DNA of 64,000 nt from positions 2,334,001-2,398,000 of the forward strand of contig NZ_CP016540.2 of NCBI RefSeq assembly GCF_001186155.3, given 5' to 3'. The stretch's first letter is position 1; every line of letters begins with the position of its first letter. The notes beneath the pieces are model-generated. The model made no database searches and was not told the origin of the DNA. It saw only the letters and a program-made list of their open reading frames with translations. Positions 1 through 64,000 of the stretch are shown here, piece after piece. A program made the position numbers and the translations under genes. The stretch comes from Planococcus versutus (GTDB taxonomy: Bacteria; Bacillota; Bacilli; Bacillales_A; Planococcaceae).

Positions 1-3000
1 TGGATCAAATTGACAAACAGATCGATATGAACAAAATTGACAAGGTGTATCTTCTTTCAATTTATATGGGGTAATGCTTGTGTCTCCTGCTAAAATACCG
101 TTTCCGGCGTTTTGATGTTTGTTGCGCACAAAGCGACGAACTGCTTGCATATCTTCTTTGGAAACTGTTTTCGACTGTGAAGCAGATACCGCCCCGTCTT
201 TATTAAGTCTTACTGGAATAACGTTTGAGTACCCATCAATTTGGTCATCCATTGCTTCAATCACTTCAGGATCTTCGACAACTAAACCGTTCATTTTAAA
301 TGACTTCGCCATTTCTTCTTCCAGTTCTTCAGCAGTTAACAATTTAGTCAACTTCAGCATAGGGTTATGCATATGGAAATATAACACTCCTGCAGGCTCT
401 GCCTCTTCTCCGAGCCAGCGATCTGCATGCGTTAATGCCACATCTAAATAAGTAAAGGTTTGCAAAGAGAGACCATGAAAAACGTTGCCGAGATCGAGTC
501 CTTGCTTAGATGATTTGTAGTCAACCACACGCAAATAGGGTTTGCCGTGAATTTCAGTCGAATCAATTCGATCAATTCGACCACGAACATTCATTTTACG
601 TCCTCGATCCAATGAGATTTCAAGTGCTGGAATCGTTTCTTTTGGTCCAAACCCTACTTCTAAAGCAATTGGAACAAAACCAGAAACTTTAGCATGCTTA
701 CTCAACATAAATGCTGTTTGACGAATAATGCCTTCAAGCTTGTGTTGAATGTAACGATACCGGTGAGAACTAATCAAAATATGATTAACAAAATAAGGTG
801 AAAGTTGTTCAATTGCTTCTTTTGCTAAATTTCTGCACTGTTTTTGTGTTAATGACGACCAAGACACCCCTAGTCTCATTACTTCATCTGAAATCCATTT
901 GATCGCAGCATGGAAAAGATCACCCATTGCAGGAGCGGCTAATTTATACTGACTTCGCTCTTCTAAGCGTAATCCATATGCTACGTAATGTGCATACGGA
1001 CAGCCGTAATACGTCTCAACGCGTGAAACACTCGATGAAATTGGGACGCCATAAAGCGGTTCAGTGAGATTTTCACGTAATGGATCTGCTTTGTTGGACT
1101 TGATTGGCGCAAAAATACGTCTTATAACAGAAGACCATAACGGATCTGCTTTGTAATAATTCAAAACAGCTTGCCATTCGGCTGACAAGTCACCACTCCG
1201 AATTTGTGAGGTCAAATAAGCAAGACTTGCTCGTGGATGTGAAATATAAGCTAATGGTGAAGCATTTAGTAGCTCTTCAGGATCAATAACTACTGGAATG
1301 GTATCGATTGCTAACATATCCTTTAGCTTTTGAATATAAAGAGACGGCAATAACGCTTTTCCTTCTTCATCTGCAATTGGAAAAGACACTGTTAACAAGT
1401 CAGAAGCCGAAGTAAATGCGCGGTAAACCATATAGGTTTCATCCATTAATCGCATCTTTGAAGTAGGAGCTAACTCGAATCCGATTTGTGCAAACCACTC
1501 GCGGTCTGTATCTGTCAAAATACCTTCTTGTTCGATACGCTTTGGTAACACTCCTTCGTTTGCACCTACAACAAATACAGATTTAATATCCATTAAACGT
1601 GCCAAATCAATGTTTGAAACTGTCACTTGATCTAATGAAGGTGGAATTCGAGAAAATTCCAAGGTGTCAAATCCTTCATCCAAGATTTTTACAGCCGTCA
1701 TTAAATCTATTTCTTTATCGCCAAACATTAAAACAAATTGATCCAACACACCTACCCATTGATTCCATGCTTGCTCATGTTCTGATGCAGCGAGTAAGCG
1801 ATGCTCGTTTTCTTCACGTTCTCGTAAATCTTGAATTTTTGCATAAACATCTATTTTTTCAATAAAAAGAAACAGCGATTCTGCAATGTCTCTACCTGTT
1901 TTACTAAGCTTCAACTGTTCTTTCAACTGAGCTAACGGATTTCTGATTAAATCACGTACAGCGTGCAGTTCAACTTGTGCTGCAAGTTCTTCATCTGTTT
2001 GAATAGCAGTATGAAATTCTAAGCCACGGTACTTTTTATAAAACCATCGCTTGTCATCAAACCATCGCTCACCGTATATTCCGTTAGCAATAACAAAGTT
2101 CTCTAGTAAATCACTTCGTTCACGCCATTTTTGAACAGGTCCTTGTGGAAAAAACAAGTCCGTCTTAACAGCTCGGAAAACCGATTCATATGAATAGTTA
2201 GAAACTACCGATTCAAGAACCGAACGACTAAATTCGATCAACGGATGATGAAGCATTGATTTTTTTTGACTAATAAAATATGGGATTTCGTATTGAGGAA
2301 AAACAGTGTTGATCAATTCATCGTAAATTTCAGGCTGTCTGTAAAGAATGGCTATTTCGTTGTATCGATAGCCCTTTCTGATTTGATCTCTTATCGCGCG
2401 GGCCACTGCATGCATTTCAGCTCTTCTGTTTGATGCCTCGATTAAAGAGACATGGCCATCTCCTTGAATGGTTTGCATAGGATATTCGTCAAAATATCGC
2501 TCAATATGCTCGAGCTCGGGATTATTAAAACGACGAACGTAATCCAAATGTACTGAATTTCCGATGTCAATTTCTTCTTTAGCAGCATATTCACTTAACC
2601 TACGAGCTGTATTTGCGGACTGATAAAACAAGGCTTGTTCATTATCTGCATCTGTATTTTCATCCATCGGTAAAGCAATGGTTACCGACTTGGCATATTT
2701 CATGAGTTCGAAAAGAATTTCGTATTCCCGCGCTGTGAACGTCATAAACCCATCAATATAAATAGTCGAAGATTTTATCAACTCTGATTGTGAAATTTTT
2801 TCACTTAATAAGGCCAAATGACCTTCAGAATCTACAAATACTTTTCCTAATCGACTCTCAATTTCCGTCAGAATCAATTCCAGGTCTTCTGCTTTATCAA
2901 GCAAAGTTCGAGGGGCTCCTGCTTCAAGTAATGAAGAACGAATAGAATTTAATTCGATGCAATTTACACAATAACGTGCAAATTCTTTTACTAATTGTTC

Positions 3001-3369
3001 AATTTGATCAGTAAAACCTCTTTTTCCGGCAGCTCGGCGAAATAATTGAAAGTCTTCACGATGGTCTTCTAACAAACTCCGAATCAACATGCGGTAACCG
3101 AATGTATCCACTTCTTTTCTACTAATACCTCCTACTTCTTGAAGCACACGCCAAGCTAGTCGCTTAAACGTAACTGCTTGTGCACGAATCATACCGTTCA
3201 TACCATAAGCAGCAGCGAGTCGATACTCCGTAGTAAAAGACATCTGATCTGGTACAACTAAGAAAATGGGATCTCCATCTGCTTGTTGTTTTAACTCTTC
3301 CACTATTTCTTCTTGAACAAAACGAGTTTTTCCCGATCCTGCTCTGCCATAAACAATCCGCAATGACAT
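1..3369 (-). CDS. addB: ATP-dependent helicase/nuclease subunit B (partial, C-terminus cut by window edge)
   Basis: AddB pairs with AddA to resect double-strand DNA ends and respond to Chi sites in recombinational repair. The minus-strand frame is open without a stop from the ATG at 3369 to base 1, giving 1123 codons; I checked it triplet by triplet. The N-terminus carries a Walker A motif (GRAGSGKT, residues 8-15). The C-terminal third has the RecB-type nuclease motif VVDYKSS followed by a Q-x-x-x-Y segment. The iron-sulfur cysteines are visible: one in YYGCPY and the trio C-x2-C-x5-C just before the edge. Known AddB proteins are about 1160 residues, so only a few tens are missing. addA would be expected beyond the left edge. 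Identification is firm. Confidence 0.95.
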   Translation of the reverse strand, partial: MSLRIVYGRAGSGKTRFVQEEIVEELKQQADGDPIFLVVPDQMSFTTEYRLAAAYGMNGMIRAQAVTFKRLAWRVLQEVGGISRKEVDTFGYRMLIRSLLEDHREDFQLFRRAAGKRGFTDQIEQLVKEFARYCVNCIELNSIRSSLLEAGAPRTLLDKAEDLELILTEIESRLGKVFVDSEGHLALLSEKISQSELIKSSTIYIDGFMTFTAREYEILFELMKYAKSVTIALPMDENTDADNEQALFYQSANTARRLSEYAAKEEIDIGNSVHLDYVRRFNNPELEHIERYFDEYPMQTIQGDGHVSLIEASNRRAEMHAVARAIRDQIRKGYRYNEIAILYRQPEIYDELINTVFPQYEIPYFISQKKSMLHHPLIEFSRSVLESVVSNYSYESVFRAVKTDLFFPQGPVQKWRERSDLLENFVIANGIYGERWFDDKRWFYKKYRGLEFHTAIQTDEELAAQVELHAVRDLIRNPLAQLKEQLKLSKTGRDIAESLFLFIEKIDVYAKIQDLREREENEHRLLAASEHEQAWNQWVGVLDQFVLMFGDKEIDLMTAVKILDEGFDTLEFSRIPPSLDQVTVSNIDLARLMDIKSVFVVGANEGVLPKRIEQEGILTDTDREWFAQIGFELAPTSKMRLMDETYMVYRAFTSASDLLTVSFPIADEEGKALLPSLYIQKLKDMLAIDTIPVVIDPEELLNASPLAYISHPRASLAYLTSQIRSGDLSAEWQAVLNYYKADPLWSSVIRRIFAPIKSNKADPLRENLTEPLYGVPISSSVSRVETYYGCPYAHYVAYGLRLEERSQYKLAAPAMGDLFHAAIKWISDEVMRLGVSWSSLTQKQCRNLAKEAIEQLSPYFVNHILISSHRYRYIQHKLEGIIRQTAFMLSKHAKVSGFVPIALEVGFGPKETIPALEISLDRGRKMNVRGRIDRIDSTEIHGKPYLRVVDYKSSKQGLDLGNVFHGLSLQTFTYLDVALTHADRWLGEEAEPAGVLYFHMHNPMLKLTKLLTAEELEEEMAKSFKMNGLVVEDPEVIEAMDDQIDGYSNVIPVRLNKDGAVSASQSKTVSKEDMQAVRRFVRNKHQNAGNGILAGDTSITPYKLKEDTPCQFCSYRSVCQFDP

Positions 3370-3439
3370 AAAACCACCCCTTAAATAAGAACATTTGTTC
3401 TATTGTACGTTTTTTTACTTCGAAATGCTACTTATAAAT

Positions 3440-4075
3440 TTACTCTTGTGGCTTTTGTTTTTTCCGTTCTTCACTTGCTAAACGGAAATCTGCTTCTACT
3501 TTCCTATTCAAGCGGTTTTCAAGGATTTTTCCAACAACATACAATAAAATAATCACTAATATAACTATTGCTGTTCGAATTGGCTGTGTGAAAAGTGCAC
3601 GCAGGTCATAGCCAACATAAGAAATCGTGAAGACCATAACAAACTTACCTGCCATCACCGTTAACAAATAATATTGTTTGCGAATATTTGATAATCCCGC
3701 TACTAAGTTAACAAGTGCAGAAGGCGTAAAAGGTAAACACAGTAAAAGAAACAAAGGGCCAAAACCGTTTCGCTCTACCCAGTGAATTAATTTTTGAACT
3801 TTGTCATGACGAGTCATAAAATTCATAAATCGCGCTCTGCCATATTTTCGGACGATTAAAAACACTGCATAAGCACCGATAACAGATCCACCCCAAGAAA
3901 GTAAAAAGCCAAACCAAAGTCCGTAAGCTGTAGCATTAGCAAAGACAAAAACAAATAACGGTAGAAAAGGCAAAAATGCTTCGATGAATGGTAATAAGAA
4001 CCCGATTAACGGACCAAAAGCCCTGTAGGATTGGGTCAACTCAACAATATTTTCCATTGAAAAAAAATCCGACAT
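3440..4075 (-). CDS. TVP38/TMEM64 (SNARE-associated, DedA-like) membrane protein
   Basis: A 211-residue integral membrane protein with about five or six hydrophobic segments. The central block (GPLFLLLCLPFTPSALVN, about residues 105-122) matches the conserved glycine/proline-rich re-entrant loop of the TVP38/TMEM64 family. The C-terminus is a highly charged cytoplasmic tail rich in K, R and E. Family members are thought to act in lipid scrambling or polyprenyl-phosphate recycling, but the role of this one is unknown. It sits 70 bases downstream of the addB start on the same strand, and B. subtilis also has such a gene (yhjE) in the neighbourhood of addAB. The ATG at 4075 has an upstream AAAGGA; M7 is a possible alternative start. 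Confidence 0.85.
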   Translation of the reverse strand: MSDFFSMENIVELTQSYRAFGPLIGFLLPFIEAFLPFLPLFVFVFANATAYGLWFGFLLSWGGSVIGAYAVFLIVRKYGRARFMNFMTRHDKVQKLIHWVERNGFGPLFLLLCLPFTPSALVNLVAGLSNIRKQYYLLTVMAGKFVMVFTISYVGYDLRALFTQPIRTAIVILVIILLYVVGKILENRLNRKVEADFRLASEERKKQKPQE

Positions 4076-4214
4076 TTACTCAGTCCTTTAAAGAGTTTAA
4101 TTTTTCAAAATCTTAACCCAAACTAAAAAGTTTTTGTGATATGCTATTATAATTACTTTACACTCTTTTAAAGAGTTTGGAAAAGGAAATACTTATACAT
4201 AAGGGGCGAAACGA

Positions 4215-4910
4215 ATGAATGGACGTGAGTTTTCTGATGGAGTAAAGGCTGGGACTAGCATCGCTGTTGGTTATTTTCCTATAGCTTTGACTTTTGGTTT
4301 ACTTGCAAAAACTACTGGGCTTTCACTACTAGAAGCTACAGCGATGAGCATATTTGTATTCGCAGGGGCCTCACAGTATATTGCACTGTCACTTATTACA
4401 GGTGGTGTGGCTCCTGTAATCATTGTTTTAAATACGTTTGTCGTCAATATTCGTCATTTTCTTATGACGGCGTCACTTAATGAAAAGATGGAACCCGACG
4501 ATAAGTGGAAAAAAGCTTTATATGCTTTTGGAATCACGGATGAAACTTTTTCAGTATTAGCTACGCAAAAAAACCATAAAATAACTACGCCATTTGCTAT
4601 AGGTGTAATCCTAGTTGCTTACGCGAGTTGGGTTGTGTTTACTTCAGTTGGTCATTTGATTGGTGCTAACCTTCCTCAATTTCTTCAAGCCGCTATGTCG
4701 ATTGCGCTTTATGCGATGTTCATTGGTTTATTGGTTCCTTCAATGCGTGGCAATCGCAAAGTTATGAGTTTGGCACTTATTGCCGGAGCGATTAATTCTC
4801 TTTTTTATTTTACAGAATGGTTGTCTACAGGCTGGGCCATTATGGTATCCACTTTGGCATCAGCCATTTTTATTGAATGGATCTCACGGAAAGGTGTGAA
4901 AGCATCATGA
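4215..4910 (+). CDS. azlC: Branched-chain amino acid exporter large subunit AzlC
   Basis: A 231-residue membrane protein of the AzlC/LIV-E family, which with AzlD exports branched-chain amino acids or analogues such as 4-azaleucine. Several hydrophobic segments and the family motif FAGASQYIALSL (near residue 50) followed by NIRHFLM are visible. The ATG has AAGGGG nearby upstream. It overlaps the following gene by four bases (ATGA), implying translational coupling in a two-gene operon. Two direct copies of TTTAAAGAGTTT (about 4087 and 4168) flank the intergenic region with the divergent upstream gene and might be an operator; that is speculation. Confidence 0.93.
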   Translation: MNGREFSDGVKAGTSIAVGYFPIALTFGLLAKTTGLSLLEATAMSIFVFAGASQYIALSLITGGVAPVIIVLNTFVVNIRHFLMTASLNEKMEPDDKWKKALYAFGITDETFSVLATQKNHKITTPFAIGVILVAYASWVVFTSVGHLIGANLPQFLQAAMSIALYAMFIGLLVPSMRGNRKVMSLALIAGAINSLFYFTEWLSTGWAIMVSTLASAIFIEWISRKGVKAS

Positions 4911-5212
4911 GTTCTTGGTATTGGTGGATGATACTTGGCATGGCTGTTGTAACGTATATTCCTCGGGCTATTCCGCTGACGTTTTTAGAAGGGCGCGAGT
5001 TGCCTGAGCCTGTTCAAAATGTTTTGCGCAATATTCCTTATGCAGTGTTGGGCGCACTTATTTTTCCGGCTGTTTTTTTTATTCAAGAAAACATTTGGTT
5101 TGGTGTTATTGGCGCATTCGCTGCGTTTGGCATTGCAATTACAGGAGCCAATGTGATGATAGTGGTTCTTGGTTCAATTGCTCTACTTGCGATAGTTAGT
5201 GGATTATTGTAA
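4907..5212 (+). CDS. azlD: Branched-chain amino acid transport protein AzlD
   Basis: A 101-residue partner of AzlC with four hydrophobic segments; the N-terminal WWMILGMAVVTYIPRAIP is typical of the family. I start it at the ATG overlapping the azlC stop (ATGA at 4907-4910). The frame is open ten codons further upstream inside azlC, but the coupled start fits the usual AzlD length of about 100 residues. A terminator hairpin follows at 5224. Confidence 0.92.
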   Translation: MSSWYWWMILGMAVVTYIPRAIPLTFLEGRELPEPVQNVLRNIPYAVLGALIFPAVFFIQENIWFGVIGAFAAFGIAITGANVMIVVLGSIALLAIVSGLL

Positions 5213-5223
5213 AAATATGTACG

Positions 5224-5262
5224 AAAAAAGCCGTTACTCATTTTCATGAGCCTCGGCTTTTT
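5224..5262. terminator. Bidirectional rho-independent terminator between azlD and csbA
   Basis: AAAAAAGCCG pairs with CGGCTTTTTTT, and CTCATTTTCATGAG forms the inner stem-loop. The A run and T run on opposite sides let it terminate both the convergent azlD transcript and the csbA transcript; the csbA stop codon lies inside it. Confidence 0.8.
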
Positions 5263-5491
5263 TTCTGCGTTTAAACATATTTGTCGAATACCAAAACCCG
5301 ACAGTAAGAGATGCCGCGTTCGCTATAAATAGCACCCACGTATGCGTATACCCTGCATAGACAGCTGCAGTCATAAGTGCCACTGTTAAAACCAATGCAA
5401 CAATGTGGTTAAATGTAACTCTTGTAAACAAAATGACGAGCAGTCCCGGTACAAATAGAGACAAAAAGAATTTTGTTACCATAGATTCCAT
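5234..5491 (-). CDS. csbA: CsbA family small membrane protein
   Basis: An 85-residue protein with three hydrophobic segments and a basic C-terminal tail (KRRKKAEAHENE). The stretch PGLLVILFTRVTFNHIVAL matches CsbA, a general-stress (sigma-B controlled) membrane protein of unknown function in B. subtilis. AAGGAG lies eight bases before the ATG at 5491. It follows minJ by 12 bases, so it is probably the last gene of a minJ-csbA transcript. The minJ-csbA order also occurs in B. subtilis. Confidence 0.85.
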   Translation of the reverse strand: MESMVTKFFLSLFVPGLLVILFTRVTFNHIVALVLTVALMTAAVYAGYTHTWVLFIANAASLTVGFWYSTNMFKRRKKAEAHENE

Positions 5492-5503
5492 TAATTTAGC
5501 TCC

Positions 5504-6661
5504 TTAATTGACCACTAATAATCCTAGACGATGATGATCATGACGGAAAATAACATGCTGACGTAGACGCACTTCCAAGTTATGATCTAACACCTCTAAA
5601 CGACAATGAGCAGCATTCACTTGAATGGCTTCATAAAGCTCAGATTCATTGGCAATGGCAATCCCATTTACTTTACGAATTACTTCTCCGCGCATCAAGC
5701 CCATTTTATCGGCTGGTGAACCGGGTAAGACATCGATAATCATCACTCCTTGAGATTGAGGGGTAACTGCATAATTGCCACTGCGTTCTTTTAATGCAAA
5801 GTGAACAGCAATAGCAATGCGGCCAATCACTCCGCCAACCAATGCAACAGCTACCAATGGCGACCATAACAATGCTCCTAAACCGATAACGACAATGCCA
5901 ATCCCTAAAGTAGAAACCGCTTTGCCCACTAGTGGGTAAAAATACATTGGCAAAGTCCGTTGCGTGCGCCCTAGAAATCCAAAGACAACTGGGAAGAGAA
6001 TCAACGAAAAGCTACTTTCGCCAATTGGTAATTGTGGCCAGTACGGCGCATACAAATCAAGCAATGAACCAGGTACAACCAATAGAATTGGCAATAACCA
6101 TAACCGTTTTGAAATATACGCTGCAGCTTTTAAGCCACGTCCTGATTTGTGAAGTCGTGGAGAAGCAGCATCTGCTGCTGCTTTGACAATCATTTTACCT
6201 TCTGCAAAAACCAGTGTACCTGCAATCAGTGCAACAGGAATCAGCCATTGATACGACAAAGAGACTCCTTCGAACGTAAACAACCCAAAATTCAAAGTCC
6301 ACTCATTGGCATAGAACAACCAGCTAAGACCAACAGCACCTGTAGCTAGATAAATAAATGATCCTGCTTGATAAAAAGTTGTGACCATCAATAGAATGGA
6401 AACAATGCTCAACGCAATCAACCAATCCATTGGTACGACTAATCCAATTCCTGCGAACAGTAACGAAAAAACGATGGCGTATAGCCAGCTATCTTTTACA
6501 AGTCGTTTAAATTCAGTCAATCCGTAGACAATCCGAATTCTAAAAATTTTCCGTTCTTTTTTTACGCGATAATATCCCAATAGCACTGCAGCAAGCAATG
6601 CGATGTATAAAACCGGGTTTACAAAAAACCTGCTAATCGCTAACACAAAATCCATTATCAC
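5504..6661 (-). CDS. minJ: PDZ-domain cell division topological determinant MinJ
   Basis: A 385-residue protein with about eight transmembrane segments followed by a C-terminal PDZ domain (about residues 300-385) containing VLPGSPADKMGLMRGEVI, a typical PDZ core. MinJ bridges DivIVA and MinD at the poles and septum in Bacillales. The position directly before csbA matches B. subtilis, although ctpB and swrA found there are absent here. The start is uncertain: a GTG at 6661 sits about ten bases after AGGATGG, and an ATG two codons downstream at 6655 is an alternative. Confidence 0.85.
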   Translation of the reverse strand: MIMDFVLAISRFFVNPVLYIALLAAVLLGYYRVKKERKIFRIRIVYGLTEFKRLVKDSWLYAIVFSLLFAGIGLVVPMDWLIALSIVSILLMVTTFYQAGSFIYLATGAVGLSWLFYANEWTLNFGLFTFEGVSLSYQWLIPVALIAGTLVFAEGKMIVKAAADAASPRLHKSGRGLKAAAYISKRLWLLPILLVVPGSLLDLYAPYWPQLPIGESSFSLILFPVVFGFLGRTQRTLPMYFYPLVGKAVSTLGIGIVVIGLGALLWSPLVAVALVGGVIGRIAIAVHFALKERSGNYAVTPQSQGVMIIDVLPGSPADKMGLMRGEVIRKVNGIAIANESELYEAIQVNAAHCRLEVLDHNLEVRLRQHVIFRHDHHRLGLLVVN

Positions 6662-6745
6662 TATACTTACACCATCCTATCACCGGCAATTAACGTTACT
6701 ACTTATTGTAACAAAGAAAACTTGCTTGCTGCACTTCTTTTTTAG

Positions 6746-7851
6746 TTAAACAAATGCAGCACCTAATTGTTCTAAAATATCTTCTGTTCCCTCTATGCCT
6801 GCTGATAGACGAACAACTTGACGTGTAACGCCAATTTTTTCTTTTTCTTCTGCTGACAACGCTCGGTGCGAAGTTCCGTATGGGTACGATACGGTGGTTT
6901 CTACTCCAGCTAATGTCGGCACAATTTTAATCCAACCCAGTGATGAAAAAAATGTTGATACATCCATTGTTTCAGGCAACTCAAATGACACGATAGCACC
7001 CATCCCTGGATACCAAACACGTGCTTTATTCGTTAAAAATACAGCAATTGCTCGAGCATTTTCAGTTTGTGTTTTCATTCGAAGAGCAAGTGTCTTGATG
7101 CCACGAATTGTCAACCAAGCTTCAAAAGGACTTAAGTTTAACCCTAAATTCACTACGCGTTTTTCAGCGACACCGATCAATTCTGCATCACCAACTAAAA
7201 CACCTGCTGTTACATCGCTATGACCGCCAAGATACTTTGTCGCACTGTGAGCAACTAAATCTACTCCAAGCGTATAAGGAGTCATTGTGAAGGGTGTGGC
7301 AAATGTATTATCGATCATAACGCGAATGCCGTAGTGTTGCTTGAACTGACAAAGAACTTCAATATCTTCTACTCGCAAAAAGGGATTGGTGATCGATTCA
7401 CTAAACACTAACTTGATTTCAGGAATATCAATTAACATCCGCTCAACTTTGCTGTGATCTGAGAAGTCTTCAAAATGAACTTGGATGTCCATTAAAGCTA
7501 GTTCTTCTTTTAGCAAATGGAACGTTCCCCATAAACATCTTGTGCTGCTAAAACGTGATCTCCGGCTTGAACTACAGACAAGATTCCAGCTAAAATTGCA
7601 GATGTTCCAGAAGAAGCCGAAATGCCTTTTGGTGCTTTTTCTAAATCAGCTACAGTTTGCCCCAAAGCATCAGTATTTGGATTGGCTGTACGCGAATACA
7701 AATAAGTGCCATTCCCTTCGTAATATCCTTCAAGTTCTTCTAAAGAAGAAAAAGAAAATGCAGAAGTTTGATACAATGGCATCACTTTCGATTGAATTGT
7801 TCGCTCTTTCATTACAGCTGTATGGACCGACTTGGTTTCGATTGATGTCAT
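6746..7851 (-). pseudogene. PLP-dependent trans-sulfuration enzyme (cystathionine gamma-synthase/lyase family), frameshifted
   Basis: Two overlapping frames encode one Cys/Met-metabolism PLP enzyme. The 5' part (7851-7510) holds YSRTANPN and SASSGTSAI. The 3' part holds DNTFATPF and the PLP-lysine motif HSATKYLGGHSD. The break lies at the C4 run at 7527-7530 (GGGG on the coding strand), after residues DVYG. Inserting one G restores GGTFHLLKEE and gives 368 residues, a normal family length. Substrate specificity (cystathionine gamma-synthase, cystathionine beta- or gamma-lyase, or methionine gamma-lyase) cannot be decided. The start at 7851 has GGAGATGAACTA before it. It could be a true pseudogene, but three other genes here show the same lesion, so sequencing error is likely. 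Confidence 0.85.
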
Positions 7852-7862
7852 TAGTTCATCTC

Positions 7863-8441
7863 CTATTCCATTTTTTTAACGAATTGTTCCATCATAGATA
7901 TGTCCATAGGTCCGACAACTTTATGTTGAATGCGCCCTTTCGTATCGATCATATAAGAAGTTGGAATAGATATCGTTTGGTAGGTAGCGCCTACATCCCC
8001 TTTTGCATCCATTGGAATAGCGAATTCCAATCCGAACTCGTCAACAAAGTCTTCGATTTCCGCAAGACCTTTATCTTCAGTTGTTAAATTTACCGCTAGA
8101 ATGACAACGTTTTCTTGTTCAGCTTGTTCTTCATAATACGTTTGCATATGTGGCATTTCAGCTCGACAAGGCGGACACCATGTGGCCCAAAAATTTAAAA
8201 TCACTTTTTTACCTTGATAGTCTGCTAATGTCACTTTTTTTCCATCTAATGTTGTTAGCTGAAAATTAGGTGCTTGTTTTCCTTTTGCCAAGCCTTCATC
8301 TGTTGGTAGAAACTCTACATCACTGCCAAGAGCCATGTTATCAATTGCTTCTGTCTCTGCAATATTGCTTTTGACGACTCCTATTATGACGATTGCTACC
8401 ATAACAGCAAGCACTAATAAGCCAATTATCTTTTTAGGCAT
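7863..8441 (-). CDS. Membrane-anchored TlpA/ResA-like thiol-disulfide oxidoreductase
   Basis: A 192-residue protein with an N-terminal signal anchor (about residues 4-23) and an extracytoplasmic thioredoxin fold. The redox motif WCPPC lies in FWATWCPPCRAEMP, and the cis-proline region is SIPTSYMID. ResA-type proteins reduce apocytochrome c haem-binding cysteines, and StoA-type proteins act in spore cortex formation; the sequence does not separate these. A cytochrome c gene lies 2 kb away, which weakly favours a cytochrome maturation role. It ends 11 bases before the trans-sulfuration gene start, so the two are probably cotranscribed. Confidence 0.9.
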   Translation of the reverse strand: MPKKIIGLLVLAVMVAIVIIGVVKSNIAETEAIDNMALGSDVEFLPTDEGLAKGKQAPNFQLTTLDGKKVTLADYQGKKVILNFWATWCPPCRAEMPHMQTYYEEQAEQENVVILAVNLTTEDKGLAEIEDFVDEFGLEFAIPMDAKGDVGATYQTISIPTSYMIDTKGRIQHKVVGPMDISMMEQFVKKME

Positions 8442-8534
8442 CTGTTATCCACTCCGTTCACGTTTTATCATACGATAAATTGAGTACCTTGTTCCACTAA
8501 GTTTATTTGAAATTGTGACAAAATGGGCGTAATC

Positions 8535-8565
8535 AAAAAACAGTCAGCATTTCCATGCCGACTGC
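8535..8565 (-). terminator. Rho-independent terminator after ftsX
   Basis: On the minus strand CAGTCGGCAT pairs with ATGCTGACTG around a four-base loop, followed by TTTTTT. It lies just downstream of the ftsX stop. Confidence 0.8.
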
Positions 8566-8584
8566 CTGTGTTTATAAATTTAAT

Positions 8585-9469
8585 TTAGACACGTAAAAAT
8601 TTTCTAATTGACATAAAGCTTCCCCAGATTCCAATAAATACACCCATCAATAAGATCAAGGCACTAACTTGATAAATAAACGGGGTAAATTCAAGAATTT
8701 GGAATAACTCCCCACTCAAACGAGGTTGTGCATATTCAGTAACTTTTTTATACAATAACACAACAAGACCGATTGGAATAATTGATCCTAGTATTCCTAA
8801 CCACATACCTTCCAAAATAAACGGAATACGAACAAACCAGTTTGTTGCCCCAACCAATTTCATAATTTCAATTTCACGGCGTCTTGCGACAATCGTAATT
8901 CGAATTGTATTCGAAATTAAGAACATAGCAGTAAATAATAACGCTAAGATTAAAACCAATCCAACGTTTCTGCCTGCATTCAAAATATTGAAGAGCTTTT
9001 TAATTTTTTCTTTACCATATTCGACTTTTTTTATATTGTCTAATGTGGCAATGTTTTTCGCTACTGTTTCAGTTTGTTGCGGATCAGTAGCTTTCACATA
9101 AAATACATCAAATAATGGATTACTTTGTTCGAACAAACTTAATTCATCACCAAAATCAAGAACCAAGTCAGTCAACTCTTCTTCTTTTGTTGAAAAGTCT
9201 GTTGATTCGACACCTGGTATTTCACTGATTTCCGACTCTAAATTTTTTATTGTTTGTTCTTCAGTTTCTAACGAAATGAACACTTTGATTTCAACATCGT
9301 TTTCAAGATCGTCAGCTACTTTGTTTAAGTTCATCATAATCAGAACAAACACACCTACCAATAACAACGTAACCGTGACTGCACTGACTGATGCGAATGT
9401 CATCCAACTATTACGACCAATGCTTTTAAAACTTTCTTTAAAATGACGTCTCAATGTTCTACCCTTCAT
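8585..9469 (-). CDS. ftsX: Cell division ABC transporter permease FtsX
   Basis: A 294-residue membrane protein. The N-terminus MKGRTLRRHFKESFKSIGRN is characteristic of Gram-positive FtsX. A transmembrane helix is followed by an extracellular domain (about residues 45-170) and three C-terminal transmembrane segments. With FtsE it activates peptidoglycan hydrolases such as CwlO during elongation or division. The ATG at 9469 is chosen because GGAGGTGAT lies 11 bases upstream; it overlaps the ftsE 3' end by 11 bases. An in-frame GTG at 9481 lies inside that Shine-Dalgarno region. Confidence 0.95.
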   Translation of the reverse strand: MKGRTLRRHFKESFKSIGRNSWMTFASVSAVTVTLLLVGVFVLIMMNLNKVADDLENDVEIKVFISLETEEQTIKNLESEISEIPGVESTDFSTKEEELTDLVLDFGDELSLFEQSNPLFDVFYVKATDPQQTETVAKNIATLDNIKKVEYGKEKIKKLFNILNAGRNVGLVLILALLFTAMFLISNTIRITIVARRREIEIMKLVGATNWFVRIPFILEGMWLGILGSIIPIGLVVLLYKKVTEYAQPRLSGELFQILEFTPFIYQVSALILLMGVFIGIWGSFMSIRKFLRV

Positions 9470-10145
9470 AGCCGTAATCACCTCCAGCTACGTCACGAAC
9501 AATTAATCCGCCTTCAATGGCAATGACGCGATGTCTCAATGTATTAACAATATGCTGATTATGTGTTGCCATAATGACGGTTGTCCCAGCTTTATTGATT
9601 CGTTCAAACAAGTTCATAATGTCCCAAGCTGTTTCCGGATCTAAATTCCCTGTCGGTTCATCGGCAATCATCACTTTCGGCATATTTACAATCGAACGCG
9701 CAATGGATACACGTTGTTGCTCGCCACCAGACAATTCATCTGGAAACATTTTTGCTTTGTGTTTTAACCCGACTAAATCTAGCACTTCCATTACTCGTTT
9801 CTTAATCGCTTCTGGTTTTTCTTCGATTACTTCCAATGCGAAAGCTACATTTTCGTAGACATTTAACTTAGTTAGCAATTTAAAATCTTGAAAGACAACT
9901 CCGATTTGACGACGCAACATCGGAACTTTCCGGTTTTTCAACGTAGCGATATCGATATCATCTACAAACATTTGTCCTGAAGACGGTCGTTCTTCACGGT
10001 ACATCATTTTGATAAACGTCGATTTCCCTGCCCCACTTGGTCCTACAATATATACAAATTCCCCTTGTTCGATTTCAACATTGAGACCGTTCAAAGCGAC
10101 AATTCCATTCGGATACTTTTTGTAAACATTTTTCATTTGTATCAT
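9459..10145 (-). CDS. ftsE: Cell division ATP-binding protein FtsE
   Basis: A 228-residue ABC ATPase and the partner of FtsX. Walker A is GPSGAGKST, the signature is LSGGEQQR, and Walker B with the following loop is VMIADEPTGNLD. It is the first gene of ftsE-ftsX with an overlap of 11 bases, as in other Bacillales. The 266-base region upstream (to cccB) is AT-rich, and I see no confident promoter in it. Confidence 0.97.
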   Translation of the reverse strand: MIQMKNVYKKYPNGIVALNGLNVEIEQGEFVYIVGPSGAGKSTFIKMMYREERPSSGQMFVDDIDIATLKNRKVPMLRRQIGVVFQDFKLLTKLNVYENVAFALEVIEEKPEAIKKRVMEVLDLVGLKHKAKMFPDELSGGEQQRVSIARSIVNMPKVMIADEPTGNLDPETAWDIMNLFERINKAGTTVIMATHNQHIVNTLRHRVIAIEGGLIVRDVAGGDYGYEG

Positions 10146-10386
10146 CTTTTATTACCCACCTACTAGTAATTGGCTTACACCAAAATTATTTCCTTAAAAT
10201 TTTGCGGCATCCCCATTATAACACCTTAACCCCTTTATTTTATTACATTTCTGTATCATTTAAAATTCAAATGGGATATGCTGTTTCGTAAAAAAATTAA
10301 GGGATTTAAAATAAGTTTCATCAATTATATGACAAATTATTCTATCAAATAAGTGAATAGTATTCTGTATCAATAAAAATCAAAAA

Positions 10387-10417
10387 AAAATAAACCTGCA
10401 AATTCGCAGGTTTATTT
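10387..10417. terminator. Rho-independent terminator after cccB
   Basis: AAATAAACCTGC and GCAGGTTTATTT form a near-perfect stem around AAATTC. The stem overlaps the cccB stop codon, and an A run on the plus strand provides the T run for minus-strand transcripts. Confidence 0.8.
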
Positions 10418-10753
10418 CATTTCGGATAGGTATTTAGCTACTGCTGTTGCTTCTTCGCCTTCAATTAATCCAGCCGGCATTGCACCTTGACCATTTTCAA
10501 TGACAGAGTGAATTTCATCTTCTGACAAACGAGAGCCAACATCATTAAGAGACGGGAAGTTTCCAGCGCCTTCTAAATTTTCACCGTGACAAGAAATACA
10601 GTTTTGTTGAACTACTTGTTCTGCATCAACCGCTGATGTTTCTTCTCCACCGCTATCTGCTGGTGTTTCTTCAGGTTCTGATGAATCATCTCCACCACAA
10701 GCTCCGAGAACAAGTGCTGCACCGAATAACATAACCATCAATTGCTTTTTCAT
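10412..10753 (-). CDS. cccB: Small membrane-anchored cytochrome c (c551 type) lipoprotein
   Basis: A 113-residue precursor with a lipoprotein signal (lipobox LGAC, cysteine about residue 19), an acidic low-complexity linker (SSEPEETPADSGGEETS), and a class I cytochrome c domain with the haem motif CISCH and a distal methionine in GQGAMPAG. It is expected to be a lipid-anchored electron carrier on the outer face of the membrane. Position next to ftsEX and the YitT gene matches cccB in B. subtilis. The ATG at 10753 follows GAGGTCATCAA. Confidence 0.92.
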   Translation of the reverse strand: MKKQLMVMLFGAALVLGACGGDDSSEPEETPADSGGEETSAVDAEQVVQQNCISCHGENLEGAGNFPSLNDVGSRLSEDEIHSVIENGQGAMPAGLIEGEEATAVAKYLSEMK

Positions 10754-10802
10754 TTGATGACCTCCTCATATATTTTTTAAATCTTCTTATAGTATACCAA
10801 AG

Positions 10803-11675
10803 TTATGGTCTTTTAAAACCCTCACCCAAAACTTCAGAAGCATCTGAAACAATTACAAATGCAGAAGGGTCGATAAACTTTACTAATTGTTTTAGCCGTG
10901 TAAATTCAGTTTGAGGAATAACCACCATTAGCAATGGCTTTTCTGTTCCAGAATATCCACCCGTTGCAGTTAACTCAGTGACGCCCCGGTCGACTTCATT
11001 ATAAATTGCGTCTCGAATTTCTACTTGTTTCGTTGTAATAATATAAACCAATTTCGATTGGCCAAATCCGACTTGAACAAGATCAATTGTTTTTGTGGTA
11101 ACGTACAAGCCAATTAATGCATACAGACCTTTTTCAATATCAAAAACCAATGCTGCACTTAATACGATAAAGCCGTCAATCAATGCAACACTTGTCCCTA
11201 AAGTTAAGCCTGTAAATTTAGTAATAATTTGTGCAGCCAGATCAGTTCCACCTGTCGAAGCTTTTCCGCGAAAGACAATGCCAAGTCCCAGTCCGACCAT
11301 AATTCCACCAAACAAAGCACCCAGTAGTGGGTCACGCGTCCAAGGCTCCCAGGATTCTGTTAAAAACACGACTAATGGGAGAAAAATGGTTCCTACAGCC
11401 GTTTTAATACCAAAGTTTTTTCCAAGCAAAACTAATCCAGCAATAAACAATGGAATGTTGAATGCCCATTGAACAAAAGCCGGCCTCCAGTCAAATACAC
11501 TTTTCAATATCGTACTGATGCCACTAACGCCTCCGGAAGCAACTTCGTTTGGCAATAGCAGTACGTTAAAAGAAATAGCCACAATCGCTGATCCGATGAT
11601 TACGCTGGCGTAATCACTGAAGATTGTCAGTCTTGGATGTGGATCTTTGCGAATACGCCGATTTTTTTTAGTCAT
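10803..11675 (-). CDS. YitT family membrane protein (YvjA-like)
   Basis: A 290-residue protein with five or six N-terminal transmembrane segments (YitT/DUF161; motifs VASGGVSGIST and GKASTGGTDLAAQI) and a soluble C-terminal DUF2179 domain (about residues 220-280). The function of this family is unknown. Synteny between cccB and prfB points to the B. subtilis yvjA orthologue. Confidence 0.88.
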   Translation of the reverse strand: MTKKNRRIRKDPHPRLTIFSDYASVIIGSAIVAISFNVLLLPNEVASGGVSGISTILKSVFDWRPAFVQWAFNIPLFIAGLVLLGKNFGIKTAVGTIFLPLVVFLTESWEPWTRDPLLGALFGGIMVGLGLGIVFRGKASTGGTDLAAQIITKFTGLTLGTSVALIDGFIVLSAALVFDIEKGLYALIGLYVTTKTIDLVQVGFGQSKLVYIITTKQVEIRDAIYNEVDRGVTELTATGGYSGTEKPLLMVVIPQTEFTRLKQLVKFIDPSAFVIVSDASEVLGEGFKRP

Positions 11676-11774
11676 CTATCTGTTTCCTCTTTTCCACCTT
11701 CGAATTAAGCCCTGTCAGAGTATACCAAACGCATTAGACTTTGTGAACTTCATTAAACTAAAGTAATCTATACG

Positions 11775-11811
11775 AAAAAAGGTCAAAAGCATAAATACTT
11801 TTGACCTTTTA
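11775..11811. terminator. Rho-independent terminator after prfB
   Basis: AAAAAAGGTCAAAAGCATAA is followed by ATACTTTTGACCTTTTAA. The AAGGTCAAAAG/CTTTTGACCTT stem is perfect with an AT loop, and A and T runs lie on both sides. It lies 23 bases beyond the prfB stop. Confidence 0.8.
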
Positions 11812-11833
11812 ACTATAAAAAACCTATGACTAA

Positions 11834-12935
11834 CTAGTCCATCTTGGAACGCAATAGCGAGTTAATAAACCCATCAATATCGCCATCCATCACCGCACCC
11901 AAGTTTCCTGTTTCGTAATTGGTACGATGATCTTTAACCATTGAATAAGGATGGAATACATAAGAGCGAATTTGACTTCCCCATCCGATTTCTTTTTGTT
12001 CGCCTCGAATCTCAAGAAGTCGTGCTTCTTCTTCTTCGATTTTCAAGGCATACAATTTTGCTTTTAACATTTGCATTGCTTTTTCACGGTTTTTAATTTG
12101 CGAACGCTCTTGCTGACATGTGACAACAGCTCCTGTTGGCATATGAGTAATTCGAACAGCAGAATCCGTCGTATTGATATGCTGTCCACCCGCTCCACTT
12201 GCACGATAGGTATCAATTTTTAAATCTTCTGTACGTATATCAATTTCAATTTCGCCTGTGAATTCTGGCATTACTTCACAAGATACAAACGATGTATGTC
12301 GACGTCCAGACGAGTCAAAAGGGGAGATTCGGACTAACCGGTGGACGCCTTTTTCGGCTTTTAAATAGCCGTAAGCATTGTGTCCACGAATTCCCAACGT
12401 GACTGATTTAACGCCGGCTTCGTCTCCTGCTAAGTAATCCAAGGTTTCTACTTTAAAGCCGCGTTTCTCTGCCCACCGCGTATACATGCGAAGCAACATC
12501 GAACACCAATCTTGAGACTCTGTTCCACCTGCACCTGGATGCAACTCTAAAATAGCATTGTTTTTATCATATGGTTCGCTAAGCAACATAGTTAACTCAT
12601 AATCTGCTAAATCAGCTATAAATTGCTTCATTTCAGTATCGACTTCTTCATGTAGATCTACATCATCTTCTTCTCGTAGTAACTCCAAAGACATTTCCAT
12701 GTTTTCTTGTGTTTCTACGAACTCATAATACGTATTGACGATTTCTTTTAATCCATTTAATTCAGAAATAACGGTTTGAGCCGAGTCTTGATCGTTCCAA
12801 AAATTAGGATCAAGCATCATTTCATCTAGTTCTTGTATACGAGACTCTTTGTTTTCTAAGTCAAAGAGACCCCCTAAAGTCGGCCAACTTACTGGCTGTT
12901 TTATCAAGATTGTTGCGAATGTCTGCTAATTCCAT
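11834..12935 (-). CDS. prfB: Peptide chain release factor 2 (programmed +1 frameshift)
   Basis: RF2 terminates translation at UGA and UAA. The reading frame begins at the ATG at 12935 (preceded by GAGGAGGAAC), runs 24 codons to CTT, and meets an in-frame TGA at 12863-12861. A +1 slip over the CTT-T continues in the long frame as GAC-TTA to the stop at 11834. Internal SD-like AGGGGG lies just upstream of the slip site, the classic autoregulated RF2 arrangement. The body carries [14 protein letters not shown] (the RF2-type SPF tripeptide) and the catalytic GGQ in [14 protein letters not shown]. Total length with the slip is about 366 residues, normal for RF2. It lies downstream of secA but has its own upstream terminator hairpin at 12959. 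Confidence 0.97.
12860..12875 (-). promoter_or_regulatory. prfB recoding site (SD-like AGGGGG, CTT TGA C)
   Basis: The coding strand reads AGGGGGTCTCTTTGAC. The AGGGGG pairs with the anti-SD, CTT is the slippery P-site codon, and TGA is the in-frame stop read by RF2 itself. This is the established prfB autoregulation signal. Note that the G5 run here is intact, unlike runs in four other genes of this window. Confidence 0.95.
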
Positions 12936-12958
12936 TATATGTTCCTCCTCAAAATAAC

Positions 12959-12986
12959 ACCGAAGAGCAATTGCTCTTCGGTCTTT
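12959..12986 (-). terminator. Hairpin terminator between secA and prfB
   Basis: ACCGAAGAGCAATTGCTCTTCGGT is a perfect palindrome. Plus-strand TCTTTT and minus-strand TGTTATTTT follow it. It sits between the secA stop and the prfB start and may attenuate readthrough from secA into prfB. Confidence 0.65.
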
Positions 12987-12996
12987 TCACGCATTC

Positions 12997-15513
12997 TTAT
13001 AAATCTGCCCCGTGGCAATTCTTGTATTTCTTGCCACTACCGCATGGACAAAGATCATTACGACCCACTTCAATTTGCTTGCGGACGGGAGCTTTTTTCT
13101 TTTTTGGGGCTGGTCCATCTTCTTTTGGATTGACTGCCTGTCCTTTTGCTACTTCCTCGCGCTGGAGATTGTTTCGAATTTCAGCTTTCATCGAATACTT
13201 CGCCACGTCTTCTTCAATGGCTTCAACCATTGCTTCAAACATCGCAAATCCTTCACTTTGATACTCACGAAGTGGATCATTTTGACCATATGCACGCAAG
13301 TGAATTCCTTGGCGCAGTTGGTCCATTGCATCAATGTGATCAATCCATTTCGTATCAATCGAGCGAAGCAAAACAACTTTCTCAAATTCACGCATCCGAT
13401 TTGGAGTCATTTCTTCTTCTTTTTCATCATAACGAACAGCTACAGCTTCTTTAATGAAAGCAATAAGCTCTTCTTGAGATTTTCCATGAAGGTCGACTTC
13501 CGTTATTGCATCTTCTGGCAATAAATTCGCTGCGATCAGTTCAGAAAGTGTTTTTAAATGCCAGTTTTCTGATTTTTCTTCAGCTGTATGCACGTAAACC
13601 ATACGCTCAATTGAACTGTTGATCATGTTCTCCACTAGCATACGCATATTCTCTGTTTCTAATACTTCCATACGCTCTTTGTAAATAATTTCACGTTGCT
13701 GACGAAGAACATCATCATATTGAAGCAAGCGTTTCCGAGCGTCGAAGTTATTTCCTTCTACTCGTTTTTGCGCCGACTCCACAGAACGTGTTACCATTTT
13801 CGATTGCAATGGTTGGGAATCATCCATTCCTAATTTACCCATCATGTTGCGCATAGCATCTGAACCAAAGCGACGCATTAAATCATCTTCAAGAGACAGA
13901 TAAAATTGTGTCACACCTGGGTCACCTTGACGACCTGAGCGTCCACGCAACTGATTATCGATACGTCTAGATTCATGGCGTTCTGTACCAATAACTGAAA
14001 GTCCACCAACTTCGATAACACCTTCACCCAATTTAATGTCAGTACCACGTCCTGCCATGTTTGTAGCGATCGTTACAGCGCCTTTTTGTCCAGCATTTAA
14101 AATGATTTCCGCTTCATGGGCGTGGTTTTTTGCGTTTAGTACAGAATGTTTAATGCCTTTTTTCGTCAAATACTCAGAAATAATTTCCGAAGTTTCAATG
14201 GCTACTGTACCAACTAAAACCGGTTGCCCTTTTGCATGACGAGCTGCGATGTCATCCCCTACAGCTTTGTATTTACCAGCAGTTGTAGAATAAATCAAAT
14301 CGACATGATCTTCCCGAATAATTGGTTTGTTAGTTGGAATAACAATGACATACATATTGTAAATGTTACGGAATTCTTCTTCCTCAGTTTTCGCAGTACC
14401 TGTCATACCTGACAATTTGTCATACATTCGGAAAAAGTTTTGGAATGTGATTGTTGCCATCGTCATCGATTCGTTTTGAATCTCCAATCCTTCTTTTGCT
14501 TCAATCGCTTGATGAAGGCCATCAGAATAACGACGTCCTTTCATTAACCGACCCGTAAACTGATCGACAATGACTACCTCTTCATCTTGCACAATGTAGT
14601 CTACATCTTTGTTCATCGTAACGTAAGCCTTTAATGATTGGTTGATTGTATGATTTAAGCGAACATGGCTAATATCAAAAAGATTATCAATACCAAATGC
14701 TTTTTCAACTTTCTCAATCCCGTCTTCTGTTAACACAACGCCTTTTGTTGTTTCATCATACGTATAATCTGTTTCTTTCGTTAACAACCGTGCAAAGGCA
14801 TTTGATTGTTGATACAGTTGTGCCGCTTTTGCTGCTTGTCCAGAAATAATAAGTGGAGTCCGCGCTTCATCGATTAAAATAGAATCGACTTCATCAATAA
14901 CTGCATAATTTAATGGACGCTGTACCATATCTTCTTTGTACAACACCATATTATCTCGTAAATAATCAAATCCTAGCTCATTATTCGTACTGTATGTTAC
15001 GTCAGCTTGATAGGCTTTTCGCTTTTCTTCTTTCGTCAAACTATTCAAGTTTAATCCGACAGATAATCCAAGCCACTCATACAATTGACCCATTTCTAAG
15101 GCATCACGGCTCGCCAAGTATTCATTGACCGTTACAACGTGAGCTCCTTTTTTACTAATAGCATTCAAGTAAACTGCTAATGTAGAAGTTAAGGTTTTAC
15201 CTTCACCTGTTTTCATTTCTGAAATATTTCCTTCGTGAAGAGAAACTGCTCCCATGATCTGTACACGGAATGGATAAAGCCCAAGGACTCGCTTCGCGGC
15301 CTCACGGATTGTCGCGAAAGCTTCTGGCAATAAATCATTCAATGATTCACCTTTGGCATACCGCGCTACAAATTCTTCTGTTTTTGCTTGTAATGCCTCA
15401 TCCGTTAACGCAGCAAAATCCGTTGCTAATGCTTCTACACGATCCGCTACTTTTTCCAATCGTTTTAAATCCCGTTTATTCGGATCAAATACCTTATTTA
15501 ATACTCCCAGCAT
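12997..15513 (-). CDS. secA: Preprotein translocase ATPase SecA
   Basis: An 838-residue motor ATPase that drives Sec-dependent export through SecYEG. The N-terminus [21 protein letters not shown] is typical of Sec[10 protein letters not shown] is Walker [20 protein letters not shown] is the DEAD-box region, and the C-terminus carries the zinc-binding tail [14 protein letters not shown] preceded by a lysine-rich linker. The ATG at 15513 is preferred because AAGGAG lies ten bases upstream. The frame is open 12 codons further, but that extension lacks family similarity. Confidence 0.98.
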
Positions 15514-15754
15514 ATTTATACCGCTCCTTGCAAAAGTGTCCATCGGCATTTAACATCCCGATTGATCGACTTAGCTTTTATAGTGTTAAGCAATGTTGCT
15601 CAAAAATGATGTTACTCTATTCATATTCAGTCAGTCTAAAAAATTCTCACTATTTATTTTAACACTGCGTAGAAACGCGTGCAAATAATGCCACCCTATT
15701 CTGGCATTGACTTGAGAATTGTCTCATTATAGACAAGATCGGATAAGCAAAAAT

Positions 15755-15784
15755 AAAAGCCTCTCTATAAATAGAGAGGCTTTT
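15755..15784. terminator. Rho-independent terminator after hpf
   Basis: AAAAGCCTCTCTATAAATAGAGAGGCTTTT is a perfect stem (AAAAGCCTCTCTAT with its complement) with T runs on both strands. It lies 19 bases past the hpf stop. Confidence 0.85.
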
Positions 15785-15802
15785 ATGAGTTTTTTATGTT
15801 TA

Positions 15803-16363
15803 TTACGCAGAAGTTTCGATTAAGCCGTAACTTCCATCTTTACGTTTATAGACAATATTAGTTTCATTCGTTTCTGCATCTGTGAAGACGAAAAAGCTAT
15901 GTCCCAGCATGTTCATTTGCAAAACTGCCTCTTCTTCATCCATCGGTTTTAACTCGAATTGCTTTGTACGAACAATGGTGAAGTCTTCTTCTTCTGAGTC
16001 AGTTTGTTGACGTGTATCGTTTTCTGCAACAGCAAAGGATACACCCATACCATCGCGATCGCGGAACTTGCGATTGACTTTAGTTTTATACTTACGGATT
16101 TGACGCTCTAGCTTGCTAACAATCAAATCAATTGCTGCGTACATATCTTCATGACGTTCTTCTGCACGCAATGTTAAGTTTTTCATTGGAATTGTAACTT
16201 CTACTTTTGTTTGGTTATGATTGTATGATTTTAAGTTTACCATTGCGGTAGCATTTGCACCGTCTGTGAAATAACGTTCGATTTTTTCTACTTTCTTCTC
16301 AATATGCTCTCGTATTGCTGGAGTTACCTCGATATTTTCGCCTCTAATGTTGAATTGCAACAT
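15803..16363 (-). CDS. hpf: Ribosome hibernation promoting factor, long form
   Basis: A 186-residue long-type HPF. The N-terminal domain (about 1-105; MLQFNIRGENIEVTPAIREH) binds the 30S subunit, and the C-terminal domain (about 125-186; MDEEEAVLQMNMLGHSFFVF) mediates 100S ribosome dimerisation. The two are joined by an acidic linker (DSEEEDF). Position upstream of secA matches yvyD/hpf of B. subtilis. GAAGGAGGAGTTAAT precedes the ATG. A sigma-B-like promoter lies upstream (16406-16431). Confidence 0.96.
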   Translation of the reverse strand: MLQFNIRGENIEVTPAIREHIEKKVEKIERYFTDGANATAMVNLKSYNHNQTKVEVTIPMKNLTLRAEERHEDMYAAIDLIVSKLERQIRKYKTKVNRKFRDRDGMGVSFAVAENDTRQQTDSEEEDFTIVRTKQFELKPMDEEEAVLQMNMLGHSFFVFTDAETNETNIVYKRKDGSYGLIETSA

Positions 16364-16405
16364 ATTAACTCCTCCTTCTATTGTGCTACCTATACAATTC
16401 TATAT

Positions 16406-16431
16406 CTTCCCTTATCATTCCTTCTTAAAAC
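16406..16431 (-). promoter_or_regulatory. Candidate sigma-B promoter for hpf
   Basis: The minus strand reads GTTTTA, 14 bases, GGGAAG, about 43 bases before the hpf ATG. This resembles the sigma-B consensus GTTTAA-N12-15-GGGTAT. B. subtilis hpf (yvyD) is known to be sigma-B controlled, which supports the reading. Confidence 0.45.
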
Positions 16432-16489
16432 TAAAAAAGTTTTAAAAAGATTTGTTTTAGGTAAACTACTGTATAAGGAGCTGAAGCAA

Positions 16490-17197
16490 ATGTTCGCCAA
16501 CAAAACAATCATTGTCACAGGAGCATCACACGGCATCGGAAATAGCATTGCCACTCATTTCGCTGCTAAAGGCGCACGCGTCATCGGATTGGATATTCAT
16601 CCTGTTAAAATCGATCAGGTTGAATACAGAAAATGTGACGTCGGAAGCTTTAGCGAAGTGATAACAACATTCAAGAAGATTCATGACGATTATGGCGCCA
16701 TTCATGCATTAATCAATAACGCAGGAATTTCAACATTCAACTCAATTTGGGATGTTGATGAGAACGAATGGGATCAAGTATTAAATACTAACTTAAAAAG
16801 CGTATTCATCTGCAGTCGTGAAGCAGCCCGTTACATGACAGAAGATATTCGCTCGATTATCAATATGACTTCAACACGCGCCTTTATGTCGGAACCCAAT
16901 ACAGAAACCTATTCGGCATCAAAAGGCGGCATTTTCGCTTTAACGCATTCTCTTGCTGCTACTTTCCATGATCAAGAAATTCGTGTCAACTCGATTGCCC
17001 CGGGATGGATTCATACAGGGAATGCCGAAGAACTAAGAGATATTGACCATCAGCAACATTGGAGTAAACGTGTTGGAAACCCTTCCGACATTGCCCGTGC
17101 CTGCCTATTTCTAAGCAATCCAGATAATTCTTTTATTACAGGCGAATGCTTAACTATCGATGGAGGCATGACCAAAAAAATGATTTACGAACACTAA
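16490..17197 (+). CDS. Short-chain dehydrogenase/reductase
   Basis: A 235-residue classical SDR. The cofactor-binding motif TGASHGIG lies near the N-terminus (about residues 10-17), NNAG is present (about 79-82), the catalytic YSASKGG supplies Tyr and Lys, and IAPGWIHT follows the active site. Asp in GLDIHP after beta-2 suggests NAD rather than NADP. The substrate is unknown. The ATG at 16490 is chosen for its ATAAGGAG nine bases upstream; an in-frame ATG at 16304 would overlap hpf. A dispersed repeat begins at its stop codon. Confidence 0.88.
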   Translation: MFANKTIIVTGASHGIGNSIATHFAAKGARVIGLDIHPVKIDQVEYRKCDVGSFSEVITTFKKIHDDYGAIHALINNAGISTFNSIWDVDENEWDQVLNTNLKSVFICSREAARYMTEDIRSIINMTSTRAFMSEPNTETYSASKGGIFALTHSLAATFHDQEIRVNSIAPGWIHTGNAEELRDIDHQQHWSKRVGNPSDIARACLFLSNPDNSFITGECLTIDGGMTKKMIYEH

Positions 17198-17352
17198 AGA
17201 AAAGCGAAAACAGCCATGTAGCTCCGACAGGCGTAAAGCGAGCTGGCGAAGTGGCGTGTTTTAGCCACACAGCCAGAACGACTTACGACCCGAGGAGCTG
17301 GCTGTTGGAGCTAGACACCAAGAAAAGCGAAAACAGCCATGTAGCTCCGACA
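17197..17352. repeat. Dispersed repeat element, copy 1, with duplicated 33-bp end
   Basis: A GC-richer, non-coding stretch between the SDR and the PilZ-like gene. The 33 bases beginning AAGAAAAGCGAAAACAGCCA at 17197 recur at 17320-17352, so the element is bounded by, or partly duplicated as, a direct repeat. Internal complementarity includes GTGGCGTGTTTTAGCCAC and GAGCTGGC/GCCAGAAC-like segments. It aligns over most of its length with the element at 63281 (shared AAAGAAAAGC, TGTTTTAG, CACAGCCAGA and GAG-GGCT-TTG). It resembles the small imperfect-palindrome repeats common in Bacillaceae and Planococcaceae genomes; function unknown. Confidence 0.7.
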
Positions 17353-17378
17353 AACACAACAGTGGATTTACAGTAAAA

Positions 17379-17405
17379 TTAAAAACGGCGAAAGCCGTTT
17401 TTTTA
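17379..17405. terminator. Rho-independent terminator between SDR/repeat and PilZ-like gene
   Basis: AAAAACGGC and GCCGTTTTTTT pair around GAAA. The A and T runs suit transcripts from either side; the stem ends at the stop codon of the minus-strand gene. Confidence 0.75.
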
Positions 17406-17762
17406 ATTAGATTCAATTTCTTTCAATTCTTTGATTTCATTTACAATAAGCATTTCCTTTATGAGACTACGCTCGAAATTTGCTCCGTAAAGCCAGCCTT
17501 CCTCACACGGTTTTTTCCAGATAAGTTTTGCTTCAACTGTAATGATTTCGTGATTTAAGACAAATTTCAGCTTCATCATTTCTTGCAAAACCGTTCGTTC
17601 TTTTTCAACAAAAATTTTTGCGCCTTTTGGTGATATATCTAACAACAAGCCGTATATTGTTAAATTCATGCTGTCAGCAGTGGGTAGATTTCTTATTTGT
17701 AATTGGATTTCTGGAGGTGTACCAAATGCATATCGAAAACTTTCTAACCGTTTATAGAACAT
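17403..17762 (-). CDS. PilZ-like domain protein
   Basis: A 119-residue cytoplasmic protein. RYAFGTPPEIQLQIRNL followed by LLLDISPKGAKIFV resembles the PilZ core (D-x-S-x-x-G), and the C-terminal YGANFE-like segment also fits. The usual R-x-x-x-R c-di-GMP contact is not clear, so binding of the second messenger is uncertain. I chose the ATG at 17762 with GGGAGTGA six bases upstream; the frame extends 15 codons further, overlapping comFC. Its place downstream of comF is occupied in B. subtilis by yvyF and flagellar genes. Confidence 0.6.
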   Translation of the reverse strand: MFYKRLESFRYAFGTPPEIQLQIRNLPTADSMNLTIYGLLLDISPKGAKIFVEKERTVLQEMMKLKFVLNHEIITVEAKLIWKKPCEEGWLYGANFERSLIKEMLIVNEIKELKEIESN

Positions 17763-17799
17763 CAGTGTCACTCCCATTCTTTCTACTATAGATAAATGA

Positions 17800-18456
17800 T
17801 CAAGCACGGATAAGTGTTACTATTTTAATTTCTTTCGCACCTTTATCTTTTAATACTTTAGCAGCCATCCGTAAAGTACTTCCTGTTGTGTATAAATCAT
17901 CGAATAATAAAATTTTTTTAGGCACTTGTTTCTCATTCCACCAAAATACATTTTGCATTTCTATTCGTTCTGCTTTTGACTTTCCTCCCAAAGCTACTCG
18001 ATTTTTACCGAGCAAATGTGTATAAGGAATAGATGCAGCATCGAGAAGCCGATCAACTTGAGAAAAAGTCCGCAATTTCAATTTTTCGTCATTCATCGGA
18101 ATTGGCACGATGATCGATTTTTGCTTTTGTAACTCTTCTTTCAAAACCGATGCAAACACCTCTGAAAGTATCACGTCTTGCAAAAATTTATAACGATGCA
18201 AATACTCTTTCATTGGGGGATTATAGCGATACAAACTCGTTCCCGAATCAATAAGTCCTTGGTATTCAGTTGCTTCCCACTGAACGCAGTCGAGACATTT
18301 ACCTTCTCCTTCTGCACTACAAATTGGACACCCTGCTGCTATTTCTTCAAAACCAGTTCGACAACGCGAACAACAGACATCATCCGGCTCATGAAAAAAG
18401 ACACTTCGCCAAGTAACTTGATGCGGCATTTGGCGATCGCATAAATAACAGTTCAC
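17800..18456 (-). CDS. comFC: Competence protein ComFC (phosphoribosyltransferase-like)
   Basis: A 218-residue ComF/GntX family protein needed with ComFA for DNA uptake in transformation. The N-terminus carries paired-cysteine zinc motifs (CYLCD; CCSRC; CPIC; C-x2-C), and the C-terminal half carries the PRPP-binding loop ILLFDDLYTTGSTLR. I start it at the GTG at 18456, eight bases after GGAGG inside the comFA 3' end; longer in-frame starts lie within comFA. It begins one base after the comFA stop. comFB, present between these genes in B. subtilis, is absent. Confidence 0.93.
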   Translation of the reverse strand: MNCYLCDRQMPHQVTWRSVFFHEPDDVCCSRCRTGFEEIAAGCPICSAEGEGKCLDCVQWEATEYQGLIDSGTSLYRYNPPMKEYLHRYKFLQDVILSEVFASVLKEELQKQKSIIVPIPMNDEKLKLRTFSQVDRLLDAASIPYTHLLGKNRVALGGKSKAERIEMQNVFWWNEKQVPKKILLFDDLYTTGSTLRMAAKVLKDKGAKEIKIVTLIRA

Positions 18457-18457
18457 T

Positions 18458-19780
18458 TTACTGACCTCCATTGTAAAAAGTAATCGTTTTTTTCGCTTTG
18501 TCCATCTGATGTGTAATACCATCATGAAAAAAGATGATTTTTCCATCTGGATAATCACGGGATCTGCCGACTCGTCCTGAAATTTGAATCAAAGCAGCCG
18601 CATCAAAAATTGGCTGGTCTGCCCCTATCACTGCAACTTGTACGTTAGGAATAGTAATTCCTCGTTCTAAAATAGTTGAAGTTAAGACACCCGGAATTTG
18701 ACTTTGGCGTAATTTCATCACTTTTTCTTTTCGGTTTACATCTTGAGAATGTACAGCTTCAATCAGGGGGTGAATTTTTTTAAATAGAACAATCGCATCT
18801 TCAATCAATTCAATTGTAGAAAAAAACAAAAGAAATGGCTCTTTTTTCTCTATTCTTTCATTTACCCAGTTTTCTAATTTCTTTGGGATTTTTCCTTTAG
18901 CAAAATCTTTTTCGTATCTCCATAGTGATTGAAATGTGGGAACAGGCAAAGAATGACCATGAAATCGCTTAAATAGTTTTGAGACGTTAACCACTTGCTT
19001 CAATAATTGATCTGAAGGTGTTGCAGAAACATAAACCGTCGACGCATTATTTTTCTTTGCCTTTAAAACCGCTCTTTTTAGTGCTTCATCGTAAGAATAT
19101 GGAAAGGCATCTGCTTCATCAATAATCATGACGTCAAAAGCTTTGTTAAATCGATATAGTTGATGTGTGGTAGCAACAACAAGCTGTGCAAAACCAGTTT
19201 CTTCTGGTGAATCTCCATACAAACTGTGAATGATGGTTTCTGGAAATACAGTACGTAATCGCGGGGTGAGCTCTAAAACAACATCTGTTCTAGGCGCAGC
19301 AATACAAACACGCTGACCATTTTTCAACGCAGCAAAAATAGCAGGAAACAGCAACTCAGTTTTTCCCGCTCCACAAACTGCATAAACGATATGGTCTTTT
19401 TTTTGTAAAATGCTTTTTTGAACTTGTTGAGAAGCTCGTTCTTGTTGAGGAGTAAGTTGTCCATTCCAGCTAAACGAATGGTTTTGAAGTGGAATCGTTG
19501 AGGTGAGCGCCCAAGTAATCAATTCTGTACAAGAACTGATGCGCCCCATTTTTATGCAATGGCGACAATAAAAACAGTTTTTTTGACAAGCCGCACAAAA
19601 AAAGGAAATAATCTTTTGAGGAGATTTTTCAAGACAGCGAACACATTGCTTTTCTTTCGTAATGCCTAAGCTCACGCTTACGGCACCTAACTGTATTGCG
19701 TGATCTACTAGCTCGTTAGGAAAAGGGACAAAATTCCTAAGCCATATTCTGCCGACTAAAAACGCTTCGACTTGCTTCAT
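18458..19780 (-). CDS. comFA: Competence DNA helicase/translocase ComFA
   Basis: A 440-residue DEAD-box superfamily 2 ATPase that pulls transforming DNA across the membrane. An N-terminal zinc finger cluster (CVRC..CAAC..CFYC..C, about residues 45-85) is followed by Walker A AVCGAGKTE, IIDEADAF, YVSATPS and the C-terminal QISGRVGRS motif VI. The ATG at 19780 follows AAAGGTGG; an upstream ATG at 19834 would overlap the DegV gene. It is cotranscribed with comFC. Confidence 0.95.
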   Translation of the reverse strand: MKQVEAFLVGRIWLRNFVPFPNELVDHAIQLGAVSVSLGITKEKQCVRCLEKSPQKIISFFCAACQKNCFYCRHCIKMGRISSCTELITWALTSTIPLQNHSFSWNGQLTPQQERASQQVQKSILQKKDHIVYAVCGAGKTELLFPAIFAALKNGQRVCIAAPRTDVVLELTPRLRTVFPETIIHSLYGDSPEETGFAQLVVATTHQLYRFNKAFDVMIIDEADAFPYSYDEALKRAVLKAKKNNASTVYVSATPSDQLLKQVVNVSKLFKRFHGHSLPVPTFQSLWRYEKDFAKGKIPKKLENWVNERIEKKEPFLLFFSTIELIEDAIVLFKKIHPLIEAVHSQDVNRKEKVMKLRQSQIPGVLTSTILERGITIPNVQVAVIGADQPIFDAAALIQISGRVGRSRDYPDGKIIFFHDGITHQMDKAKKTITFYNGGQ

Positions 19781-19818
19781 CTTCAACCACCTTTCTATAG
19801 AAAAAAGTCTCAGTAGGT

Positions 19819-20652
19819 TTATTTTTTTACCCAACCAAGACCCATTGCACCTTCTCCTAAATGAGTTCCAATAACCGGACCAAAAAATGAAATTTCAAAG
19901 TCTACTTGTGGATACATCTCTTTTAGCTGTTCTTGCCATTGCTGTGCTTCTTCTAATCGATTCGCGTGAATAATGGTTGCTTGCAACTGATCCCCACTTT
20001 TAATGTCAGCATGTAACAACTCGACAATTCGACTCATCGCTTTTTTTCGCGTTCGAATTTTTTCAAATGGCACAATGACTTTGTCTTCAAAATACAAAAT
20101 CGGTTTAATTTGCAGGATGCCTCCGACTAACGCTTGTGCACTGGACAGTCTACCTCCACGCTGTAAATGGTTTAAGTCCTCAACCATGAAATACGCACGA
20201 AGTGTTTTTTTCATTTCGTTTAACTCAACTAAAATGGTTTGAGCATCTGCTCCTGCTTGAGCCATTTCTGCTGCTTTCACAGTATAAAATCCCTGTAACG
20301 AGCAAGTTAGTTCGGAATCAAAAGCATATACTTTTACTCCATCGACTAATTCAGCAGCTTGTTGTGAACCTGCATAAGTTCCACTAATGCCACTCGATAA
20401 ATGAATTGAAATAATCTCATCGTGTTGTGCAGAAAGTTCGCTGTACAATTCAATAAATTCACCTAATGGCGGCTGTGATGTTTTCGGAAATTCTTCTCTA
20501 GCTTTCCGATAAAACTCTTCTTGAGTCAACTCTGCTTCTTTAAATGATTCCATACCAAACGTTACTTGTAATGAAATCATATGAATATCCAGTATTTTTT
20601 GTGTTTCTGTTGATAAATAAGATGTACTATCTGTTACAATGGCTGTTTTCAT
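19819..20652 (-). CDS. DegV family fatty-acid-binding protein (FakB type)
   Basis: A 277-residue DegV protein. Family features are AIVTDSTSYLS at the N-terminus, HLSSGISGTY and LNHLQRGGRLS, which line the fatty acid pocket. In Firmicutes such proteins present fatty acids to the kinase FakA for incorporation into phospholipid. The location between degSU and comF matches B. subtilis yviA. The gap to comFA is 38 bases, suggesting a fakB-comFA-comFC transcript. Confidence 0.9.
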   Translation of the reverse strand: MKTAIVTDSTSYLSTETQKILDIHMISLQVTFGMESFKEAELTQEEFYRKAREEFPKTSQPPLGEFIELYSELSAQHDEIISIHLSSGISGTYAGSQQAAELVDGVKVYAFDSELTCSLQGFYTVKAAEMAQAGADAQTILVELNEMKKTLRAYFMVEDLNHLQRGGRLSSAQALVGGILQIKPILYFEDKVIVPFEKIRTRKKAMSRIVELLHADIKSGDQLQATIIHANRLEEAQQWQEQLKEMYPQVDFEISFFGPVIGTHLGEGAMGLGWVKK

Positions 20653-20723
20653 CAGTAGACTAACCTCCCCCTCTCTAGTTTAGCAAAAAACGGCATAAAA
20701 AAGACATCAAATAAAATATCCTA

Positions 20724-20754
20724 ACAAAAAAACCCGCAAAAAGCGAGTTTTTTA
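20724..20754. terminator. Rho-independent terminator after lipoprotein gene
   Basis: AAAAAAACCCGC and GCGAGTTTTTTAT pair around AAAAA with one mismatch. It overlaps the stop of the minus-strand lipoprotein gene. Confidence 0.7.
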
Positions 20755-21330
20755 TTGGTTTCCAACTAAATGAACTCCACTTACTTTCCATTCGTTATTT
20801 TCTTTTTTAAATATAACCACTTGGCGTGCTGTCTGTTCAACTGCATCTTCTGAATTCGCTGCTTTCATTTTTACATTAAGTGAAGCAAAAACTTCTGCAC
20901 GATTTTCTTCATATTTTACAATCGTTTCATCGCTTGTTTCGTACACGCTATCATAAGCAGCAAATGCTTGAATTAATGCCGCTTGATCTTCTTCTCGGTC
21001 AAATCCATCTGGGTTTTCTGCGATCGTTTTCATATACCGATCAATATCTTCAGAGTTAAACGCGTCGATGTATTCTTTATAAGCTGTCAATAACTCTTTC
21101 GCTGGTTCTTCTGGAACATCCGCTGCTATAATATTGCCTTCATCATCTACTGTAAAGCCAACATCTTCTGTTTTTTCTTTCTCATCTTCAACAATGCCAT
21201 GATCTATCGCATTGTTTTCATTTGCTGCATTGCCATCTTCAACTGTATTTTCATTGACTGAAGACTCTTCGGAATCCGAGCATGCAACGAGTATCAACAT
21301 AATACCTATCACTACTAACATTTTTTTCAT
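20752..21330 (-). CDS. Predicted lipoprotein with NTF2-like domain
   Basis: A 192-residue precursor with a short lipoprotein signal (lipobox LVAC, about residue 17) and an acidic Asn/Glu-rich linker (about 18-75). The C-terminal domain of about 115 residues ends VVIFKKENNEWKVSGVHLV, a pattern usual for NTF2/SnoaL-like folds. Function unknown. AGGAGGAATGCATC precedes the ATG. No operon partner is evident; the DegV gene is 100 bases downstream behind a terminator. Confidence 0.8.
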   Translation of the reverse strand: MKKMLVVIGIMLILVACSDSEESSVNENTVEDGNAANENNAIDHGIVEDEKEKTEDVGFTVDDEGNIIAADVPEEPAKELLTAYKEYIDAFNSEDIDRYMKTIAENPDGFDREEDQAALIQAFAAYDSVYETSDETIVKYEENRAEVFASLNVKMKAANSEDAVEQTARQVVIFKKENNEWKVSGVHLVGNQ

Positions 21331-21463
21331 GATGCATTCCTCCTGCGCTTTATTTTGCCATAGGCAGATGGTGAATACAATGAAGAAACTGTGTCATCTG
21401 TTAAAACGGAATTTTTTTTAACTTTGCGTTACACTAGTATGTAGAAATAAAGGAGGCGATCCT

Positions 21464-22072
21464 ATGGAAAAACGAAACGCACGAGAGATTTTAGAACAAA
21501 AAATGAAAGAAACACGTTCACAATGGCGTTCTAAGCAACCAACTCGCTCTAAAAAATACAAATCAAGTACAGCAAAAGTAGAAAACTATGTAGTATTGGA
21601 TTTTGAAACGACTGGCTTACGTGCTGGAAGCGATAAAATCATTCAAATAGGCGCTGTTAAATATATGAATCACGAGCGTAAAGAAACCATGTATGTAATG
21701 GTCAATCCCCAGTGTTCAATTTCGAACACCATTACACGAATCACAGGAATCACTAACAGAGATGTAGAAAGCGCACCGGTTATCGAAGAAATAGCTCATG
21801 AACTCATTGCATTTATTAGTGGCTTGCCAATCATTGCACACAATGCGCCTTTTGATATGGGCTTTCTTTACGCATTAGAAGACATTACGCCTATACCAGA
21901 ATACACAGTCATTGATACAGTCAGGTTAGCAAGACGAGCTATTACGCAAACACCTAACCACAAATTAACCACATTAACCGCCTTTTTAAAACTCGAACAC
22001 AATGCACACGATGCACTAGGAGACTGTTTAGCAACAGCAGCCATCTATCAATACTGTTACGACAAGTTATAA
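21464..22072 (+). CDS. DEDDh 3'-5' exonuclease (DnaQ-like)
   Basis: A 202-residue protein with a basic N-terminal extension (about 1-38) and an exonuclease domain. The motifs are VLDFETTG (Exo I), HNAPFD (Exo II) and HDALGDC (Exo III, DEDDh type). Such stand-alone proteins resemble the PolC/DnaQ proofreading domain and could act in repair or RNA turnover. AAAGGAGGCGATCCT precedes the ATG. The frame is complete. Confidence 0.9.
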   Translation: MEKRNAREILEQKMKETRSQWRSKQPTRSKKYKSSTAKVENYVVLDFETTGLRAGSDKIIQIGAVKYMNHERKETMYVMVNPQCSISNTITRITGITNRDVESAPVIEEIAHELIAFISGLPIIAHNAPFDMGFLYALEDITPIPEYTVIDTVRLARRAITQTPNHKLTTLTAFLKLEHNAHDALGDCLATAAIYQYCYDKL

Positions 22073-22138
22073 GAATGCATAAGACAGGCTTCAACGTTTC
22101 GATAGAAGCTCAAATCACAAACTTCTAAGTCATAAAGA

Positions 22139-22176
22139 AAAGGTGTCGCTGCACTTAAGCAGCGACACCTTTTTGT
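22139..22176. terminator. Strong bidirectional terminator
   Basis: AAGGTGTCGCTGC and GCAGCGACACCTT form a 13-bp perfect stem around ACTTAA, with T-rich flanks. It separates the convergent exonuclease and degU genes. Confidence 0.88.
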
Positions 22177-22177
22177 A

Positions 22178-22852
22178 TTATCTTACTTCAACCCAACCAT
22201 TTTTGATTGCGGTTACCACTGCTTGTGTCCGATCGTTTACTTGCATTTTTTGCAAAATACTCGACACATGATTTTTTACAGTTTTTTCAGAGATAAACAA
22301 AGTTTCACCAATCACACGATTACTTTGACCGTCTGTTAACAATTGAAGAACTTCACTTTCACGTTTCGTTAAAAGATGATAAGGACGACGAATTTCAGTT
22401 TGATGGAAAGAACCTTTGTTTTCACGTTCGCTCAATCGACGAAATTCCAATACTAAGTTACGCGTGACTTTTGGATGTAAATAAGATCCACCTTTTGCGA
22501 CTACTTTAATCGCTTGAATGATCGCATCTGCATCCATCTCTTTTAGCATATAACCTAAAGCGCCTGTTTTTAGTGCATGCGTTACATAAGACTCATCGTC
22601 GTGAATAGACAGCATAATGACTTTTGCATCAGGAAATTGTTCAATCAATTCCGCTGTAGCTTCTACTCCATTTTTTTGCGGCATGTTAATATCCATTAAA
22701 ACCACATCTGGTCGATTTTCTTCGTATAATTTGACAACTTCGTTTCCATCTCCGCCTTCAGCTACCACTTCAAACGAATTTTCAAAATCTAATATTCTTT
22801 TTACACCTTCACGGAATAATTGATGATCGTCTATAATAATAATTTTCGTCAT
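22178..22852 (-). CDS. degU: Two-component response regulator DegU
   Basis: A 224-residue NarL/LuxR-type response regulator. The receiver domain ([17 protein letters not shown]; phosphoacceptor Asp in [10 protein letters not shown]; Lys in YMLKEMDA) is followed by a C-terminal LuxR helix-turn-helix ([12 protein letters not shown].. [13 protein letters not shown]). DegU controls exoenzymes, competence and motility in Bacillus. The ATG at 22852 follows GGAGGGCGACATA; the frame is open nine codons further upstream without family similarity. Confidence 0.97.
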
Positions 22853-22879
22853 TATGTCGCCCTCCTCGAATACCCTCAC

Positions 22880-24025
22880 TTACATACCCTTCTTAAATGG
22901 TATATGAAACATCAACACAGTCCCATTGCCTGGTGAAGAGTTAATTAAAAAGTTGCCTTCAACCAATTCAATTCGTTCTTTCATGCCCACCAATCCGAAC
23001 GACTGATGTTTCACAATTTCTTGATCAAAACCAGTGCCGTTATCGGTTACATTAATATCTACTTGGTCTTTCAACCATTTCATTTCTACTGAAATTTCAC
23101 TCGATTTCCCGTGACGAATTGCGTTCGAAATTCCTTCTTGTACGAGTCGAAAAATAGCTGTTTCATAATTATTAGGCAATCGTTCCTCTTTTCCATTTGA
23201 TAGAAAGTTCAAACGAATGCCGTTGTTATATTCTTCAATTGTATCCATATATTTTTTTAAAGTTGGTACCAAACCTAAATCATCCAATGTCATTGGCCGC
23301 AAATCGTAAATGATTCTTCTTACTTCAGTAAGTGCTTGTCTCACCATTTCTTTTAACGCTGTAATTTCCTGAAAAGCTGAATCTGCACCTTTTTCACGAT
23401 ACGTTCTTTCAATTAAATCAGAACGAAGTAGAACATTGGCCATCATTTGAGCGGGTCCATCATGGATTTCCCTTGATAGTTTTTTTCTTTCTTCTTCTTG
23501 TGCTTCAATAATACGTAGACTGTAGTCCTGAGTCGTTTTATTTTTATCGATGGCTTCATCGACATTTTTAAAATCAGAAACTAAATAACTGCTGGCTATA
23601 TTCAATTGAGTAACCAAATTTTCAGCACGTTCAATGGTTTGCAATAAAATTTGAAGACGTCGTTGCAACTTATCTCGTTTTTGACGACATTTTTTTTCTT
23701 CACTACGATTGGAGGACAATTGGACTTGAAGTTCATTTGCCTGTTTGTAAACGTGGCTCACTTGGTTTTCAGTAAAAGAACTAAAACACTGAGATACTTC
23801 TGCTAAGCGTCTTCGCGCGGCTCGCGTTTTTTCTTCTAAAAAATCTCCTGTATTAATGATAGCTGAGATTTCTGTACGAACATCTTCTAGCTCGTTTTTC
23901 ATCTGTTCATAACTTAGACGACTTTCTTCACTAATGACGAAAATATCTTGCCTTGCCTGTTCCATTTCTGCAAGCATTGTATTAAAAATAGAATCAGGGG
24001 TTTTTCCATCAATTTTTTTTGCCAT
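22880..24025 (-). CDS. degS: Cytoplasmic sensor histidine kinase DegS
   Basis: A 381-residue kinase without transmembrane segments. The N-terminal half is a long coiled-coil sensor region (about 10-180). The dimerisation/phosphoacceptor segment is LSREIHDGPAQMMANVLLRS (His phosphorylated), and the HATPase domain includes EGISNAIRHG, DNGTGF and GLVGMKERIE. It phosphorylates DegU, encoded 27 bases downstream. Diverges from yvyE as in B. subtilis. Confidence 0.97.
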   Translation of the reverse strand: MAKKIDGKTPDSIFNTMLAEMEQARQDIFVISEESRLSYEQMKNELEDVRTEISAIINTGDFLEEKTRAARRRLAEVSQCFSSFTENQVSHVYKQANELQVQLSSNRSEEKKCRQKRDKLQRRLQILLQTIERAENLVTQLNIASSYLVSDFKNVDEAIDKNKTTQDYSLRIIEAQEEERKKLSREIHDGPAQMMANVLLRSDLIERTYREKGADSAFQEITALKEMVRQALTEVRRIIYDLRPMTLDDLGLVPTLKKYMDTIEEYNNGIRLNFLSNGKEERLPNNYETAIFRLVQEGISNAIRHGKSSEISVEMKWLKDQVDINVTDNGTGFDQEIVKHQSFGLVGMKERIELVEGNFLINSSPGNGTVLMFHIPFKKGM

Positions 24026-24180
24026 TTTAAAACCGCCTTAGCTATACTGATTAAATCTAAGTATGATGCTTGCTTCTTTATACCTTGTCGGTTGTAATAA
24101 GTATATCACTATATATGTACTAACATATTAAATATACATTACAAATTATCTGATTTCATTCTACAACAGGGGGAGTTAAA

Positions 24181-24815
24181 TTGCGAGAAAATTACATAAC
24201 TGTAGGTCAAACTAGCAATGCAGAACTAATTATCCAAAAATCTAGGTTTATTGGACATGCTGCACGAGCAGAAACCGAACAGCAGGCGATCGAGTTTATC
24301 GACTCGATTAAGCAACTTCATAAAACAGCTACACATAACTGTTCAGCCTATCTTATCGGAGAGCACGACTCTATTCAAAAAGCGAATGATGATGGAGAGC
24401 CAAGTGGAACTGCAGGATTTCCAATGCTTGAAGTGTTAAAAAAACAAAAATTAAAAGATACAGTCGTGGTGGTTACGCGCTATTACGGGGGATTAAATTA
24501 GGCAGTGGCGGCTTGATCCGCGCTTATGGAAAAGCTGTTTCAGAAGCATTGTCTGCTGCAGGTATTGTCGAAAGAAAGCTCCATCATTTAATGAAAACTT
24601 CTATTGACTATACATGGCTTGGTAAGCTTGAGAACGAAATTCGGCAGTCTACGTTTCCATTAGACCACTTGGAATATACAGAAAGCGTGAATCTTTATAT
24701 TTTTGTTCCCGTTGTAGAAGAAACCTTTTTTAGAAACTGGATCAACGAACTTACTAATGGTCAAGCTCATGTTAGTATAAAGGATAGTCAATTTCTTGAA
24801 TTCACTGTTTCGTAA
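24181..24815 (+). pseudogene. yvyE: YigZ/IMPACT family protein YvyE, frameshifted at a G5 run
   Basis: Two frames together encode a YvyE/YigZ (UPF0029 N-terminal plus C-terminal domain) protein. The first contains NDDGEPSGTAGFPML and stops after TRYYGGLN. The second begins within LIRAYGKAVSEAL. Adding one G to the run at 24487-24491 restores the family motif RYYGGIKLGSGGLIRAYG and gives 211 residues, normal for the family. The likely start is TTG at 24181 after GGGGGAG. The molecular function is unclear; IMPACT relatives affect translation control. Probably a homopolymer artefact or a recent mutation. Confidence 0.88.
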
Positions 24816-24825
24816 AATTATTTTA

Positions 24826-24854
24826 TTTACGCATTGTCGAAATAACTGTATAAT
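24826..24854 (+). promoter_or_regulatory. Probable sigma-A promoter for the LCP gene
   Basis: TTTACG, 17 bases, TATAAT. The -10 is a perfect match and the spacing is optimal. It lies about 130 bases upstream of the LytR-CpsA-Psr gene. Confidence 0.55.
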
Positions 24855-24983
24855 GTCAAAAGCATTAGAAATGAAACTTCCATTTTCAAACTTTCTAAAA
24901 GAAAACTGAACATTCTTTCAAATAATGGATTGATCCGAACTTAGTATTCGGTTGGCCCATAACCCATCGAGGAGCAACTTAAT

Positions 24984-26008
24984 ATGAACCGAAAAAACTA
25001 TCGGAAAACCAAAACTGAAAAAAAGAAAACCGTGATCAAAGTGATTGCACTCTTGGTCGTTTCTTTACTTATTTGTTTTTCTGCTTACGGGATTTATCTG
25101 GTGAAGAAAGCACAATCTGCTGTTGATACTGCTTTTGAGTCTGCAGGAAATGAAAACGAAAATGTTGAACCGCTTACGGATAATATGTCAATTTTATTTA
25201 TTGGTGTAGATGACAGCGAAGAGCGTGGACAAAGCGATGACAACATACGCTCAGATGCCCTTATACTTGCAACGTTAAACAACAAAGATAAATCTGTTAA
25301 ATTGGTAAGTATACCTCGCGATACTTATACTTACATTCCGGATAGCGGAAAAGAAGACAAAATCACCCACGCCTATGCATTTAATGGGCCGAGTTCTACA
25401 ATTGAAAGTGTTGAAGAATTATTAGACGTCCCAATCGACTACTACCTCCGTATGAATTTCGATGCATTTATTGAGGTTGTTGATGCTTTAGGGGGATTAA
25501 AGTCGAAGTTCCATACGACATTACAGAACAAGACGAAAATGATTCGCAAAACGCGATCGAACTAAAAAAAGGAATTCAGTTCTTAGATGGCAGCGAGGCA
25601 CTCGCTCTCGCTAGAACTCGTCACTATGATAATGACATCGAGCGCGGAAAACGCCAACAAATGATTTTAGAGTCCATTATGAATCGTGCTTTGTCAGTAG
25701 GTTCTATTACAAAATACGGGGATGTATTTGAAGCTGTCGGAGATAATATGAAAACCGATTTAAGTTTCCGGAATATCAGTTCATTGTTTGAATATGCAAA
25801 AAACGGAAAGCCAGATGTAGAAACCATTACACTTGATGGGTACGATGATATGTCAACAGGTATTTACTATTGGAAACTAAAAGAAGAATCTCTAATGGAA
25901 ATACAAGATGTCTTAAAAAGTCATCTTGGTATGAAATCTGATACCTCAAACTTAACTCGTAACGAGACCATCATTGAATCATATAAAGACAACAAACCAC
26001 CACAATGA
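24984..26008 (+). pseudogene. LytR-CpsA-Psr (LCP) wall polymer ligase, frameshifted at a G5 run
   Basis: LCP enzymes attach teichoic acid and other polymers to peptidoglycan. The first frame has an N-terminal membrane anchor (about residues 17-40), MSILFIGVDD and LVSIPRDTYTYIP, then diverges after VVDALGG. The second frame supplies LDGSEALALARTRHYDNDIERG with the conserved arginines. Restoring one G in the run at 25491-25495 yields GGIKVEVPYDITEQDEN and a 341-residue protein, normal for TagT/U/V. Synteny between yvyE and tagO indicates the TagV (YvhJ) orthologue. It may be intact in the organism. Confidence 0.9.
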
Positions 26009-26023
26009 ACACTGTGGTGGTTT
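25994..26023 (+). terminator. Rho-independent terminator after LCP gene
   Basis: AAACCACCACA and TGTGGTGGTTT pair around ATGAACAC. The stop codon TGA is in the loop. Confidence 0.7.
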
Positions 26024-26054
26024 GTCTCTCTTCTTTTGTTTATATAGTTATAAC

Positions 26055-26104
26055 TAAAAAAAGATTGAACTTAAAGCGCGATGCTTTAAGTTCAATCTTT
26101 TCAT
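26055..26104 (-). terminator. Rho-independent terminator after tagO
   Basis: AAAGATTGAACTTAAAGC and its complement form an 18-bp perfect stem around GCGAT. On the minus strand it is followed by TTTTTTT. It abuts the tagO stop codon. Confidence 0.88.
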
Positions 26105-27176
26105 TTGCCGATTAGTCGAACTAGATTTAAAAGTGGACGATAATTTTTGCCTGCCAACCCAACTACTTCTACGAAAAGTTCAATTGCTAGTAACATAACT
26201 CCAATTAACAAAAGTCCTCCCCATAAAGTTGCTTGAGAGAATAAGAGCGCAGCAAGACCGAACAAAGCAGCAATTCCATAAATAATTAAAACAGTTTGCT
26301 GATGAGAAAAACCAATGTTTAGCAAACAGTGATGCAAATGAGATTTGTCTGCCTCTGAGATTGATTTCTTTTCACGAACACGACGAACAATCGCGAAAAA
26401 CGTATCTGAAATTGGGACACCTAACATGATAATCGGGATAATTAACGCCACAACCGTAACGTTTTTAAAGCCCATCAAAGCCAATACCGAAATCATAAAT
26501 CCAAGGAACAACGCTCCTGTATCACCCATAAATATTTTTGCAGGATGAAAATTGTAAACCAAAAAACCGGAAGTACTTGCAGCTAACAATGCAGCCATCG
26601 ACATAACATAGACGTCACCCATTATGAATGCCATCGCCGCCAATGTTAATAAGGCGACCGTGGATACACCCGCTGCTAATCCATCGAGACCATCAATTAA
26701 ATTAATAGCATTTGTTATTCCGACAATCCATAAGATAGTCAAGGGAATACTAAAATAACCAAAATCCAGTACACCACCAAATGGTAAATTAATGAAGGAA
26801 ATTTCAAGCCCCCACCAACTACAACAATTCCAGCAGCTACTAGTTGACCAACTAATTTTGCTTTGGCGCTTATTTCGTAAATATCATCTAGTACACCCGT
26901 AATAATAATCAACAAAGCACCGATAATAATCGCAGTTTCAATTGGAATATATGAAGCTTCAATAGCATTAGATATAGGATCCTGAGGTTGAAATATAAAA
27001 TATGCGATCAAAAATGAACCAAATATGGCCAATCCGCCTAATCGTGGCATGATTCTCGCATGAACTTTTCGGTAATTTGGTCGGTCAACTGCTCCTACAC
27101 GAAAAGCAATGCGTTTGACAATCGGCGTTAAAGCAACCGAAGCAATAAATGCCAAGACCATCATGAGGTATAGCAT
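26101..27176 (-). pseudogene. tagO: Undecaprenyl-phosphate GlcNAc-1-phosphate transferase TagO, frameshifted at a G5 run
   Basis: TagO starts wall teichoic acid synthesis by moving GlcNAc-1-P to undecaprenyl phosphate in the membrane. The first frame (start 27176 after AAGGAGGGAAGAT) has PKVHARIMPRLGG-like RKVHARIMPRLGG, DDIYEISAKAK and many transmembrane segments. It leaves frame after VVGGGL. The second frame has NAINLIDGLDGLAAG, FMGDTGALFLGF and HLHHCLLNIG, the catalytic family motifs. One extra G at the C5 run 26809-26813 (G on the coding strand) joins them into 358 codons, the length of B. subtilis TagO. Loss of TagO would abolish teichoic acid, so an artefact is likely. Confidence 0.92.
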
Positions 27177-27209
27177 ATCTTCCCTCCTTAAAATAACTTT
27201 CATACACAC

Positions 27210-27515
27210 GTATTTATTGATATTATAGCATGTCTACATAGGAAATACAGAGAAACCACCTATAATTAGAAGTTCTATGCATAAATGACGATGCTTTTTC
27301 TATAAAGTTTCTTTTTTAGGCACTGCTTTTAACCTCTCTCTTTCCGAATCGATATCGATTGTCAGCAGCGCTTCGCTTCAAAAGATAGACTTCCACTATA
27401 AGATACAGTTTTTTTATTGTGTTATAAGTAAATATACTTACTTTATCTTCGCTTATGTGATATATTGAATATAATATAGTGAATTTTCCATAATTTTATT
27501 AGGAGTGGAAACCGA
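27210..27515. other. Intergenic region, tagO to LRV/HEAT-like gene
   Basis: About 300 AT-rich bases between divergent genes. It contains the palindrome AATCGATATCGATT (about 27344-27357) and a TATAAT-like hexamer near 27472 that may serve the plus-strand gene. I see no coding frame or RNA gene in it. Confidence 0.4.
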
Positions 27516-27803
27516 ATGGATGAAACCTTGCAAGTCTATTCAACAAAAAAGGACTGGACACCTTGGGATGAAGCTGCTGTATTGAAAATGGATCAACGTG
27601 CTCGTGCAGACTTAGCGAAAATGATTAATTGTAAGGGCTTACTTATTGATTTATCTATGGATCAGCATGCTGAAGTAAGATTTGGTGTTGCCAAAAACAT
27701 CCATACCCCCCTTCAGACACTAGAAAGATTGAGCACAGAAGAATTATGCATTACTGTTAAAAACACAGCCAAGCAAACTTTGTCGAGTCTTTCATTTACT
27801 TAG
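27516..27803 (+). CDS. Small LRV/HEAT-like repeat protein
   Basis: A 95-residue cytoplasmic protein. The C-terminal half (LLIDLSMDQHAEVRFGVAKN.. TPLQTLERLSTEELCITVKN) has the spacing of leucine-rich-variant/HEAT-like repeats (L..D....VR..VA.N..TP...LE.L). No catalytic motif is visible and the function is unknown. AGGAGTGGAAACCGA precedes the ATG. Includes an intact C6 run at 27706-27711, so the assembly does contain at least one six-base C run. Confidence 0.6.
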   Translation: MDETLQVYSTKKDWTPWDEAAVLKMDQRARADLAKMINCKGLLIDLSMDQHAEVRFGVAKNIHTPLQTLERLSTEELCITVKNTAKQTLSSLSFT

Positions 27804-27820
27804 CAGATTATTTTTAATAT

Positions 27821-27846
27821 GTTTAACTTCTGATTTATTAGGCTAT
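27821..27846 (+). promoter_or_regulatory. Sigma-B promoter for csbD-like gene
   Basis: GTTTAA, 14 bases, GGCTAT, 36 bases before the csbD-like ATG. The -35 matches the sigma-B consensus exactly and the -10 differs at one base from GGGTAT. CsbD is a known sigma-B regulon member in B. subtilis. Confidence 0.75.
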
Positions 27847-27882
27847 TGTATGAATAACTAAAATTTAAAGGAGGAATCAGTA

Positions 27883-28068
27883 ATGAGCGATAGCAATGGA
27901 TTTTCTGACAAAATTAAAGGTGCAGTAAACAAAGGCAAAGGCGAACTAAAAGATCAAGTAGGCAACGCTACAAATGATACAAATAAACAAGCTGAAGGCA
28001 AAATGGATAAAGCAAAAGGAAATATTCAAGATAAAGTTGGCGATTTCAAAAACAAAGACAATAAATAA
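27883..28068 (+). CDS. csbD: CsbD family general stress protein
   Basis: A 61-residue, highly charged, Gly/Lys-rich protein. KIKGAVNKGKGELKDQVGN and KAKGNIQDKVGDFK are the paired CsbD motifs. The family is stress-induced with unknown biochemistry and is probably disordered. AAAGGAGG precedes the ATG, the sigma-B promoter lies upstream, and a terminator lies directly after the stop. Confidence 0.92.
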   Translation: MSDSNGFSDKIKGAVNKGKGELKDQVGNATNDTNKQAEGKMDKAKGNIQDKVGDFKNKDNK

Positions 28069-28072
28069 GTAG

Positions 28073-28102
28073 AAACTCGGTTTTCTAACCGAGTTTTTTT
28101 TT
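28073..28102 (+). terminator. Rho-independent terminator after csbD
   Basis: AAACTCGGTT and AACCGAGTTTTTTTTT pair around TTCT, ending in a long T run. Confidence 0.88.
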
Positions 28103-28182
28103 GTTTTTTTAATGTTTTCAAAAATGAAAGAATTCTGTTATAGTAACTAACTGTGTGAATGTCATTCAATAAGGAGTTCAAT

Positions 28183-29499
28183 ATGACAGAGAAAACGCTT
28201 ACAAAAACAGACATTTTAACTCTGGGACTTATGCTATTCGCTTTGTTCTTAGGGGCTGGAAATATCATTTTCCCACCTTATTTAGGACAATTAGCAGGCG
28301 ATCAATTAGCGATTGCCATAATTGGCTTTTTACTAACAGGAGTAGGTCTTCCACTGCTCGGAATTTTAGCGATTGCTAAAGGTGGCGGAGATCTTCAATC
28401 TATCGCTGGACGTGTACACCCCGTTTTCGGTATCATTTTCACACTGATTGTTTATTTAGCAATAGGTCCTTTTTTTGGAATTCCTCGAACCGCAACAGTT
28501 GCTTTTGAAATCGGCATTGCGCCTTTTTTATCAACGAGTGCTAGTGAATCAATTTGGTCACTGGCTATTTTCACCATCCTCTTTTTCAGTATCACTGTTT
28601 TATTTGCGATGAATCCAACAAAGTTAGTCGATCGAATCGGCAAAATTTTAACACCCTTACTGATTATCGTGATTGGTTTATTGGCAGTAAAAAGCTTTTT
28701 GACACCCATGGGTCCAATAAAATCACCGATTGGGAATTATGATACGCAAGCGTTTTTCGAAAGTTTCTTACAAGGTTACTTGACAATGGATGCCATTGCA
28801 GCATTGGTCTTTGGCATTGTGATTATTCAATCTATTCGAGATAAAGGTGTTACAAATACGAACTCCATTTTAAAAGCTACTGCCTATGCTGGATTGATTG
28901 CTGCGATTGCATTATCTGTCGTTTATCTATCATTAAGTTATATTGGCGCTACAAGTGTTGAAGCAATTGGCTTGCAGGATAATGGCGGTATCATTATTGC
29001 AATGGCCGCTCGTGTGCTGTATGGGGATCTGGGTGGCATTATCTTGTCTGTTGCTATTACTTTTGCATGTTTAACCACTTCTATTGGTCTTGTATCTGCT
29101 ACGGCGCAATTTTCAACTAAAATTTTCCCGAAAATTTCTTATATTGCATACGTTTTATTTTTTTCGATTTTTTCAGCTTTGATTTCAAATATTGGGTTAA
29201 CACAATTAATCTCTATTTCATTACCAGTTTTGCTAGCAATTTACCCTGTTGCAATCGTTCTTGTACTTTTATCGTTTTTTGACCGTGTGTTTGATCGCAA
29301 ACCATTTGTTTATGTGATTGCCTTTTCGCTAACTGCGGTAGTCAGTATTTTCGATGCATTGCGCTCAGCAGGTATATCTTTTAAGGAAGTAGATTCCATT
29401 TTCAGTTACCTCCCTCTTTTCGAGCAAGGAATTGGCTGGGTAGTTCCTGCTATTACCGGAACATTAATCGGCATTGTCATCGCGCGCGCTACTAACTAA
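28183..29499 (+). CDS. brnQ: Branched-chain amino acid carrier BrnQ
   Basis: A 438-residue LIVCS-family sodium-coupled symporter for Leu, Ile and Val with about 12 transmembrane segments. LFLGAGNIIFPPYLG near the N-terminus and GPFFGIPRTATVAFE are family signatures. The ATG at 28183 follows AAGGAGTTCAAT; an in-frame upstream ATG at 28159 lacks a site. Together with azlCD the window encodes both uptake and efflux of branched-chain amino acids. Confidence 0.95.
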   Translation: MTEKTLTKTDILTLGLMLFALFLGAGNIIFPPYLGQLAGDQLAIAIIGFLLTGVGLPLLGILAIAKGGGDLQSIAGRVHPVFGIIFTLIVYLAIGPFFGIPRTATVAFEIGIAPFLSTSASESIWSLAIFTILFFSITVLFAMNPTKLVDRIGKILTPLLIIVIGLLAVKSFLTPMGPIKSPIGNYDTQAFFESFLQGYLTMDAIAALVFGIVIIQSIRDKGVTNTNSILKATAYAGLIAAIALSVVYLSLSYIGATSVEAIGLQDNGGIIIAMAARVLYGDLGGIILSVAITFACLTTSIGLVSATAQFSTKIFPKISYIAYVLFFSIFSALISNIGLTQLISISLPVLLAIYPVAIVLVLLSFFDRVFDRKPFVYVIAFSLTAVVSIFDALRSAGISFKEVDSIFSYLPLFEQGIGWVVPAITGTLIGIVIARATN

Positions 29500-29502
29500 A
29501 AT

Positions 29503-29540
29503 AAAAAAGCTTTCCCAAAAAATTTTGGGAAAGCTTTTTT
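29503..29540. terminator. Bidirectional terminator, brnQ / YflT gene
   Basis: AAAAAAGCTTTCCCAAAA and TTTTGGGAAAGCTTTTTT form an 18-bp perfect stem around AA. Confidence 0.92.
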
Positions 29541-29544
29541 CTAC

Positions 29545-30414
29545 TTAAAAGAATCGTTGTGATGGTGGGTTTAAATTGTCTTTGTTTTTTTTACTTTCAA
29601 TTTCTCTATGTTCTTCAGGATTTTTAGCATGTTCGAAATTAGATGACTGTTTATCATTCAATGATTTTTCTTCTTTCGAATCTCTACCGAATGGAGCTGG
29701 TCCTAAATTTGGATCTACACCTGGTGAAGGTTCACTTTGTCTGCGATTAATACCCTCTTCTCGCAACAAATTTTCTTCACCTTCTGTAGTTTGCAAACCC
29801 GGCTCGTGATCAAATTCTTTTTCACGTATAGACTCTTCGTCTTTTGCCAGTCCAGCAGTAGGATGAATTTCATCTCCTTTTAAGCGAGAATCTTGGGAAC
29901 GATCATTATTGATTGAACGTGCATGCTGGTCTTCTCTTGAAACTTCACGTGTGTATATTTCATCTCCACTACGATTTTCTTGCGCAAGAGCTGCCTTGCC
30001 AAAAGTAGCGTTTCCTGTAGGTTCTGATTCAAGATCCATTGGGTTATTCGAATCATCTAAAGATGAAAAATGCTCATCTTCTGTTGAACCTGTTTGACCA
30101 TCTGTATAAAGAAGAATAGCACCTTTTTCAATTTCACGCTTGTAATCGTCTGCTCTATCTCTGTTTAAATTTAGGCGATCTAATTCTTTTCCAACACTGT
30201 CTTTTCCTCTAAGAAGAGACTTAAAACTACTAGAAATGGAATTGGCTTTTTCTGCATGGACTCCTGCATCACTGGCGGATTCTACGATTGTCTTGTCGTT
30301 TGCCATTACATGAATATCTTGCTCGTTAAATCCTTTTGCTTTTAAAGACGCTACTGCTGTTTTCATCTCTGACTCGCTATAAACAATTTCAAATTCACGA
30401 TTTCCTGATTTCAT
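29545..30414 (-). CDS. YflT-domain general stress protein with long disordered tail
   Basis: A 289-residue protein. The N-terminal ~110 residues form a YflT (general stress protein 17M-type) domain: an N-terminal beta strand, GFNEQDIHVMAND, and KREIEKGAILLYTDG. The remaining ~180 residues are polar and low in hydrophobics (rich in E, D, S, N, R), with no recognisable domain, and are probably disordered. GGAGGTATTTAATT precedes the ATG at 30414; a longer in-frame start at 30534 overlaps the upstream paralogue. It follows that paralogue by 52 bases, implying a two-gene stress operon. Confidence 0.8.
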   Translation of the reverse strand: MKSGNREFEIVYSESEMKTAVASLKAKGFNEQDIHVMANDKTIVESASDAGVHAEKANSISSSFKSLLRGKDSVGKELDRLNLNRDRADDYKREIEKGAILLYTDGQTGSTEDEHFSSLDDSNNPMDLESEPTGNATFGKAALAQENRSGDEIYTREVSREDQHARSINNDRSQDSRLKGDEIHPTAGLAKDEESIREKEFDHEPGLQTTEGEENLLREEGINRRQSEPSPGVDPNLGPAPFGRDSKEEKSLNDKQSSNFEHAKNPEEHREIESKKNKDNLNPPSQRFF

Positions 30415-30466
30415 AATTAAATACCTCCTGTAATTTTGTAGTAAGTTGACATTTCCTTTTGCTTGT

Positions 30467-31060
30467 TCATTTGTACTTTTTATTACTTTGGCTGTGTTTT
30501 TCTGCTTCACTAGATCCACCACGAATTTTTTCAATTTCTGGTTTTTGCTCAGTAGTAAAAGAGTTATGATGTTCTTCTTTTATTAAAGTAGGATCTTGCG
30601 CAAATGATTCTCCATGTTCAAAACGGTCTTCTTGTTCATCAAAATTATTATCAACCGAATTGATAAATTGTTTTCTTTGATTAGCGGTAGGCGTTTCTGG
30701 CGAAGAATCAATCTCATGATTAGTGATTTCGTCCATAATTGTTTTCTCGTCTTCATCTTCATACAAAAGAATTCCTCCTTTTGCGAGGTCAGCAGTATAA
30801 CGTTCTGTTTCTTCATCAGAAAGGTTTAATGATTTTACACCTTCGTATACACCACTATCTCCTGAAACAAACCCTTTAAATTTATCAGTAAAAGTATCTA
30901 CTTCCGTGCGATCAAATCCATAGTCTTTAAAATGTCCAGTATCTTTTGCCATGATATGAAAATCTTGCTCTTTGTAACCATTGTTCTTTAACTCTTGTAG
31001 TTTTTTTTGTAAATCAGTTTCTGAAAAAACCACTGCTACTACCTTTTTATGTCCACTCAT
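30467..31060 (-). CDS. YflT-domain general stress protein (paralogue of the next gene)
   Basis: A 197-residue protein with an N-terminal YflT domain (VVAVVFSETDL.. GYKEQDFHIMAKD.. DLAKGGILLYEDE, about residues 1-115) and a charged tail ending in Lys-rich sequence. It is clearly paralogous to the downstream gene across the first 110 residues, indicating tandem duplication with divergent tails. The ATG at 31060 follows GGAGGTTTTAT. A sigma-B-like promoter lies 43 bases upstream. Function unknown; YflT proteins are stress-induced. Confidence 0.8.
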   Translation of the reverse strand: MSGHKKVVAVVFSETDLQKKLQELKNNGYKEQDFHIMAKDTGHFKDYGFDRTEVDTFTDKFKGFVSGDSGVYEGVKSLNLSDEETERYTADLAKGGILLYEDEDEKTIMDEITNHEIDSSPETPTANQRKQFINSVDNNFDEQEDRFEHGESFAQDPTLIKEEHHNSFTTEQKPEIEKIRGGSSEAEKHSQSNKKYK

Positions 31061-31102
31061 ATAAAAACCTCCATAAATTTGATAAATCACCGTACTGTAT
31101 AT

Positions 31103-31128
31103 CTACCCATCATTAGACAATCATTAAC
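31103..31128 (-). promoter_or_regulatory. Candidate sigma-B promoter for the YflT pair
   Basis: On the minus strand GTTAAT, 14 bases, GGGTAG. Two mismatches to GTTTAA and one to GGGTAT, with sigma-B spacing, in front of genes of a known sigma-B-regulated family. Confidence 0.45.
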
Positions 31129-31339
31129 TTCATTTAGTTGATTAGTCTCGATAAACTATCATTCTGTGAATAATATAATAGTAGTTTTTATTAGAAGTAG
31201 AGATATTTATGTCAATATACCTATCAAAAGAGCTTTATCTATTGTTTCCTTCATCAATATTTACCGAAGTAAGCATATTTTCCCTTTTTTTCATTTTTGG
31301 CTATTTTCATACTAAAAAAGCAGTTTATTTAGAAAATTG

Positions 31340-31349
31340 ATGATATCAT
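31340..31349. promoter_or_regulatory. Palindrome ATGATATCAT upstream of the RRNPP regulator
   Basis: A 10-bp perfect inverted repeat 166 bases before the regulator start, in an AT-rich region. It could be an operator for autoregulation, but short AT palindromes are frequent by chance. The rest of 31129-31515 shows no RNA gene; the in-frame extension of the regulator back to GTG 31384 is judged non-coding. Confidence 0.25.
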
Positions 31350-31515
31350 AGATACAAGATAGACAAATAAAGAAATATAGGATGTGGAGGCGACAATTAT
31401 CGTACTTGGCGATCTATTTTCTTCATACTTTTCGGACAGTACTAGACAGGTAGAAAACAACTCTCCTATATGGTTAACAGAGGTACTGCCCCTGCAAAAG
31501 GAAAGGAGAGCAGTA

Positions 31516-32805
31516 ATGGACACGGGAATGCGCTTGAAATATCATCGATTGAAACAAAAAATCAGTTTAGAAGAATTCTCCTCTGGCATACTCTCTCCAC
31601 GAGAATTAAAGAAAATTGAAAGTGGCATTAAAGATCCCGCATTAAAAGAGTTAGAAGCTTTGTGCAAAAAGCTAGACATTCCTTTAGCCCCTAAAGATAA
31701 TCCAATTGGAAAAGTTCTGGTAAAGAACTTCAAAAATTCTTTATTGCACCCGCAAAACAAAGCCCAAATTATGGAGCAATATAACGATATCCAAGGACAT
31801 CCTTTACTGAACGCTGATGAAGACGTCGAGTTAGAGTACAGCATCCAACAAATCAGGTATTACATCATCACTGGTGATTTGGATAGTGCCGAAGACAAAA
31901 TCAAAGAAATGGATCGATTTAGAGAATTTATGAGTCAAGAGCAGTTTTACTTATTTCATAAGTACAACGGGAATTACAATTATATTCTTAATGACTTTGA
32001 GAAATCACTAAAAACCTATCTCGTCGCTGAAAAAATAGCTCCACCCTCTATCTCTGCTTCAGAACTTGGAGATCTTTATTATTCAATTGGAATTGCTAGT
32101 ACTAAATGCCGAGAAACCGAAATGGCTTATAAGTATACAGAGATGGCCTTAAAGATTTACCAGCAGGAATTTATTCCAAAACGTATTGTGGAATGTCATT
32201 TGAATATTGCTATTACTCATCAGCATTTTGGCAATTTTCGCATGTCGATGCAACACTACAAAAATGCTTTAACTATTGGAAATAAATTAGAAATTGATAT
32301 TTTACGCTTTACGACAGAATACAATATAGGATACGCTTACTTTTTGTATCAAAATTATGAACCAGCCATTACTCATACTGAAAATTCACTAGATTATATA
32401 CATCCCGAGTATCCTGCCGACATCCTCATAAGCTATTGTGTTTTAATAAAATGCAATTATGAGCTTGGTCGTATTGCAGTCGCAAAAGAGTGGTTGAGAA
32501 AAGGATTAGATATAGTTGAAAACAAAAAGATAAGTATAAACTCACCAACTAATAAAGCTTTTAAAGAAGCATATATCGAATTTATATGTCTGGATCATTT
32601 AGTAAATAAAAACTTTGTGGAATTTGAAAATTTTATTTTAAATAAATTGCTTCCAAGCTTAGAGAACACAAGAAATTTCTTTGAGATGGGTTACTTTTTA
32701 AGTCATTTAGCTGATGTTTATTACCAACAAGAAAGATACAAAGAGTCAGCAATGTACATGAGCAAAGCAAAATATGCATATAAAAATACAACTATTTTAT
32801 ATTAG
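31516..32805 (+). CDS. RRNPP-type (NprR/PlcR-like) XRE-TPR transcriptional regulator
   Basis: A 429-residue cytoplasmic regulator, the same size class as NprR. Residues 1-60 form a Cro/C1-type helix-turn-helix (MRLKYHRLKQKISLEEFSSG.. LSPRELKKIESG, then PALKELEALCKKLDI). Residues about 110-425 form roughly eight TPR-like helical pairs, for example FGNFRMSMQHYKNALTI, YQNYEPAITHTENSL and QQERYKESAMYMSKAKYAY. RRNPP proteins bind re-imported oligopeptide pheromones in the TPR groove, which changes DNA binding. The immediately downstream gene encodes a secreted repeat peptide, as expected for such a pair (compare nprR-nprX and plcR-papR). The ATG at 31516 follows GGAAAGGAGAGCAGTA; 44 more in-frame codons upstream lack similarity. 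Family assignment is by visible architecture; target genes are unknown. Confidence 0.85.
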   Translation: MDTGMRLKYHRLKQKISLEEFSSGILSPRELKKIESGIKDPALKELEALCKKLDIPLAPKDNPIGKVLVKNFKNSLLHPQNKAQIMEQYNDIQGHPLLNADEDVELEYSIQQIRYYIITGDLDSAEDKIKEMDRFREFMSQEQFYLFHKYNGNYNYILNDFEKSLKTYLVAEKIAPPSISASELGDLYYSIGIASTKCRETEMAYKYTEMALKIYQQEFIPKRIVECHLNIAITHQHFGNFRMSMQHYKNALTIGNKLEIDILRFTTEYNIGYAYFLYQNYEPAITHTENSLDYIHPEYPADILISYCVLIKCNYELGRIAVAKEWLRKGLDIVENKKISINSPTNKAFKEAYIEFICLDHLVNKNFVEFENFILNKLLPSLENTRNFFEMGYFLSHLADVYYQQERYKESAMYMSKAKYAYKNTTILY

Positions 32806-32817
32806 GGAGTGAACGTG

Positions 32818-33339
32818 ATGAAAAAGGGTGTCACTATATTATTTTTTTCTATATTAACGTTTAGCACTTTATCATTTAACACTAGTTCTGATAAGGAACT
32901 AGCTGCTCAAGCTCGCGTTCCTGAGCCTTGGTCTATCGGCACTGAAGTGGCTGCTCAAGCCCGCGTTCCTGAGCCTTGGTCTATTGGCACTGAAGTGGCT
33001 GCTCAAGCTCGCGTTCCTGAGCCTTGGTCTATTGGCACTGAAGTGGCTGCTCAAGCTCGCGTTCCTGAGCCTTGGTCTATTGGCACTGAAGTGGCTGCTC
33101 AAGCCCGCGTTCCTGAGCCTTGGTCTATTGGCACTGAAGTGGCTGCTCAAGCTCGCGTTCCTGAGCCTTGGTCTATTGGCACTGAAGTGGCTGCTCAAGC
33201 TCGCGTTCCTGAGCCTTGGTCTATCGGCACTGAAGTGGCTGCTCAAGCCCGCGTTCCTGAGCCTTGGTCTATTGGCACTGAAGTGGCTGCTCAAGCTCGC
33301 GTTCCTGAGCCTTGGTCTACTAAAAAGCAACAACTCTAA
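32818..33339 (+). CDS. Secreted multi-copy signalling peptide precursor (nine tandem peptide units)
   Basis: A 173-residue precursor. Residues 1-28 are a Sec-type leader: KK, the hydrophobic core VTILFFSILTFSTLSF, then NTSSDKEL. Eight exact copies of AAQARVPEPWSIGTEV follow, then a ninth AAQARVPEPWS ending in TKKQQL. The gene starts 12 bases after the regulator stop behind AGGGAGTG, on the same transcript. In RRNPP systems the pheromone precursor lies directly downstream of its receptor, is exported by Sec, trimmed by extracellular proteases and re-imported by an Opp permease. Each unit contains A-x-A (AQA) before RVPEPWS, which could direct cleavage. The ninth copy lacks IGTEV, so the shared core is within AAQARVPEPWS. 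The alternative of a structural or antimicrobial repeat protein is possible. No homologous precursor is known to me. Confidence 0.85.
   Translation: MKKGVTILFFSILTFSTLSFNTSSDKELAAQARVPEPWSIGTEVAAQARVPEPWSIGTEVAAQARVPEPWSIGTEVAAQARVPEPWSIGTEVAAQARVPEPWSIGTEVAAQARVPEPWSIGTEVAAQARVPEPWSIGTEVAAQARVPEPWSIGTEVAAQARVPEPWSTKKQQL
32902..33318 (+). repeat. 48-bp in-frame tandem repeat, 8 full plus 1 partial unit
   Basis: Eight 48-bp units (32902-33285) and a ninth of 33 bp (33286-33318). Units differ only at two silent third positions: GCT/GCC before CGC, and ATC/ATT before GGC. Scoring both sites, the order of unit types is A B C C B C A B and a final truncated unit. Unit G+C is about 56%, clearly above the flanking DNA. 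No indels break the frame. Confidence 0.97.
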
Positions 33340-33356
33340 ATTTATCATCGACTACA

Positions 33357-33395
33357 ATAGCTATCGCTAATTTCTTTTAGTGATAGCTTTTTTAT
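33357..33395 (+). terminator. Rho-independent terminator after the peptide precursor gene
   Basis: AGCTATCGCTAA and TTTAGTGATAGCT pair with one G-T mismatch, followed by TTTTTTA, 18 bases after the stop. It closes the regulator-peptide operon. Confidence 0.8.
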
Positions 33396-33424
33396 TTTCT
33401 TTTTGAAACTTATAATGAAAAATA

Positions 33425-33460
33425 AAAACATCCAAGGGACTATAACTCCTTGGATGTTTA
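33425..33460 (-). terminator. Rho-independent terminator after the PuuD-like gene
   Basis: AAACATCCAAGG and CCTTGGATGTTT form a 12-bp perfect stem; on the minus strand it is followed by TTTTATTTTT. Confidence 0.8.
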
Positions 33461-33497
33461 AAATATGATTGCTTGCTCACTTTAATGCATTAGAACT

Positions 33498-34232
33498 TTA
33501 TTGATTTTGCTTTTTATCCACTAAGCATTCTTTAACAAAGCGATCAAAGATGTTTATTGAAGCTTTGTCTCCTTGAAGGGCAAACTCTTCTGGGTGCCAT
33601 TGAATGCCTATCGCAAATTGATGATTTCTGCTTTCTAGCGCTTCCACGAGTCCATCAGCGGCGTGTGCAGCCACAGTCAGTTTCTCAGAAACATCTTTTA
33701 CGCCTTGGTGGTGAAACGAGTTTACATTGAATTTTTTCTCTTGCATAATTTCATATAGCAAGCTATCTTCTTCTAATGTGACTGAATGCGTACGATGAGT
33801 TCTCATAGCTTTTTGCTTATGTTGATAAAGTTCTCCTTCAAACTGAGATTCTAAATCTTGATAGTTTGTTCCTCCCATCGCAATGTTAAACATTTGCAAA
33901 CCACGGCACATCCCAATAAATGGCTTGTCTAACTCAAGAAACTTCAAAATAAGTTCTTTTTCATATTCATCGCCTCCTGGATAAACTGTACCTAGACGCA
34001 AATGAGGCTCTTCTCCATATAATGTAGGATTAATATCTCCTCCGCCTATAACAATTAATCCATCCAACCGCTCGCATAGTAATGGAATGTCTTCTTTATC
34101 TACAATCGGCACAATTAATGGTAAGCCTCCTGCTTTAAGAACGGCATTACTGTAAACAGAATCTAATGTATAGTTCAGGTTTTCTTCAACGCGTGCTGTG
34201 ATGCCAATTACCGGCTTATTTTCTTTTTTCAT
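33498..34232 (-). CDS. Class I glutamine amidotransferase, gamma-glutamyl-GABA hydrolase (PuuD) type
   Basis: A 244-residue single-domain amidotransferase of the peptidase C26/PuuD group. LIVIGGGDINPTLYGE, the nucleophile motif FIGMCRGLQM (catalytic Cys about residue 109) and QWHPEEFA (His/Glu of the triad) are visible. Such enzymes hydrolyse gamma-glutamyl bonds, for example in putrescine catabolism. No other Puu gene is nearby. It could also act on gamma-glutamyl peptides. The ATG follows GAGAAGAGGGAAAGC. Confidence 0.88.
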   Translation of the reverse strand: MKKENKPVIGITARVEENLNYTLDSVYSNAVLKAGGLPLIVPIVDKEDIPLLCERLDGLIVIGGGDINPTLYGEEPHLRLGTVYPGGDEYEKELILKFLELDKPFIGMCRGLQMFNIAMGGTNYQDLESQFEGELYQHKQKAMRTHRTHSVTLEEDSLLYEIMQEKKFNVNSFHHQGVKDVSEKLTVAAHAADGLVEALESRNHQFAIGIQWHPEEFALQGDKASINIFDRFVKECLVDKKQNQ

Positions 34233-34373
34233 GCTTTCCCTCTTCTCCTCAAAATCAAGTTATCTCTTAACATCTATACCCTTCACTTCTAAACTTGCAA
34301 ACATTAGAGGTGTAGTTACTTGTTTTTTTTAATCATCTTCTCGACTTCAGAACTACTGTGTCGTTATTTACAA

Positions 34374-34407
34374 AAAATAAAAAACCTCTTTTTTGGAGGT
34401 TTTAATA
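34374..34407 (-). terminator. Rho-independent terminator after the ATL gene
   Basis: AAAACCTC and GAGGTTTT pair around TTTTTTG, with AT-rich flanks. It overlaps the end of the minus-strand alkyltransferase-like gene. Confidence 0.6.
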
Positions 34408-34743
34408 CAATTCACTGTGATTTTTTTCTTGTATTTGGAGCTGAAACTGAGTCAAATCGATTTGATCATTCAAATCCACTTCCACTCCTTCATTTTGAAG
34501 TGATGTTTTTTGGAAATAACGCGCTTCCTCATCTTTAAGAACAATTTGACCTCGGACATTCACAATTCGGTGCCAAGGCAAATTATACTGTGCACTCATG
34601 CTATGTAAGATTCTAGTCACTTGCCTGGCTGCACGTGGACTTCCGGCAGCTGCTGCTACTTGACCATAAGTCATGATTTTGCCAGGCGGAATTTGTTGGA
34701 TAATCTGTATAACTTTTTCCGTGAATGCTTGCAATCTTCTCAT
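34402..34743 (-). CDS. Alkyltransferase-like protein (ATL, MGMT fold without catalytic Cys)
   Basis: A 113-residue protein of the methylated-DNA-protein-cysteine methyltransferase C-terminal fold. PPGKIMTYGQVAAAAGSPRAARQV is the helix-turn-helix with the arginine finger region. The active-site motif PCHR is replaced by PWHRIV, so it cannot accept alkyl groups. ATL proteins bind O6-alkylguanine and hand it to nucleotide excision repair. It lies 20 bases downstream of the next gene's stop and may be cotranscribed with it. Confidence 0.88.
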   Translation of the reverse strand: MRRLQAFTEKVIQIIQQIPPGKIMTYGQVAAAAGSPRAARQVTRILHSMSAQYNLPWHRIVNVRGQIVLKDEEARYFQKTSLQNEGVEVDLNDQIDLTQFQLQIQEKNHSELY

Positions 34744-34763
34744 CCGTTCTCTTCATAGATAAA

Positions 34764-35240
34764 TTAGGCTTTTTTCTTTTTTTTCTCTACTTCTGACAAT
34801 AACTCTCCACTTTTATACTCTATCAACAGTTTTTGTGCAAATTCATACAACGGTAAGTTTCCCGTGTCTGCAGAAAGACCATTTGTTTCAGCGTGGAGAT
34901 ACTTGTAATATTCTATCATTCTCGCTACCAACTCCTCAAGACCTTCCAGTGTTTTTTCATTATGATGCTGAAGCGGTCTTGCTAAGTTGATGTCTTTTGC
35001 TTCATTTAAATACAGAAATTCCATTTGTTCCAATGAATCGATCGCTTGATCAAACAATTGTTGATTGCGATCCATTCGATAGAAACTTCGCCAAAAAACG
35101 AAAACTTCCTTTGCAACTCCCAATTTTTTTGCACCACGTGAAGCATTTAATCCTTCAACAACACAAATTTCGTACATTATTTTTCTTAAAGATTTTTTAT
35201 ACTCTCTTTCTACAACACCTTTGTACTGTATATACTTCAT
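34764..35240 (-). CDS. Hypothetical protein, helix-rich and charged
   Basis: A 158-residue soluble protein without a signal or membrane segment. The N-terminal part (KYIQYKGVVEREYKKSLRK.. ASRGAKKLGVAKEVFVFW) could hold a helix-turn-helix-like segment; the C-terminus ends in a polylysine stretch KKKKK. I do not recognise a family. The ATG at 35240 follows GGGAGG seven bases upstream; an in-frame TTG five codons earlier overlaps that site. It begins 21 bases after the FemAB-like gene, suggesting a three-gene unit with the ATL gene. Confidence 0.6.
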   Translation of the reverse strand: MKYIQYKGVVEREYKKSLRKIMYEICVVEGLNASRGAKKLGVAKEVFVFWRSFYRMDRNQQLFDQAIDSLEQMEFLYLNEAKDINLARPLQHHNEKTLEGLEELVARMIEYYKYLHAETNGLSADTGNLPLYEFAQKLLIEYKSGELLSEVEKKKKKA

Positions 35241-35261
35241 GTCTATCCCTCCCAAATTAAA

Positions 35262-36239
35262 TCAACTGTTTCTATATTTACGTATAATATCTTCATCTTC
35301 TAAAGACACCAGTCGATTATAGATTTCTTGATCGTAAATTTGCTGGCCGATTGTAAACATCACAGGCTCACAATTGGCAATTTCTTTTTTTATAGAATTT
35401 TCACTAGTTGCTTTATAAAAATTACTGCCTAAATGAAAAGAGGTATAGTAATTTTCTTTGCCCCATTCAGCAATTTTCTCTAACAAAGTTCGCATTGTTT
35501 TTTGGTAGTTTGCTTCAGATAAACTACCTTCTAGATGATAATAAATAGTATCTCCTTTTGCTAAGACATAGCAGGCAGAGACTAGCTTAGTTTCCTGATA
35601 AACGCCAAACAAATGCAAATTTGATCCCATCGAACTAATTAAGGCTTCAAAATAATCATTTGTGAAAAAAAAATAGCTATCCGTTTCTTCTTTCCGTCGA
35701 ACAGATGAATAATACAGCACTAAAAATTCAAAGAGATGACGCACCGTACCCAGTTTTTTCACGACTAAGTCCCCATTGGTCTGGATAGGGATCGAATAGT
35801 TTTTTAAATTGATTGTAAAGGTTTCAAATACAGTCGATATTTTAAAATAATTGTTGAATAAGTGATCGTTCTGCTTTAAAGGATGAAAGCGAATATATTC
35901 TGCAATTATCTTTTCTTTGTAGCAGTATTCTACAAACTCTTTTCTGAAATTGTTTACCAATCGTTGCTGATCCTTTTTTACCTTTACGATAGGGCCACCA
36001 TAACCGTAAGGAGTTGTTACATCAAAAACCGTAACATCTTCGTTATTCACGACTCTTTTAATGAAAGGATAGGCGACTTCACCATCTTCATCTTTATAAT
36101 AAAAAAGAACAGCGACTCCAGGATCTAATTTCAAGGCACTTAGAAAATATTGGTTGGTATAGTATATATCCGTTATATTTAAACCATCGAGGATTCTTTG
36201 CCATCGACTCTGTTCTTGTATTGATATTAGTTCATACAT
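35262..36239 (-). CDS. FemAB/GNAT-like acyltransferase (peptidoglycan or polysaccharide modification type)
   Basis: A 325-residue cytoplasmic protein of the FemAB-like GNAT group. TPYGYGGPIV (about residues 76-85) matches the conserved motif of BioF2-like/FemAB proteins. The second GNAT half contains LHLFGVYQETKLVSACYVLAKGDTIYYHLEGS, typical of acyl-CoA or aminoacyl-tRNA using acceptor domains, and ends with YTSFHLG. The substrate is unknown. Its base composition (many AT codons) is slightly more AT-rich than surrounding housekeeping genes. Confidence 0.7.
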   Translation of the reverse strand: MYELISIQEQSRWQRILDGLNITDIYYTNQYFLSALKLDPGVAVLFYYKDEDGEVAYPFIKRVVNNEDVTVFDVTTPYGYGGPIVKVKKDQQRLVNNFRKEFVEYCYKEKIIAEYIRFHPLKQNDHLFNNYFKISTVFETFTINLKNYSIPIQTNGDLVVKKLGTVRHLFEFLVLYYSSVRRKEETDSYFFFTNDYFEALISSMGSNLHLFGVYQETKLVSACYVLAKGDTIYYHLEGSLSEANYQKTMRTLLEKIAEWGKENYYTSFHLGSNFYKATSENSIKKEIANCEPVMFTIGQQIYDQEIYNRLVSLEDEDIIRKYRNS

Positions 36240-36669
36240 ATATTCCCACCCCTACCTTGCCTAGTAAATCATTTTTAAACCGTTTGAAACGACACTCTTG
36301 TCTCGACTCTCTCTGTTTCTTCTTGTTTTTCAACTAGCCAATTCAATAAAATAATACGCTTTAAAAACGTTTAAAATTAACTAGAAAAAGTATGCTTATT
36401 ACTGACCACTCGATGCACAGACTTTTTAAGATTTCTAATTGAAGATTATTTCTAAAAATTCAGATTATTATAGTTCATTTATATCATACTTAAGTGTTTC
36501 AATCTACAATATTAAGGATAAAGTTTAAATAATTGAGATAAAAACTAAGTACTTAGTCTTTATCTGTTTATTAAAAGAGTTTTACCCTCCATTGAGTAGG
36601 TATTTTGATTCTGATTTATTCGTGTCTTCTCAGTCGAGTACATCTAATATCCCTTTTCTTAAAAAAACA
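36240..36669. other. AT-rich intergenic region without recognised genes
   Basis: About 430 bases upstream of the FemAB-like gene. Very AT-rich, with stop codons in all frames and no convincing promoter, RNA or repeat that I can identify. It may hold the FemAB-like gene promoter. Confidence 0.4.
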
Positions 36670-36675
36670 TAAAAA

Positions 36676-36756
36676 AAGCATCTCTCTTGTTAATGAGAGA
36701 CGCTCAGAGTCTATACGAAAAAGGTTTTGAAACAAGTTAGTTCCAAAACCTCTTTT
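36676..36756 (-). terminator. Two consecutive terminator-like hairpins
   Basis: GCATCTCTC/GAGAGACGC (36678-36702; one mismatch, T-rich on the minus strand after it) and AAAGGTTTTGAA/TTCCAAAACCTCTTT (36719-36756). On the minus strand both are followed by T runs, so they would end transcription coming from 36970-37272 through the structured region. Confidence 0.6.
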
Positions 36757-36769
36757 GTCTATTTTATTT

Positions 36770-36900
36770 TCTGTGACTCCACTCTATTCTTTAGTCCGGC
36801 AATACACGCCTAAGGGGGATGGCAAAGCGAGAAGTATAAATGGTCTTTCTTGGCTTCTCACACGAGCCATCTCCAAAGAGACTAGAGCAGTTATGTTGCT
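36770..36900 (-). ncRNA. Candidate structured RNA
   Basis: A non-coding stretch with nested helices: GGAGATGGC pairs with GCCATCCCC, GAGAAG pairs with CTTCTC inside it, and TAGTC pairs with GACTA outside it. The minus strand is favoured because two T-run hairpins follow there. It matches no riboswitch or RNA class I can name. It could be the 3' UTR of the small winged-helix gene, a regulatory RNA, or a remnant of a mobile element. Confidence 0.35.
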
Positions 36901-36969
36901 TCACAATCTCCAGGTAATTTGAGTTTGTCTATAGTTAAAACATCTGCCCTCTTACTGAGATATGCTTGT

Positions 36970-37272
36970 TTATACTTCTTTTCTCAACCCAATAATTCCA
37001 TTTCTGCGGTAAATAACTTCTTTTGATTCTAATATTTTTAAAACTTTACTTAAGGTTTGATGTGAAATATTAATATCTGCTGTAATTTCTTTAATGGTTT
37101 TAAATAGTACTGCTTGTGATGATGAATTTTTATAAAAGTATTTTAAAAACGATTCACCAATAGCTGCTATTTTCTCAGTTTCTGTTGAAAAGTATGCGCG
37201 ACAATTGTCTACTAGTTTTTCTTCTGAAAAGATAATTGATTTGTTTTGAGTTTGTTCTTCCGCCACTTTCAC
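36970..37272 (-). CDS. Small winged-helix DNA-binding protein
   Basis: A 100-residue protein whose C-terminal part (FKTIKEITADINISHQTLSKVLKILESKEVIYRRNG) is a winged helix of the type seen in RepL-like replication proteins and small MarR/ArsR-like regulators. The N-terminal 40 residues are not recognisable. The start is GTG at 37272, eight bases after GGAGG. It lies just beyond the end of the amidohydrolase operon but behind that operon's terminator, so it is probably separate. A plasmid or phage remnant cannot be excluded. Confidence 0.55.
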   Translation of the reverse strand: MKVAEEQTQNKSIIFSEEKLVDNCRAYFSTETEKIAAIGESFLKYFYKNSSSQAVLFKTIKEITADINISHQTLSKVLKILESKEVIYRRNGIIGLRKEV

Positions 37273-37410
37273 TCAACCGCCTCCAAGCTTTGTAGGATAA
37301 GTTACGTAGTTATTAGTTGTATACCCTATCTTAGTTCCAATATACACACTATATCAAAAAATACTGATAATTCCAAAATACGCATATATTTTTACATTTT
37401 ATGGACAACG

Positions 37411-37451
37411 AAAAAACCAGAAAAAAGAATGATTCTTTTTTCTGGTTTTAT
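37411..37451 (-). terminator. Rho-independent terminator after the N-carbamoylase gene
   Basis: AAAACCAGAAAAAAGAAT and ATTCTTTTTTCTGGTTTT form a near-perfect 18-bp stem around G, with T runs on both strands. Confidence 0.85.
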
Positions 37452-37465
37452 TAAATTCAACGAGA

Positions 37466-38767
37466 TTAGTTTTTCATCGCATCTTCGATAAAATCTTTCA
37501 ATACATGAATTCCCATTACACAGTCATTCAAAGATGACCATTCTTTTGGGTTATGACTGATCCCGTCTTTGCTTCGAACAAAAAGCATCGCGACCGGAAT
37601 AAAGCGGCCAAGATTCATTGCATCATGACCAGCTCCGCTTGGAATGTAAGTGGGTGCGATATTAAACTTATTCAATGATTTAGCTAACCGTTTCTGCAAG
37701 TCTTTAGCAATCGGTACCGGCTGTATACGCGTATTCACCTTAATGTTTGATCGAATTTCATGTGCATTTGCTACTTTTTCTGCTTGCTTGCATAATTGAT
37801 CAAGCAATTGGTCTCTTGGCTCTTCATTTATATCGCGGATATCGATAAGCATTTTCACACTTTCCGGAATAACATTTGCTCCATTTGGAAAAACAGTTAA
37901 CTTCCCGACAGTTGCAACTGCCGTATGGTTTAATGCTTTTGGAAATTGAGGAATCGATTGAAGAAGTTCTGCCGCCGCTACTAAACAATCTTTCCGACCA
38001 ATCATCGGCGTATTACCCGCATGTCCTGCTTCGCCGATATACTCAACTTCTACCCACGCTGGCCCTGCAATGCCACTTACAATACCCACTGGTTGGTTTG
38101 CTTGTTCTAATTTTCTTCCTTGTTCGATATGAACTTCTACAAACAGTTCTAACTCTTCTAAATTTCTTTTAGCAGCTTTAAATGACTCTAGCGTACTGCC
38201 ATAATGCGCCAATACTTGTTCTAATGTTTCATTATTGTAATCATGAAGTTGATCTATTTCTTGATCTGTCATTGCACCTGTCATCGCTTGACTGCCTGTT
38301 AAACCACTATTAAAACGAGATCCCTCTTCATCAGAAAAAATAATGACTTCATATGGCTTGTCTGGAATATAGCCTGTTTCTTTCCATGATTCGACAACTT
38401 CCAGTGCAGATAAAACACCTAGTGGACCATCAAAATTCCCACCACTTGGCACACTGTCGACATGTGAACCTGAAGCAATCGCTGGCCGCTTAGTCTTTCC
38501 TTCTAATCGAGCTAATACATTCCCTGCTCCATCTTCAGAAACTTCCAGCCCCGCTTCTTGCATCCATTTTTTAACGAGCGCTTTCGCGGCTTTTTCATCG
38601 TCTGAAAACCCAGGACGTTTTACCCCTCCAACTTGAACAAATCCTATCTGAGATAATTCGAACAATCGTTTTGCAATACGCTCACCGCTGATTCCTGAAT
38701 GATCGAGTTTGATGTTATAATCTTTTAGCAACTCTTCATATAAGGGATTGTTAGTATGTTCTAGCAT
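37466..38767 (-). CDS. Zinc-dependent M20 hydrolase (N-carbamoyl-L-amino acid hydrolase / allantoate amidohydrolase type)
   Basis: A 433-residue M20 family enzyme of the AmaB/AllC group. Metal ligands are in ASGSHVDSVPSGGNFDGPLG and IFSDEEGSRF; the dimerisation-domain motif HIEQGRKLE and GHAGNTPM follow, then SGAGHDAM near the C-terminus. It would hydrolyse N-carbamoyl amino acids or ureido compounds. The ATG at 38767 follows CAGGAGGAAATT. It lies 20 bases after the M20D gene, in an operon with that gene and a transporter. The specific substrate is not visible. Confidence 0.87.
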   Translation of the reverse strand: MLEHTNNPLYEELLKDYNIKLDHSGISGERIAKRLFELSQIGFVQVGGVKRPGFSDDEKAAKALVKKWMQEAGLEVSEDGAGNVLARLEGKTKRPAIASGSHVDSVPSGGNFDGPLGVLSALEVVESWKETGYIPDKPYEVIIFSDEEGSRFNSGLTGSQAMTGAMTDQEIDQLHDYNNETLEQVLAHYGSTLESFKAAKRNLEELELFVEVHIEQGRKLEQANQPVGIVSGIAGPAWVEVEYIGEAGHAGNTPMIGRKDCLVAAAELLQSIPQFPKALNHTAVATVGKLTVFPNGANVIPESVKMLIDIRDINEEPRDQLLDQLCKQAEKVANAHEIRSNIKVNTRIQPVPIAKDLQKRLAKSLNKFNIAPTYIPSGAGHDAMNLGRFIPVAMLFVRSKDGISHNPKEWSSLNDCVMGIHVLKDFIEDAMKN

Positions 38768-38787
38768 AATTTCCTCCTGAGTTGTGA

Positions 38788-39963
38788 TTATTTTGTTAAA
38801 AAAGACCATGCGTATTGTGCGTAAAGTTCAGCACCTGTCACCATTGAATCCTCATCAACATTAAACTTTCCGTGATGATGTGCCCATTGTGTATCTTTTT
38901 TAGCATTACCACTTCCAACCAACGCAAAGCTTCCTGGAACTTCGTCTAAGTAAAATGAAAAGTCCTCTCCACCCATGGTCGGTTCTTCTTTATATACAGA
39001 ATCTTCGCCGAATGCTTCACTTGCGACTTGTTGAACTAAATGAGCACTTTCTGTTTCATTAATAACAGCTTGCGTTCCACGAATATAGTCTACTTCTGCA
39101 GTACCTCCATAGATTGCTGCTGTATGATTTGCATAAACCTGTAGTTGCTTTTCAATGTGATCACGAATCGCAGGATCAAAGCATCTTACTGTACCTTCGA
39201 TTTCTGCATTTTCAGCGATGATATTAAAGCGAGTTCCAACAACCATTTTGCCGATGGTCACAACAGCTGATTGCATAGGATCGACTGTGCGAGAGACGAT
39301 TGACTGAATGTTCATTACAAATGAAGAAGCAATGACAGCAGTGTCAATGCAAGCTTGTGGCATGGCACCGTGTCCTCCTTGTCCTTTAAAACGTACATTA
39401 AAAATATCTGCTGAAGCAAATGCTGGACCTGGACTACAAGCTACTGTACTCGTAGCTCCTTGAGACCAGATATGAATACCAAAAACGTTATCAACTCCAT
39501 CTACAGCTCCTTGCTTGACCATTGCTTTAGCACCCGTTGCGACTTCTTCAGCAGGCTGAAAAATAAATCGGACATTGCCTGGAATTTCTTCTTTTACGCT
39601 GTCCAAAGCTTTTGCAGCTGCTAAAAGCATAGCCGTATGAACGTCATGTCCACAAGCATGCATTTTACCAAGTTCTTTTGACTTATAAGTCAAGTCTGTA
39701 TTTAGTTCTTCAACAGACAATGCATCCATATCTGCCCGCAAGGCAACGGTTTTTCCTTTTTTTCCACCTTCAAGCTCTGCTATGACGCCAGTCGGTTCCA
39801 TTTTGCGCGCTTTGATGCCAAGCTTTATTAAATAATCGTATACAAACTGGGAAGTTTCATACTCTTCCCATGACAATTCAGGCTCACTGTGAAGTTTGCG
39901 ACGAATTTCAATCATTTCGTGACTATTTTCTTTTATAGCGTTTTTTATTGTTTGATTGATCAT
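38788..39963 (-). CDS. M20D family amidohydrolase (N-acyl amino acid deacylase type)
   Basis: A 391-residue metallo-amidohydrolase. Motifs: RRKLHSEPELSWEEYET, ALRADMDALS, MHACGHDVHTAMLL (metal-binding Cys/His), FQPAEEVATGA, and the C-terminal TMGGEDFSFYL. Members hydrolyse N-acyl amino acids, hippurate or indole-acetyl conjugates. The operon with a carbamoylase-type hydrolase and a membrane transporter suggests scavenging of N-blocked amino acids or small peptides. Confidence 0.9.
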   Translation of the reverse strand: MINQTIKNAIKENSHEMIEIRRKLHSEPELSWEEYETSQFVYDYLIKLGIKARKMEPTGVIAELEGGKKGKTVALRADMDALSVEELNTDLTYKSKELGKMHACGHDVHTAMLLAAAKALDSVKEEIPGNVRFIFQPAEEVATGAKAMVKQGAVDGVDNVFGIHIWSQGATSTVACSPGPAFASADIFNVRFKGQGGHGAMPQACIDTAVIASSFVMNIQSIVSRTVDPMQSAVVTIGKMVVGTRFNIIAENAEIEGTVRCFDPAIRDHIEKQLQVYANHTAAIYGGTAEVDYIRGTQAVINETESAHLVQQVASEAFGEDSVYKEEPTMGGEDFSFYLDEVPGSFALVGSGNAKKDTQWAHHHGKFNVDEDSMVTGAELYAQYAWSFLTK

Positions 39964-40028
39964 TGTGAATTCACTCCAATTTCTGTTTTATGAAACGTGT
40001 TCCCCGCATGCTCAATCAAAATGAATGT

Positions 40029-41225
40029 TTATAGGAAGCCTACAAATATACCGGCCAAAATGACAGAAACAATCGTAACCGTGATAAAGCCCGCCACTAG
40101 CATCGGTGGCAACATATGACTTGTTAGAACTTCACGTTCTTGTTCGTCTTTGGTCAACGAGTTGATAACTTCTACAGTAATAATATAATCTGCTGGAAAC
40201 CCGTACAAAGCCGTTAAAGAAACTGCGAATGCCATTTCTTTACTAACTTTCAGAAGCTTACCGACAATAAGTGAGAAGATGTACATTCCAGCAACACCGA
40301 TAACGATACAGCCAATAAGCGGATACATTATTTCTACCATCATGCTTGGTGTGGCATTTTTTAAGCCGTCAAAAATGAATAGCAACAAGCCCATGATCGC
40401 GAATCCAAAGCCGTTCGCTTTTTGTAATGGATGACGTTCAAGGAAACCGATACTACGTGCAATAACACCAAATAGTAAACATAAAACGAATGGGCTGATT
40501 CCGACAACTGGCGTTAAAAGAACCGACGTTAAGTAAGCTAGATAGCCTACTAGTGCCAAGCGGAAAAACTTGAAAAAGTCTGTATTGTATTTTTCTGGCA
40601 TCTTTGCAAACATGCGCGGTTCTCTTACTGTTTTTTCCGTAGTTCCTGATTGTTCGCCAGGCAATTGCTTAGCTGTCAATTCATTGTTTCTAAATTTCTC
40701 TAGTAGGTTTTTCCCTTCTTTTTTCAACATAATCGAAGTCAATGGATACCCTGCAAATCCTTGCACAACATAAATGACGATTGCGAAAACTGCTAGTGTT
40801 GGAAGTCCTGCAGCAGCTGCTCCTTCTGACATAATCAATGCAGATACTAGTCCACCAACTAAAGGCGGAATCGCGACTACTACTGTTTGAAAATCAAACA
40901 GTAAAGTACCGATACCGAATAAAGCGGCAACAATTCCTAAAATACCGGATATTGCAATTAAGATTGTTTTCCATTGTTCTTTTAATTCTTGTAAAGACAA
41001 CAAAGTTCCCATATTGGTAATCAGTAAATAAATAAGCATGACGGCAACAGCCGGTGGAATTCCTGCAAGCGTAACAATTTCAGGAGGAAAGAATGTCCAA
41101 AATCCGAGTAAGAACAAAACCCCACTGACAAATATTGAAGGAATCCAAGCTTTTGTGCGAATTGAAACTGCTTCGCCGATAAATAAAACTAAAATTAAAA
41201 TAGCTAATGCCAGCATTTGAGACAT
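40029..41225 (-). CDS. Multi-pass membrane transporter, GltS-like architecture
   Basis: A 398-residue protein with about ten or eleven transmembrane segments in two halves separated by a polar loop (about residues 190-225). The architecture and Gly-rich mid-helix motifs (LVGGLVSALIMSEGAAAAGLP; VSLTALYGFPADYII) resemble sodium/glutamate (GltS) type symporters and related uncharacterised families. It is the first gene of the operon with the two M20 hydrolases and would take up their substrate. The ATG at 41225 follows AAAAAAGGAGGAAACCAAC; a longer frame upstream lacks family features. Confidence 0.65.
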   Translation of the reverse strand: MSQMLALAILILVLFIGEAVSIRTKAWIPSIFVSGVLFLLGFWTFFPPEIVTLAGIPPAVAVMLIYLLITNMGTLLSLQELKEQWKTILIAISGILGIVAALFGIGTLLFDFQTVVVAIPPLVGGLVSALIMSEGAAAAGLPTLAVFAIVIYVVQGFAGYPLTSIMLKKEGKNLLEKFRNNELTAKQLPGEQSGTTEKTVREPRMFAKMPEKYNTDFFKFFRLALVGYLAYLTSVLLTPVVGISPFVLCLLFGVIARSIGFLERHPLQKANGFGFAIMGLLLFIFDGLKNATPSMMVEIMYPLIGCIVIGVAGMYIFSLIVGKLLKVSKEMAFAVSLTALYGFPADYIITVEVINSLTKDEQEREVLTSHMLPPMLVAGFITVTIVSVILAGIFVGFL

Positions 41226-41551
41226 GTTGGTTTCCTCCTTTTTTTGTAACAAATAATGTGTGCTTTCGAGCTCCACACTATTTTTGTTAGTATCAAAATA
41301 GTAGCACAACATTCTCTTCTAATACATGGAATTTATAGACTATTTAGAAATAATATTCACTTCAACTACAAATATATTTTATGAAACCGATTCCGCTAGC
41401 TATATATTGCATACTTTAGCTAATTTAAAATCTTTTTAATATATGTCTAAATTGTGAACAGAGCTTACTTTGTAATGGATTAAAAGTTTACGCAGAGACA
41501 ATTAGAGGTAAATAAATAAGATACGCATAAACCAAAAGGAGGATGTCTAGA

Positions 41552-42976
41552 ATGGACGGAAGACATTATATTAACGGTGAATGGACAACTACAGGCGATG
41601 GAAAAATTGACGTTTTGAATCCTGCGACTGGTGAAATTTTAGGTTCAGTGCCTAATGGTGGCGAACGAGAAGCGACTCAAGCAATCGAAGCAGCAGCTGC
41701 TGCATTTCCAGAATGGTCAAAAACGACTGCATATCACCGTGCAGAAGTTTTAATGAAATGGCATGATTTATTACTCGAACACAAACAAGAAATTGGCGAA
41801 ATTTTAACAAAAGAGATGGGAAAACCTTTAGCTGAAGCAATTGGAGAAATTGAGTATTCGGCCTCATTTGTTTCATGGTTTGCTGAAGAAGGCAAACGTA
41901 TGTACGGAAGAACAATTCCCGCTACGAAAGAAGGAAAGCGCATCCAAATCAATAAACAGCCTGTTGGTGTTGTTGTATCTATTACCCCTTGGAACTTTCC
42001 TGCTGCTATGATGGCAAGAAAAATGGCTCCTGCTCTTGCTGCAGGTTGTACGTTCGTAGCCAAGCCCGCTAAAATGACACCGTTAACTGCAGTAAAAATG
42101 TACGAACTTGCGATTGAAGCTGGTTTCCCTAAAGGCGTCATTAACTTGGTCACTGGCAGCGCTAGTAAAATTGGCAAAGTATTTACTAGTCATCCAGATG
42201 TCCGTAAACTAACCTTTACCGGATCAACGGGAATTGGCAAAGAACTGATGAAACAAGCTTCAGAAACTATGTTGAACTTATCTTTAGAACTAGGTGGTCA
42301 CGCGCCAATTATTGTTTTAGAAGATGCAAATATGGATTTAGCGATTGAAGGTGTTATGGCATCAAAATTCCGTAATGCTGGACAAACATGTGTCTGCGGT
42401 AACCGTATTTATGTTCAACAAAGCATTGTCGAGGAGTTCTCTAAAAAGCTCAGTGAAGCTGCAAGCAAACTAAAAGTTGGAAATGGCTTAGACGAAGGTG
42501 TAAAAATTGGTCCGCTAGTCAATAAAGAGGGCTACGAAAAAGTTGAAAAGCATGTACAAGACGCTGTTGATAAAGGCGCTAAAGTACTTGTCGGCGGAGA
42601 CGGTCGCACCGAAAACAATGCTTACTTCTATAACCCCACTGTCTTAACAAACGCTACCTCTGATATGTTAGTCATGAACGAAGAAACCTTTGGCCCTGTC
42701 GCACCAATTATGACATTTGAAACAGATAAAGAAGCTGTTCAATTAGCGAATGACACTCGTTTTGGATTAGCCGCTTACTTTTTCACTGAAAGTATGTCGC
42801 GCGGTACTTATATCTCTGAAAATCTGGATTATGGGATTGTCGGATGGAATGATGGAGCTCCGTCTACTGCTCAAGCTCCATTTGGTGGAATGAAAGAAAG
42901 TGGTATCGGTCGTGAAGGCGGCCAAGAAGGATTGGACGCATTTTTGGAAACAAAGTATGTTTCAATCAAAATTTAA
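41552..42976 (+). CDS. NAD(P)-dependent aldehyde dehydrogenase, succinate-semialdehyde dehydrogenase type
   Basis: A 474-residue class I-like [23 protein letters not shown] is the cofactor entrance, [12 protein letters not shown] the Rossmann turn, [10 protein letters not shown] supplies the general base Glu, and [14 protein letters not shown] the nucleophilic Cys. Sequence style fits GabD (succinate semialdehyde to succinate). The ATG at 41552 has AAAGGAGG at proper spacing; the ATG at 41543 directly abuts the Shine-Dalgarno. No GABA aminotransferase is adjacent, so the physiological aldehyde is unproven. Confidence 0.88.
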
Positions 42977-42987
42977 ATCTGATCTAT

Positions 42988-43026
42988 AAAAAGAAGCTAT
43001 CCGGAAATTCCGGATAGCTTCTTTTT
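42988..43026. terminator. Bidirectional terminator, ALDH / thrB
   Basis: AAAAAGAAGCTATCCGGAA and TTCCGGATAGCTTCTTTTT form a 19-bp perfect stem around A, serving both convergent genes. Confidence 0.92.
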
Positions 43027-43030
43027 CCTT

Positions 43031-43936
43031 TTATACGATTGTTTCACATATGTTGATTCCTGTAGAAGATGGCTTTGTAACTAAGCATTCATACAGCGGA
43101 AATTCTTTCGCCAATTGTTCCGCTACTGCCGTTTCTCTTCCTTTTTCTACTGCGATGAACAAAGAAGGTCCTGCTCCACTAATCGCTGAACCAAACACCT
43201 CGAGTTCAAGACAACTTTGCTGTATGGCATCAAAGTTAGGGAATTTGTCTTTACGATAAGGTTCATGAAAAACATCTTTTTGCATCATGCGTCCCGCTGT
43301 CTGCCAGTCTCCTTTTGCTAAAGCTGCGGATACAACATTGCCTGCAGCACTCCCTTGCACAGCTATTTTATGAGATAAGGTTTTTGGCAGGAGGTCACGC
43401 GATTCTGAAGTCAAAAATTCCGTAGGAGGAATTAATATAACAACCCCAATTTCTACTTCTGGGACGTGAACAATTTCTAATTCTTCTTTATCAAAATAAG
43501 AAATCGTCAACCCTCCAAGAAATGACGCTGAGATATTGTCCGGATGCCCTTCTAGTTCGGTTCCGATTCCCAACTTTTCTTTCATTGACAGTTTTAGCCC
43601 CATCAAGCGATCAGCAATTTCAATGCCGGCAGCGATTGCTGTTGCACTGCTGCCAAGACCTCTGCTCAATGGAATTTCCGTATTCACGACCAATTTCGCA
43701 GCAGGCAATGATTGATCATATTTATCCGCAACCCACTGTGCCGTTGCGGCAATCAGATTGTCAGTACCGGTCTCAATCTGCTGATAGCCTTGATCTTTGT
43801 ATTCGATAAGCCAAGTAGCGGCGGGAGACACATAAACGACCATATGAAGATCTAATGCCAGACCAATCGAATCAAATCCGGGACCTAGATTAGCGGTCGA
43901 TGCTGGCACAGTCACTGAAAATTCTCTCCAGTTCAT
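43031..43936 (-). CDS. thrB: Homoserine kinase
   Basis: A 301-residue GHMP kinase that phosphorylates homoserine in threonine synthesis. [19 protein letters not shown] at the N-terminus, the ATP loop [12 protein letters not shown] (about residues 88-99) and [13 protein letters not shown] near the C-terminus define the family. It overlaps the thrC stop by four bases and ends the hom-thrC-thrB operon. Confidence 0.97.
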
Positions 43937-44994
43937 ACGCTCACTCCTTTTTTCAAATCCTCCCAGAAACGTTCCATATCTTCGGGAACAAGAAGTGCTT
44001 TGTGCTGATTAACAGAAATTGCTGTTTCAGGATCTTTCAGTCCATTTCCTGTCAAAACAGCAACTACTTTTGAGCCTTTTTTCAACAGGCCATTTTCTAC
44101 TTGCTTTTTAATCCCTGCAATAGAAGCACACGAAGCCGGTTCAGCAAATACCCCTTCAGTTCGAGCCAAGAGCTGATAAGCTTCAAGGATTTCTTCATCA
44201 GTAGCCGCTAAAATCGTTCCATTTGATTGATTTAAAGCATCAAGCGCTAATTGCCAACTTGCCGGATTTCCAATGCGAATAGCAGTTGCTACCGTCTCTG
44301 GATTTTTTACAATTTTATTATGAACGATTGGTGCTGCACCTGCTGCTTGGATGCCGAGAAGCACCGGACGTTTTTCACCAGTACGTTCCGCATATTCTGT
44401 AAAGCCTTTCCAAGAAGCTGAAATGTTGCCTGCGTTACCAACGGGCAATGCGAAGATATCTGGTACTTGCCCCAATTGATCAATCACTTCAAATGCGATT
44501 GTTTTCTGTCCTTCTAAGCGGTAAGGGTTGACCGAATTGACTAAAGCAATGCCTGCTTCTTGACCTACTTCACGCACTATTTGCAGTGCTTCATCAAAAT
44601 TTCCTTTGATTTCAAGAATTTCCGCTCCATACATTTTTGCCTGTGCCAGTTTTCCGAGTGCAATACGGCCTTCTGGAATGACAACAATCGTCCGCATACC
44701 GGCTCTTGCACCGTATGCTGCAGCCGAGGCAGACGTGTTGCCTGTCGAAGCACAAATCAATACAGTTTTGCCTTCTTCTTTTGCTTTAGCGACAGCCATC
44801 ACCATGCCGCGGTCTTTAAAAGAACCTGTTGGGTTGGCACCTTCTAGTTTTACGTACAGCTCAATTCCCCACTCTGTTGATAGTTTTTCCAAACGAACAA
44901 GCGGTGTATTGCCTTCTTGCAAAGTCAGTGAAGGGGTATTTTCTGTAACTGGAAGCCACTCTTTATGTTCCTCGATTAATCCTTGCCATCTCAT
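43933..44994 (-). CDS. thrC: Threonine synthase
   Basis: A 353-residue PLP enzyme converting O-phosphohomoserine to threonine. [10 protein letters not shown] carries the PLP lysine, followed by [34 protein letters not shown] (phosphate/PLP cup) and [10 protein letters not shown]. It overlaps hom and thrB by four bases each, so the three are translationally coupled. Confidence 0.97.
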
Positions 44995-46283
44995 ACTGTT
45001 TCCTCCCCTTCTATGCGGTAATGGCTGATAACGCTCGCCGTTCCTTCTAAGTCACTCAATACATCTAAATGTTGTTGTCGAGAAATCTGGTGAGTCAGCA
45101 AGACTAATTCTGCTTTGCCAACTTGTTTAGCAGGCGACTGCATGACTGATTGAATGCTCGCCTCATGCTTACTGTAAATTGAAGTCATTTTCGATAAAAC
45201 ACCAACTTCATCATTTACGAGCAAGCGGTGGCAGTATTTCGCAAAACATTTTGTTTCTGGTTTAATAACACGTTCGTGTTGCGCTGAATGCACACGTTTT
45301 CCGTTGACACCAAGCTGTAAGTTGCGGCAAGCTGCGATAATATCAGAAACGACTGAAGTTGCGGTCGGCAAAGATCCTGCTCCAGGACCATAAAGCATCG
45401 TTTCACCTACAGCATCTCCATATATGTATACAGCATTGAATTCATTGTTAACAGACGCCAGTAGATGCGAGTTTGCTAGAAAAATAGGTTCGACTGAAAC
45501 TTCGATGCCGTCTTCGTCTTTTGTTGAAGAACCAACCATTTTTATCGTGTAACCAAATTTATTCGCTAGCTCCAAATCGCCATCACGGATTTCTTTCATG
45601 CCTCTGACAAGTACGTCATCTAAATGCACTTCTGTAGAAAACGCCAGTGAAGAGAGGATAACCATCTTCCGTGCTGCGTCAATCCCGTCGACATCCGCTG
45701 ATGGGTCAGCTTCGGCATATCCTAATTCAGTTGCTTCGGCTAAGGCATCCTCATAGCTCATGTTTTCTTTTTTCATTTTTGTTAAAATAAAGTTTGTTGT
45801 GCCGTTGACGATTCCTATCAAACTAGAGATGCGATCAGAAGCCAGACCATCTTCTAAAGTGCGGATAATCGGCACGCCTCCAGCAACACTTGCTTCATAA
45901 AAAAGATCGCATTTTTCAGCGTCTGCTAATTTCAATAAATCGTGGCCATATTCTGCCATGACGTCTTTATTCGCTGTCACGACTTGCTTACCCGTTCTGA
46001 GCGCTTTTTCAATCGCTAGTTTTGCACCAGCTATGCCACCCATCACTTCTACAATGATATCGAGAGAAGAATCATTTAATATCTCTTCTATGTCTGTCGT
46101 GAATACACTTGGATCTAAACTAGAAAGCCGGTCTTTATTTGCATCTCTGACCAGTACTTTTCCGATTAGAACTTGGGCACCTAATTTATGATGCAAATCT
46201 TGCTGATGCTGCTGGATGATTTTAGCAACTCCGCTGCCCACTGTTCCAAGGCCTAACAATCCGATTGAAATTTCATTTTTCAT
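44991..46283 (-). CDS. hom: Homoserine dehydrogenase
   Basis: A 430-residue enzyme reducing aspartate semialdehyde to homoserine. [11 protein letters not shown] is the NAD(P) motif, [10 protein letters not shown] and [12 protein letters not shown] follow, [18 protein letters not shown] is the catalytic region, and a C-terminal ACT domain (about residues 350-425) probably binds threonine for feedback. The ATG at 46283 follows GGGAGGAATCGTCA; an upstream in-frame extension lacks similarity. It is the first gene of the threonine operon and divergent from an aspartokinase. Confidence 0.97.
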
Positions 46284-46409
46284 TGACGATTCCTCCCACG
46301 ATGTGTACACTGTGAAAAAACAATTGTTTTTATCATAGAGACATTATAGTATTATATCTTAGTTAAAACAACCCTTTACAGACTATTAAAAAAGATGGGA
46401 CTTGATCAG

Positions 46410-47774
46410 ATGAAAGTGAGCAAATTTGGCGGTACGTCAGTAGCTAGCGCACAACAAATAAAAAAAGTAGCTGCAATTATTAAAGCAGAGCCTGCTCGCA
46501 AAATCATCGTTGTTTCTGCTCCTGGTAAGCGATTTGTAGAAGATGTGAAAGTGACAGATTTACTGATTAACTTATCAGCTGCAGCGCTTCGCGATGAGTC
46601 CACAAAAGAGCCACTTGCTCAAGTTGTGGCGCGTTATTCAGAAATCACGGATGAACTGGGTTTGGACAATACTATTAAACACGTTATCGAGACAGATCTG
46701 TTAAATCGCTTACAAGCAGACAAAAGCTCACCTCCTCTATTTGCTGATTCAATCAAAGCAAGTGGTGAAGACAATTCCGCAAAATTAATAGCTGCTTATT
46801 TGACATCTATTGGTTTGCCAGCAGAATACGTCAATCCATTTGATGCTGGCTTGTTTGTGAACGATCTGCCTGAGCGTGCTCAAGCACTTCCAGAGGCTTA
46901 TGAACGACTAGCAACGTTACAACATAAACAAACCATTACCGTATTCCCTGGCTTTTTTGGCTACACAAGAAACGGAACATTGCGGACATTTGAACGTGGC
47001 GGTTCTGATATTACCGGCTCGATTCTTGCAGCTGCAGTAAAAGCTGAGCTATATGAGAACTTTACCGATGTAGATTGTGTCTTTGCAGCCAATCCACGTG
47101 TCGTGAATAATCCTGTGGAAATCGAACAAATGACTTACCGTGAAATGCGCGAGCTGTCGTATGCAGGTTTTGCTGTTTTACATGACGAAGCTTTAATGCC
47201 CGTTTTTAAAGCAGCTGTTCCATTATGTATTCGCAATACAAACAACCCTTCAGCTCCCGGCACAATGATTGTGGCAGAGCGTGACCATTCACTGCATCCT
47301 GTTACCGGTATTTCAGCAGACAGCGGCTTCTCCACTTTATACGTCAGTAAATACTTGATGAACCGAGAAATTGGTTTTGGGCGTAAACTACTTCAAATTT
47401 TGGAAGACGAAGCTATTTCATACGAACACATTCCTTCTGGAATTGATAACTTGTCTGTCATTTTGCGTAGTCATCAATTGACGACCGATAAAGAACAACG
47501 CATTATTGATCGTGTAAAATCAGAATTGAACGCAGATGATGTTCATATCCGCAGTGATTTTTCTATGATTGTGTTAGTTGGAGAAGGCATGAACAATCAA
47601 AAAGGACTAACAGCACGCGCAGCGAATGCTTTTGCTCGAACAGGCGTCAATATTGAAATGATAAACCAAGGCTCTTCTGAAGTGAGTTTGGTCTTTGGTA
47701 TTTTAAAAGCAGACGAACAAAAAATAGTAAATGAATTATATAAAGAGTTTTTTGAACCTGCTTTGGTTCACTGA
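46410..47774 (+). CDS. Aspartate kinase (monofunctional, YclM/ThrD-like)
   Basis: A 454-residue aspartokinase catalysing the first step of the aspartate pathway. MKVSKFGGTSVAS opens the kinase domain; FERGGSDITGSILAAA and the tandem C-terminal ACT domains (about residues 295-450; LMNREIGFGRKLLQILEDE and VGEGMNNQKGLTARA) are regulatory. A start at 46395 (ATG, five codons earlier) is possible; neither has a strong Shine-Dalgarno. Divergent placement beside hom-thrC-thrB suggests dedication to threonine synthesis. Confidence 0.93.
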   Translation: MKVSKFGGTSVASAQQIKKVAAIIKAEPARKIIVVSAPGKRFVEDVKVTDLLINLSAAALRDESTKEPLAQVVARYSEITDELGLDNTIKHVIETDLLNRLQADKSSPPLFADSIKASGEDNSAKLIAAYLTSIGLPAEYVNPFDAGLFVNDLPERAQALPEAYERLATLQHKQTITVFPGFFGYTRNGTLRTFERGGSDITGSILAAAVKAELYENFTDVDCVFAANPRVVNNPVEIEQMTYREMRELSYAGFAVLHDEALMPVFKAAVPLCIRNTNNPSAPGTMIVAERDHSLHPVTGISADSGFSTLYVSKYLMNREIGFGRKLLQILEDEAISYEHIPSGIDNLSVILRSHQLTTDKEQRIIDRVKSELNADDVHIRSDFSMIVLVGEGMNNQKGLTARAANAFARTGVNIEMINQGSSEVSLVFGILKADEQKIVNELYKEFFEPALVH

Positions 47775-47780
47775 GTTTTC

Positions 47781-47814
47781 ACCTCTTACGCTCACTAGCT
47801 TAAGAGGTTTTTCA
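47781..47814 (+). terminator. Rho-independent terminator after aspartokinase
   Basis: ACCTCTTA and TAAGAGGT pair around a 12-base loop and are followed by TTTTTC. Confidence 0.7.
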
Positions 47815-47921
47815 TATTTTCTTGTCCATTCAAAAACTGAATGTTGCTAGATTATTATATAGCCCTTATGCATTTCAGAAAATTGTGATAATATAAAGCT
47901 ATTCTGAGAGGAGGAAGATCA

Positions 47922-48770
47922 ATGACTGGTATTATCAAGCCCACACCAAAATTGTATGTGATGGATAACGGCACGTTAAGCATGGATAAAAACTTTATGA
48001 TCTCAATGCACAATCCAGCGAGTATAGAAAACCCGAATCAACCTAGTGAAATGGCCACATTCCCTGTATATACGGTACTAATTGACCATCCCGAAGGTAA
48101 AATTTTGTTTGATACCGCTTGCAACCCCAATTCCATGGGTGCAGAAGGCCGATGGGGCAAAGTAACACAATCTCTTTTCCCTATTGATATGCCTGAAGAA
48201 TGCTATTTGCATAACCGTTTGGAAGAACTAGGTGTTCGTCCAGAAGACATTAAATACGTTGTGGCTTCTCATCTTCACTTAGACCATGCAGGCTGCCTTG
48301 AGTTGTTTACAAATGCGACAATTATTGTTCACGAAGATGAATTGAATGGCGCCTTGCAAACCTATGCCAGAAATACCAAAGAAGGTGCTTATATTTGGGG
48401 CGATATTGATGCATGGATCAAGAACAATCTTCAATGGAAAACTGTTAAACGAACAGAAGATGGACTTCAACTAGCTGAAGGAATAAAGTTACTGAATTTT
48501 GGAAGCGGACATGCTTGGGGCATGCTTGGGCTTCAGATTCAACTTCCTGAGACAGGAGGAATTATTCTTGCATCTGATGCTATTTATACAGCCGAAAGCT
48601 TTGGTCCTCCCGTTAAGCCACCTGGCATTTTATATGATTCTGTCGGCTATACGTCAGCTGTTGAAAAAATCCGCAGACTATCACAAGAAACCAATTCAGA
48701 CGTTTGGTTTGGCCACGATGCCAATCAATTTAAAACTTTCCGAAAGTCGACTGAAGGATACTACGAATAA
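47922..48770 (+). CDS. Metallo-beta-lactamase fold N-acyl homoserine lactonase-like hydrolase
   Basis: A 282-residue cytoplasmic hydrolase of the AiiA/AttM (AHL lactonase) group. The dinuclear zinc motif is SHLHLDHAG (H-x-H-x-D-H), with a further His in SGHAWGMLGL, an Asp in LASDAIYT, and a terminal His in WFGHDANQF. The N-terminal MDNGTLSMDKNFM and SEMATFPVYTVLIDHPEG fit lactonases. It may open lactone rings of Gram-negative quorum signals or other lactones. AGAGGAGGAAGATCA precedes the ATG. Activity is inferred, not shown. Confidence 0.82.
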   Translation: MTGIIKPTPKLYVMDNGTLSMDKNFMISMHNPASIENPNQPSEMATFPVYTVLIDHPEGKILFDTACNPNSMGAEGRWGKVTQSLFPIDMPEECYLHNRLEELGVRPEDIKYVVASHLHLDHAGCLELFTNATIIVHEDELNGALQTYARNTKEGAYIWGDIDAWIKNNLQWKTVKRTEDGLQLAEGIKLLNFGSGHAWGMLGLQIQLPETGGIILASDAIYTAESFGPPVKPPGILYDSVGYTSAVEKIRRLSQETNSDVWFGHDANQFKTFRKSTEGYYE

Positions 48771-48805
48771 TTGGTTTAATAGACATTCAATGGATTTCAA
48801 AATTC

Positions 48806-48840
48806 AAAAGCCCCTCGCCACAAGCTGGCAAAGGGCTTTT
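48806..48840. terminator. Bidirectional terminator, lactonase / cupin
   Basis: AAAAGCCC and GGGCTTTT with inner GCCA/TGGC form a stem-loop with T runs on both strands. Confidence 0.75.
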
Positions 48841-48846
48841 ATGTGT

Positions 48847-49341
48847 TTACATCCATTTGTCGACAACGGGACCTTTAGCGCCAAAAACCGGATCTGTTTT
48901 TGGCAAAGGCGTATTTTGGATATCTTCCAGAACATAAGGACGTTCTTCTACTTTACCGGTTTTTAAGTTATGAGACACACCACCAGGATAAGCTCCAACT
49001 ACGCGAAAATCACTACTCGCCTCTAGTTTTTTATGCCCGGTCCCTGCTGGTAGCAATACTACATCCCCTTTGGCAATGCGCAGAGCTTTTCCTGTTTCAC
49101 CGCCAAGTTGCAAAGTGGCAAATCCGCTTTGTACACCTAACACTTCGTGCGTATTGCTATGGTAATGGTGATAATCAAAAACACCATTTACCCAACTATT
49201 GGTCCAGTTGTGTTTGTTAAAAACCTTTTCAATTTCTTCTGGATTTTCTTTAAAAATAGCTGGATATAGAATGACATCCAAGAAAGGATTATTCGGAATC
49301 ACACCATCGTCTTCAAATCGATAAAATTGGGAGTTTGACAT
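48847..49341 (-). CDS. Cupin-domain protein (YjlB-like)
   Basis: A 164-residue single cupin. Metal-ligand candidates are in YHHYHSNTHEVLG (His, His, Glu) and PAGTGHKKLE (His). YjlB-type cupins have no established function. The ATG at 49341 follows GAGGTGAACCGT; an in-frame start eight codons upstream lacks a site. It is separated from patA by 35 bases on the same strand. Confidence 0.8.
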   Translation of the reverse strand: MSNSQFYRFEDDGVIPNNPFLDVILYPAIFKENPEEIEKVFNKHNWTNSWVNGVFDYHHYHSNTHEVLGVQSGFATLQLGGETGKALRIAKGDVVLLPAGTGHKKLEASSDFRVVGAYPGGVSHNLKTGKVEERPYVLEDIQNTPLPKTDPVFGAKGPVVDKWM

Positions 49342-49399
49342 ACGGTTCACCTCTTTTTCAATCAAAATACTCTATACAACGATTTGCTCGTTCTGTACA

Positions 49400-50557
49400 T
49401 TACGTTAACGTAGCAATGAATTTTTCCAATCGCTTCATGCCTTCTTCGAGTTCGTTCATGCTGCAGGCATAAGAAATTCGGATAAATCCTTCTCCGTATC
49501 TTGTAAATGCAGACCCAGGAACTGCTGCAACGTCTCCTTCTTTTAACAAACGCGTAGCAAACTCAAAAGAAGTCATACCGAACTTTTCAATCGATGGGAA
49601 AATGTAAAAAGCACCTGTTGGCAAGATTACATTCATACCCATCACTGTTAAGCGACTGTAAACAAAATCTCTTCGTCTCATATATTCCTTGTTCATTTCA
49701 CCAGGTATATGACGCTGATTTTTTACCGCCTCAATTGCTGCATACTGACTCGGTACAGATGCACAAATAGCATTATACTGATGCACTTTAAGAACATGCT
49801 TCATATATATTTCTGGACCTAACACAAAACCAATTCGCCAGCCTGTCATCGAATGTGACTTTGATAGTCCATGAACTAAGAATGTACGATTACGCATTTT
49901 TTCGAAATGTGCAAAAGTAACGTGTTTGCCTCTATATGAATTTTCACTATAAATTTCATCGGTTACGACAAAGACTTCGTATTTTTCTAATACAGCAGCT
50001 ACGTTTTCAAGTTGTATCGAATCCATCGTGACACCTGTTGGATTGGAAGGGAAATTCATCATTACTGCTTTCGTTCGTTCGGTTATCAAACTTTCCAAAC
50101 GTGCTGGATCTGGTTGAAAACCAGTATCTGACATATCTAAGTAAACTACTTTAGCGCCGCACAGCTTAATAATTGGCTCATATCCTGGATAAGTCGGAAC
50201 AGGCAAAATTACCTCGTCACCTTCTTCTAAAATCACTCGCAGCAAGGAATCTAATCCTTCACTTGCACCATTCGTAACAATAATTTCTGTTTTCGGATCA
50301 AAAGTTAACCTGTACGTATCTTGAAAAAAACTAGCGATTTCTGTTCTCAGCTCAAGTAAACCCGCATTATGTGAATAATTTGTTCGATTGTTTTCAATTG
50401 CAGTAATAGCAGCTCTTTTAATAGCTTCAGGTGTAGGGAAATCCGGCTGTCCAATAGTTAAGTTGATAGCGTTAGGATAGTCAACCAGTTGATTTGAAAA
50501 CTGACGGATGCCTGAAATTTGGATAGTCTCAACGCGATGATTGATTGAAATACTCAT
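49400..50557 (-). CDS. patA: PLP-dependent class I/II aminotransferase, PatA type
   Basis: A 385-residue fold-type I aminotransferase. NLTIGQPDFPTPEAI, NFPSNPTGVTM, VTDEIYSENSY and the PLP-lysine motif LSKSHSMTGWRIGF closely match B. subtilis PatA, the N-acetyl-LL-diaminopimelate aminotransferase. ATG at 50557 follows AGAAAGGTTGTTGTAT. It lies 44 bases after dctM, apparently cotranscribed with a TRAP transporter, which is unusual for a lysine-pathway gene and hints that it may act on another amino acid. Confidence 0.85.
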   Translation of the reverse strand: MSISINHRVETIQISGIRQFSNQLVDYPNAINLTIGQPDFPTPEAIKRAAITAIENNRTNYSHNAGLLELRTEIASFFQDTYRLTFDPKTEIIVTNGASEGLDSLLRVILEEGDEVILPVPTYPGYEPIIKLCGAKVVYLDMSDTGFQPDPARLESLITERTKAVMMNFPSNPTGVTMDSIQLENVAAVLEKYEVFVVTDEIYSENSYRGKHVTFAHFEKMRNRTFLVHGLSKSHSMTGWRIGFVLGPEIYMKHVLKVHQYNAICASVPSQYAAIEAVKNQRHIPGEMNKEYMRRRDFVYSRLTVMGMNVILPTGAFYIFPSIEKFGMTSFEFATRLLKEGDVAAVPGSAFTRYGEGFIRISYACSMNELEEGMKRLEKFIATLT

Positions 50558-50601
50558 ATACAACAACCTTTCTTTCGTTTGACTTACACTAAAAAAATTT
50601 C

Positions 50602-51891
50602 TTATTCGTAAAGTCCAGGCAACCATAAAGACAAAGCAGGAATAAATGTGATAATCAATAAACAAACGATCATTGAAAATAAGAACGGAATTACCGCAAA
50701 AGCAATTTTCTCAAACCGAACTCCTCCAACACTCGATGCCACAAACAAATTGACACCAAGTGGCGGTGTCACAAATCCAATAGCTAAGTTAGCTACAAGA
50801 ATAACACCAAAATGAACCGGATCTACTCCTACGCTCACAACTATTGGCAATAAAATTGGAGTTAACACAACCAAAGCTGAAATGGTATCAATAAACATGC
50901 CAACAACAAGCAATAATAAGTTAATGGCTAGTAAAATAACTAAAGGATTGCTCGATAGTGCAGTCAAATAATCAGAAATTTCTCCTGGAATTTGTTCAAT
51001 TGTCATGAAGTATGCAAACGATACTGATAGCCCAATGATGATCATTGTTGTCGAGTTGATCACAATTGCTTGTCTGAAACTTTCATAAAGTCCTTGCCAC
51101 GACAATTCTTTATAAACGAATTTGCCAATAATTATAGCATAAACGACAGCTACAACCGCGGCTTCTGTAGGCGAAAAGATTCCGCCATAAATCCCACCCA
51201 GAATAATAACAGGGATCAGCAAAGCCCATTTCGCATCCCAAAAAGTCGTTAAGACATCTTTAAATTTAAAAGAAGAGGCTTCTCCTGGCTCTGGCTTGTA
51301 GCCGCGTTTTTTAGAAATGATATAAGCCGTGAGCAACAACCCTGTTCCAATGATAATTCCAGGAATAATGCCCGCTAAAAACATACTTCCCACTGATACT
51401 CCACCGATAACACCATACAAAACAAATGGAATACTTGGTGGAATAATAACCCCGATTGACCCAGCTGCCGCCGCAACCGCAGAAGCAAAGCCTCCATCAT
51501 ACTTACGTGCAACCATTGCCGGAATCATAAAGCCACCAATTGCCGCAACAGTAGCAGGACCTGATCCTGAAATCGCTGCGAAAAACATACACGCCACAAT
51601 GGTCACCATTCCTAAGCCGCCCGTCATCCATCCGACTAAAGCTGATGCAAACGCTAGTAATCGTTTAGAAACACCGCCTTTACCCATTAAAATGCCCGCG
51701 AGCATAAAAAACGGAATCGCAAGCAACGGAAATGAGTCAAGCGAAGTAAATGCTTTTTGTGTAATAATACTTAACGGCAAAGTTGTTCCAAAATAAATCG
51801 CCGTTAACGCTGAAACCCCTAAGGCAATTGCAATTGGTACACCAATCAATAAACATATAAATAAAGTTCCAAATAATAGCGCTATTGTCAT
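50602..51891 (-). CDS. dctM: TRAP transporter large permease DctM
   Basis: A 429-residue DctM-family protein with about 12-13 transmembrane segments; VAAAAGSIGVIIPPSIPFVLYG and GFVTPPLGVNLFVASS are family signatures. It forms the ion-coupled channel of a tripartite ATP-independent periplasmic-type transporter for a small organic acid. Four-base overlap with dctQ. Confidence 0.95.
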   Translation of the reverse strand: MTIALLFGTLFICLLIGVPIAIALGVSALTAIYFGTTLPLSIITQKAFTSLDSFPLLAIPFFMLAGILMGKGGVSKRLLAFASALVGWMTGGLGMVTIVACMFFAAISGSGPATVAAIGGFMIPAMVARKYDGGFASAVAAAAGSIGVIIPPSIPFVLYGVIGGVSVGSMFLAGIIPGIIIGTGLLLTAYIISKKRGYKPEPGEASSFKFKDVLTTFWDAKWALLIPVIILGGIYGGIFSPTEAAVVAVVYAIIIGKFVYKELSWQGLYESFRQAIVINSTTMIIIGLSVSFAYFMTIEQIPGEISDYLTALSSNPLVILLAINLLLLVVGMFIDTISALVVLTPILLPIVVSVGVDPVHFGVILVANLAIGFVTPPLGVNLFVASSVGGVRFEKIAFAVIPFLFSMIVCLLIITFIPALSLWLPGLYE

Positions 51892-52382
51892 GCTGGAAGG
51901 TCCCCTTCCTTATGCATTTCATAATCACCTTGCCAAATTTTGAACAATTGCTGGATCAACCTAATACACATACCAGCTCCACCTATTGGAATCGCTAAAA
52001 ATGGAATCCACATAGGCAACTGCATCGCAGGCGTCACTTGTCCATTGGTGATACTACTCAATACTAAATCTGTTCCGAAATAGGCTAAAAATAATGCCAT
52101 TCCGAACCAAATCGAAAGCGTAATCGTTTCTAAAACTTTTCTTGGTAATCCTTTAAAACGAGTAATAAAAGCTTCTACACGAATATGCTCACGCAATTTC
52201 ACAGCATAACTTGCACCAATCCAAACTTGAAAAATATGTATATAACGAGCCATTTCTTCTGTCCAACTTGGCGCATCAGAAAACACATAACGCCCAACGA
52301 CTTGTCCGAAAATCAGCGCTACCATGACTACCAATGTTAAAACTAAAAATGCTTCTTCTGCCTTCTCAAATTTTTTAATCAT
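51888..52382 (-). CDS. dctQ: TRAP transporter small permease DctQ
   Basis: A 164-residue protein with four transmembrane segments; GRYVFSDAPSWTEEMARYIH is the conserved DctQ motif. The ATG at 52382 follows AAAGGAAGTGCAGCA. It lies between dctP and dctM, with a hairpin upstream (52407). Confidence 0.93.
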   Translation of the reverse strand: MIKKFEKAEEAFLVLTLVVMVALIFGQVVGRYVFSDAPSWTEEMARYIHIFQVWIGASYAVKLREHIRVEAFITRFKGLPRKVLETITLSIWFGMALFLAYFGTDLVLSSITNGQVTPAMQLPMWIPFLAIPIGGAGMCIRLIQQLFKIWQGDYEMHKEGDLPA

Positions 52383-52406
52383 TGCTGCACTTCCTTTCAT
52401 AAAATG

Positions 52407-52435
52407 AAAAATCAAGGAATTGCTTCCTTGATTTT
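52407..52435 (-). terminator. Intercistronic hairpin between dctP and dctQ
   Basis: AAAATCAAGGAA and TTCCTTGATTTT form a perfect 12-bp stem around four bases, followed on the minus strand by TTTTTCATTTT. As it lies inside an operon it may be a leaky terminator that gives more binding protein than permease. Confidence 0.75.
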
Positions 52436-52441
52436 CAGCTA

Positions 52442-53467
52442 TTATTCATTTGCCGCTAAAGCTTGATCAATCAAGTCCTTGCCAATTTGGCCCTCGTATT
52501 TCGTGTAAACAGACTGTGCTGCTTCACGAAACTCATTGCGTTGATCATCTGTTAAATCGTTGATTTGCATACCTTCTTCTTTTAGTTTGTCCATAAATTC
52601 ACCATCTTGTTGTTGTGCTAATTTACGCTGATCTGTACGGAATTCTTCAGAAGCTTCTGTCATAATTTCTTGAAGATCTTCTGGTAGACTACTGTAGAAA
52701 TCGTTGTTCACTAACAATGCAGTTGCTGCATATACATGACCTGTTAAGGTCAAGTAATCTTGTACTTCATAGAATTTGTTTGTGTAATACAATGAAATTG
52801 GGCAATCCATTGCGTCGTAAGTTCCTTGTTGAAGAGCGGTATAAAGCTCGCCAAAAGCAAATGGCGAAGCATTTGCTCCAAATGCGTTAAATGTATCTGT
52901 ATGCAATGGACTTTCCAATGTGCGCATTTTCAAGCCTTCTAAATCTGCTGGAGATTCAATCGGTCCTTCATTATTAGAAACGTGACGGAATCCATTTTCG
53001 CCAAACACCAAACCTTTTAAATCATTGTTTTCAAGATCAGCCAGCAATTCCTGACCTAGTTCACCGTCTAGCGCTTTATAGGCAGCTTCATTGTTATTAA
53101 ATAGGAATGGCAAATCGAATACTTGGAACTTTTCATTGAATGAAGCCATTGCTGCTACAGCGGGTATAGTCATTTCAATGTTTCCGAGTTGCACTGCTTC
53201 AATCGCTTCTCGGTCAGAGCCGTATAATTGTCCGTTCGGGTATAGCTCAACGATTAAACGTCCATCTGATTCTGACTCTAGTTTTTCTTTAAAAGCCACG
53301 GCTGCAACATGAGAAGACTGCTCTTCTGGTACAAGATGGGCAAGTCGGATTGTGTATGTATCTTCACTTGATTCTCCATCTTCGGTCGTTGTTGTTCCAC
53401 TATCCGGTCTTCCGCAAGCTGACAAAATAAATAATATAATGAGAAAAAATCCAATTGTTTTTTTCAT
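52442..53467 (-). CDS. dctP: TRAP transporter solute-binding lipoprotein DctP
   Basis: A 341-residue precursor with a lipoprotein signal (lipobox LSAC, about residue 18) and the DctP fold: IRLAHLVPEEQSSHVAAVAF, GEKMRTLE-like LKMRTLESPLHTD with the substrate-binding Arg, and MDCPISLYYTNKFYEVQDY. It delivers an organic acid to DctQM. The divergent glycolate/D-lactate oxidase suggests a hydroxyacid substrate; this is inference from context. Confidence 0.94.
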   Translation of the reverse strand: MKKTIGFFLIILFILSACGRPDSGTTTTEDGESSEDTYTIRLAHLVPEEQSSHVAAVAFKEKLESESDGRLIVELYPNGQLYGSDREAIEAVQLGNIEMTIPAVAAMASFNEKFQVFDLPFLFNNNEAAYKALDGELGQELLADLENNDLKGLVFGENGFRHVSNNEGPIESPADLEGLKMRTLESPLHTDTFNAFGANASPFAFGELYTALQQGTYDAMDCPISLYYTNKFYEVQDYLTLTGHVYAATALLVNNDFYSSLPEDLQEIMTEASEEFRTDQRKLAQQQDGEFMDKLKEEGMQINDLTDDQRNEFREAAQSVYTKYEGQIGKDLIDQALAANE

Positions 53468-53719
53468 AGTTCCTCCTGGTAAAATAGATTTCAGTAGCTC
53501 GCATTCAATTTATTCTAACTGAATGCTCAACTGCCGCTTGGCTTTTTATGCACTGACCGTTGCCGAGATCTGTTAACAATCAAAATACTCTGCCATTTTC
53601 CTATTTTTATAATTACCTCGTGAATTTCAATAACATCTCGATTAGTAAAGACTAAATCAATTATTCCATTGCCACATCTACTGCGAGTCATTTAATGCAC
53701 CACGTTGGCATTCTTCTAT

Positions 53720-53833
53720 TCAAAATTTTACTATCTGTTTTTCTTCAAGCAGCTCATGACTAGGTTTTGACTCTTTGGTAACAATCATTTTCTTAATGTG
53801 TGGACAGACTCGATTTGCTAATATGACATGCAT
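53720..53833 (-). CDS. Possible small ORF opposite the oxidase promoter
   Basis: The minus-strand frame from ATG 53833 gives 37 residues (MHVILANRVCPHIKKMIVTK then a charged tail). Five codons upstream the frame reaches ATA 53848, which sits eight bases after a strong AAGGAGG. The good Shine-Dalgarno with no conventional start at the right distance is odd. It may be a small protein using an unusual start, a gene remnant, or chance. The remainder of 53468-54013 holds no other gene. Confidence 0.3.
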   Translation of the reverse strand: MHVILANRVCPHIKKMIVTKESKPSHELLEEKQIVKF

Positions 53834-53880
53834 GACATTATTTTTTATACTTTCTCCTCCTTCATAATTACTTGACAAAG

Positions 53881-53895
53881 TGTATACTATATACA
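53881..53895. promoter_or_regulatory. 15-bp palindromic operator candidate in the dctP-glcD intergenic region
   Basis: TGTATACTATATACA is a perfect inverted repeat (TGTATA-CTA-TATACA) about 120 bases before the oxidase gene, next to a TTGACA at 53873. This is the style of GntR/FadR-type binding sites, which often control 2-hydroxyacid genes. No regulator gene is adjacent. Confidence 0.5.
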
Positions 53896-54013
53896 GAAAG
53901 TATAGAATAGACAGATCTATTTGTATAGTGAATATTTAAGTTTTCTACTAATTAAATATGTCTTATCTCTAAAATCTAAACAACAATAAGTTCGTTAAAG
54001 GAGTTTTGTTTTT

Positions 54014-55378
54014 ATGAACAATGAGTGGATCTGTCAGTTACAAAACAAATTAAACGAAGACCAATGCTCAATGAGTAGTAGTGAAAAATACCGGCACAGT
54101 CACGATGAATCTGACCATGTACCTGTTGAACCCGACTTGGTTTGTTTTCCTGAGTCGACAGAAGATGTAGTAGCAATTGTGCAAATTGCACAACAAGCAG
54201 CGATACCGATTACTCCATTTGGTGCGGGGTCAGGTCTAGAAGGTCAATCGATTCCTTTTAAAGGTGGTATTTCACTAAATTTTGAGCGCATGAACAAAGT
54301 GATAAAATTTTCACCAGAAGATCTATTGATTACAGTTCAACCCGGCATAACAAGACTGCAATTAAATCACTTAATCAACCGGCACGGATTGCAATTTCCA
54401 ATCGACCCCGGTGCAGATGCTACGATTGGTGGAATGGTAGCTAATAACGCCAGCGGCACGACTGCTGTGCGATACGGAGTAATGCGAGACCAAGTTATAG
54501 ATTTAGAAATCGTTTTAGCAGATGGAACTCGATTACATACAGGAACCAAAGCTAAAAAATCATCTTCTGGTTATCATTTAACAGGTCTTTTTACAGGATC
54601 TGAAGGCACTTTAGGCATTATCACTGAAATTACGCTCAAGCTCCATGGCATTTCGGAGCATACAATTGCAGCTAGTTGCACATTTGAAACTCCTCATCAA
54701 TGTGCAGAAGCGGCACACATGATTTTACTGAGTGGCATTCCCATACAACGCATGGAGTTTGTTGATGCCTATAGTATTTCGAAAGTAAATCGTTACGGCA
54801 ATTATGGACTTCCTGAAAAACATTCGTTGTTTTTTGAATTTGCGGGCATGAAAAGCGCTGTCGAAGAAGAAGCTAATTTAGCAAAAGAATTGATAATGGA
54901 TATGAATGGTGAAAATTGGCGTGTAGCAGCAGACTCTGAAGAACGAGCAATGATTTGGAAAGCTCGACATGAAATGGCTTATGCATATCGCCATCAAGCA
55001 GGAATGACCATTACAGGCGGCGATGTTTGTGTTCCGATTTCAAAGCTTCCAGAACTGATCGACTATGCCCGCGAACTCATTGTCGAAAGTGGATTAGAAG
55101 GAGGAATTCTAGGTCACATCGGTGATGGCAATTTCCATACAGCCATTGCTTACGATACCACAGATCCCAAACAACGGCTCTCTGCAGAATACATTAACGA
55201 AAAACTTGCGTATCGCGCCATTAAACTCGAAGGGACTTGTACAGGAGAACATGGAGTCGGGCTTGGTAAAATGAAATACCAAGATGCTGAACACGGAGCT
55301 GCAGTAGCTGTCATGAAAAACATGAAAAAAATGTTAGATCCATCTAATTTATTAAATCCAGGGAAAATATTCACCTAG
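54014..55378 (+). CDS. FAD-linked oxidase, glycolate/D-lactate dehydrogenase GlcD type
   Basis: A 454-residue PCMH-type flavoprotein. PFGAGSGLEGQ and DPGADATIGGMVANNASGT bind FAD, GSEGTLGIITEITLKLHG follows, and the C-terminal HIGDGNFHTAI and CTGEHGVGLGKM are the 2-hydroxyacid dehydrogenase signature. It would oxidise a 2-hydroxyacid such as glycolate or D-lactate; the usual GlcE and GlcF partners are absent here, so it is probably a single-subunit type. AAAGGAG precedes the ATG. Divergent from the TRAP operon. Confidence 0.9.
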   Translation: MNNEWICQLQNKLNEDQCSMSSSEKYRHSHDESDHVPVEPDLVCFPESTEDVVAIVQIAQQAAIPITPFGAGSGLEGQSIPFKGGISLNFERMNKVIKFSPEDLLITVQPGITRLQLNHLINRHGLQFPIDPGADATIGGMVANNASGTTAVRYGVMRDQVIDLEIVLADGTRLHTGTKAKKSSSGYHLTGLFTGSEGTLGIITEITLKLHGISEHTIAASCTFETPHQCAEAAHMILLSGIPIQRMEFVDAYSISKVNRYGNYGLPEKHSLFFEFAGMKSAVEEEANLAKELIMDMNGENWRVAADSEERAMIWKARHEMAYAYRHQAGMTITGGDVCVPISKLPELIDYARELIVESGLEGGILGHIGDGNFHTAIAYDTTDPKQRLSAEYINEKLAYRAIKLEGTCTGEHGVGLGKMKYQDAEHGAAVAVMKNMKKMLDPSNLLNPGKIFT

Positions 55379-55603
55379 AAATTAGTTGTAAGAGATGTAC
55401 TGCTTTAAAAAAATCTCTTCTATAATATTCACTACTCCCAATACACGGATAAAACGCTATTCGACTATTGATGTTGCAAGTTTTTATTGTTTGAATGGCA
55501 CAATAAAGTTTATTGTCTACATAAAGCCATGTGTTCTTTTTGCTACTTTCGCCAAAAGACACCTTCGCAGGTGATTGTTGTACCGGGATTCAAAAATAAT
55601 AAT

Positions 55604-55641
55604 AAAAAGAGGAAAACCAATTTACTGGTTTTCCTCTTTTT
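55604..55641. terminator. Terminator between the oxidase region and the lipoprotein gene
   Basis: AAAAAGAGGAAAACCA and TGGTTTTCCTCTTTTT form a 16-bp perfect stem around ATTTAC. The 55379-55603 stretch before it has stop codons in all frames and no recognised element. Confidence 0.88.
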
Positions 55642-55645
55642 ATTA

Positions 55646-56251
55646 TTATTCTGCGATTTTTTGTAGCAATCCTTCTTGGTCATTAAATTGAATTTTCCCG
55701 ATTTTTCCTTCTATTGGCACGATGGCTTCTCCTTCATACTCAAATGTCTCTTTCTCTCCTGTTTCGTTTTCATAGATGACGTGGAACGTAAAATTATAAA
55801 GAGTTTTCTCAATTTCATTTTGTTTGATTTCAATCGCAGAAGGCGTTATTTTGTAGGCTTGATCAGAAAAACTGTATGCAAAAGCTTCTGTTTTGCTAAA
55901 TGCATCATAGGTATTTTCAGTGAAATACAAAGCATACGTATCGCTCGTGTAATCGGTTAACGCCGTATATTCCGGTCCGTTCATCCACGCGTTGTAGTCT
56001 TCTTCACTCATCTCAGCTGTTTGGATTTCCATTGCCGCGTTCCATAATTCTCGGTATTTTTTGTCTGGACCGTTAAAGTGTTTTTCAATGAACGCTTGAA
56101 TTACCGCTTCGTCTTTTGCAACCGACTGGGTTGATTTTTTAGCTTCTACTGTTTTTGTTTTGTCGTTTTCAGAACAACCGACAATGAGTAGGCAAGAAAC
56201 GAGTACTAGCAGTAGTCCTAAAAGCAGCTTGTTTCCTATAAAAACGTTCAT
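55646..56251 (-). CDS. Hypothetical lipoprotein
   Basis: A 201-residue precursor with a signal peptide and lipobox IVGC (Cys about residue 26), then a polar linker and a soluble domain of about 150 residues rich in aromatic residues and Glu. No family is recognised. AGAAGGAGGAATAAGG precedes the ATG. Seen as a single-gene unit. Confidence 0.75.
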   Translation of the reverse strand: MNVFIGNKLLLGLLLVLVSCLLIVGCSENDKTKTVEAKKSTQSVAKDEAVIQAFIEKHFNGPDKKYRELWNAAMEIQTAEMSEEDYNAWMNGPEYTALTDYTSDTYALYFTENTYDAFSKTEAFAYSFSDQAYKITPSAIEIKQNEIEKTLYNFTFHVIYENETGEKETFEYEGEAIVPIEGKIGKIQFNDQEGLLQKIAE

Positions 56252-56528
56252 CCTTATTCCTCCTTCTAATTCACTCTACATCGTTTACAGAAAAGTCATT
56301 TACTGTTATACGAACTAGCTCTCCATAAGTTCCACTTTTCCCATAATAAAAAAACTTCCATCCTCATTTTTTTTGAGAGTCCGGAGGTCTTAGATTAATC
56401 ACTCGATTTAGTAAAAACTTCTTTAAAGTATTCTACTGTTTTCATCTTTTCTCCAGTTTTCCGTGTGTTCTACGTAGTTTCGATAAATACTATGGTAACG
56501 AAAATCAGTTGCTTTTTTCGACAACAAT
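56252..56528. other. Intergenic region, no recognised gene
   Basis: About 280 AT-rich bases upstream of the lipoprotein gene. It probably contains that gene's promoter. I see no RNA, repeat or coding frame. Confidence 0.4.
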
Positions 56529-56576
56529 AAAAAGCCACCGCGATAAGTCAGTATTCATGACTTTTCGAAATGGCTC
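56529..56576 (-). terminator. Long hairpin terminator after the 97-residue protein gene
   Basis: On the minus strand AGCCA..AAGTCA pairs with TGACTT..TGGCT with internal loops, followed by TTTTTATTG. It starts a few bases after the stop codon. Confidence 0.65.
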
Positions 56577-56582
56577 CATGTG

Positions 56583-56876
56583 TTACTCTTGGTTGGATGA
56601 TTTAAAGCGGTAACGAGTGTCTTCTTCGAGCTTATTGAAAACTTCGATGTAACGAATGCTACTTTGTTCGGATTCAGCGGTCAGTTCATCTCCATCGAGA
56701 ATTTCAGCGAGTGGACGAGCTTCTGGTTCAATGATTGCGGAATCGAAATCGTCCATCAAGCCTTGAAGCTCTTTGTAAGTTTCAAGCGCTTTGTCTTTTT
56801 TCACTTTTTCAAACAGTCGGTCGGACTCTTCTTGTGTTAACTCTACATATCCGACTGTGATACGTTGCTTTTCCAT
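56583..56876 (-). CDS. Hypothetical small acidic protein
   Basis: A 97-residue soluble acidic protein (MEKQRITVGYVELTQEESDR at the start), predicted helical, without a recognised domain. AGGAGGGTTTACC precedes the ATG and a terminator follows, so it is very likely a real gene. Confidence 0.7.
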   Translation of the reverse strand: MEKQRITVGYVELTQEESDRLFEKVKKDKALETYKELQGLMDDFDSAIIEPEARPLAEILDGDELTAESEQSSIRYIEVFNKLEEDTRYRFKSSNQE

Positions 56877-57028
56877 GGTAAACCCTCCTATGACTTAATC
56901 GATAAGTTATCATTCCATACCCTCTATGCTAAAATACATAAACCTACAGCTGTCAACTACTGGATGATAGCACTAGTTTCCGCTATGATAAAAACAACAG
57001 AAAAAATGAGAAACCGGAGTTGATTGCT

Positions 57029-57688
57029 TTGCGCGTAGCCATATTCGATTTTGATGGAACTTTGTATTCGAAAGAAACTTTCCAACTCATGATGAATCAT
57101 TTAAAAAATCATCCTACTCACAGCAAACGTTACCGCCAATTTTACCGGAATATCATGCCTCCTTATATCGGTCATAAACTTAAAATTTATCCTGAGAGAA
57201 AAATGCGTGAACGTTCGGTTCAAGCGTATTTATCTGCTTTGGAAACGTTCACCAAGGTCGAACTCGAGCAGTTTTTCGGCGAAATTGCAGATCAAATGCA
57301 TGATGATATGAATCCGAATGTTGTTGATCGATTACAAGCACATGTAGCCAACAACGATTACGTTATGCTTGTATCTGGTGCTTTTACACCGCTTTTGCAT
57401 GCGGTCACTAAAACATTGCCGATTAAAACCATCATTGGAACAGAAGTTCTTTACAATAATAATATTGTCGATCACCGCACTCCGTTATCTCATATTCAAG
57501 GACCATTAAAAACGATAAAAATTGAAGAAGCACTCGAAGGTTGGGAGATTGACTGGGCTAATAGTTATGCTTACGGTGACAGCTATTCCGACTTACCTGT
57601 ACTAGAACTGGTTGGTCATCCCATAGCTGTTCAACCGAAAGCTGATTTACGAAAAGTAGCGGAAAAACGCAACTGGGAAATCATGTAA
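57029..57688 (+). CDS. HAD-IB family phosphatase (SerB-like)
   Basis: A 219-residue haloacid dehalogenase superfamily hydrolase. Motif I is IFDFDGTLYSKE (nucleophile Asp), motif II is MLVSGAF, and motif IV is YGDSYSDLPVL. Subgroup IB includes phosphoserine phosphatases and PNPase-like enzymes; the substrate is not evident. The start is a TTG at 57029, eight bases after CCGGAG; another TTG at 57020 overlaps the spacing. A repeat-like element follows the stop. Confidence 0.85.
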   Translation: MRVAIFDFDGTLYSKETFQLMMNHLKNHPTHSKRYRQFYRNIMPPYIGHKLKIYPERKMRERSVQAYLSALETFTKVELEQFFGEIADQMHDDMNPNVVDRLQAHVANNDYVMLVSGAFTPLLHAVTKTLPIKTIIGTEVLYNNNIVDHRTPLSHIQGPLKTIKIEEALEGWEIDWANSYAYGDSYSDLPVLELVGHPIAVQPKADLRKVAEKRNWEIM

Positions 57689-57689
57689 T

Positions 57690-57790
57690 CGTAAGAAAAG
57701 CATTGGCCGAAGCCTGCGAGGACAAGCTTTTGTGACGATGAGGCTGAAGCTGAGCCCACCGGCAAGCGAAGCGGCCAGCCCAATTGGAGA
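57690..57790. repeat. Dispersed repeat-like element, divergent copy
   Basis: A non-coding GC-rich stretch directly after a stop codon, as in copy 1. It begins GTAAGAAAAGC and includes GGCAAGCGAAGCGGCCAGCC. Similarity to the elements at 17197 and 63281 is limited to the opening AAGAAAAGC and this GGC-AAGCG-GCC block. It is either a diverged member or a related family. Confidence 0.45.
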
Positions 57791-57833
57791 TTATACATCA
57801 CTATTCAATTTAATAAGACTTTGTCTACAGCCT

Positions 57834-57865
57834 AAAACAGACCGCAAATGCGGTCTGTTTTTTTA
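57834..57865. terminator. Rho-independent terminator, HAD gene / pcp
   Basis: AAAACAGACCGCA and TGCGGTCTGTTTT form a 13-bp perfect stem around AA with T runs. Confidence 0.9.
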
Positions 57866-58471
57866 GTTTTCACTTAATACGCGAATACAAACTTGAACTC
57901 CTTTTAACAAATCCTCATGTGACCAACTCGGAATGTTACCGTGCTGAATAGCTAATTCGTGTGATGCCGGAATGTGGATAAATCCTGTAGGTAAATCAGG
58001 TTTATTCGTTTTAGCATAATACAACCCTTCGTACATTACGTTGTTGCATAAATATGCACCTGCTGTATTTGAAATGGCTGCAGGCAAACCGTTTGCAAGC
58101 AAGCCATCTACCATTTGTCGAATCGGCAAAGTAGATAAATAAGCCGCTTCTCCTCTTTCTCGTATCGGTTCATCAATCGGCTTAATGCCTTTGTTATCCG
58201 TATCTCCATCTTTCACATTTAACGCAATTCGCTCTGGTGTGATCTTATAACGCCCTGCAGCAAGTCCAAGTGAAATAACTGCATCCGGCTGGTCTTCTTT
58301 AATAAAGTTCAACAAAAAATCTCCAGATAAATTAAAATCTACCGGTATAATTTTGCCAATAATTTCATAGTCTCCGATGTTTGTTCCGTGAAGTGATTCC
58401 ACAATTTTCATTGTGGGATTGATCATATAATCCAGAAACGGCTCAAAGCCAGTGAGTAATAATTTCTTCAA
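57863..58471 (-). CDS. pcp: Pyroglutamyl-peptidase I
   Basis: A 202-residue cysteine peptidase (C15) removing N-terminal pyroglutamate. The N-terminus LLLTGFEPFLDYMINP and the triad segments PERIALN (Glu), AGAYLCNNVMY (Cys) and GFIHIPASH (His) are all present. It is slightly shorter than the usual 215 residues. GGAGGGGATTAG precedes the ATG. Confidence 0.96.
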   Translation of the reverse strand: MKKLLLTGFEPFLDYMINPTMKIVESLHGTNIGDYEIIGKIIPVDFNLSGDFLLNFIKEDQPDAVISLGLAAGRYKITPERIALNVKDGDTDNKGIKPIDEPIRERGEAAYLSTLPIRQMVDGLLANGLPAAISNTAGAYLCNNVMYEGLYYAKTNKPDLPTGFIHIPASHELAIQHGNIPSWSHEDLLKGVQVCIRVLSEN

Positions 58472-58626
58472 TCTAATCCCCTCCTAGTTGGTAGTATACA
58501 CAGCCGGCATGCTGTTTCCCATAAATATAATACCACATTTAAAATTTCAGAAAACCTTCCCATAATTAAAATACTGTGTTAAAATTCACTATAACGAATA
58601 ATTATACAAAAACAGGAGGAATATTC

Positions 58627-59400
58627 ATGACTCGTAAAAACTTATTTATAGCTTTATTTGCATCATCCGTATTATTTTTAGGCGCTTGTGGAAATGCTAG
58701 TAAACAAGATTCTTCAGAAGAAAAAAAAATACTAGAAATGGGGACCTCTGCCGAATTTGCTCCATTTGAATCACGTAACCCTGAAGGCGAAATTGTCGGA
58801 TTTGATATCGACTTGGCAAATCACATTGCAGATGAACTTGGCTATGAACTCAAAATTACCGATATGAAGTTTGATGGCTTGATTGGTGCATTACAAAACG
58901 ATCGCGTGGATATGGTTATTGCAGGCATGTCTGCAACTGAATCCCGTAAAGAAAACGTTGATTTTTCGACAGAATATAATCATTCAGGTGAAATGTTTGT
59001 CACTGCTAAAGGGTCTGAACTGACGAGTCTTGAATCGTTAGAAGGCAAAACGGTTGGTGTTCAACTTGGCACCATTCAAGAAGAAGGGGCAGAGAAGATT
59101 ATTGCCGATAAAGAAGTCAATTTTGAACTAAAAGCTTTAGATGATTCTGGTGCACTAATACAAGAAATCTTGTCAGGTCGCATTGATGCCGCCTATATGG
59201 ATAAGCAAGTAGCACTTGGCTATATCGAAGCACAAGATCTTGGTGCATTTGATGACCCAACCACCGCTTCACCTGGTATGGCTGTTGCATTTCCAAAAGA
59301 CAGTGAACTTGTAGAAGAGGTAAACGACGTACTCGCTAGCATGAAAGAAAGTGGCGAGTTGGATAAACTAAAAGAAGAATGGCTGACAGAAGAACAATAA
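58627..59400 (+). CDS. Polar amino acid ABC transporter solute-binding lipoprotein
   Basis: A 257-residue precursor with lipobox LGAC (Cys about residue 21) and an SBP_bac_3 domain: MGTSAEFAPFESRNPEGE, GFDIDLANHIADELG and DMVIAGMSATESRKENVDFS. It binds a polar amino acid. The ATG at 58627 follows ACAGGAGGAATATTC; the frame extends 17 codons upstream without a site. First gene of a three-gene transporter. Confidence 0.94.
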   Translation: MTRKNLFIALFASSVLFLGACGNASKQDSSEEKKILEMGTSAEFAPFESRNPEGEIVGFDIDLANHIADELGYELKITDMKFDGLIGALQNDRVDMVIAGMSATESRKENVDFSTEYNHSGEMFVTAKGSELTSLESLEGKTVGVQLGTIQEEGAEKIIADKEVNFELKALDDSGALIQEILSGRIDAAYMDKQVALGYIEAQDLGAFDDPTTASPGMAVAFPKDSELVEEVNDVLASMKESGELDKLKEEWLTEEQ

Positions 59401-59428
59401 ATTGACTTGCAGAAATGAGAGGTATTTT

Positions 59429-60088
59429 ATGAATCTTGATTTTTCACAAATCGTCCCTTATATCCCTTTTATGTTGGAAGGGATATGGGTTACGTTAAAA
59501 TTTGTATTTTTTGCTATTATTCTTGGCTCCATTCTTGGCATTTTATTGGCTTTGTTTAAAATTGGTAGCGTTAAACCAGCACGCTGGTTTGCCGATGCTT
59601 ATACATCTATTTTTCGTGGAACACCGTTAATTCTTCAATTGATGATTATCTATTATTCAATTCCACAATTGACTGGCTTTGATATATCACCGTTTCTTTC
59701 TGCAATTCTTGCATTTGGACTTAATTCTTCTGCTTATATATCCGAAATCATTCGTGCAGGAATTCAAGCAGTCGATAAAGGTCAAACAGAAGCCGCACAA
59801 GCTCTGGGTGTGCCTTACAGCGCTATGATGAAAGACATTATTTTGCCGCAAGCACTTAAAAACATCTTGCCTGCATTAATGAATGAATTTATTACCTTAA
59901 CTAAAGAATCTGCGATCGTCTCCACAATTGGCTATCTGGATCTCATGAGACGTGCACAAGTAGTCGGCGCAGACCTGTTTCGCAACTTTGAGCCACTGTT
60001 GTTTGTCGGTGTCATTTATTGGTGCCTAGTGATGGGCTTGACGATGATTGGAAGAGTTTTCGAACGGAGGCTGAAACAAAGTGATTAA
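59429..60088 (+). CDS. Polar amino acid ABC transporter permease
   Basis: A 219-residue HisM/GlnP-type permease with five transmembrane segments. [22 protein letters not shown] and the EAA loop [21 protein letters not shown] are typical. The ATG at 59429 follows GAGAGGTATTTT. It overlaps the ATPase gene by eight bases. Confidence 0.94.
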
Positions 60089-60803
60089 TGTACAACAGTT
60101 ACACAAGAAATTCGGTTCCCATGAAGTACTGAGTGACATTTCTACTTCTGTCGCAACAGGAGAAGTCGTTTCGATTATTGGACCTTCTGGATCAGGCAAA
60201 TCTACATTTTTACGGTGCTTGAATTTATTAGAAATTCCAACTTCTGGCACTATTGAAATTAACGGCACAAGTTTAACGGCTTCTAAAAAGTCGATCCACA
60301 AAATCCGCCAAGAAATTGGCATGGTTTTTCAACACTTTCATTTATTCCCTCATTTAACGGTGCTTGAAAACTTAACTTACGCTCCGATAAAAGCCAAAGG
60401 TATAAAAAAAGAAGAAGCAGATCTAAAAGCTCGTGTTTTATTAAAGCGTGTTGGGTTGTCAGAAAAAGAAACGGCTTATCCAAATAGCTTATCCGGTGGT
60501 CAAAAACAACGTGTCGCAATTGCTCGTGCGTTAGCTATGGAGCCTGAACTCATGTTGTTTGATGAACCTACGTCGGCACTCGATCCTGAAATGGTAAAAG
60601 AAGTGCTCGACGTAATGAAAGACTTAGCAAAATCAGGCATGACCATGGTGGTCGTTACACATGAAATGGGTTTTGCTCGTGAAGTCGCAGATCGTGTCTT
60701 GTTCTTAGACCACGGTGCTTTGGTTGAAGAAGGCAAACCTAACGAATTTTTCAATGATCCAAAAACCGCACGCGCCAAAGATTTTTTAGATAAGGTTTTA
60801 TAA
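60081..60803 (+). CDS. Polar amino acid ABC transporter ATP-binding protein
   Basis: A 240-residue GlnQ-type ATPase. Walker [10 protein letters not shown], signature LSGGQKQR, Walker [15 protein letters not shown], and the H-loop [10 protein letters not shown] are all present. The start codon is GTG or ATG at 60081 within the permease 3' end, behind CGGAGGCTG. Confidence 0.96.
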
Positions 60804-60832
60804 CAGGTATCCAATTGGGTACTTTTTTTTGT
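60804..60832 (+). terminator. Rho-independent terminator after the ABC operon
   Basis: GTATCC and GGGTAC pair around AATT and are followed by TTTTTTTT. A short stem but a strong T run right after the stop. Confidence 0.65.
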
Positions 60833-60922
60833 TCATTGGATGCTCAAATGTTCACGGGCGGTGACTATTTGGGCGTGTTATAATCACTACTGGATAACTT
60901 GTAGAAAACAGAGGTGGAAAAT

Positions 60923-61807
60923 GTGTTACGAAAAATAATTGTTTTAATAAGCGTCGTATTTTTCATGACGTTGATTGTGTTTACTGCTGTCATGTTTTTA
61001 ACAAATGAAGTGGAACTTTATTCTGAAAATAATGTTTCTTTAACCATTAAAAAACCCACTTTCATTTCACTCAGTGAACCGGAAGTGACAAAACAAGAAA
61101 CAGATAAGACACAAGTTTTTAATCTGACATTGCTTGGTCTGCAAGTAGGAACCTATACGTTAGTTGACCGATCTCTAGAAAATGGCACTTCGATCATTTT
61201 CGAAAAAATTGAAAATACCGGTTGGATTCCTTATACTTTTTCATTGAATCTCACCAATATAGAGGATGCTGAATTTGAGTCATGGAACCCAGAATCGACT
61301 GTTGCACTTGACGAAGCGATTTATGGAACAGATCCTACGACAAATCCTTATGGTGTTTTCAAAACGAAAAACGGCGAAATTTTAGTAGGAAATGTTTACG
61401 TATCTCGCAATCTTCAATTGGGTAACGGCGACTGGGTACAAGAACTGCGCCATGAAATTGCTGAATTTACAAACGAAGAAGGCGTCCTGTCGAAAAGTTT
61501 ATGGTTGCCGCCAAAACACACAAGTTATACGTGGTTAATGGCTTCTCAAGAGCCGTTTTTTGAAACAGACAAAGCAGAAGATGAGTGGATCTCATTTTCA
61601 CTTCAAAACCGCTTGTCACAGTTGAACTGGCTTACTCCAAAGGGACCACTAGTTAAGCTCGAGCTAACAGACGATCCCAGAACACAAATGGCTTATGGTT
61701 ATATCGATAAACGAACAGCCGATTTACCTTCGGTAGAATGGCAAGAGTCATCGCCTTCTCTATTTTTTGAATCGATGGTATTAAACGCAGAAATCAATCA
61801 GCAATGA
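60923..61807 (+). CDS. Hypothetical membrane-anchored extracytoplasmic protein
   Basis: A 294-residue protein with one N-terminal hydrophobic anchor (about residues 4-27) and an extracytoplasmic remainder rich in Thr, Glu and aromatics, with no recognised domain. The central QVGTYTLVDRSLENGTSIIF and later WLPPKHTSYTWLMA are the most regular segments. The start GTG at 60923 has AGGTGG five bases upstream; the GTG at 60914 lies within that site. A terminator follows. Function unknown. Confidence 0.75.
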   Translation: MLRKIIVLISVVFFMTLIVFTAVMFLTNEVELYSENNVSLTIKKPTFISLSEPEVTKQETDKTQVFNLTLLGLQVGTYTLVDRSLENGTSIIFEKIENTGWIPYTFSLNLTNIEDAEFESWNPESTVALDEAIYGTDPTTNPYGVFKTKNGEILVGNVYVSRNLQLGNGDWVQELRHEIAEFTNEEGVLSKSLWLPPKHTSYTWLMASQEPFFETDKAEDEWISFSLQNRLSQLNWLTPKGPLVKLELTDDPRTQMAYGYIDKRTADLPSVEWQESSPSLFFESMVLNAEINQQ

Positions 61808-61811
61808 CAAA

Positions 61812-61847
61812 GAAAAACGTTAAAGCTATGGCTTTAACGTTTTTTTA
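61812..61847 (+). terminator. Rho-independent terminator
   Basis: AAAAACGTTAAAGC and GCTTTAACGTTTTTTT pair around TATG. Confidence 0.88.
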
Positions 61848-61992
61848 TAAATTACTTTATCGATTTTGTAGTTTCTCTTTATTACTTAAACAACTCGCTA
61901 GCTATTTAACTGAATAATCTGTATAATTGATGTGAATCAAATAAAGTAATCTATTTCCTGTGGCTGCTGAAAAGTAAACGAGGAGGTTGGTC

Positions 61993-62166
61993 ATGATGGA
62001 ACACAAAGTACTCGATCCACGAGAAGTTGAACTTCGTCTTGATGAAGATTTTAATGCAATGCTGAATATGATTGGCGAAGGAGCACCCGTATTTTCATTT
62101 TATGAACACCAAGTGATGGCAGAAGAACAAACCCCTGAAGAACATACAAGCAAAGAACTTCATTAA
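61993..62166 (+). CDS. 57-residue hypothetical acidic protein
   Basis: A short frame beginning MMEHKVLDPREVELRLDEDF and ending in a Glu-rich tail with final Leu-His. AGGAGGTTGGTC lies just before the ATG, and a terminator starts eight bases after the stop. Both bounding signals indicate a genuine gene. It is soluble, acidic and of unknown function. ATG 61996 is an equally possible start. Confidence 0.72.
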   Translation: MMEHKVLDPREVELRLDEDFNAMLNMIGEGAPVFSFYEHQVMAEEQTPEEHTSKELH

Positions 62167-62173
62167 TCTAGCT

Positions 62174-62204
62174 AAAAAACCCCGTTCTGAGAACGGGGTT
62201 TTTC
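62174..62204. terminator. Bidirectional terminator, small protein / LLM gene
   Basis: AAAAAACCCCGTTCT and AGAACGGGGTTTTT form a 14-bp perfect stem around a single-base centre. Intact C4 and G4 runs. Confidence 0.92.
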
Positions 62205-63212
62205 TTATTCCATCATTTCTGCTAAATATTCATACGACTGCAAACGATCTTCTTGGTAAAAAACCGCTGAATTGACAATGATCTCATTGGCTCTAGTTTT
62301 AAGAATAAAATTTTCCAGTTTTTGTTTCACGACTTCCGATGTCCCCACCATCATCGATTCAGAATCCAATTTGTCGCGGAAAATGGCAATTTCACGATCT
62401 GTCCACACCTCTTCTAGATTATCAATAGGCGGTTGGAATGTTGTTGGTTCTCCGCGCATCAACGAAAACATTTGTTGCTGTGAAGACGTGGCTAACCACT
62501 CAGCGCGTTCTTGCGTTTCCGCAATTATAATATTAACACCCAGCATAGCATATGGTGCGTCTAACGCTTTTGATGGTTTAAAGTTTTGATGATACAACTG
62601 CAAAGCTTGCATCATGTAATCCGGTGCAAAATGGCTAGCAAATGAAAACGGTAAGCCTTTTAATGCAGCGAGCTGCGCACTAAATCCACTTGACCCAAGT
62701 AGCCAAAGAGGAATTTTCAAATTAGTACCAGGAAAAGCACGAACACGACCAACTGGATTTTCCGAAAAGTAATTTTCCAGTTCAGCTACTTGTTGTGGGA
62801 AATCTTCGCCATTGCTCTGTAAACTCCGACGTAGTGCATGAGCTGTCGCTTGATCGCTACCCGGTGCGCGTCCTAATCCTAAATCGATGCGTCCAGGATA
62901 AATAGTTTCTAATGTACCAAATTGCTCAGCAATCACAAGCGGTGCGTGATTGGGAAGCATAACCCCACCTGAACCAACACGAATAGACTTTGTCGCCCCT
63001 GCAATATGTCCAATGAGAACCGACGTTGCAGAACTACCAATGCCTGGCATATTATGATGTTCAGCTAACCAATAGCGATTAAACCCTAATTTTTCAACTC
63101 GTTGTGCGAGCTCTACACTATTTTTGAAAGTCTGTGCTGTTTCCGCACCTTCATTAATTGGTGCCAAATCGAGCACAGCTAATGGAATATTTTCGAATTT
63201 CTTAGTTTGCAT
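62205..63212 (-). CDS. LLM-class flavin-dependent oxidoreductase
   Basis: A 335-residue luciferase-like monooxygenase family protein. [44 protein letters not shown] and [14 protein letters not shown] are diagnostic of this bacterial group (YtmO/YceB-like). It probably uses FMNH2; the substrate is unknown. The start at 63212 is chosen as AGGAG lies ten bases upstream; ATG 63218 is closer to that site. Confidence 0.9.
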
Positions 63213-63280
63213 AACCATTTCACTCCTATTCCTCTTCATTGTAGCGATGTTTAACAAAAACATCCTTTCTTCTGCTCAAA

Positions 63281-63415
63281 CAAAGAAAAGCAAAAGCGCC
63301 TGTGTAGATTTGACGGGCACAAGACAAACCGGCAAAACGGTATGTTTTAGTCGCACAGCCAGAGTGGCTGATGATCCCAAGAGTCGGCTATTGATTTGCC
63401 AATTGAATAGTAAAA
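63281..63415. repeat. Dispersed repeat element, copy homologous to 17197
   Basis: Non-coding. CAAAGAAAAGC, TGTGTAG, TGTTTTAG, CGCACAGCCAGA, GA-CC-A-GAG and GGCTATTGA line up in the same order and spacing as the element after the SDR gene. It lies between divergent genes (LLM oxidoreductase and the iron-binding lipoprotein). The plus-strand frame through it has no protein similarity. Confidence 0.65.
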
Positions 63416-63545
63416 AAACAGAACATTAACGCACGCATAGCCAAGTCAAGTAATGCGTAGAGTTTACTCTACATATAAACTTATTCTCCTATGCTCAACT
63501 TTTAGACACAATTAAAAATAAAACGGTAGACATCGCTGTTTGTGA

Positions 63546-63573
63546 TTGACATTCTCAATTAGCACTTTATAAT
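63546..63573 (+). promoter_or_regulatory. Sigma-A promoter of the iron-binding lipoprotein gene
   Basis: TTGACA, 16 bases, TATAAT: consensus in both boxes. About 60 bases before the ATG. Confidence 0.8.
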
Positions 63574-63578
63574 TGAGG

Positions 63579-63597
63579 TTGAGAATGGTTTTCATTT
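63579..63597 (+). promoter_or_regulatory. Fur box candidate
   Basis: The core TGAGAATgGTTTTCA (63580-63594) matches 12 of 14 positions of the 7-1-7 Fur consensus TGATAATnATTATCA. It sits just downstream of the -10 box of the promoter, an ideal site for iron-dependent repression. Confidence 0.75.
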
Positions 63598-63632
63598 AAC
63601 TTCTCAATTACATACTAAAAGGAGAGACATTC

Positions 63633-64000
63633 ATGAAAAAATCCTTATACTTCATTTTGGCATTGTTACTGCTTGTTTTAGCAGCATGTGGCAATAACGA
63701 GGCATCTGAGCCAACAAAAGATGATGCGCCGGAAGAAGAAGCAACAGAAAGTACAGAAGTTAACCTATATACAGCAAGACATTACGATGTAGACGACGAA
63801 CTTTATAAAAAATTCGAAGAAGAAACAGGCGTTAAAGTAAACTTAATCAAAGGTGACGCAGATGAGCTTCTTGAACGCATCAAACGCGAAGGAGACGGCA
63901 CAGAAGCTGATTTATTCTTAACAGCAGATGCTGGACGTTTATACCGCGCCAAGGAAGATGGTTTGTTACAAGCTGTATCAAGTGATTTATTAGAAGAGCA
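63633..64000 (+). CDS. Iron(III) ABC transporter substrate-binding lipoprotein (partial, cut by window end)
   Basis: The first 122 codons of a ferric-iron-binding FbpA/FutA-type lipoprotein. Signal with lipobox LAAC (Cys about residue 19), then an acidic linker, then EVNLYTARHYDVDDELYKKF and ADLFLTADAGRLYRAKE, which match the N-lobe of this family (SBP_bac_11/FutA). AAGGAGAGACATTC precedes the ATG. Promoter and Fur box upstream indicate iron repression. The permease and ATPase genes would lie beyond the window. Confidence 0.9.
   Translation, partial: MKKSLYFILALLLLVLAACGNNEASEPTKDDAPEEEATESTEVNLYTARHYDVDDELYKKFEEETGVKVNLIKGDADELLERIKREGDGTEADLFLTADAGRLYRAKEDGLLQAVSSDLLEE

Follow-up and report, generated by a model that had tools for sequence, protein, structure and literature searches.

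Does the regulator gene that starts at position 31,516 of the window (the whole 64,000-nucleotide stretch of Planococcus versutus DNA analysed here) form a quorum-sensing system with the repeat-containing gene behind it, and if so, what is the signal? The best explanation, to which we assign a probability of about 85%, is a chromosomal NprR-like RRNPP quorum-sensing pair with a polyprotein as the source of the signal. Its basis is the gene anatomy, the fold of the regulator, the conserved pairing of the two genes, selection on a hexapeptide within the repeats and variation of this peptide along receptor lineages. The features of the locus are given in Table 1.

Table 1. Features of the regulator–precursor locus, in positions of the window.
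Feature	Positions	Strand	Basis
Candidate promoter/operator, 30-bp block GCAGTTTATTTNGAAAATTGATGATATCAT, upstream of the regulator	31320..31349	+	Alignment of upstream regions
Conserved leader, in frame with the regulator	31384..31515	+	No stop in 48/48 sequences; low synonymous divergence
CTCTCCT, complementary to the Shine-Dalgarno stretch of the regulator	31461..31467	+	Consensus fold
AGGAGAG, Shine-Dalgarno stretch of regulator start 31516, predicted to pair with 31461-31467	31504..31510	+	
Regulator, RRNPP-type receptor, 429 aa, XRE HTH and TPR superhelix	31516..32805	+	Pfam, AlphaFold, NprR/Rap by sequence and fold
HTH DNA-binding domain, residues 7-58 of the regulator	31534..31689	+	HTH_3 PF01381, E 2.4e-07
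TPR peptide-binding region, about residues 100-429 of the regulator	31813..32802	+	Pfam, AlphaFold model, fold alignment
Codon of Asn270	32323..32325	+	Aligned with Rap3T Asn226; invariant in both regulator alignments
Pheromone precursor (predicted), 173 aa from ATG, 176 aa from GTG 32809	32818..33339	+	
N-terminal export signal (putative), KK and about 16 hydrophobic residues	32818..32889	+	By eye; end approximate
Nine copies of the 48-bp/16-residue unit AAQARVPEPWSIGTEV, last copy truncated	32902..33319	+	TRF
Intrinsic terminator-like hairpin with T tail, 3' of the precursor	33359..33388	+	

An earlier note on this DNA had described an XRE-HTH and TPR regulator of 429 residues, followed after 12 bases by a secreted protein of nine in-frame 16-residue copies. 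The open reading frame and its Pfam domains confirm the regulator, and the 12-base gap holds if translation starts at the ATG at 32818, which has a better Shine-Dalgarno sequence than the in-frame GTG. The count of nine stands for the hexapeptide RVPEPW, but only eight units are full, the ninth having a different tail (TKKQQL).

The closest relatives of the regulator among solved structures, by both sequence and fold, are NprR and Rap. In addition to the HTH, it carries TPRs above the Pfam cut-off (TPR_12, E 1e-12, and TPR_1), and its length lies inside the 250–500-residue range of RRNPP/RRNPPA receptors. Among solved structures its sequence match is NprR (E 2.7e-10, regulator residues 71–415), with an identity of only about 20%. 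The AlphaFold model has a pLDDT of 93.1 and a pTM of 0.88, and in a Foldseek search with this model ranks 1 to 36 are all NprR or Rap chains. NprR-subfamily proteins combine an HTH and TPRs with a 3-helix bundle; here the HTH is present, the fold alignment to Rap/NprR covers model residues 60–429, and that to NprR residues 60–423. Asn270 is, by alignment, the putative counterpart of Rap3T Asn226, and it is invariant in alignments of 22 and 40 sequences; in the available text of the Rap3T study, Asn226 anchors the peptide (PMC11343458). The window is the chromosomal stretch G000:C1:2334001-2398000, and the closest named homologues of the regulator come from Planococcus or Planomicrobium, the nearest being 87% identical.

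In fold distance Rap is as close to the model as NprR is, which would also suit a receptor that is controlled by the peptide and acts mainly by contact with Spo0F or another response regulator, the HTH being secondary. There is a precedent in the Rap proteins, which act on Spo0F/ComA, and also in NprR, which acts on Spo0F (available text of PMC9765709). A sister group in the same receptor clade is without an HTH (see below), and Spo0A is encoded in 46/46 genus genomes, so that a phosphorelay output is possible. However, the absence of an HTH DNA-binding domain that defines Rap does not hold for this regulator, whose HTH_3 match is above the cut-off; the HTH region lies inside the match in 46/46 genus orthologues, and pN/pS is low over codons 1–62 (0.18). 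We therefore regard action mainly by protein contact as unlikely and prefer the NprR-like reading with DNA binding.

The precursor gene is dominated by its repeats. TRF, run at its default threshold on all 64 kb, lists one tandem array and no other (32902–33319, period 48, 8.7 copies, 97% matches), in which the codons of the RVPEPW core occupy 32914–32931 and then recur every 48 bp to 33298–33315. These are the only nine occurrences of RVPEPW codons in the genome; the reversed control pattern has zero. One terminator-like hairpin was found against 1.8 expected in shuffles, and its position after the precursor is the main argument for it. The array is also open in other frames on both strands (32899–33370), giving ORFs of 128 and 149 aa, and the precursor matches Pfam Cornifin above the cut-off. 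We rejected the Cornifin label, since the match seems to reflect the composition of the PEP repeats; like the extra ORFs, the label looks like a side effect of the repeats that could mislead automatic annotation.

The pairing of the two genes is conserved throughout Planococcus. A homology search finds the regulator in 46/46 genus genomes, and in 43/46 loci the gene immediately after it encodes a multi-copy PxPW-type precursor (2 to 14 copies); among these loci, L045 reads RVTEPW and L046 is partly masked. The other three loci are unscorable: in L038 and L043 the contig breaks off 140 and 149 bases past the regulator, and in L019 the array contains masked sequence. None of the scored genus loci is single-copy. 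Five genus genomes carry a second regulator, about 30% identical, and in 5/5 of these loci it is followed by repeats of a changed core, ILWPQPWS or IHPNPWS. Co-conservation in relatives, a test set beforehand in the earlier note, thus holds in 43/46 genus loci, 5/5 paralogous loci and the three nearest sister-genera loci. Precursor ORFs exceed 100 aa in 38/48 cases (4 of the 48 are paralogues and 1 is masked). A scan of named genomes for the regulator gave 37 loci, all titled Planococcus or Planomicrobium. The homology search for the precursor (one protein, 7,995 word-sharing candidates scored, known near relatives absent) has no bearing on distribution.

The window and 19 further Planococcus loci, 20 in total, largely share the genes around the main locus, and one locus of a sister genus shares them in part. 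An origin of the main locus in a mobile element was rejected: its neighbours are largely conserved, and there is no plasmid or phage match, the plasmid search covering near DNA matches. The divergent second PxPW pair (L154, L156, L150), unlike the main locus, has different surroundings in three species; by eye, toxin-antitoxin-like genes are nearby in one species and a transposase-like gene in another.

The comparison of codons between copies used 44 precursors, each with three copies or more; of the 50 available, two lacked an array, two had masked bases and two had no more than two copies, and these six were dropped. Counts are of distinct variant codons within each precursor, with mutation bias ignored. 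The seven codons of RVPEPWS show 5 non-synonymous and 101 synonymous variants, against 39 and 88 in the linkers (Fisher p 1.8e-7). For the six residues RVPEPW the counts are 2 and 96 (44 or 46 precursors), for the residue before them 2 and 14, and for the Ser after them 7 and 27. Further out, the non-synonymous share of variants is higher, one third to two thirds. The per-position counts therefore suggest that the mature signal is probably RVPEPW, with the A before it and the S after it as possible ends. The earlier note had placed the signal within AAQARVPEPWS(IGTEV), which was the right region and is now narrowed.

These counts bear on two other explanations of the array. Being long, repetitive and secreted-looking, and having a Cornifin match, the repeat protein could be taken for a secreted effector (surface, antimicrobial or matrix) whose gene is controlled by the neighbouring regulator. 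We consider this highly improbable, as selection is concentrated on the hexapeptide while the linkers are more variable, the gene adjoins an NprR/Rap-type receptor on its downstream side, as in known pairs, the copy number ranges from 2 to 14, and relatives carry short single-copy propeptides at the same place (5/5 distant family loci and 7/15 class-level loci). Alternatively, copy numbers that differ so widely among species could reflect neutral replication slippage of a single-copy propeptide, the extra copies being idle. With the core kept as counted above and multiple copies at every scored genus locus, neutral slippage is the least probable of the explanations considered and hardly to be expected. 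The high copy number most likely raises the signal yield per translated precursor.

In the proposed mechanism, the two genes would form an operon, the first encoding a cytoplasmic HTH–TPR receptor and the next a secreted polyprotein precursor, which would be exported by Sec and cut by extracellular proteases into up to nine peptides with the core RVPEPW, likely (A)RVPEPW(S). The peptide would re-enter the cell via an oligopeptide permease and bind in the TPR groove, changing DNA binding by the HTH, with transcription as the output. Export, cutting and import are proposed by analogy with NprR–NprX and Rap–Phr. As for cutting, two phage Phr propeptides with two copies each are both released by extracellular proteases, according to the available text of PMC11343458. 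The genome encodes eight SBP_bac_5 peptide-binding proteins, none of them tied to the RVPEPW peptide. In an AlphaFold model of a read-through fusion of the regulator and two copies, the regulator is well modelled, but the tail has a pLDDT of 24–42 (42 in the block with which the first copy begins); the peptide is not placed, and the model lends the proposed binding no support.

Upstream of the regulator, a conserved leader might add a further layer of control. The frame ahead of the ATG at 31516 is open to a GTG at 31384, which would extend the protein to 473 aa, and the upstream stretch is itself conserved. All 132 bases are in frame; the other two frames have stops in 46/46 and 39/46 genus sequences. 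An ATG, GTG or TTG at the conserved leader start is lacking in three genus loci (L032, L035, L036) and in L080. The in-frame pN/pS is 0.61, compared with 0.88 and 0.90 for the two other frames, and the leader has a pS of 0.38, compared with 0.77 in the HTH. In several pairs (e.g. L013 and L025) pS is 0.00–0.07 in the leader and 0.23–1.05 in gene windows; the exceptions to low leader pS are L001–L003 (0.41) and L021–L025 (0.61, compared without gaps). The leader thus seems to be under constraint at the nucleic-acid level, and perhaps at the protein level too, and it is possibly a 44-aa N-terminal extension and/or a regulatory RNA leader.

Of the 48 sequences, 23 were aligned, and the CTCTCCT/AGGAGAG complementarity is kept in 23/23; since these stretches hardly vary, covariation speaks neither for nor against the pairing. 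The RNA fold of the leader of the window by itself has a z of 0.29, with 116/200 shuffles folding at least as well, and Rfam has no match in the window. What suggests the anti-Shine-Dalgarno pairing is its conservation. The 30-bp block further upstream is strongly conserved within the genus and absent from the two sister-genus sequences aligned (48 upstream regions were aligned and 22 of them inspected). Within three mismatches, the block has one match in the whole genome, its own site. The regulon search with it gave, besides this site, one site with two mismatches, as did the reversed control; there is thus no convincing second site, and no targets are named. The promoter scan gave 9 sites against 8.9 expected and is uninformative.

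In divergent relatives, both the about 30% identical regulators and those of sister genera, the gene arrangement persists while the peptide changes, to ILWPQPW, IIPEPW or YPPPW. At the family level 54/261 genomes, in 5/19 genera, have a regulator match at E 1e-30; the order-wide search comprised the same 261 genomes. The three nearest loci outside the genus all have multi-copy precursors, namely five copies of IIPEPWS in L080 (Planococcus lenghuensis by identity of P0089), two copies of VPPPF in L081, downstream of a sister-genus regulator split into two frames, and six copies of YPPPWS in L082 (Paenisporosarcina cavernae). The five more distant family loci (L083–L087) are those with short single-copy propeptides. 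At the class level, the 15 loci fetched (of 16 matches outside the family) comprise four with multi-copy precursors, seven with single-copy ones and four without a candidate.

The PxPW regulators represented in a 47-row tree group as a single clade (SH-aLRT 100; 23 rows, with three HTH-less rows whose precursor is not known). With rows of unknown or no precursor left out, the multi-copy state requires three changes on this tree: in the PxPW clade, in L163, L165 and L167, and in L173. The propeptides of L163, L165 and L167 end in three identical copies of SEPDHPKIV and are encoded downstream of NprR-like regulators. In L173, from another Bacilli family, an NprR-like regulator is followed by a precursor of 143 aa in which a DNSPGIKSL-type unit occurs nine times. 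Within the PxPW clade, an HTH match is missing from P0099 and three relatives (handles L082, P0095, P0097, P0098 and P0099), of which the one with known neighbours, from Paenisporosarcina cavernae, has the six copies of YPPPWS; P0100 is cut at its N-terminus, so its HTH state is not judgeable. The HTH-less receptors and P0100 form one group in a 30-row tree (95/90), which is placed next to the Planococcus group with weaker support (81/71); some rows of the trees, which contain neither Rap nor NprR, have long branches. By these sequence comparisons, the group resembles an apparent loss of the HTH parallel to that in Rap.

The leader DNA of L037 is 86–95% identical to that of three members of the window's group, and its receptor from about residue 280 has only 19–50% mean amino-acid identity to this group; L037 is either a mosaic or a case of very fast receptor change. 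In L037 and some pairs, near-identical leaders accompany strongly diverged TPR halves, and recombination (module swapping) is not separable from fast receptor evolution because synonymous divergence is close to saturation.

A broader interpretation, which we put forward tentatively and at somewhat less than even odds, is that Planococcus and its sister genera hold a distinct RRNPP lineage with 2–14 near-identical PxPW peptides per polyprotein. Copy number would then be an evolvable gain setting driven by slippage, the conserved RNA leader could mask the ribosome-binding site of the receptor, and one branch would have lost its HTH, much as has been proposed for the descent of Rap from an NprR-like ancestor. 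Precursors of this length, outside the reach of a detector limited to 100 aa, also occur elsewhere in Bacilli (nine copies of a different peptide in L173).

Several pheromone copies in one secreted precursor are familiar from yeast alpha-factor, though this is an analogy only, as organism, receptor and processing are unrelated. Similar to the Planococcus pair, NprR–NprX of the Bacillus cereus group consists of an HTH and TPR receptor with the propeptide gene directly downstream. Its signal, NprX, is SKPDIVG. The Planococcus pair differs in its PxPW core, its 2 to 14 copies genus-wide and its conserved leader upstream of the receptor. The Phr propeptides of phages phi105 and phi3T have two copies each, whereas the window precursor has nine, and Rap, unlike the Planococcus receptor, has no HTH. 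The available texts describe repeats in 17/17 atypically large NprR propeptides and up to six identical copies (PMC9765709), and mention up to eight copies (PMC11343458). AloR–AloP of Paenibacillus polymyxa, found by genome mining, is likewise an RRNPP-type receptor–propeptide operon, but there a genome carries a range of different pairs in place of one multi-copy pair, and the available text mentions no tandem repeats for AloP (PMC7425212).

Thus, multi-copy precursors as such are already known, and so is the kind of system. Within the literature searchable, the PxPW lineage and signal family, its genus-wide presence and the up to 14 copies appear new, as do precursor sizes above the 100-aa limit of the standard detector. 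RRNPP_detector takes propeptides of 10–100 aa, according to the available text of PMC10075063, and the window precursor (173–176 aa) falls outside this 'strict' range, as does that of L173; the range is a limit of the search tool and not a biological definition. The available text of PMC9765709 does not mention Planococc-, although Planococcus cases may be among its NprR set, nor does the available main text of PMC12700828. An open-literature search gave no paper combining Planococcus and RRNPP; with the core strings, the matches were unrelated by title, and the two longest strings had none.

In its Discussion, PMC9765709 called the processing of multi-copy pheromone precursors a mystery, both in its manner and in its purpose; since then there has been a partial answer, for Phr propeptides with two copies (available text of PMC11343458). 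The Planococcus pair is well suited to asking why some bacteria put many signals into one precursor: every scorable genus genome examined has the system, with 2 to 14 natural copies and a hexapeptide read from selection, which makes the role of copy number testable and opens the question of whether it sets the timing or the threshold of the response. The 100-aa limit of the standard detector excludes such long precursors. The receptor clade with its apparent HTH loss offers a comparison case for Rap evolution.

The same genome encodes a second RRNPP-like regulator (L002, G000:C1:849201-852908), 21% identical to that of the window. It directly follows a subtilisin-like protease gene (named by eye), and downstream of it lies a 33-aa propeptide-like ORF ending in NGPNVLPPL.
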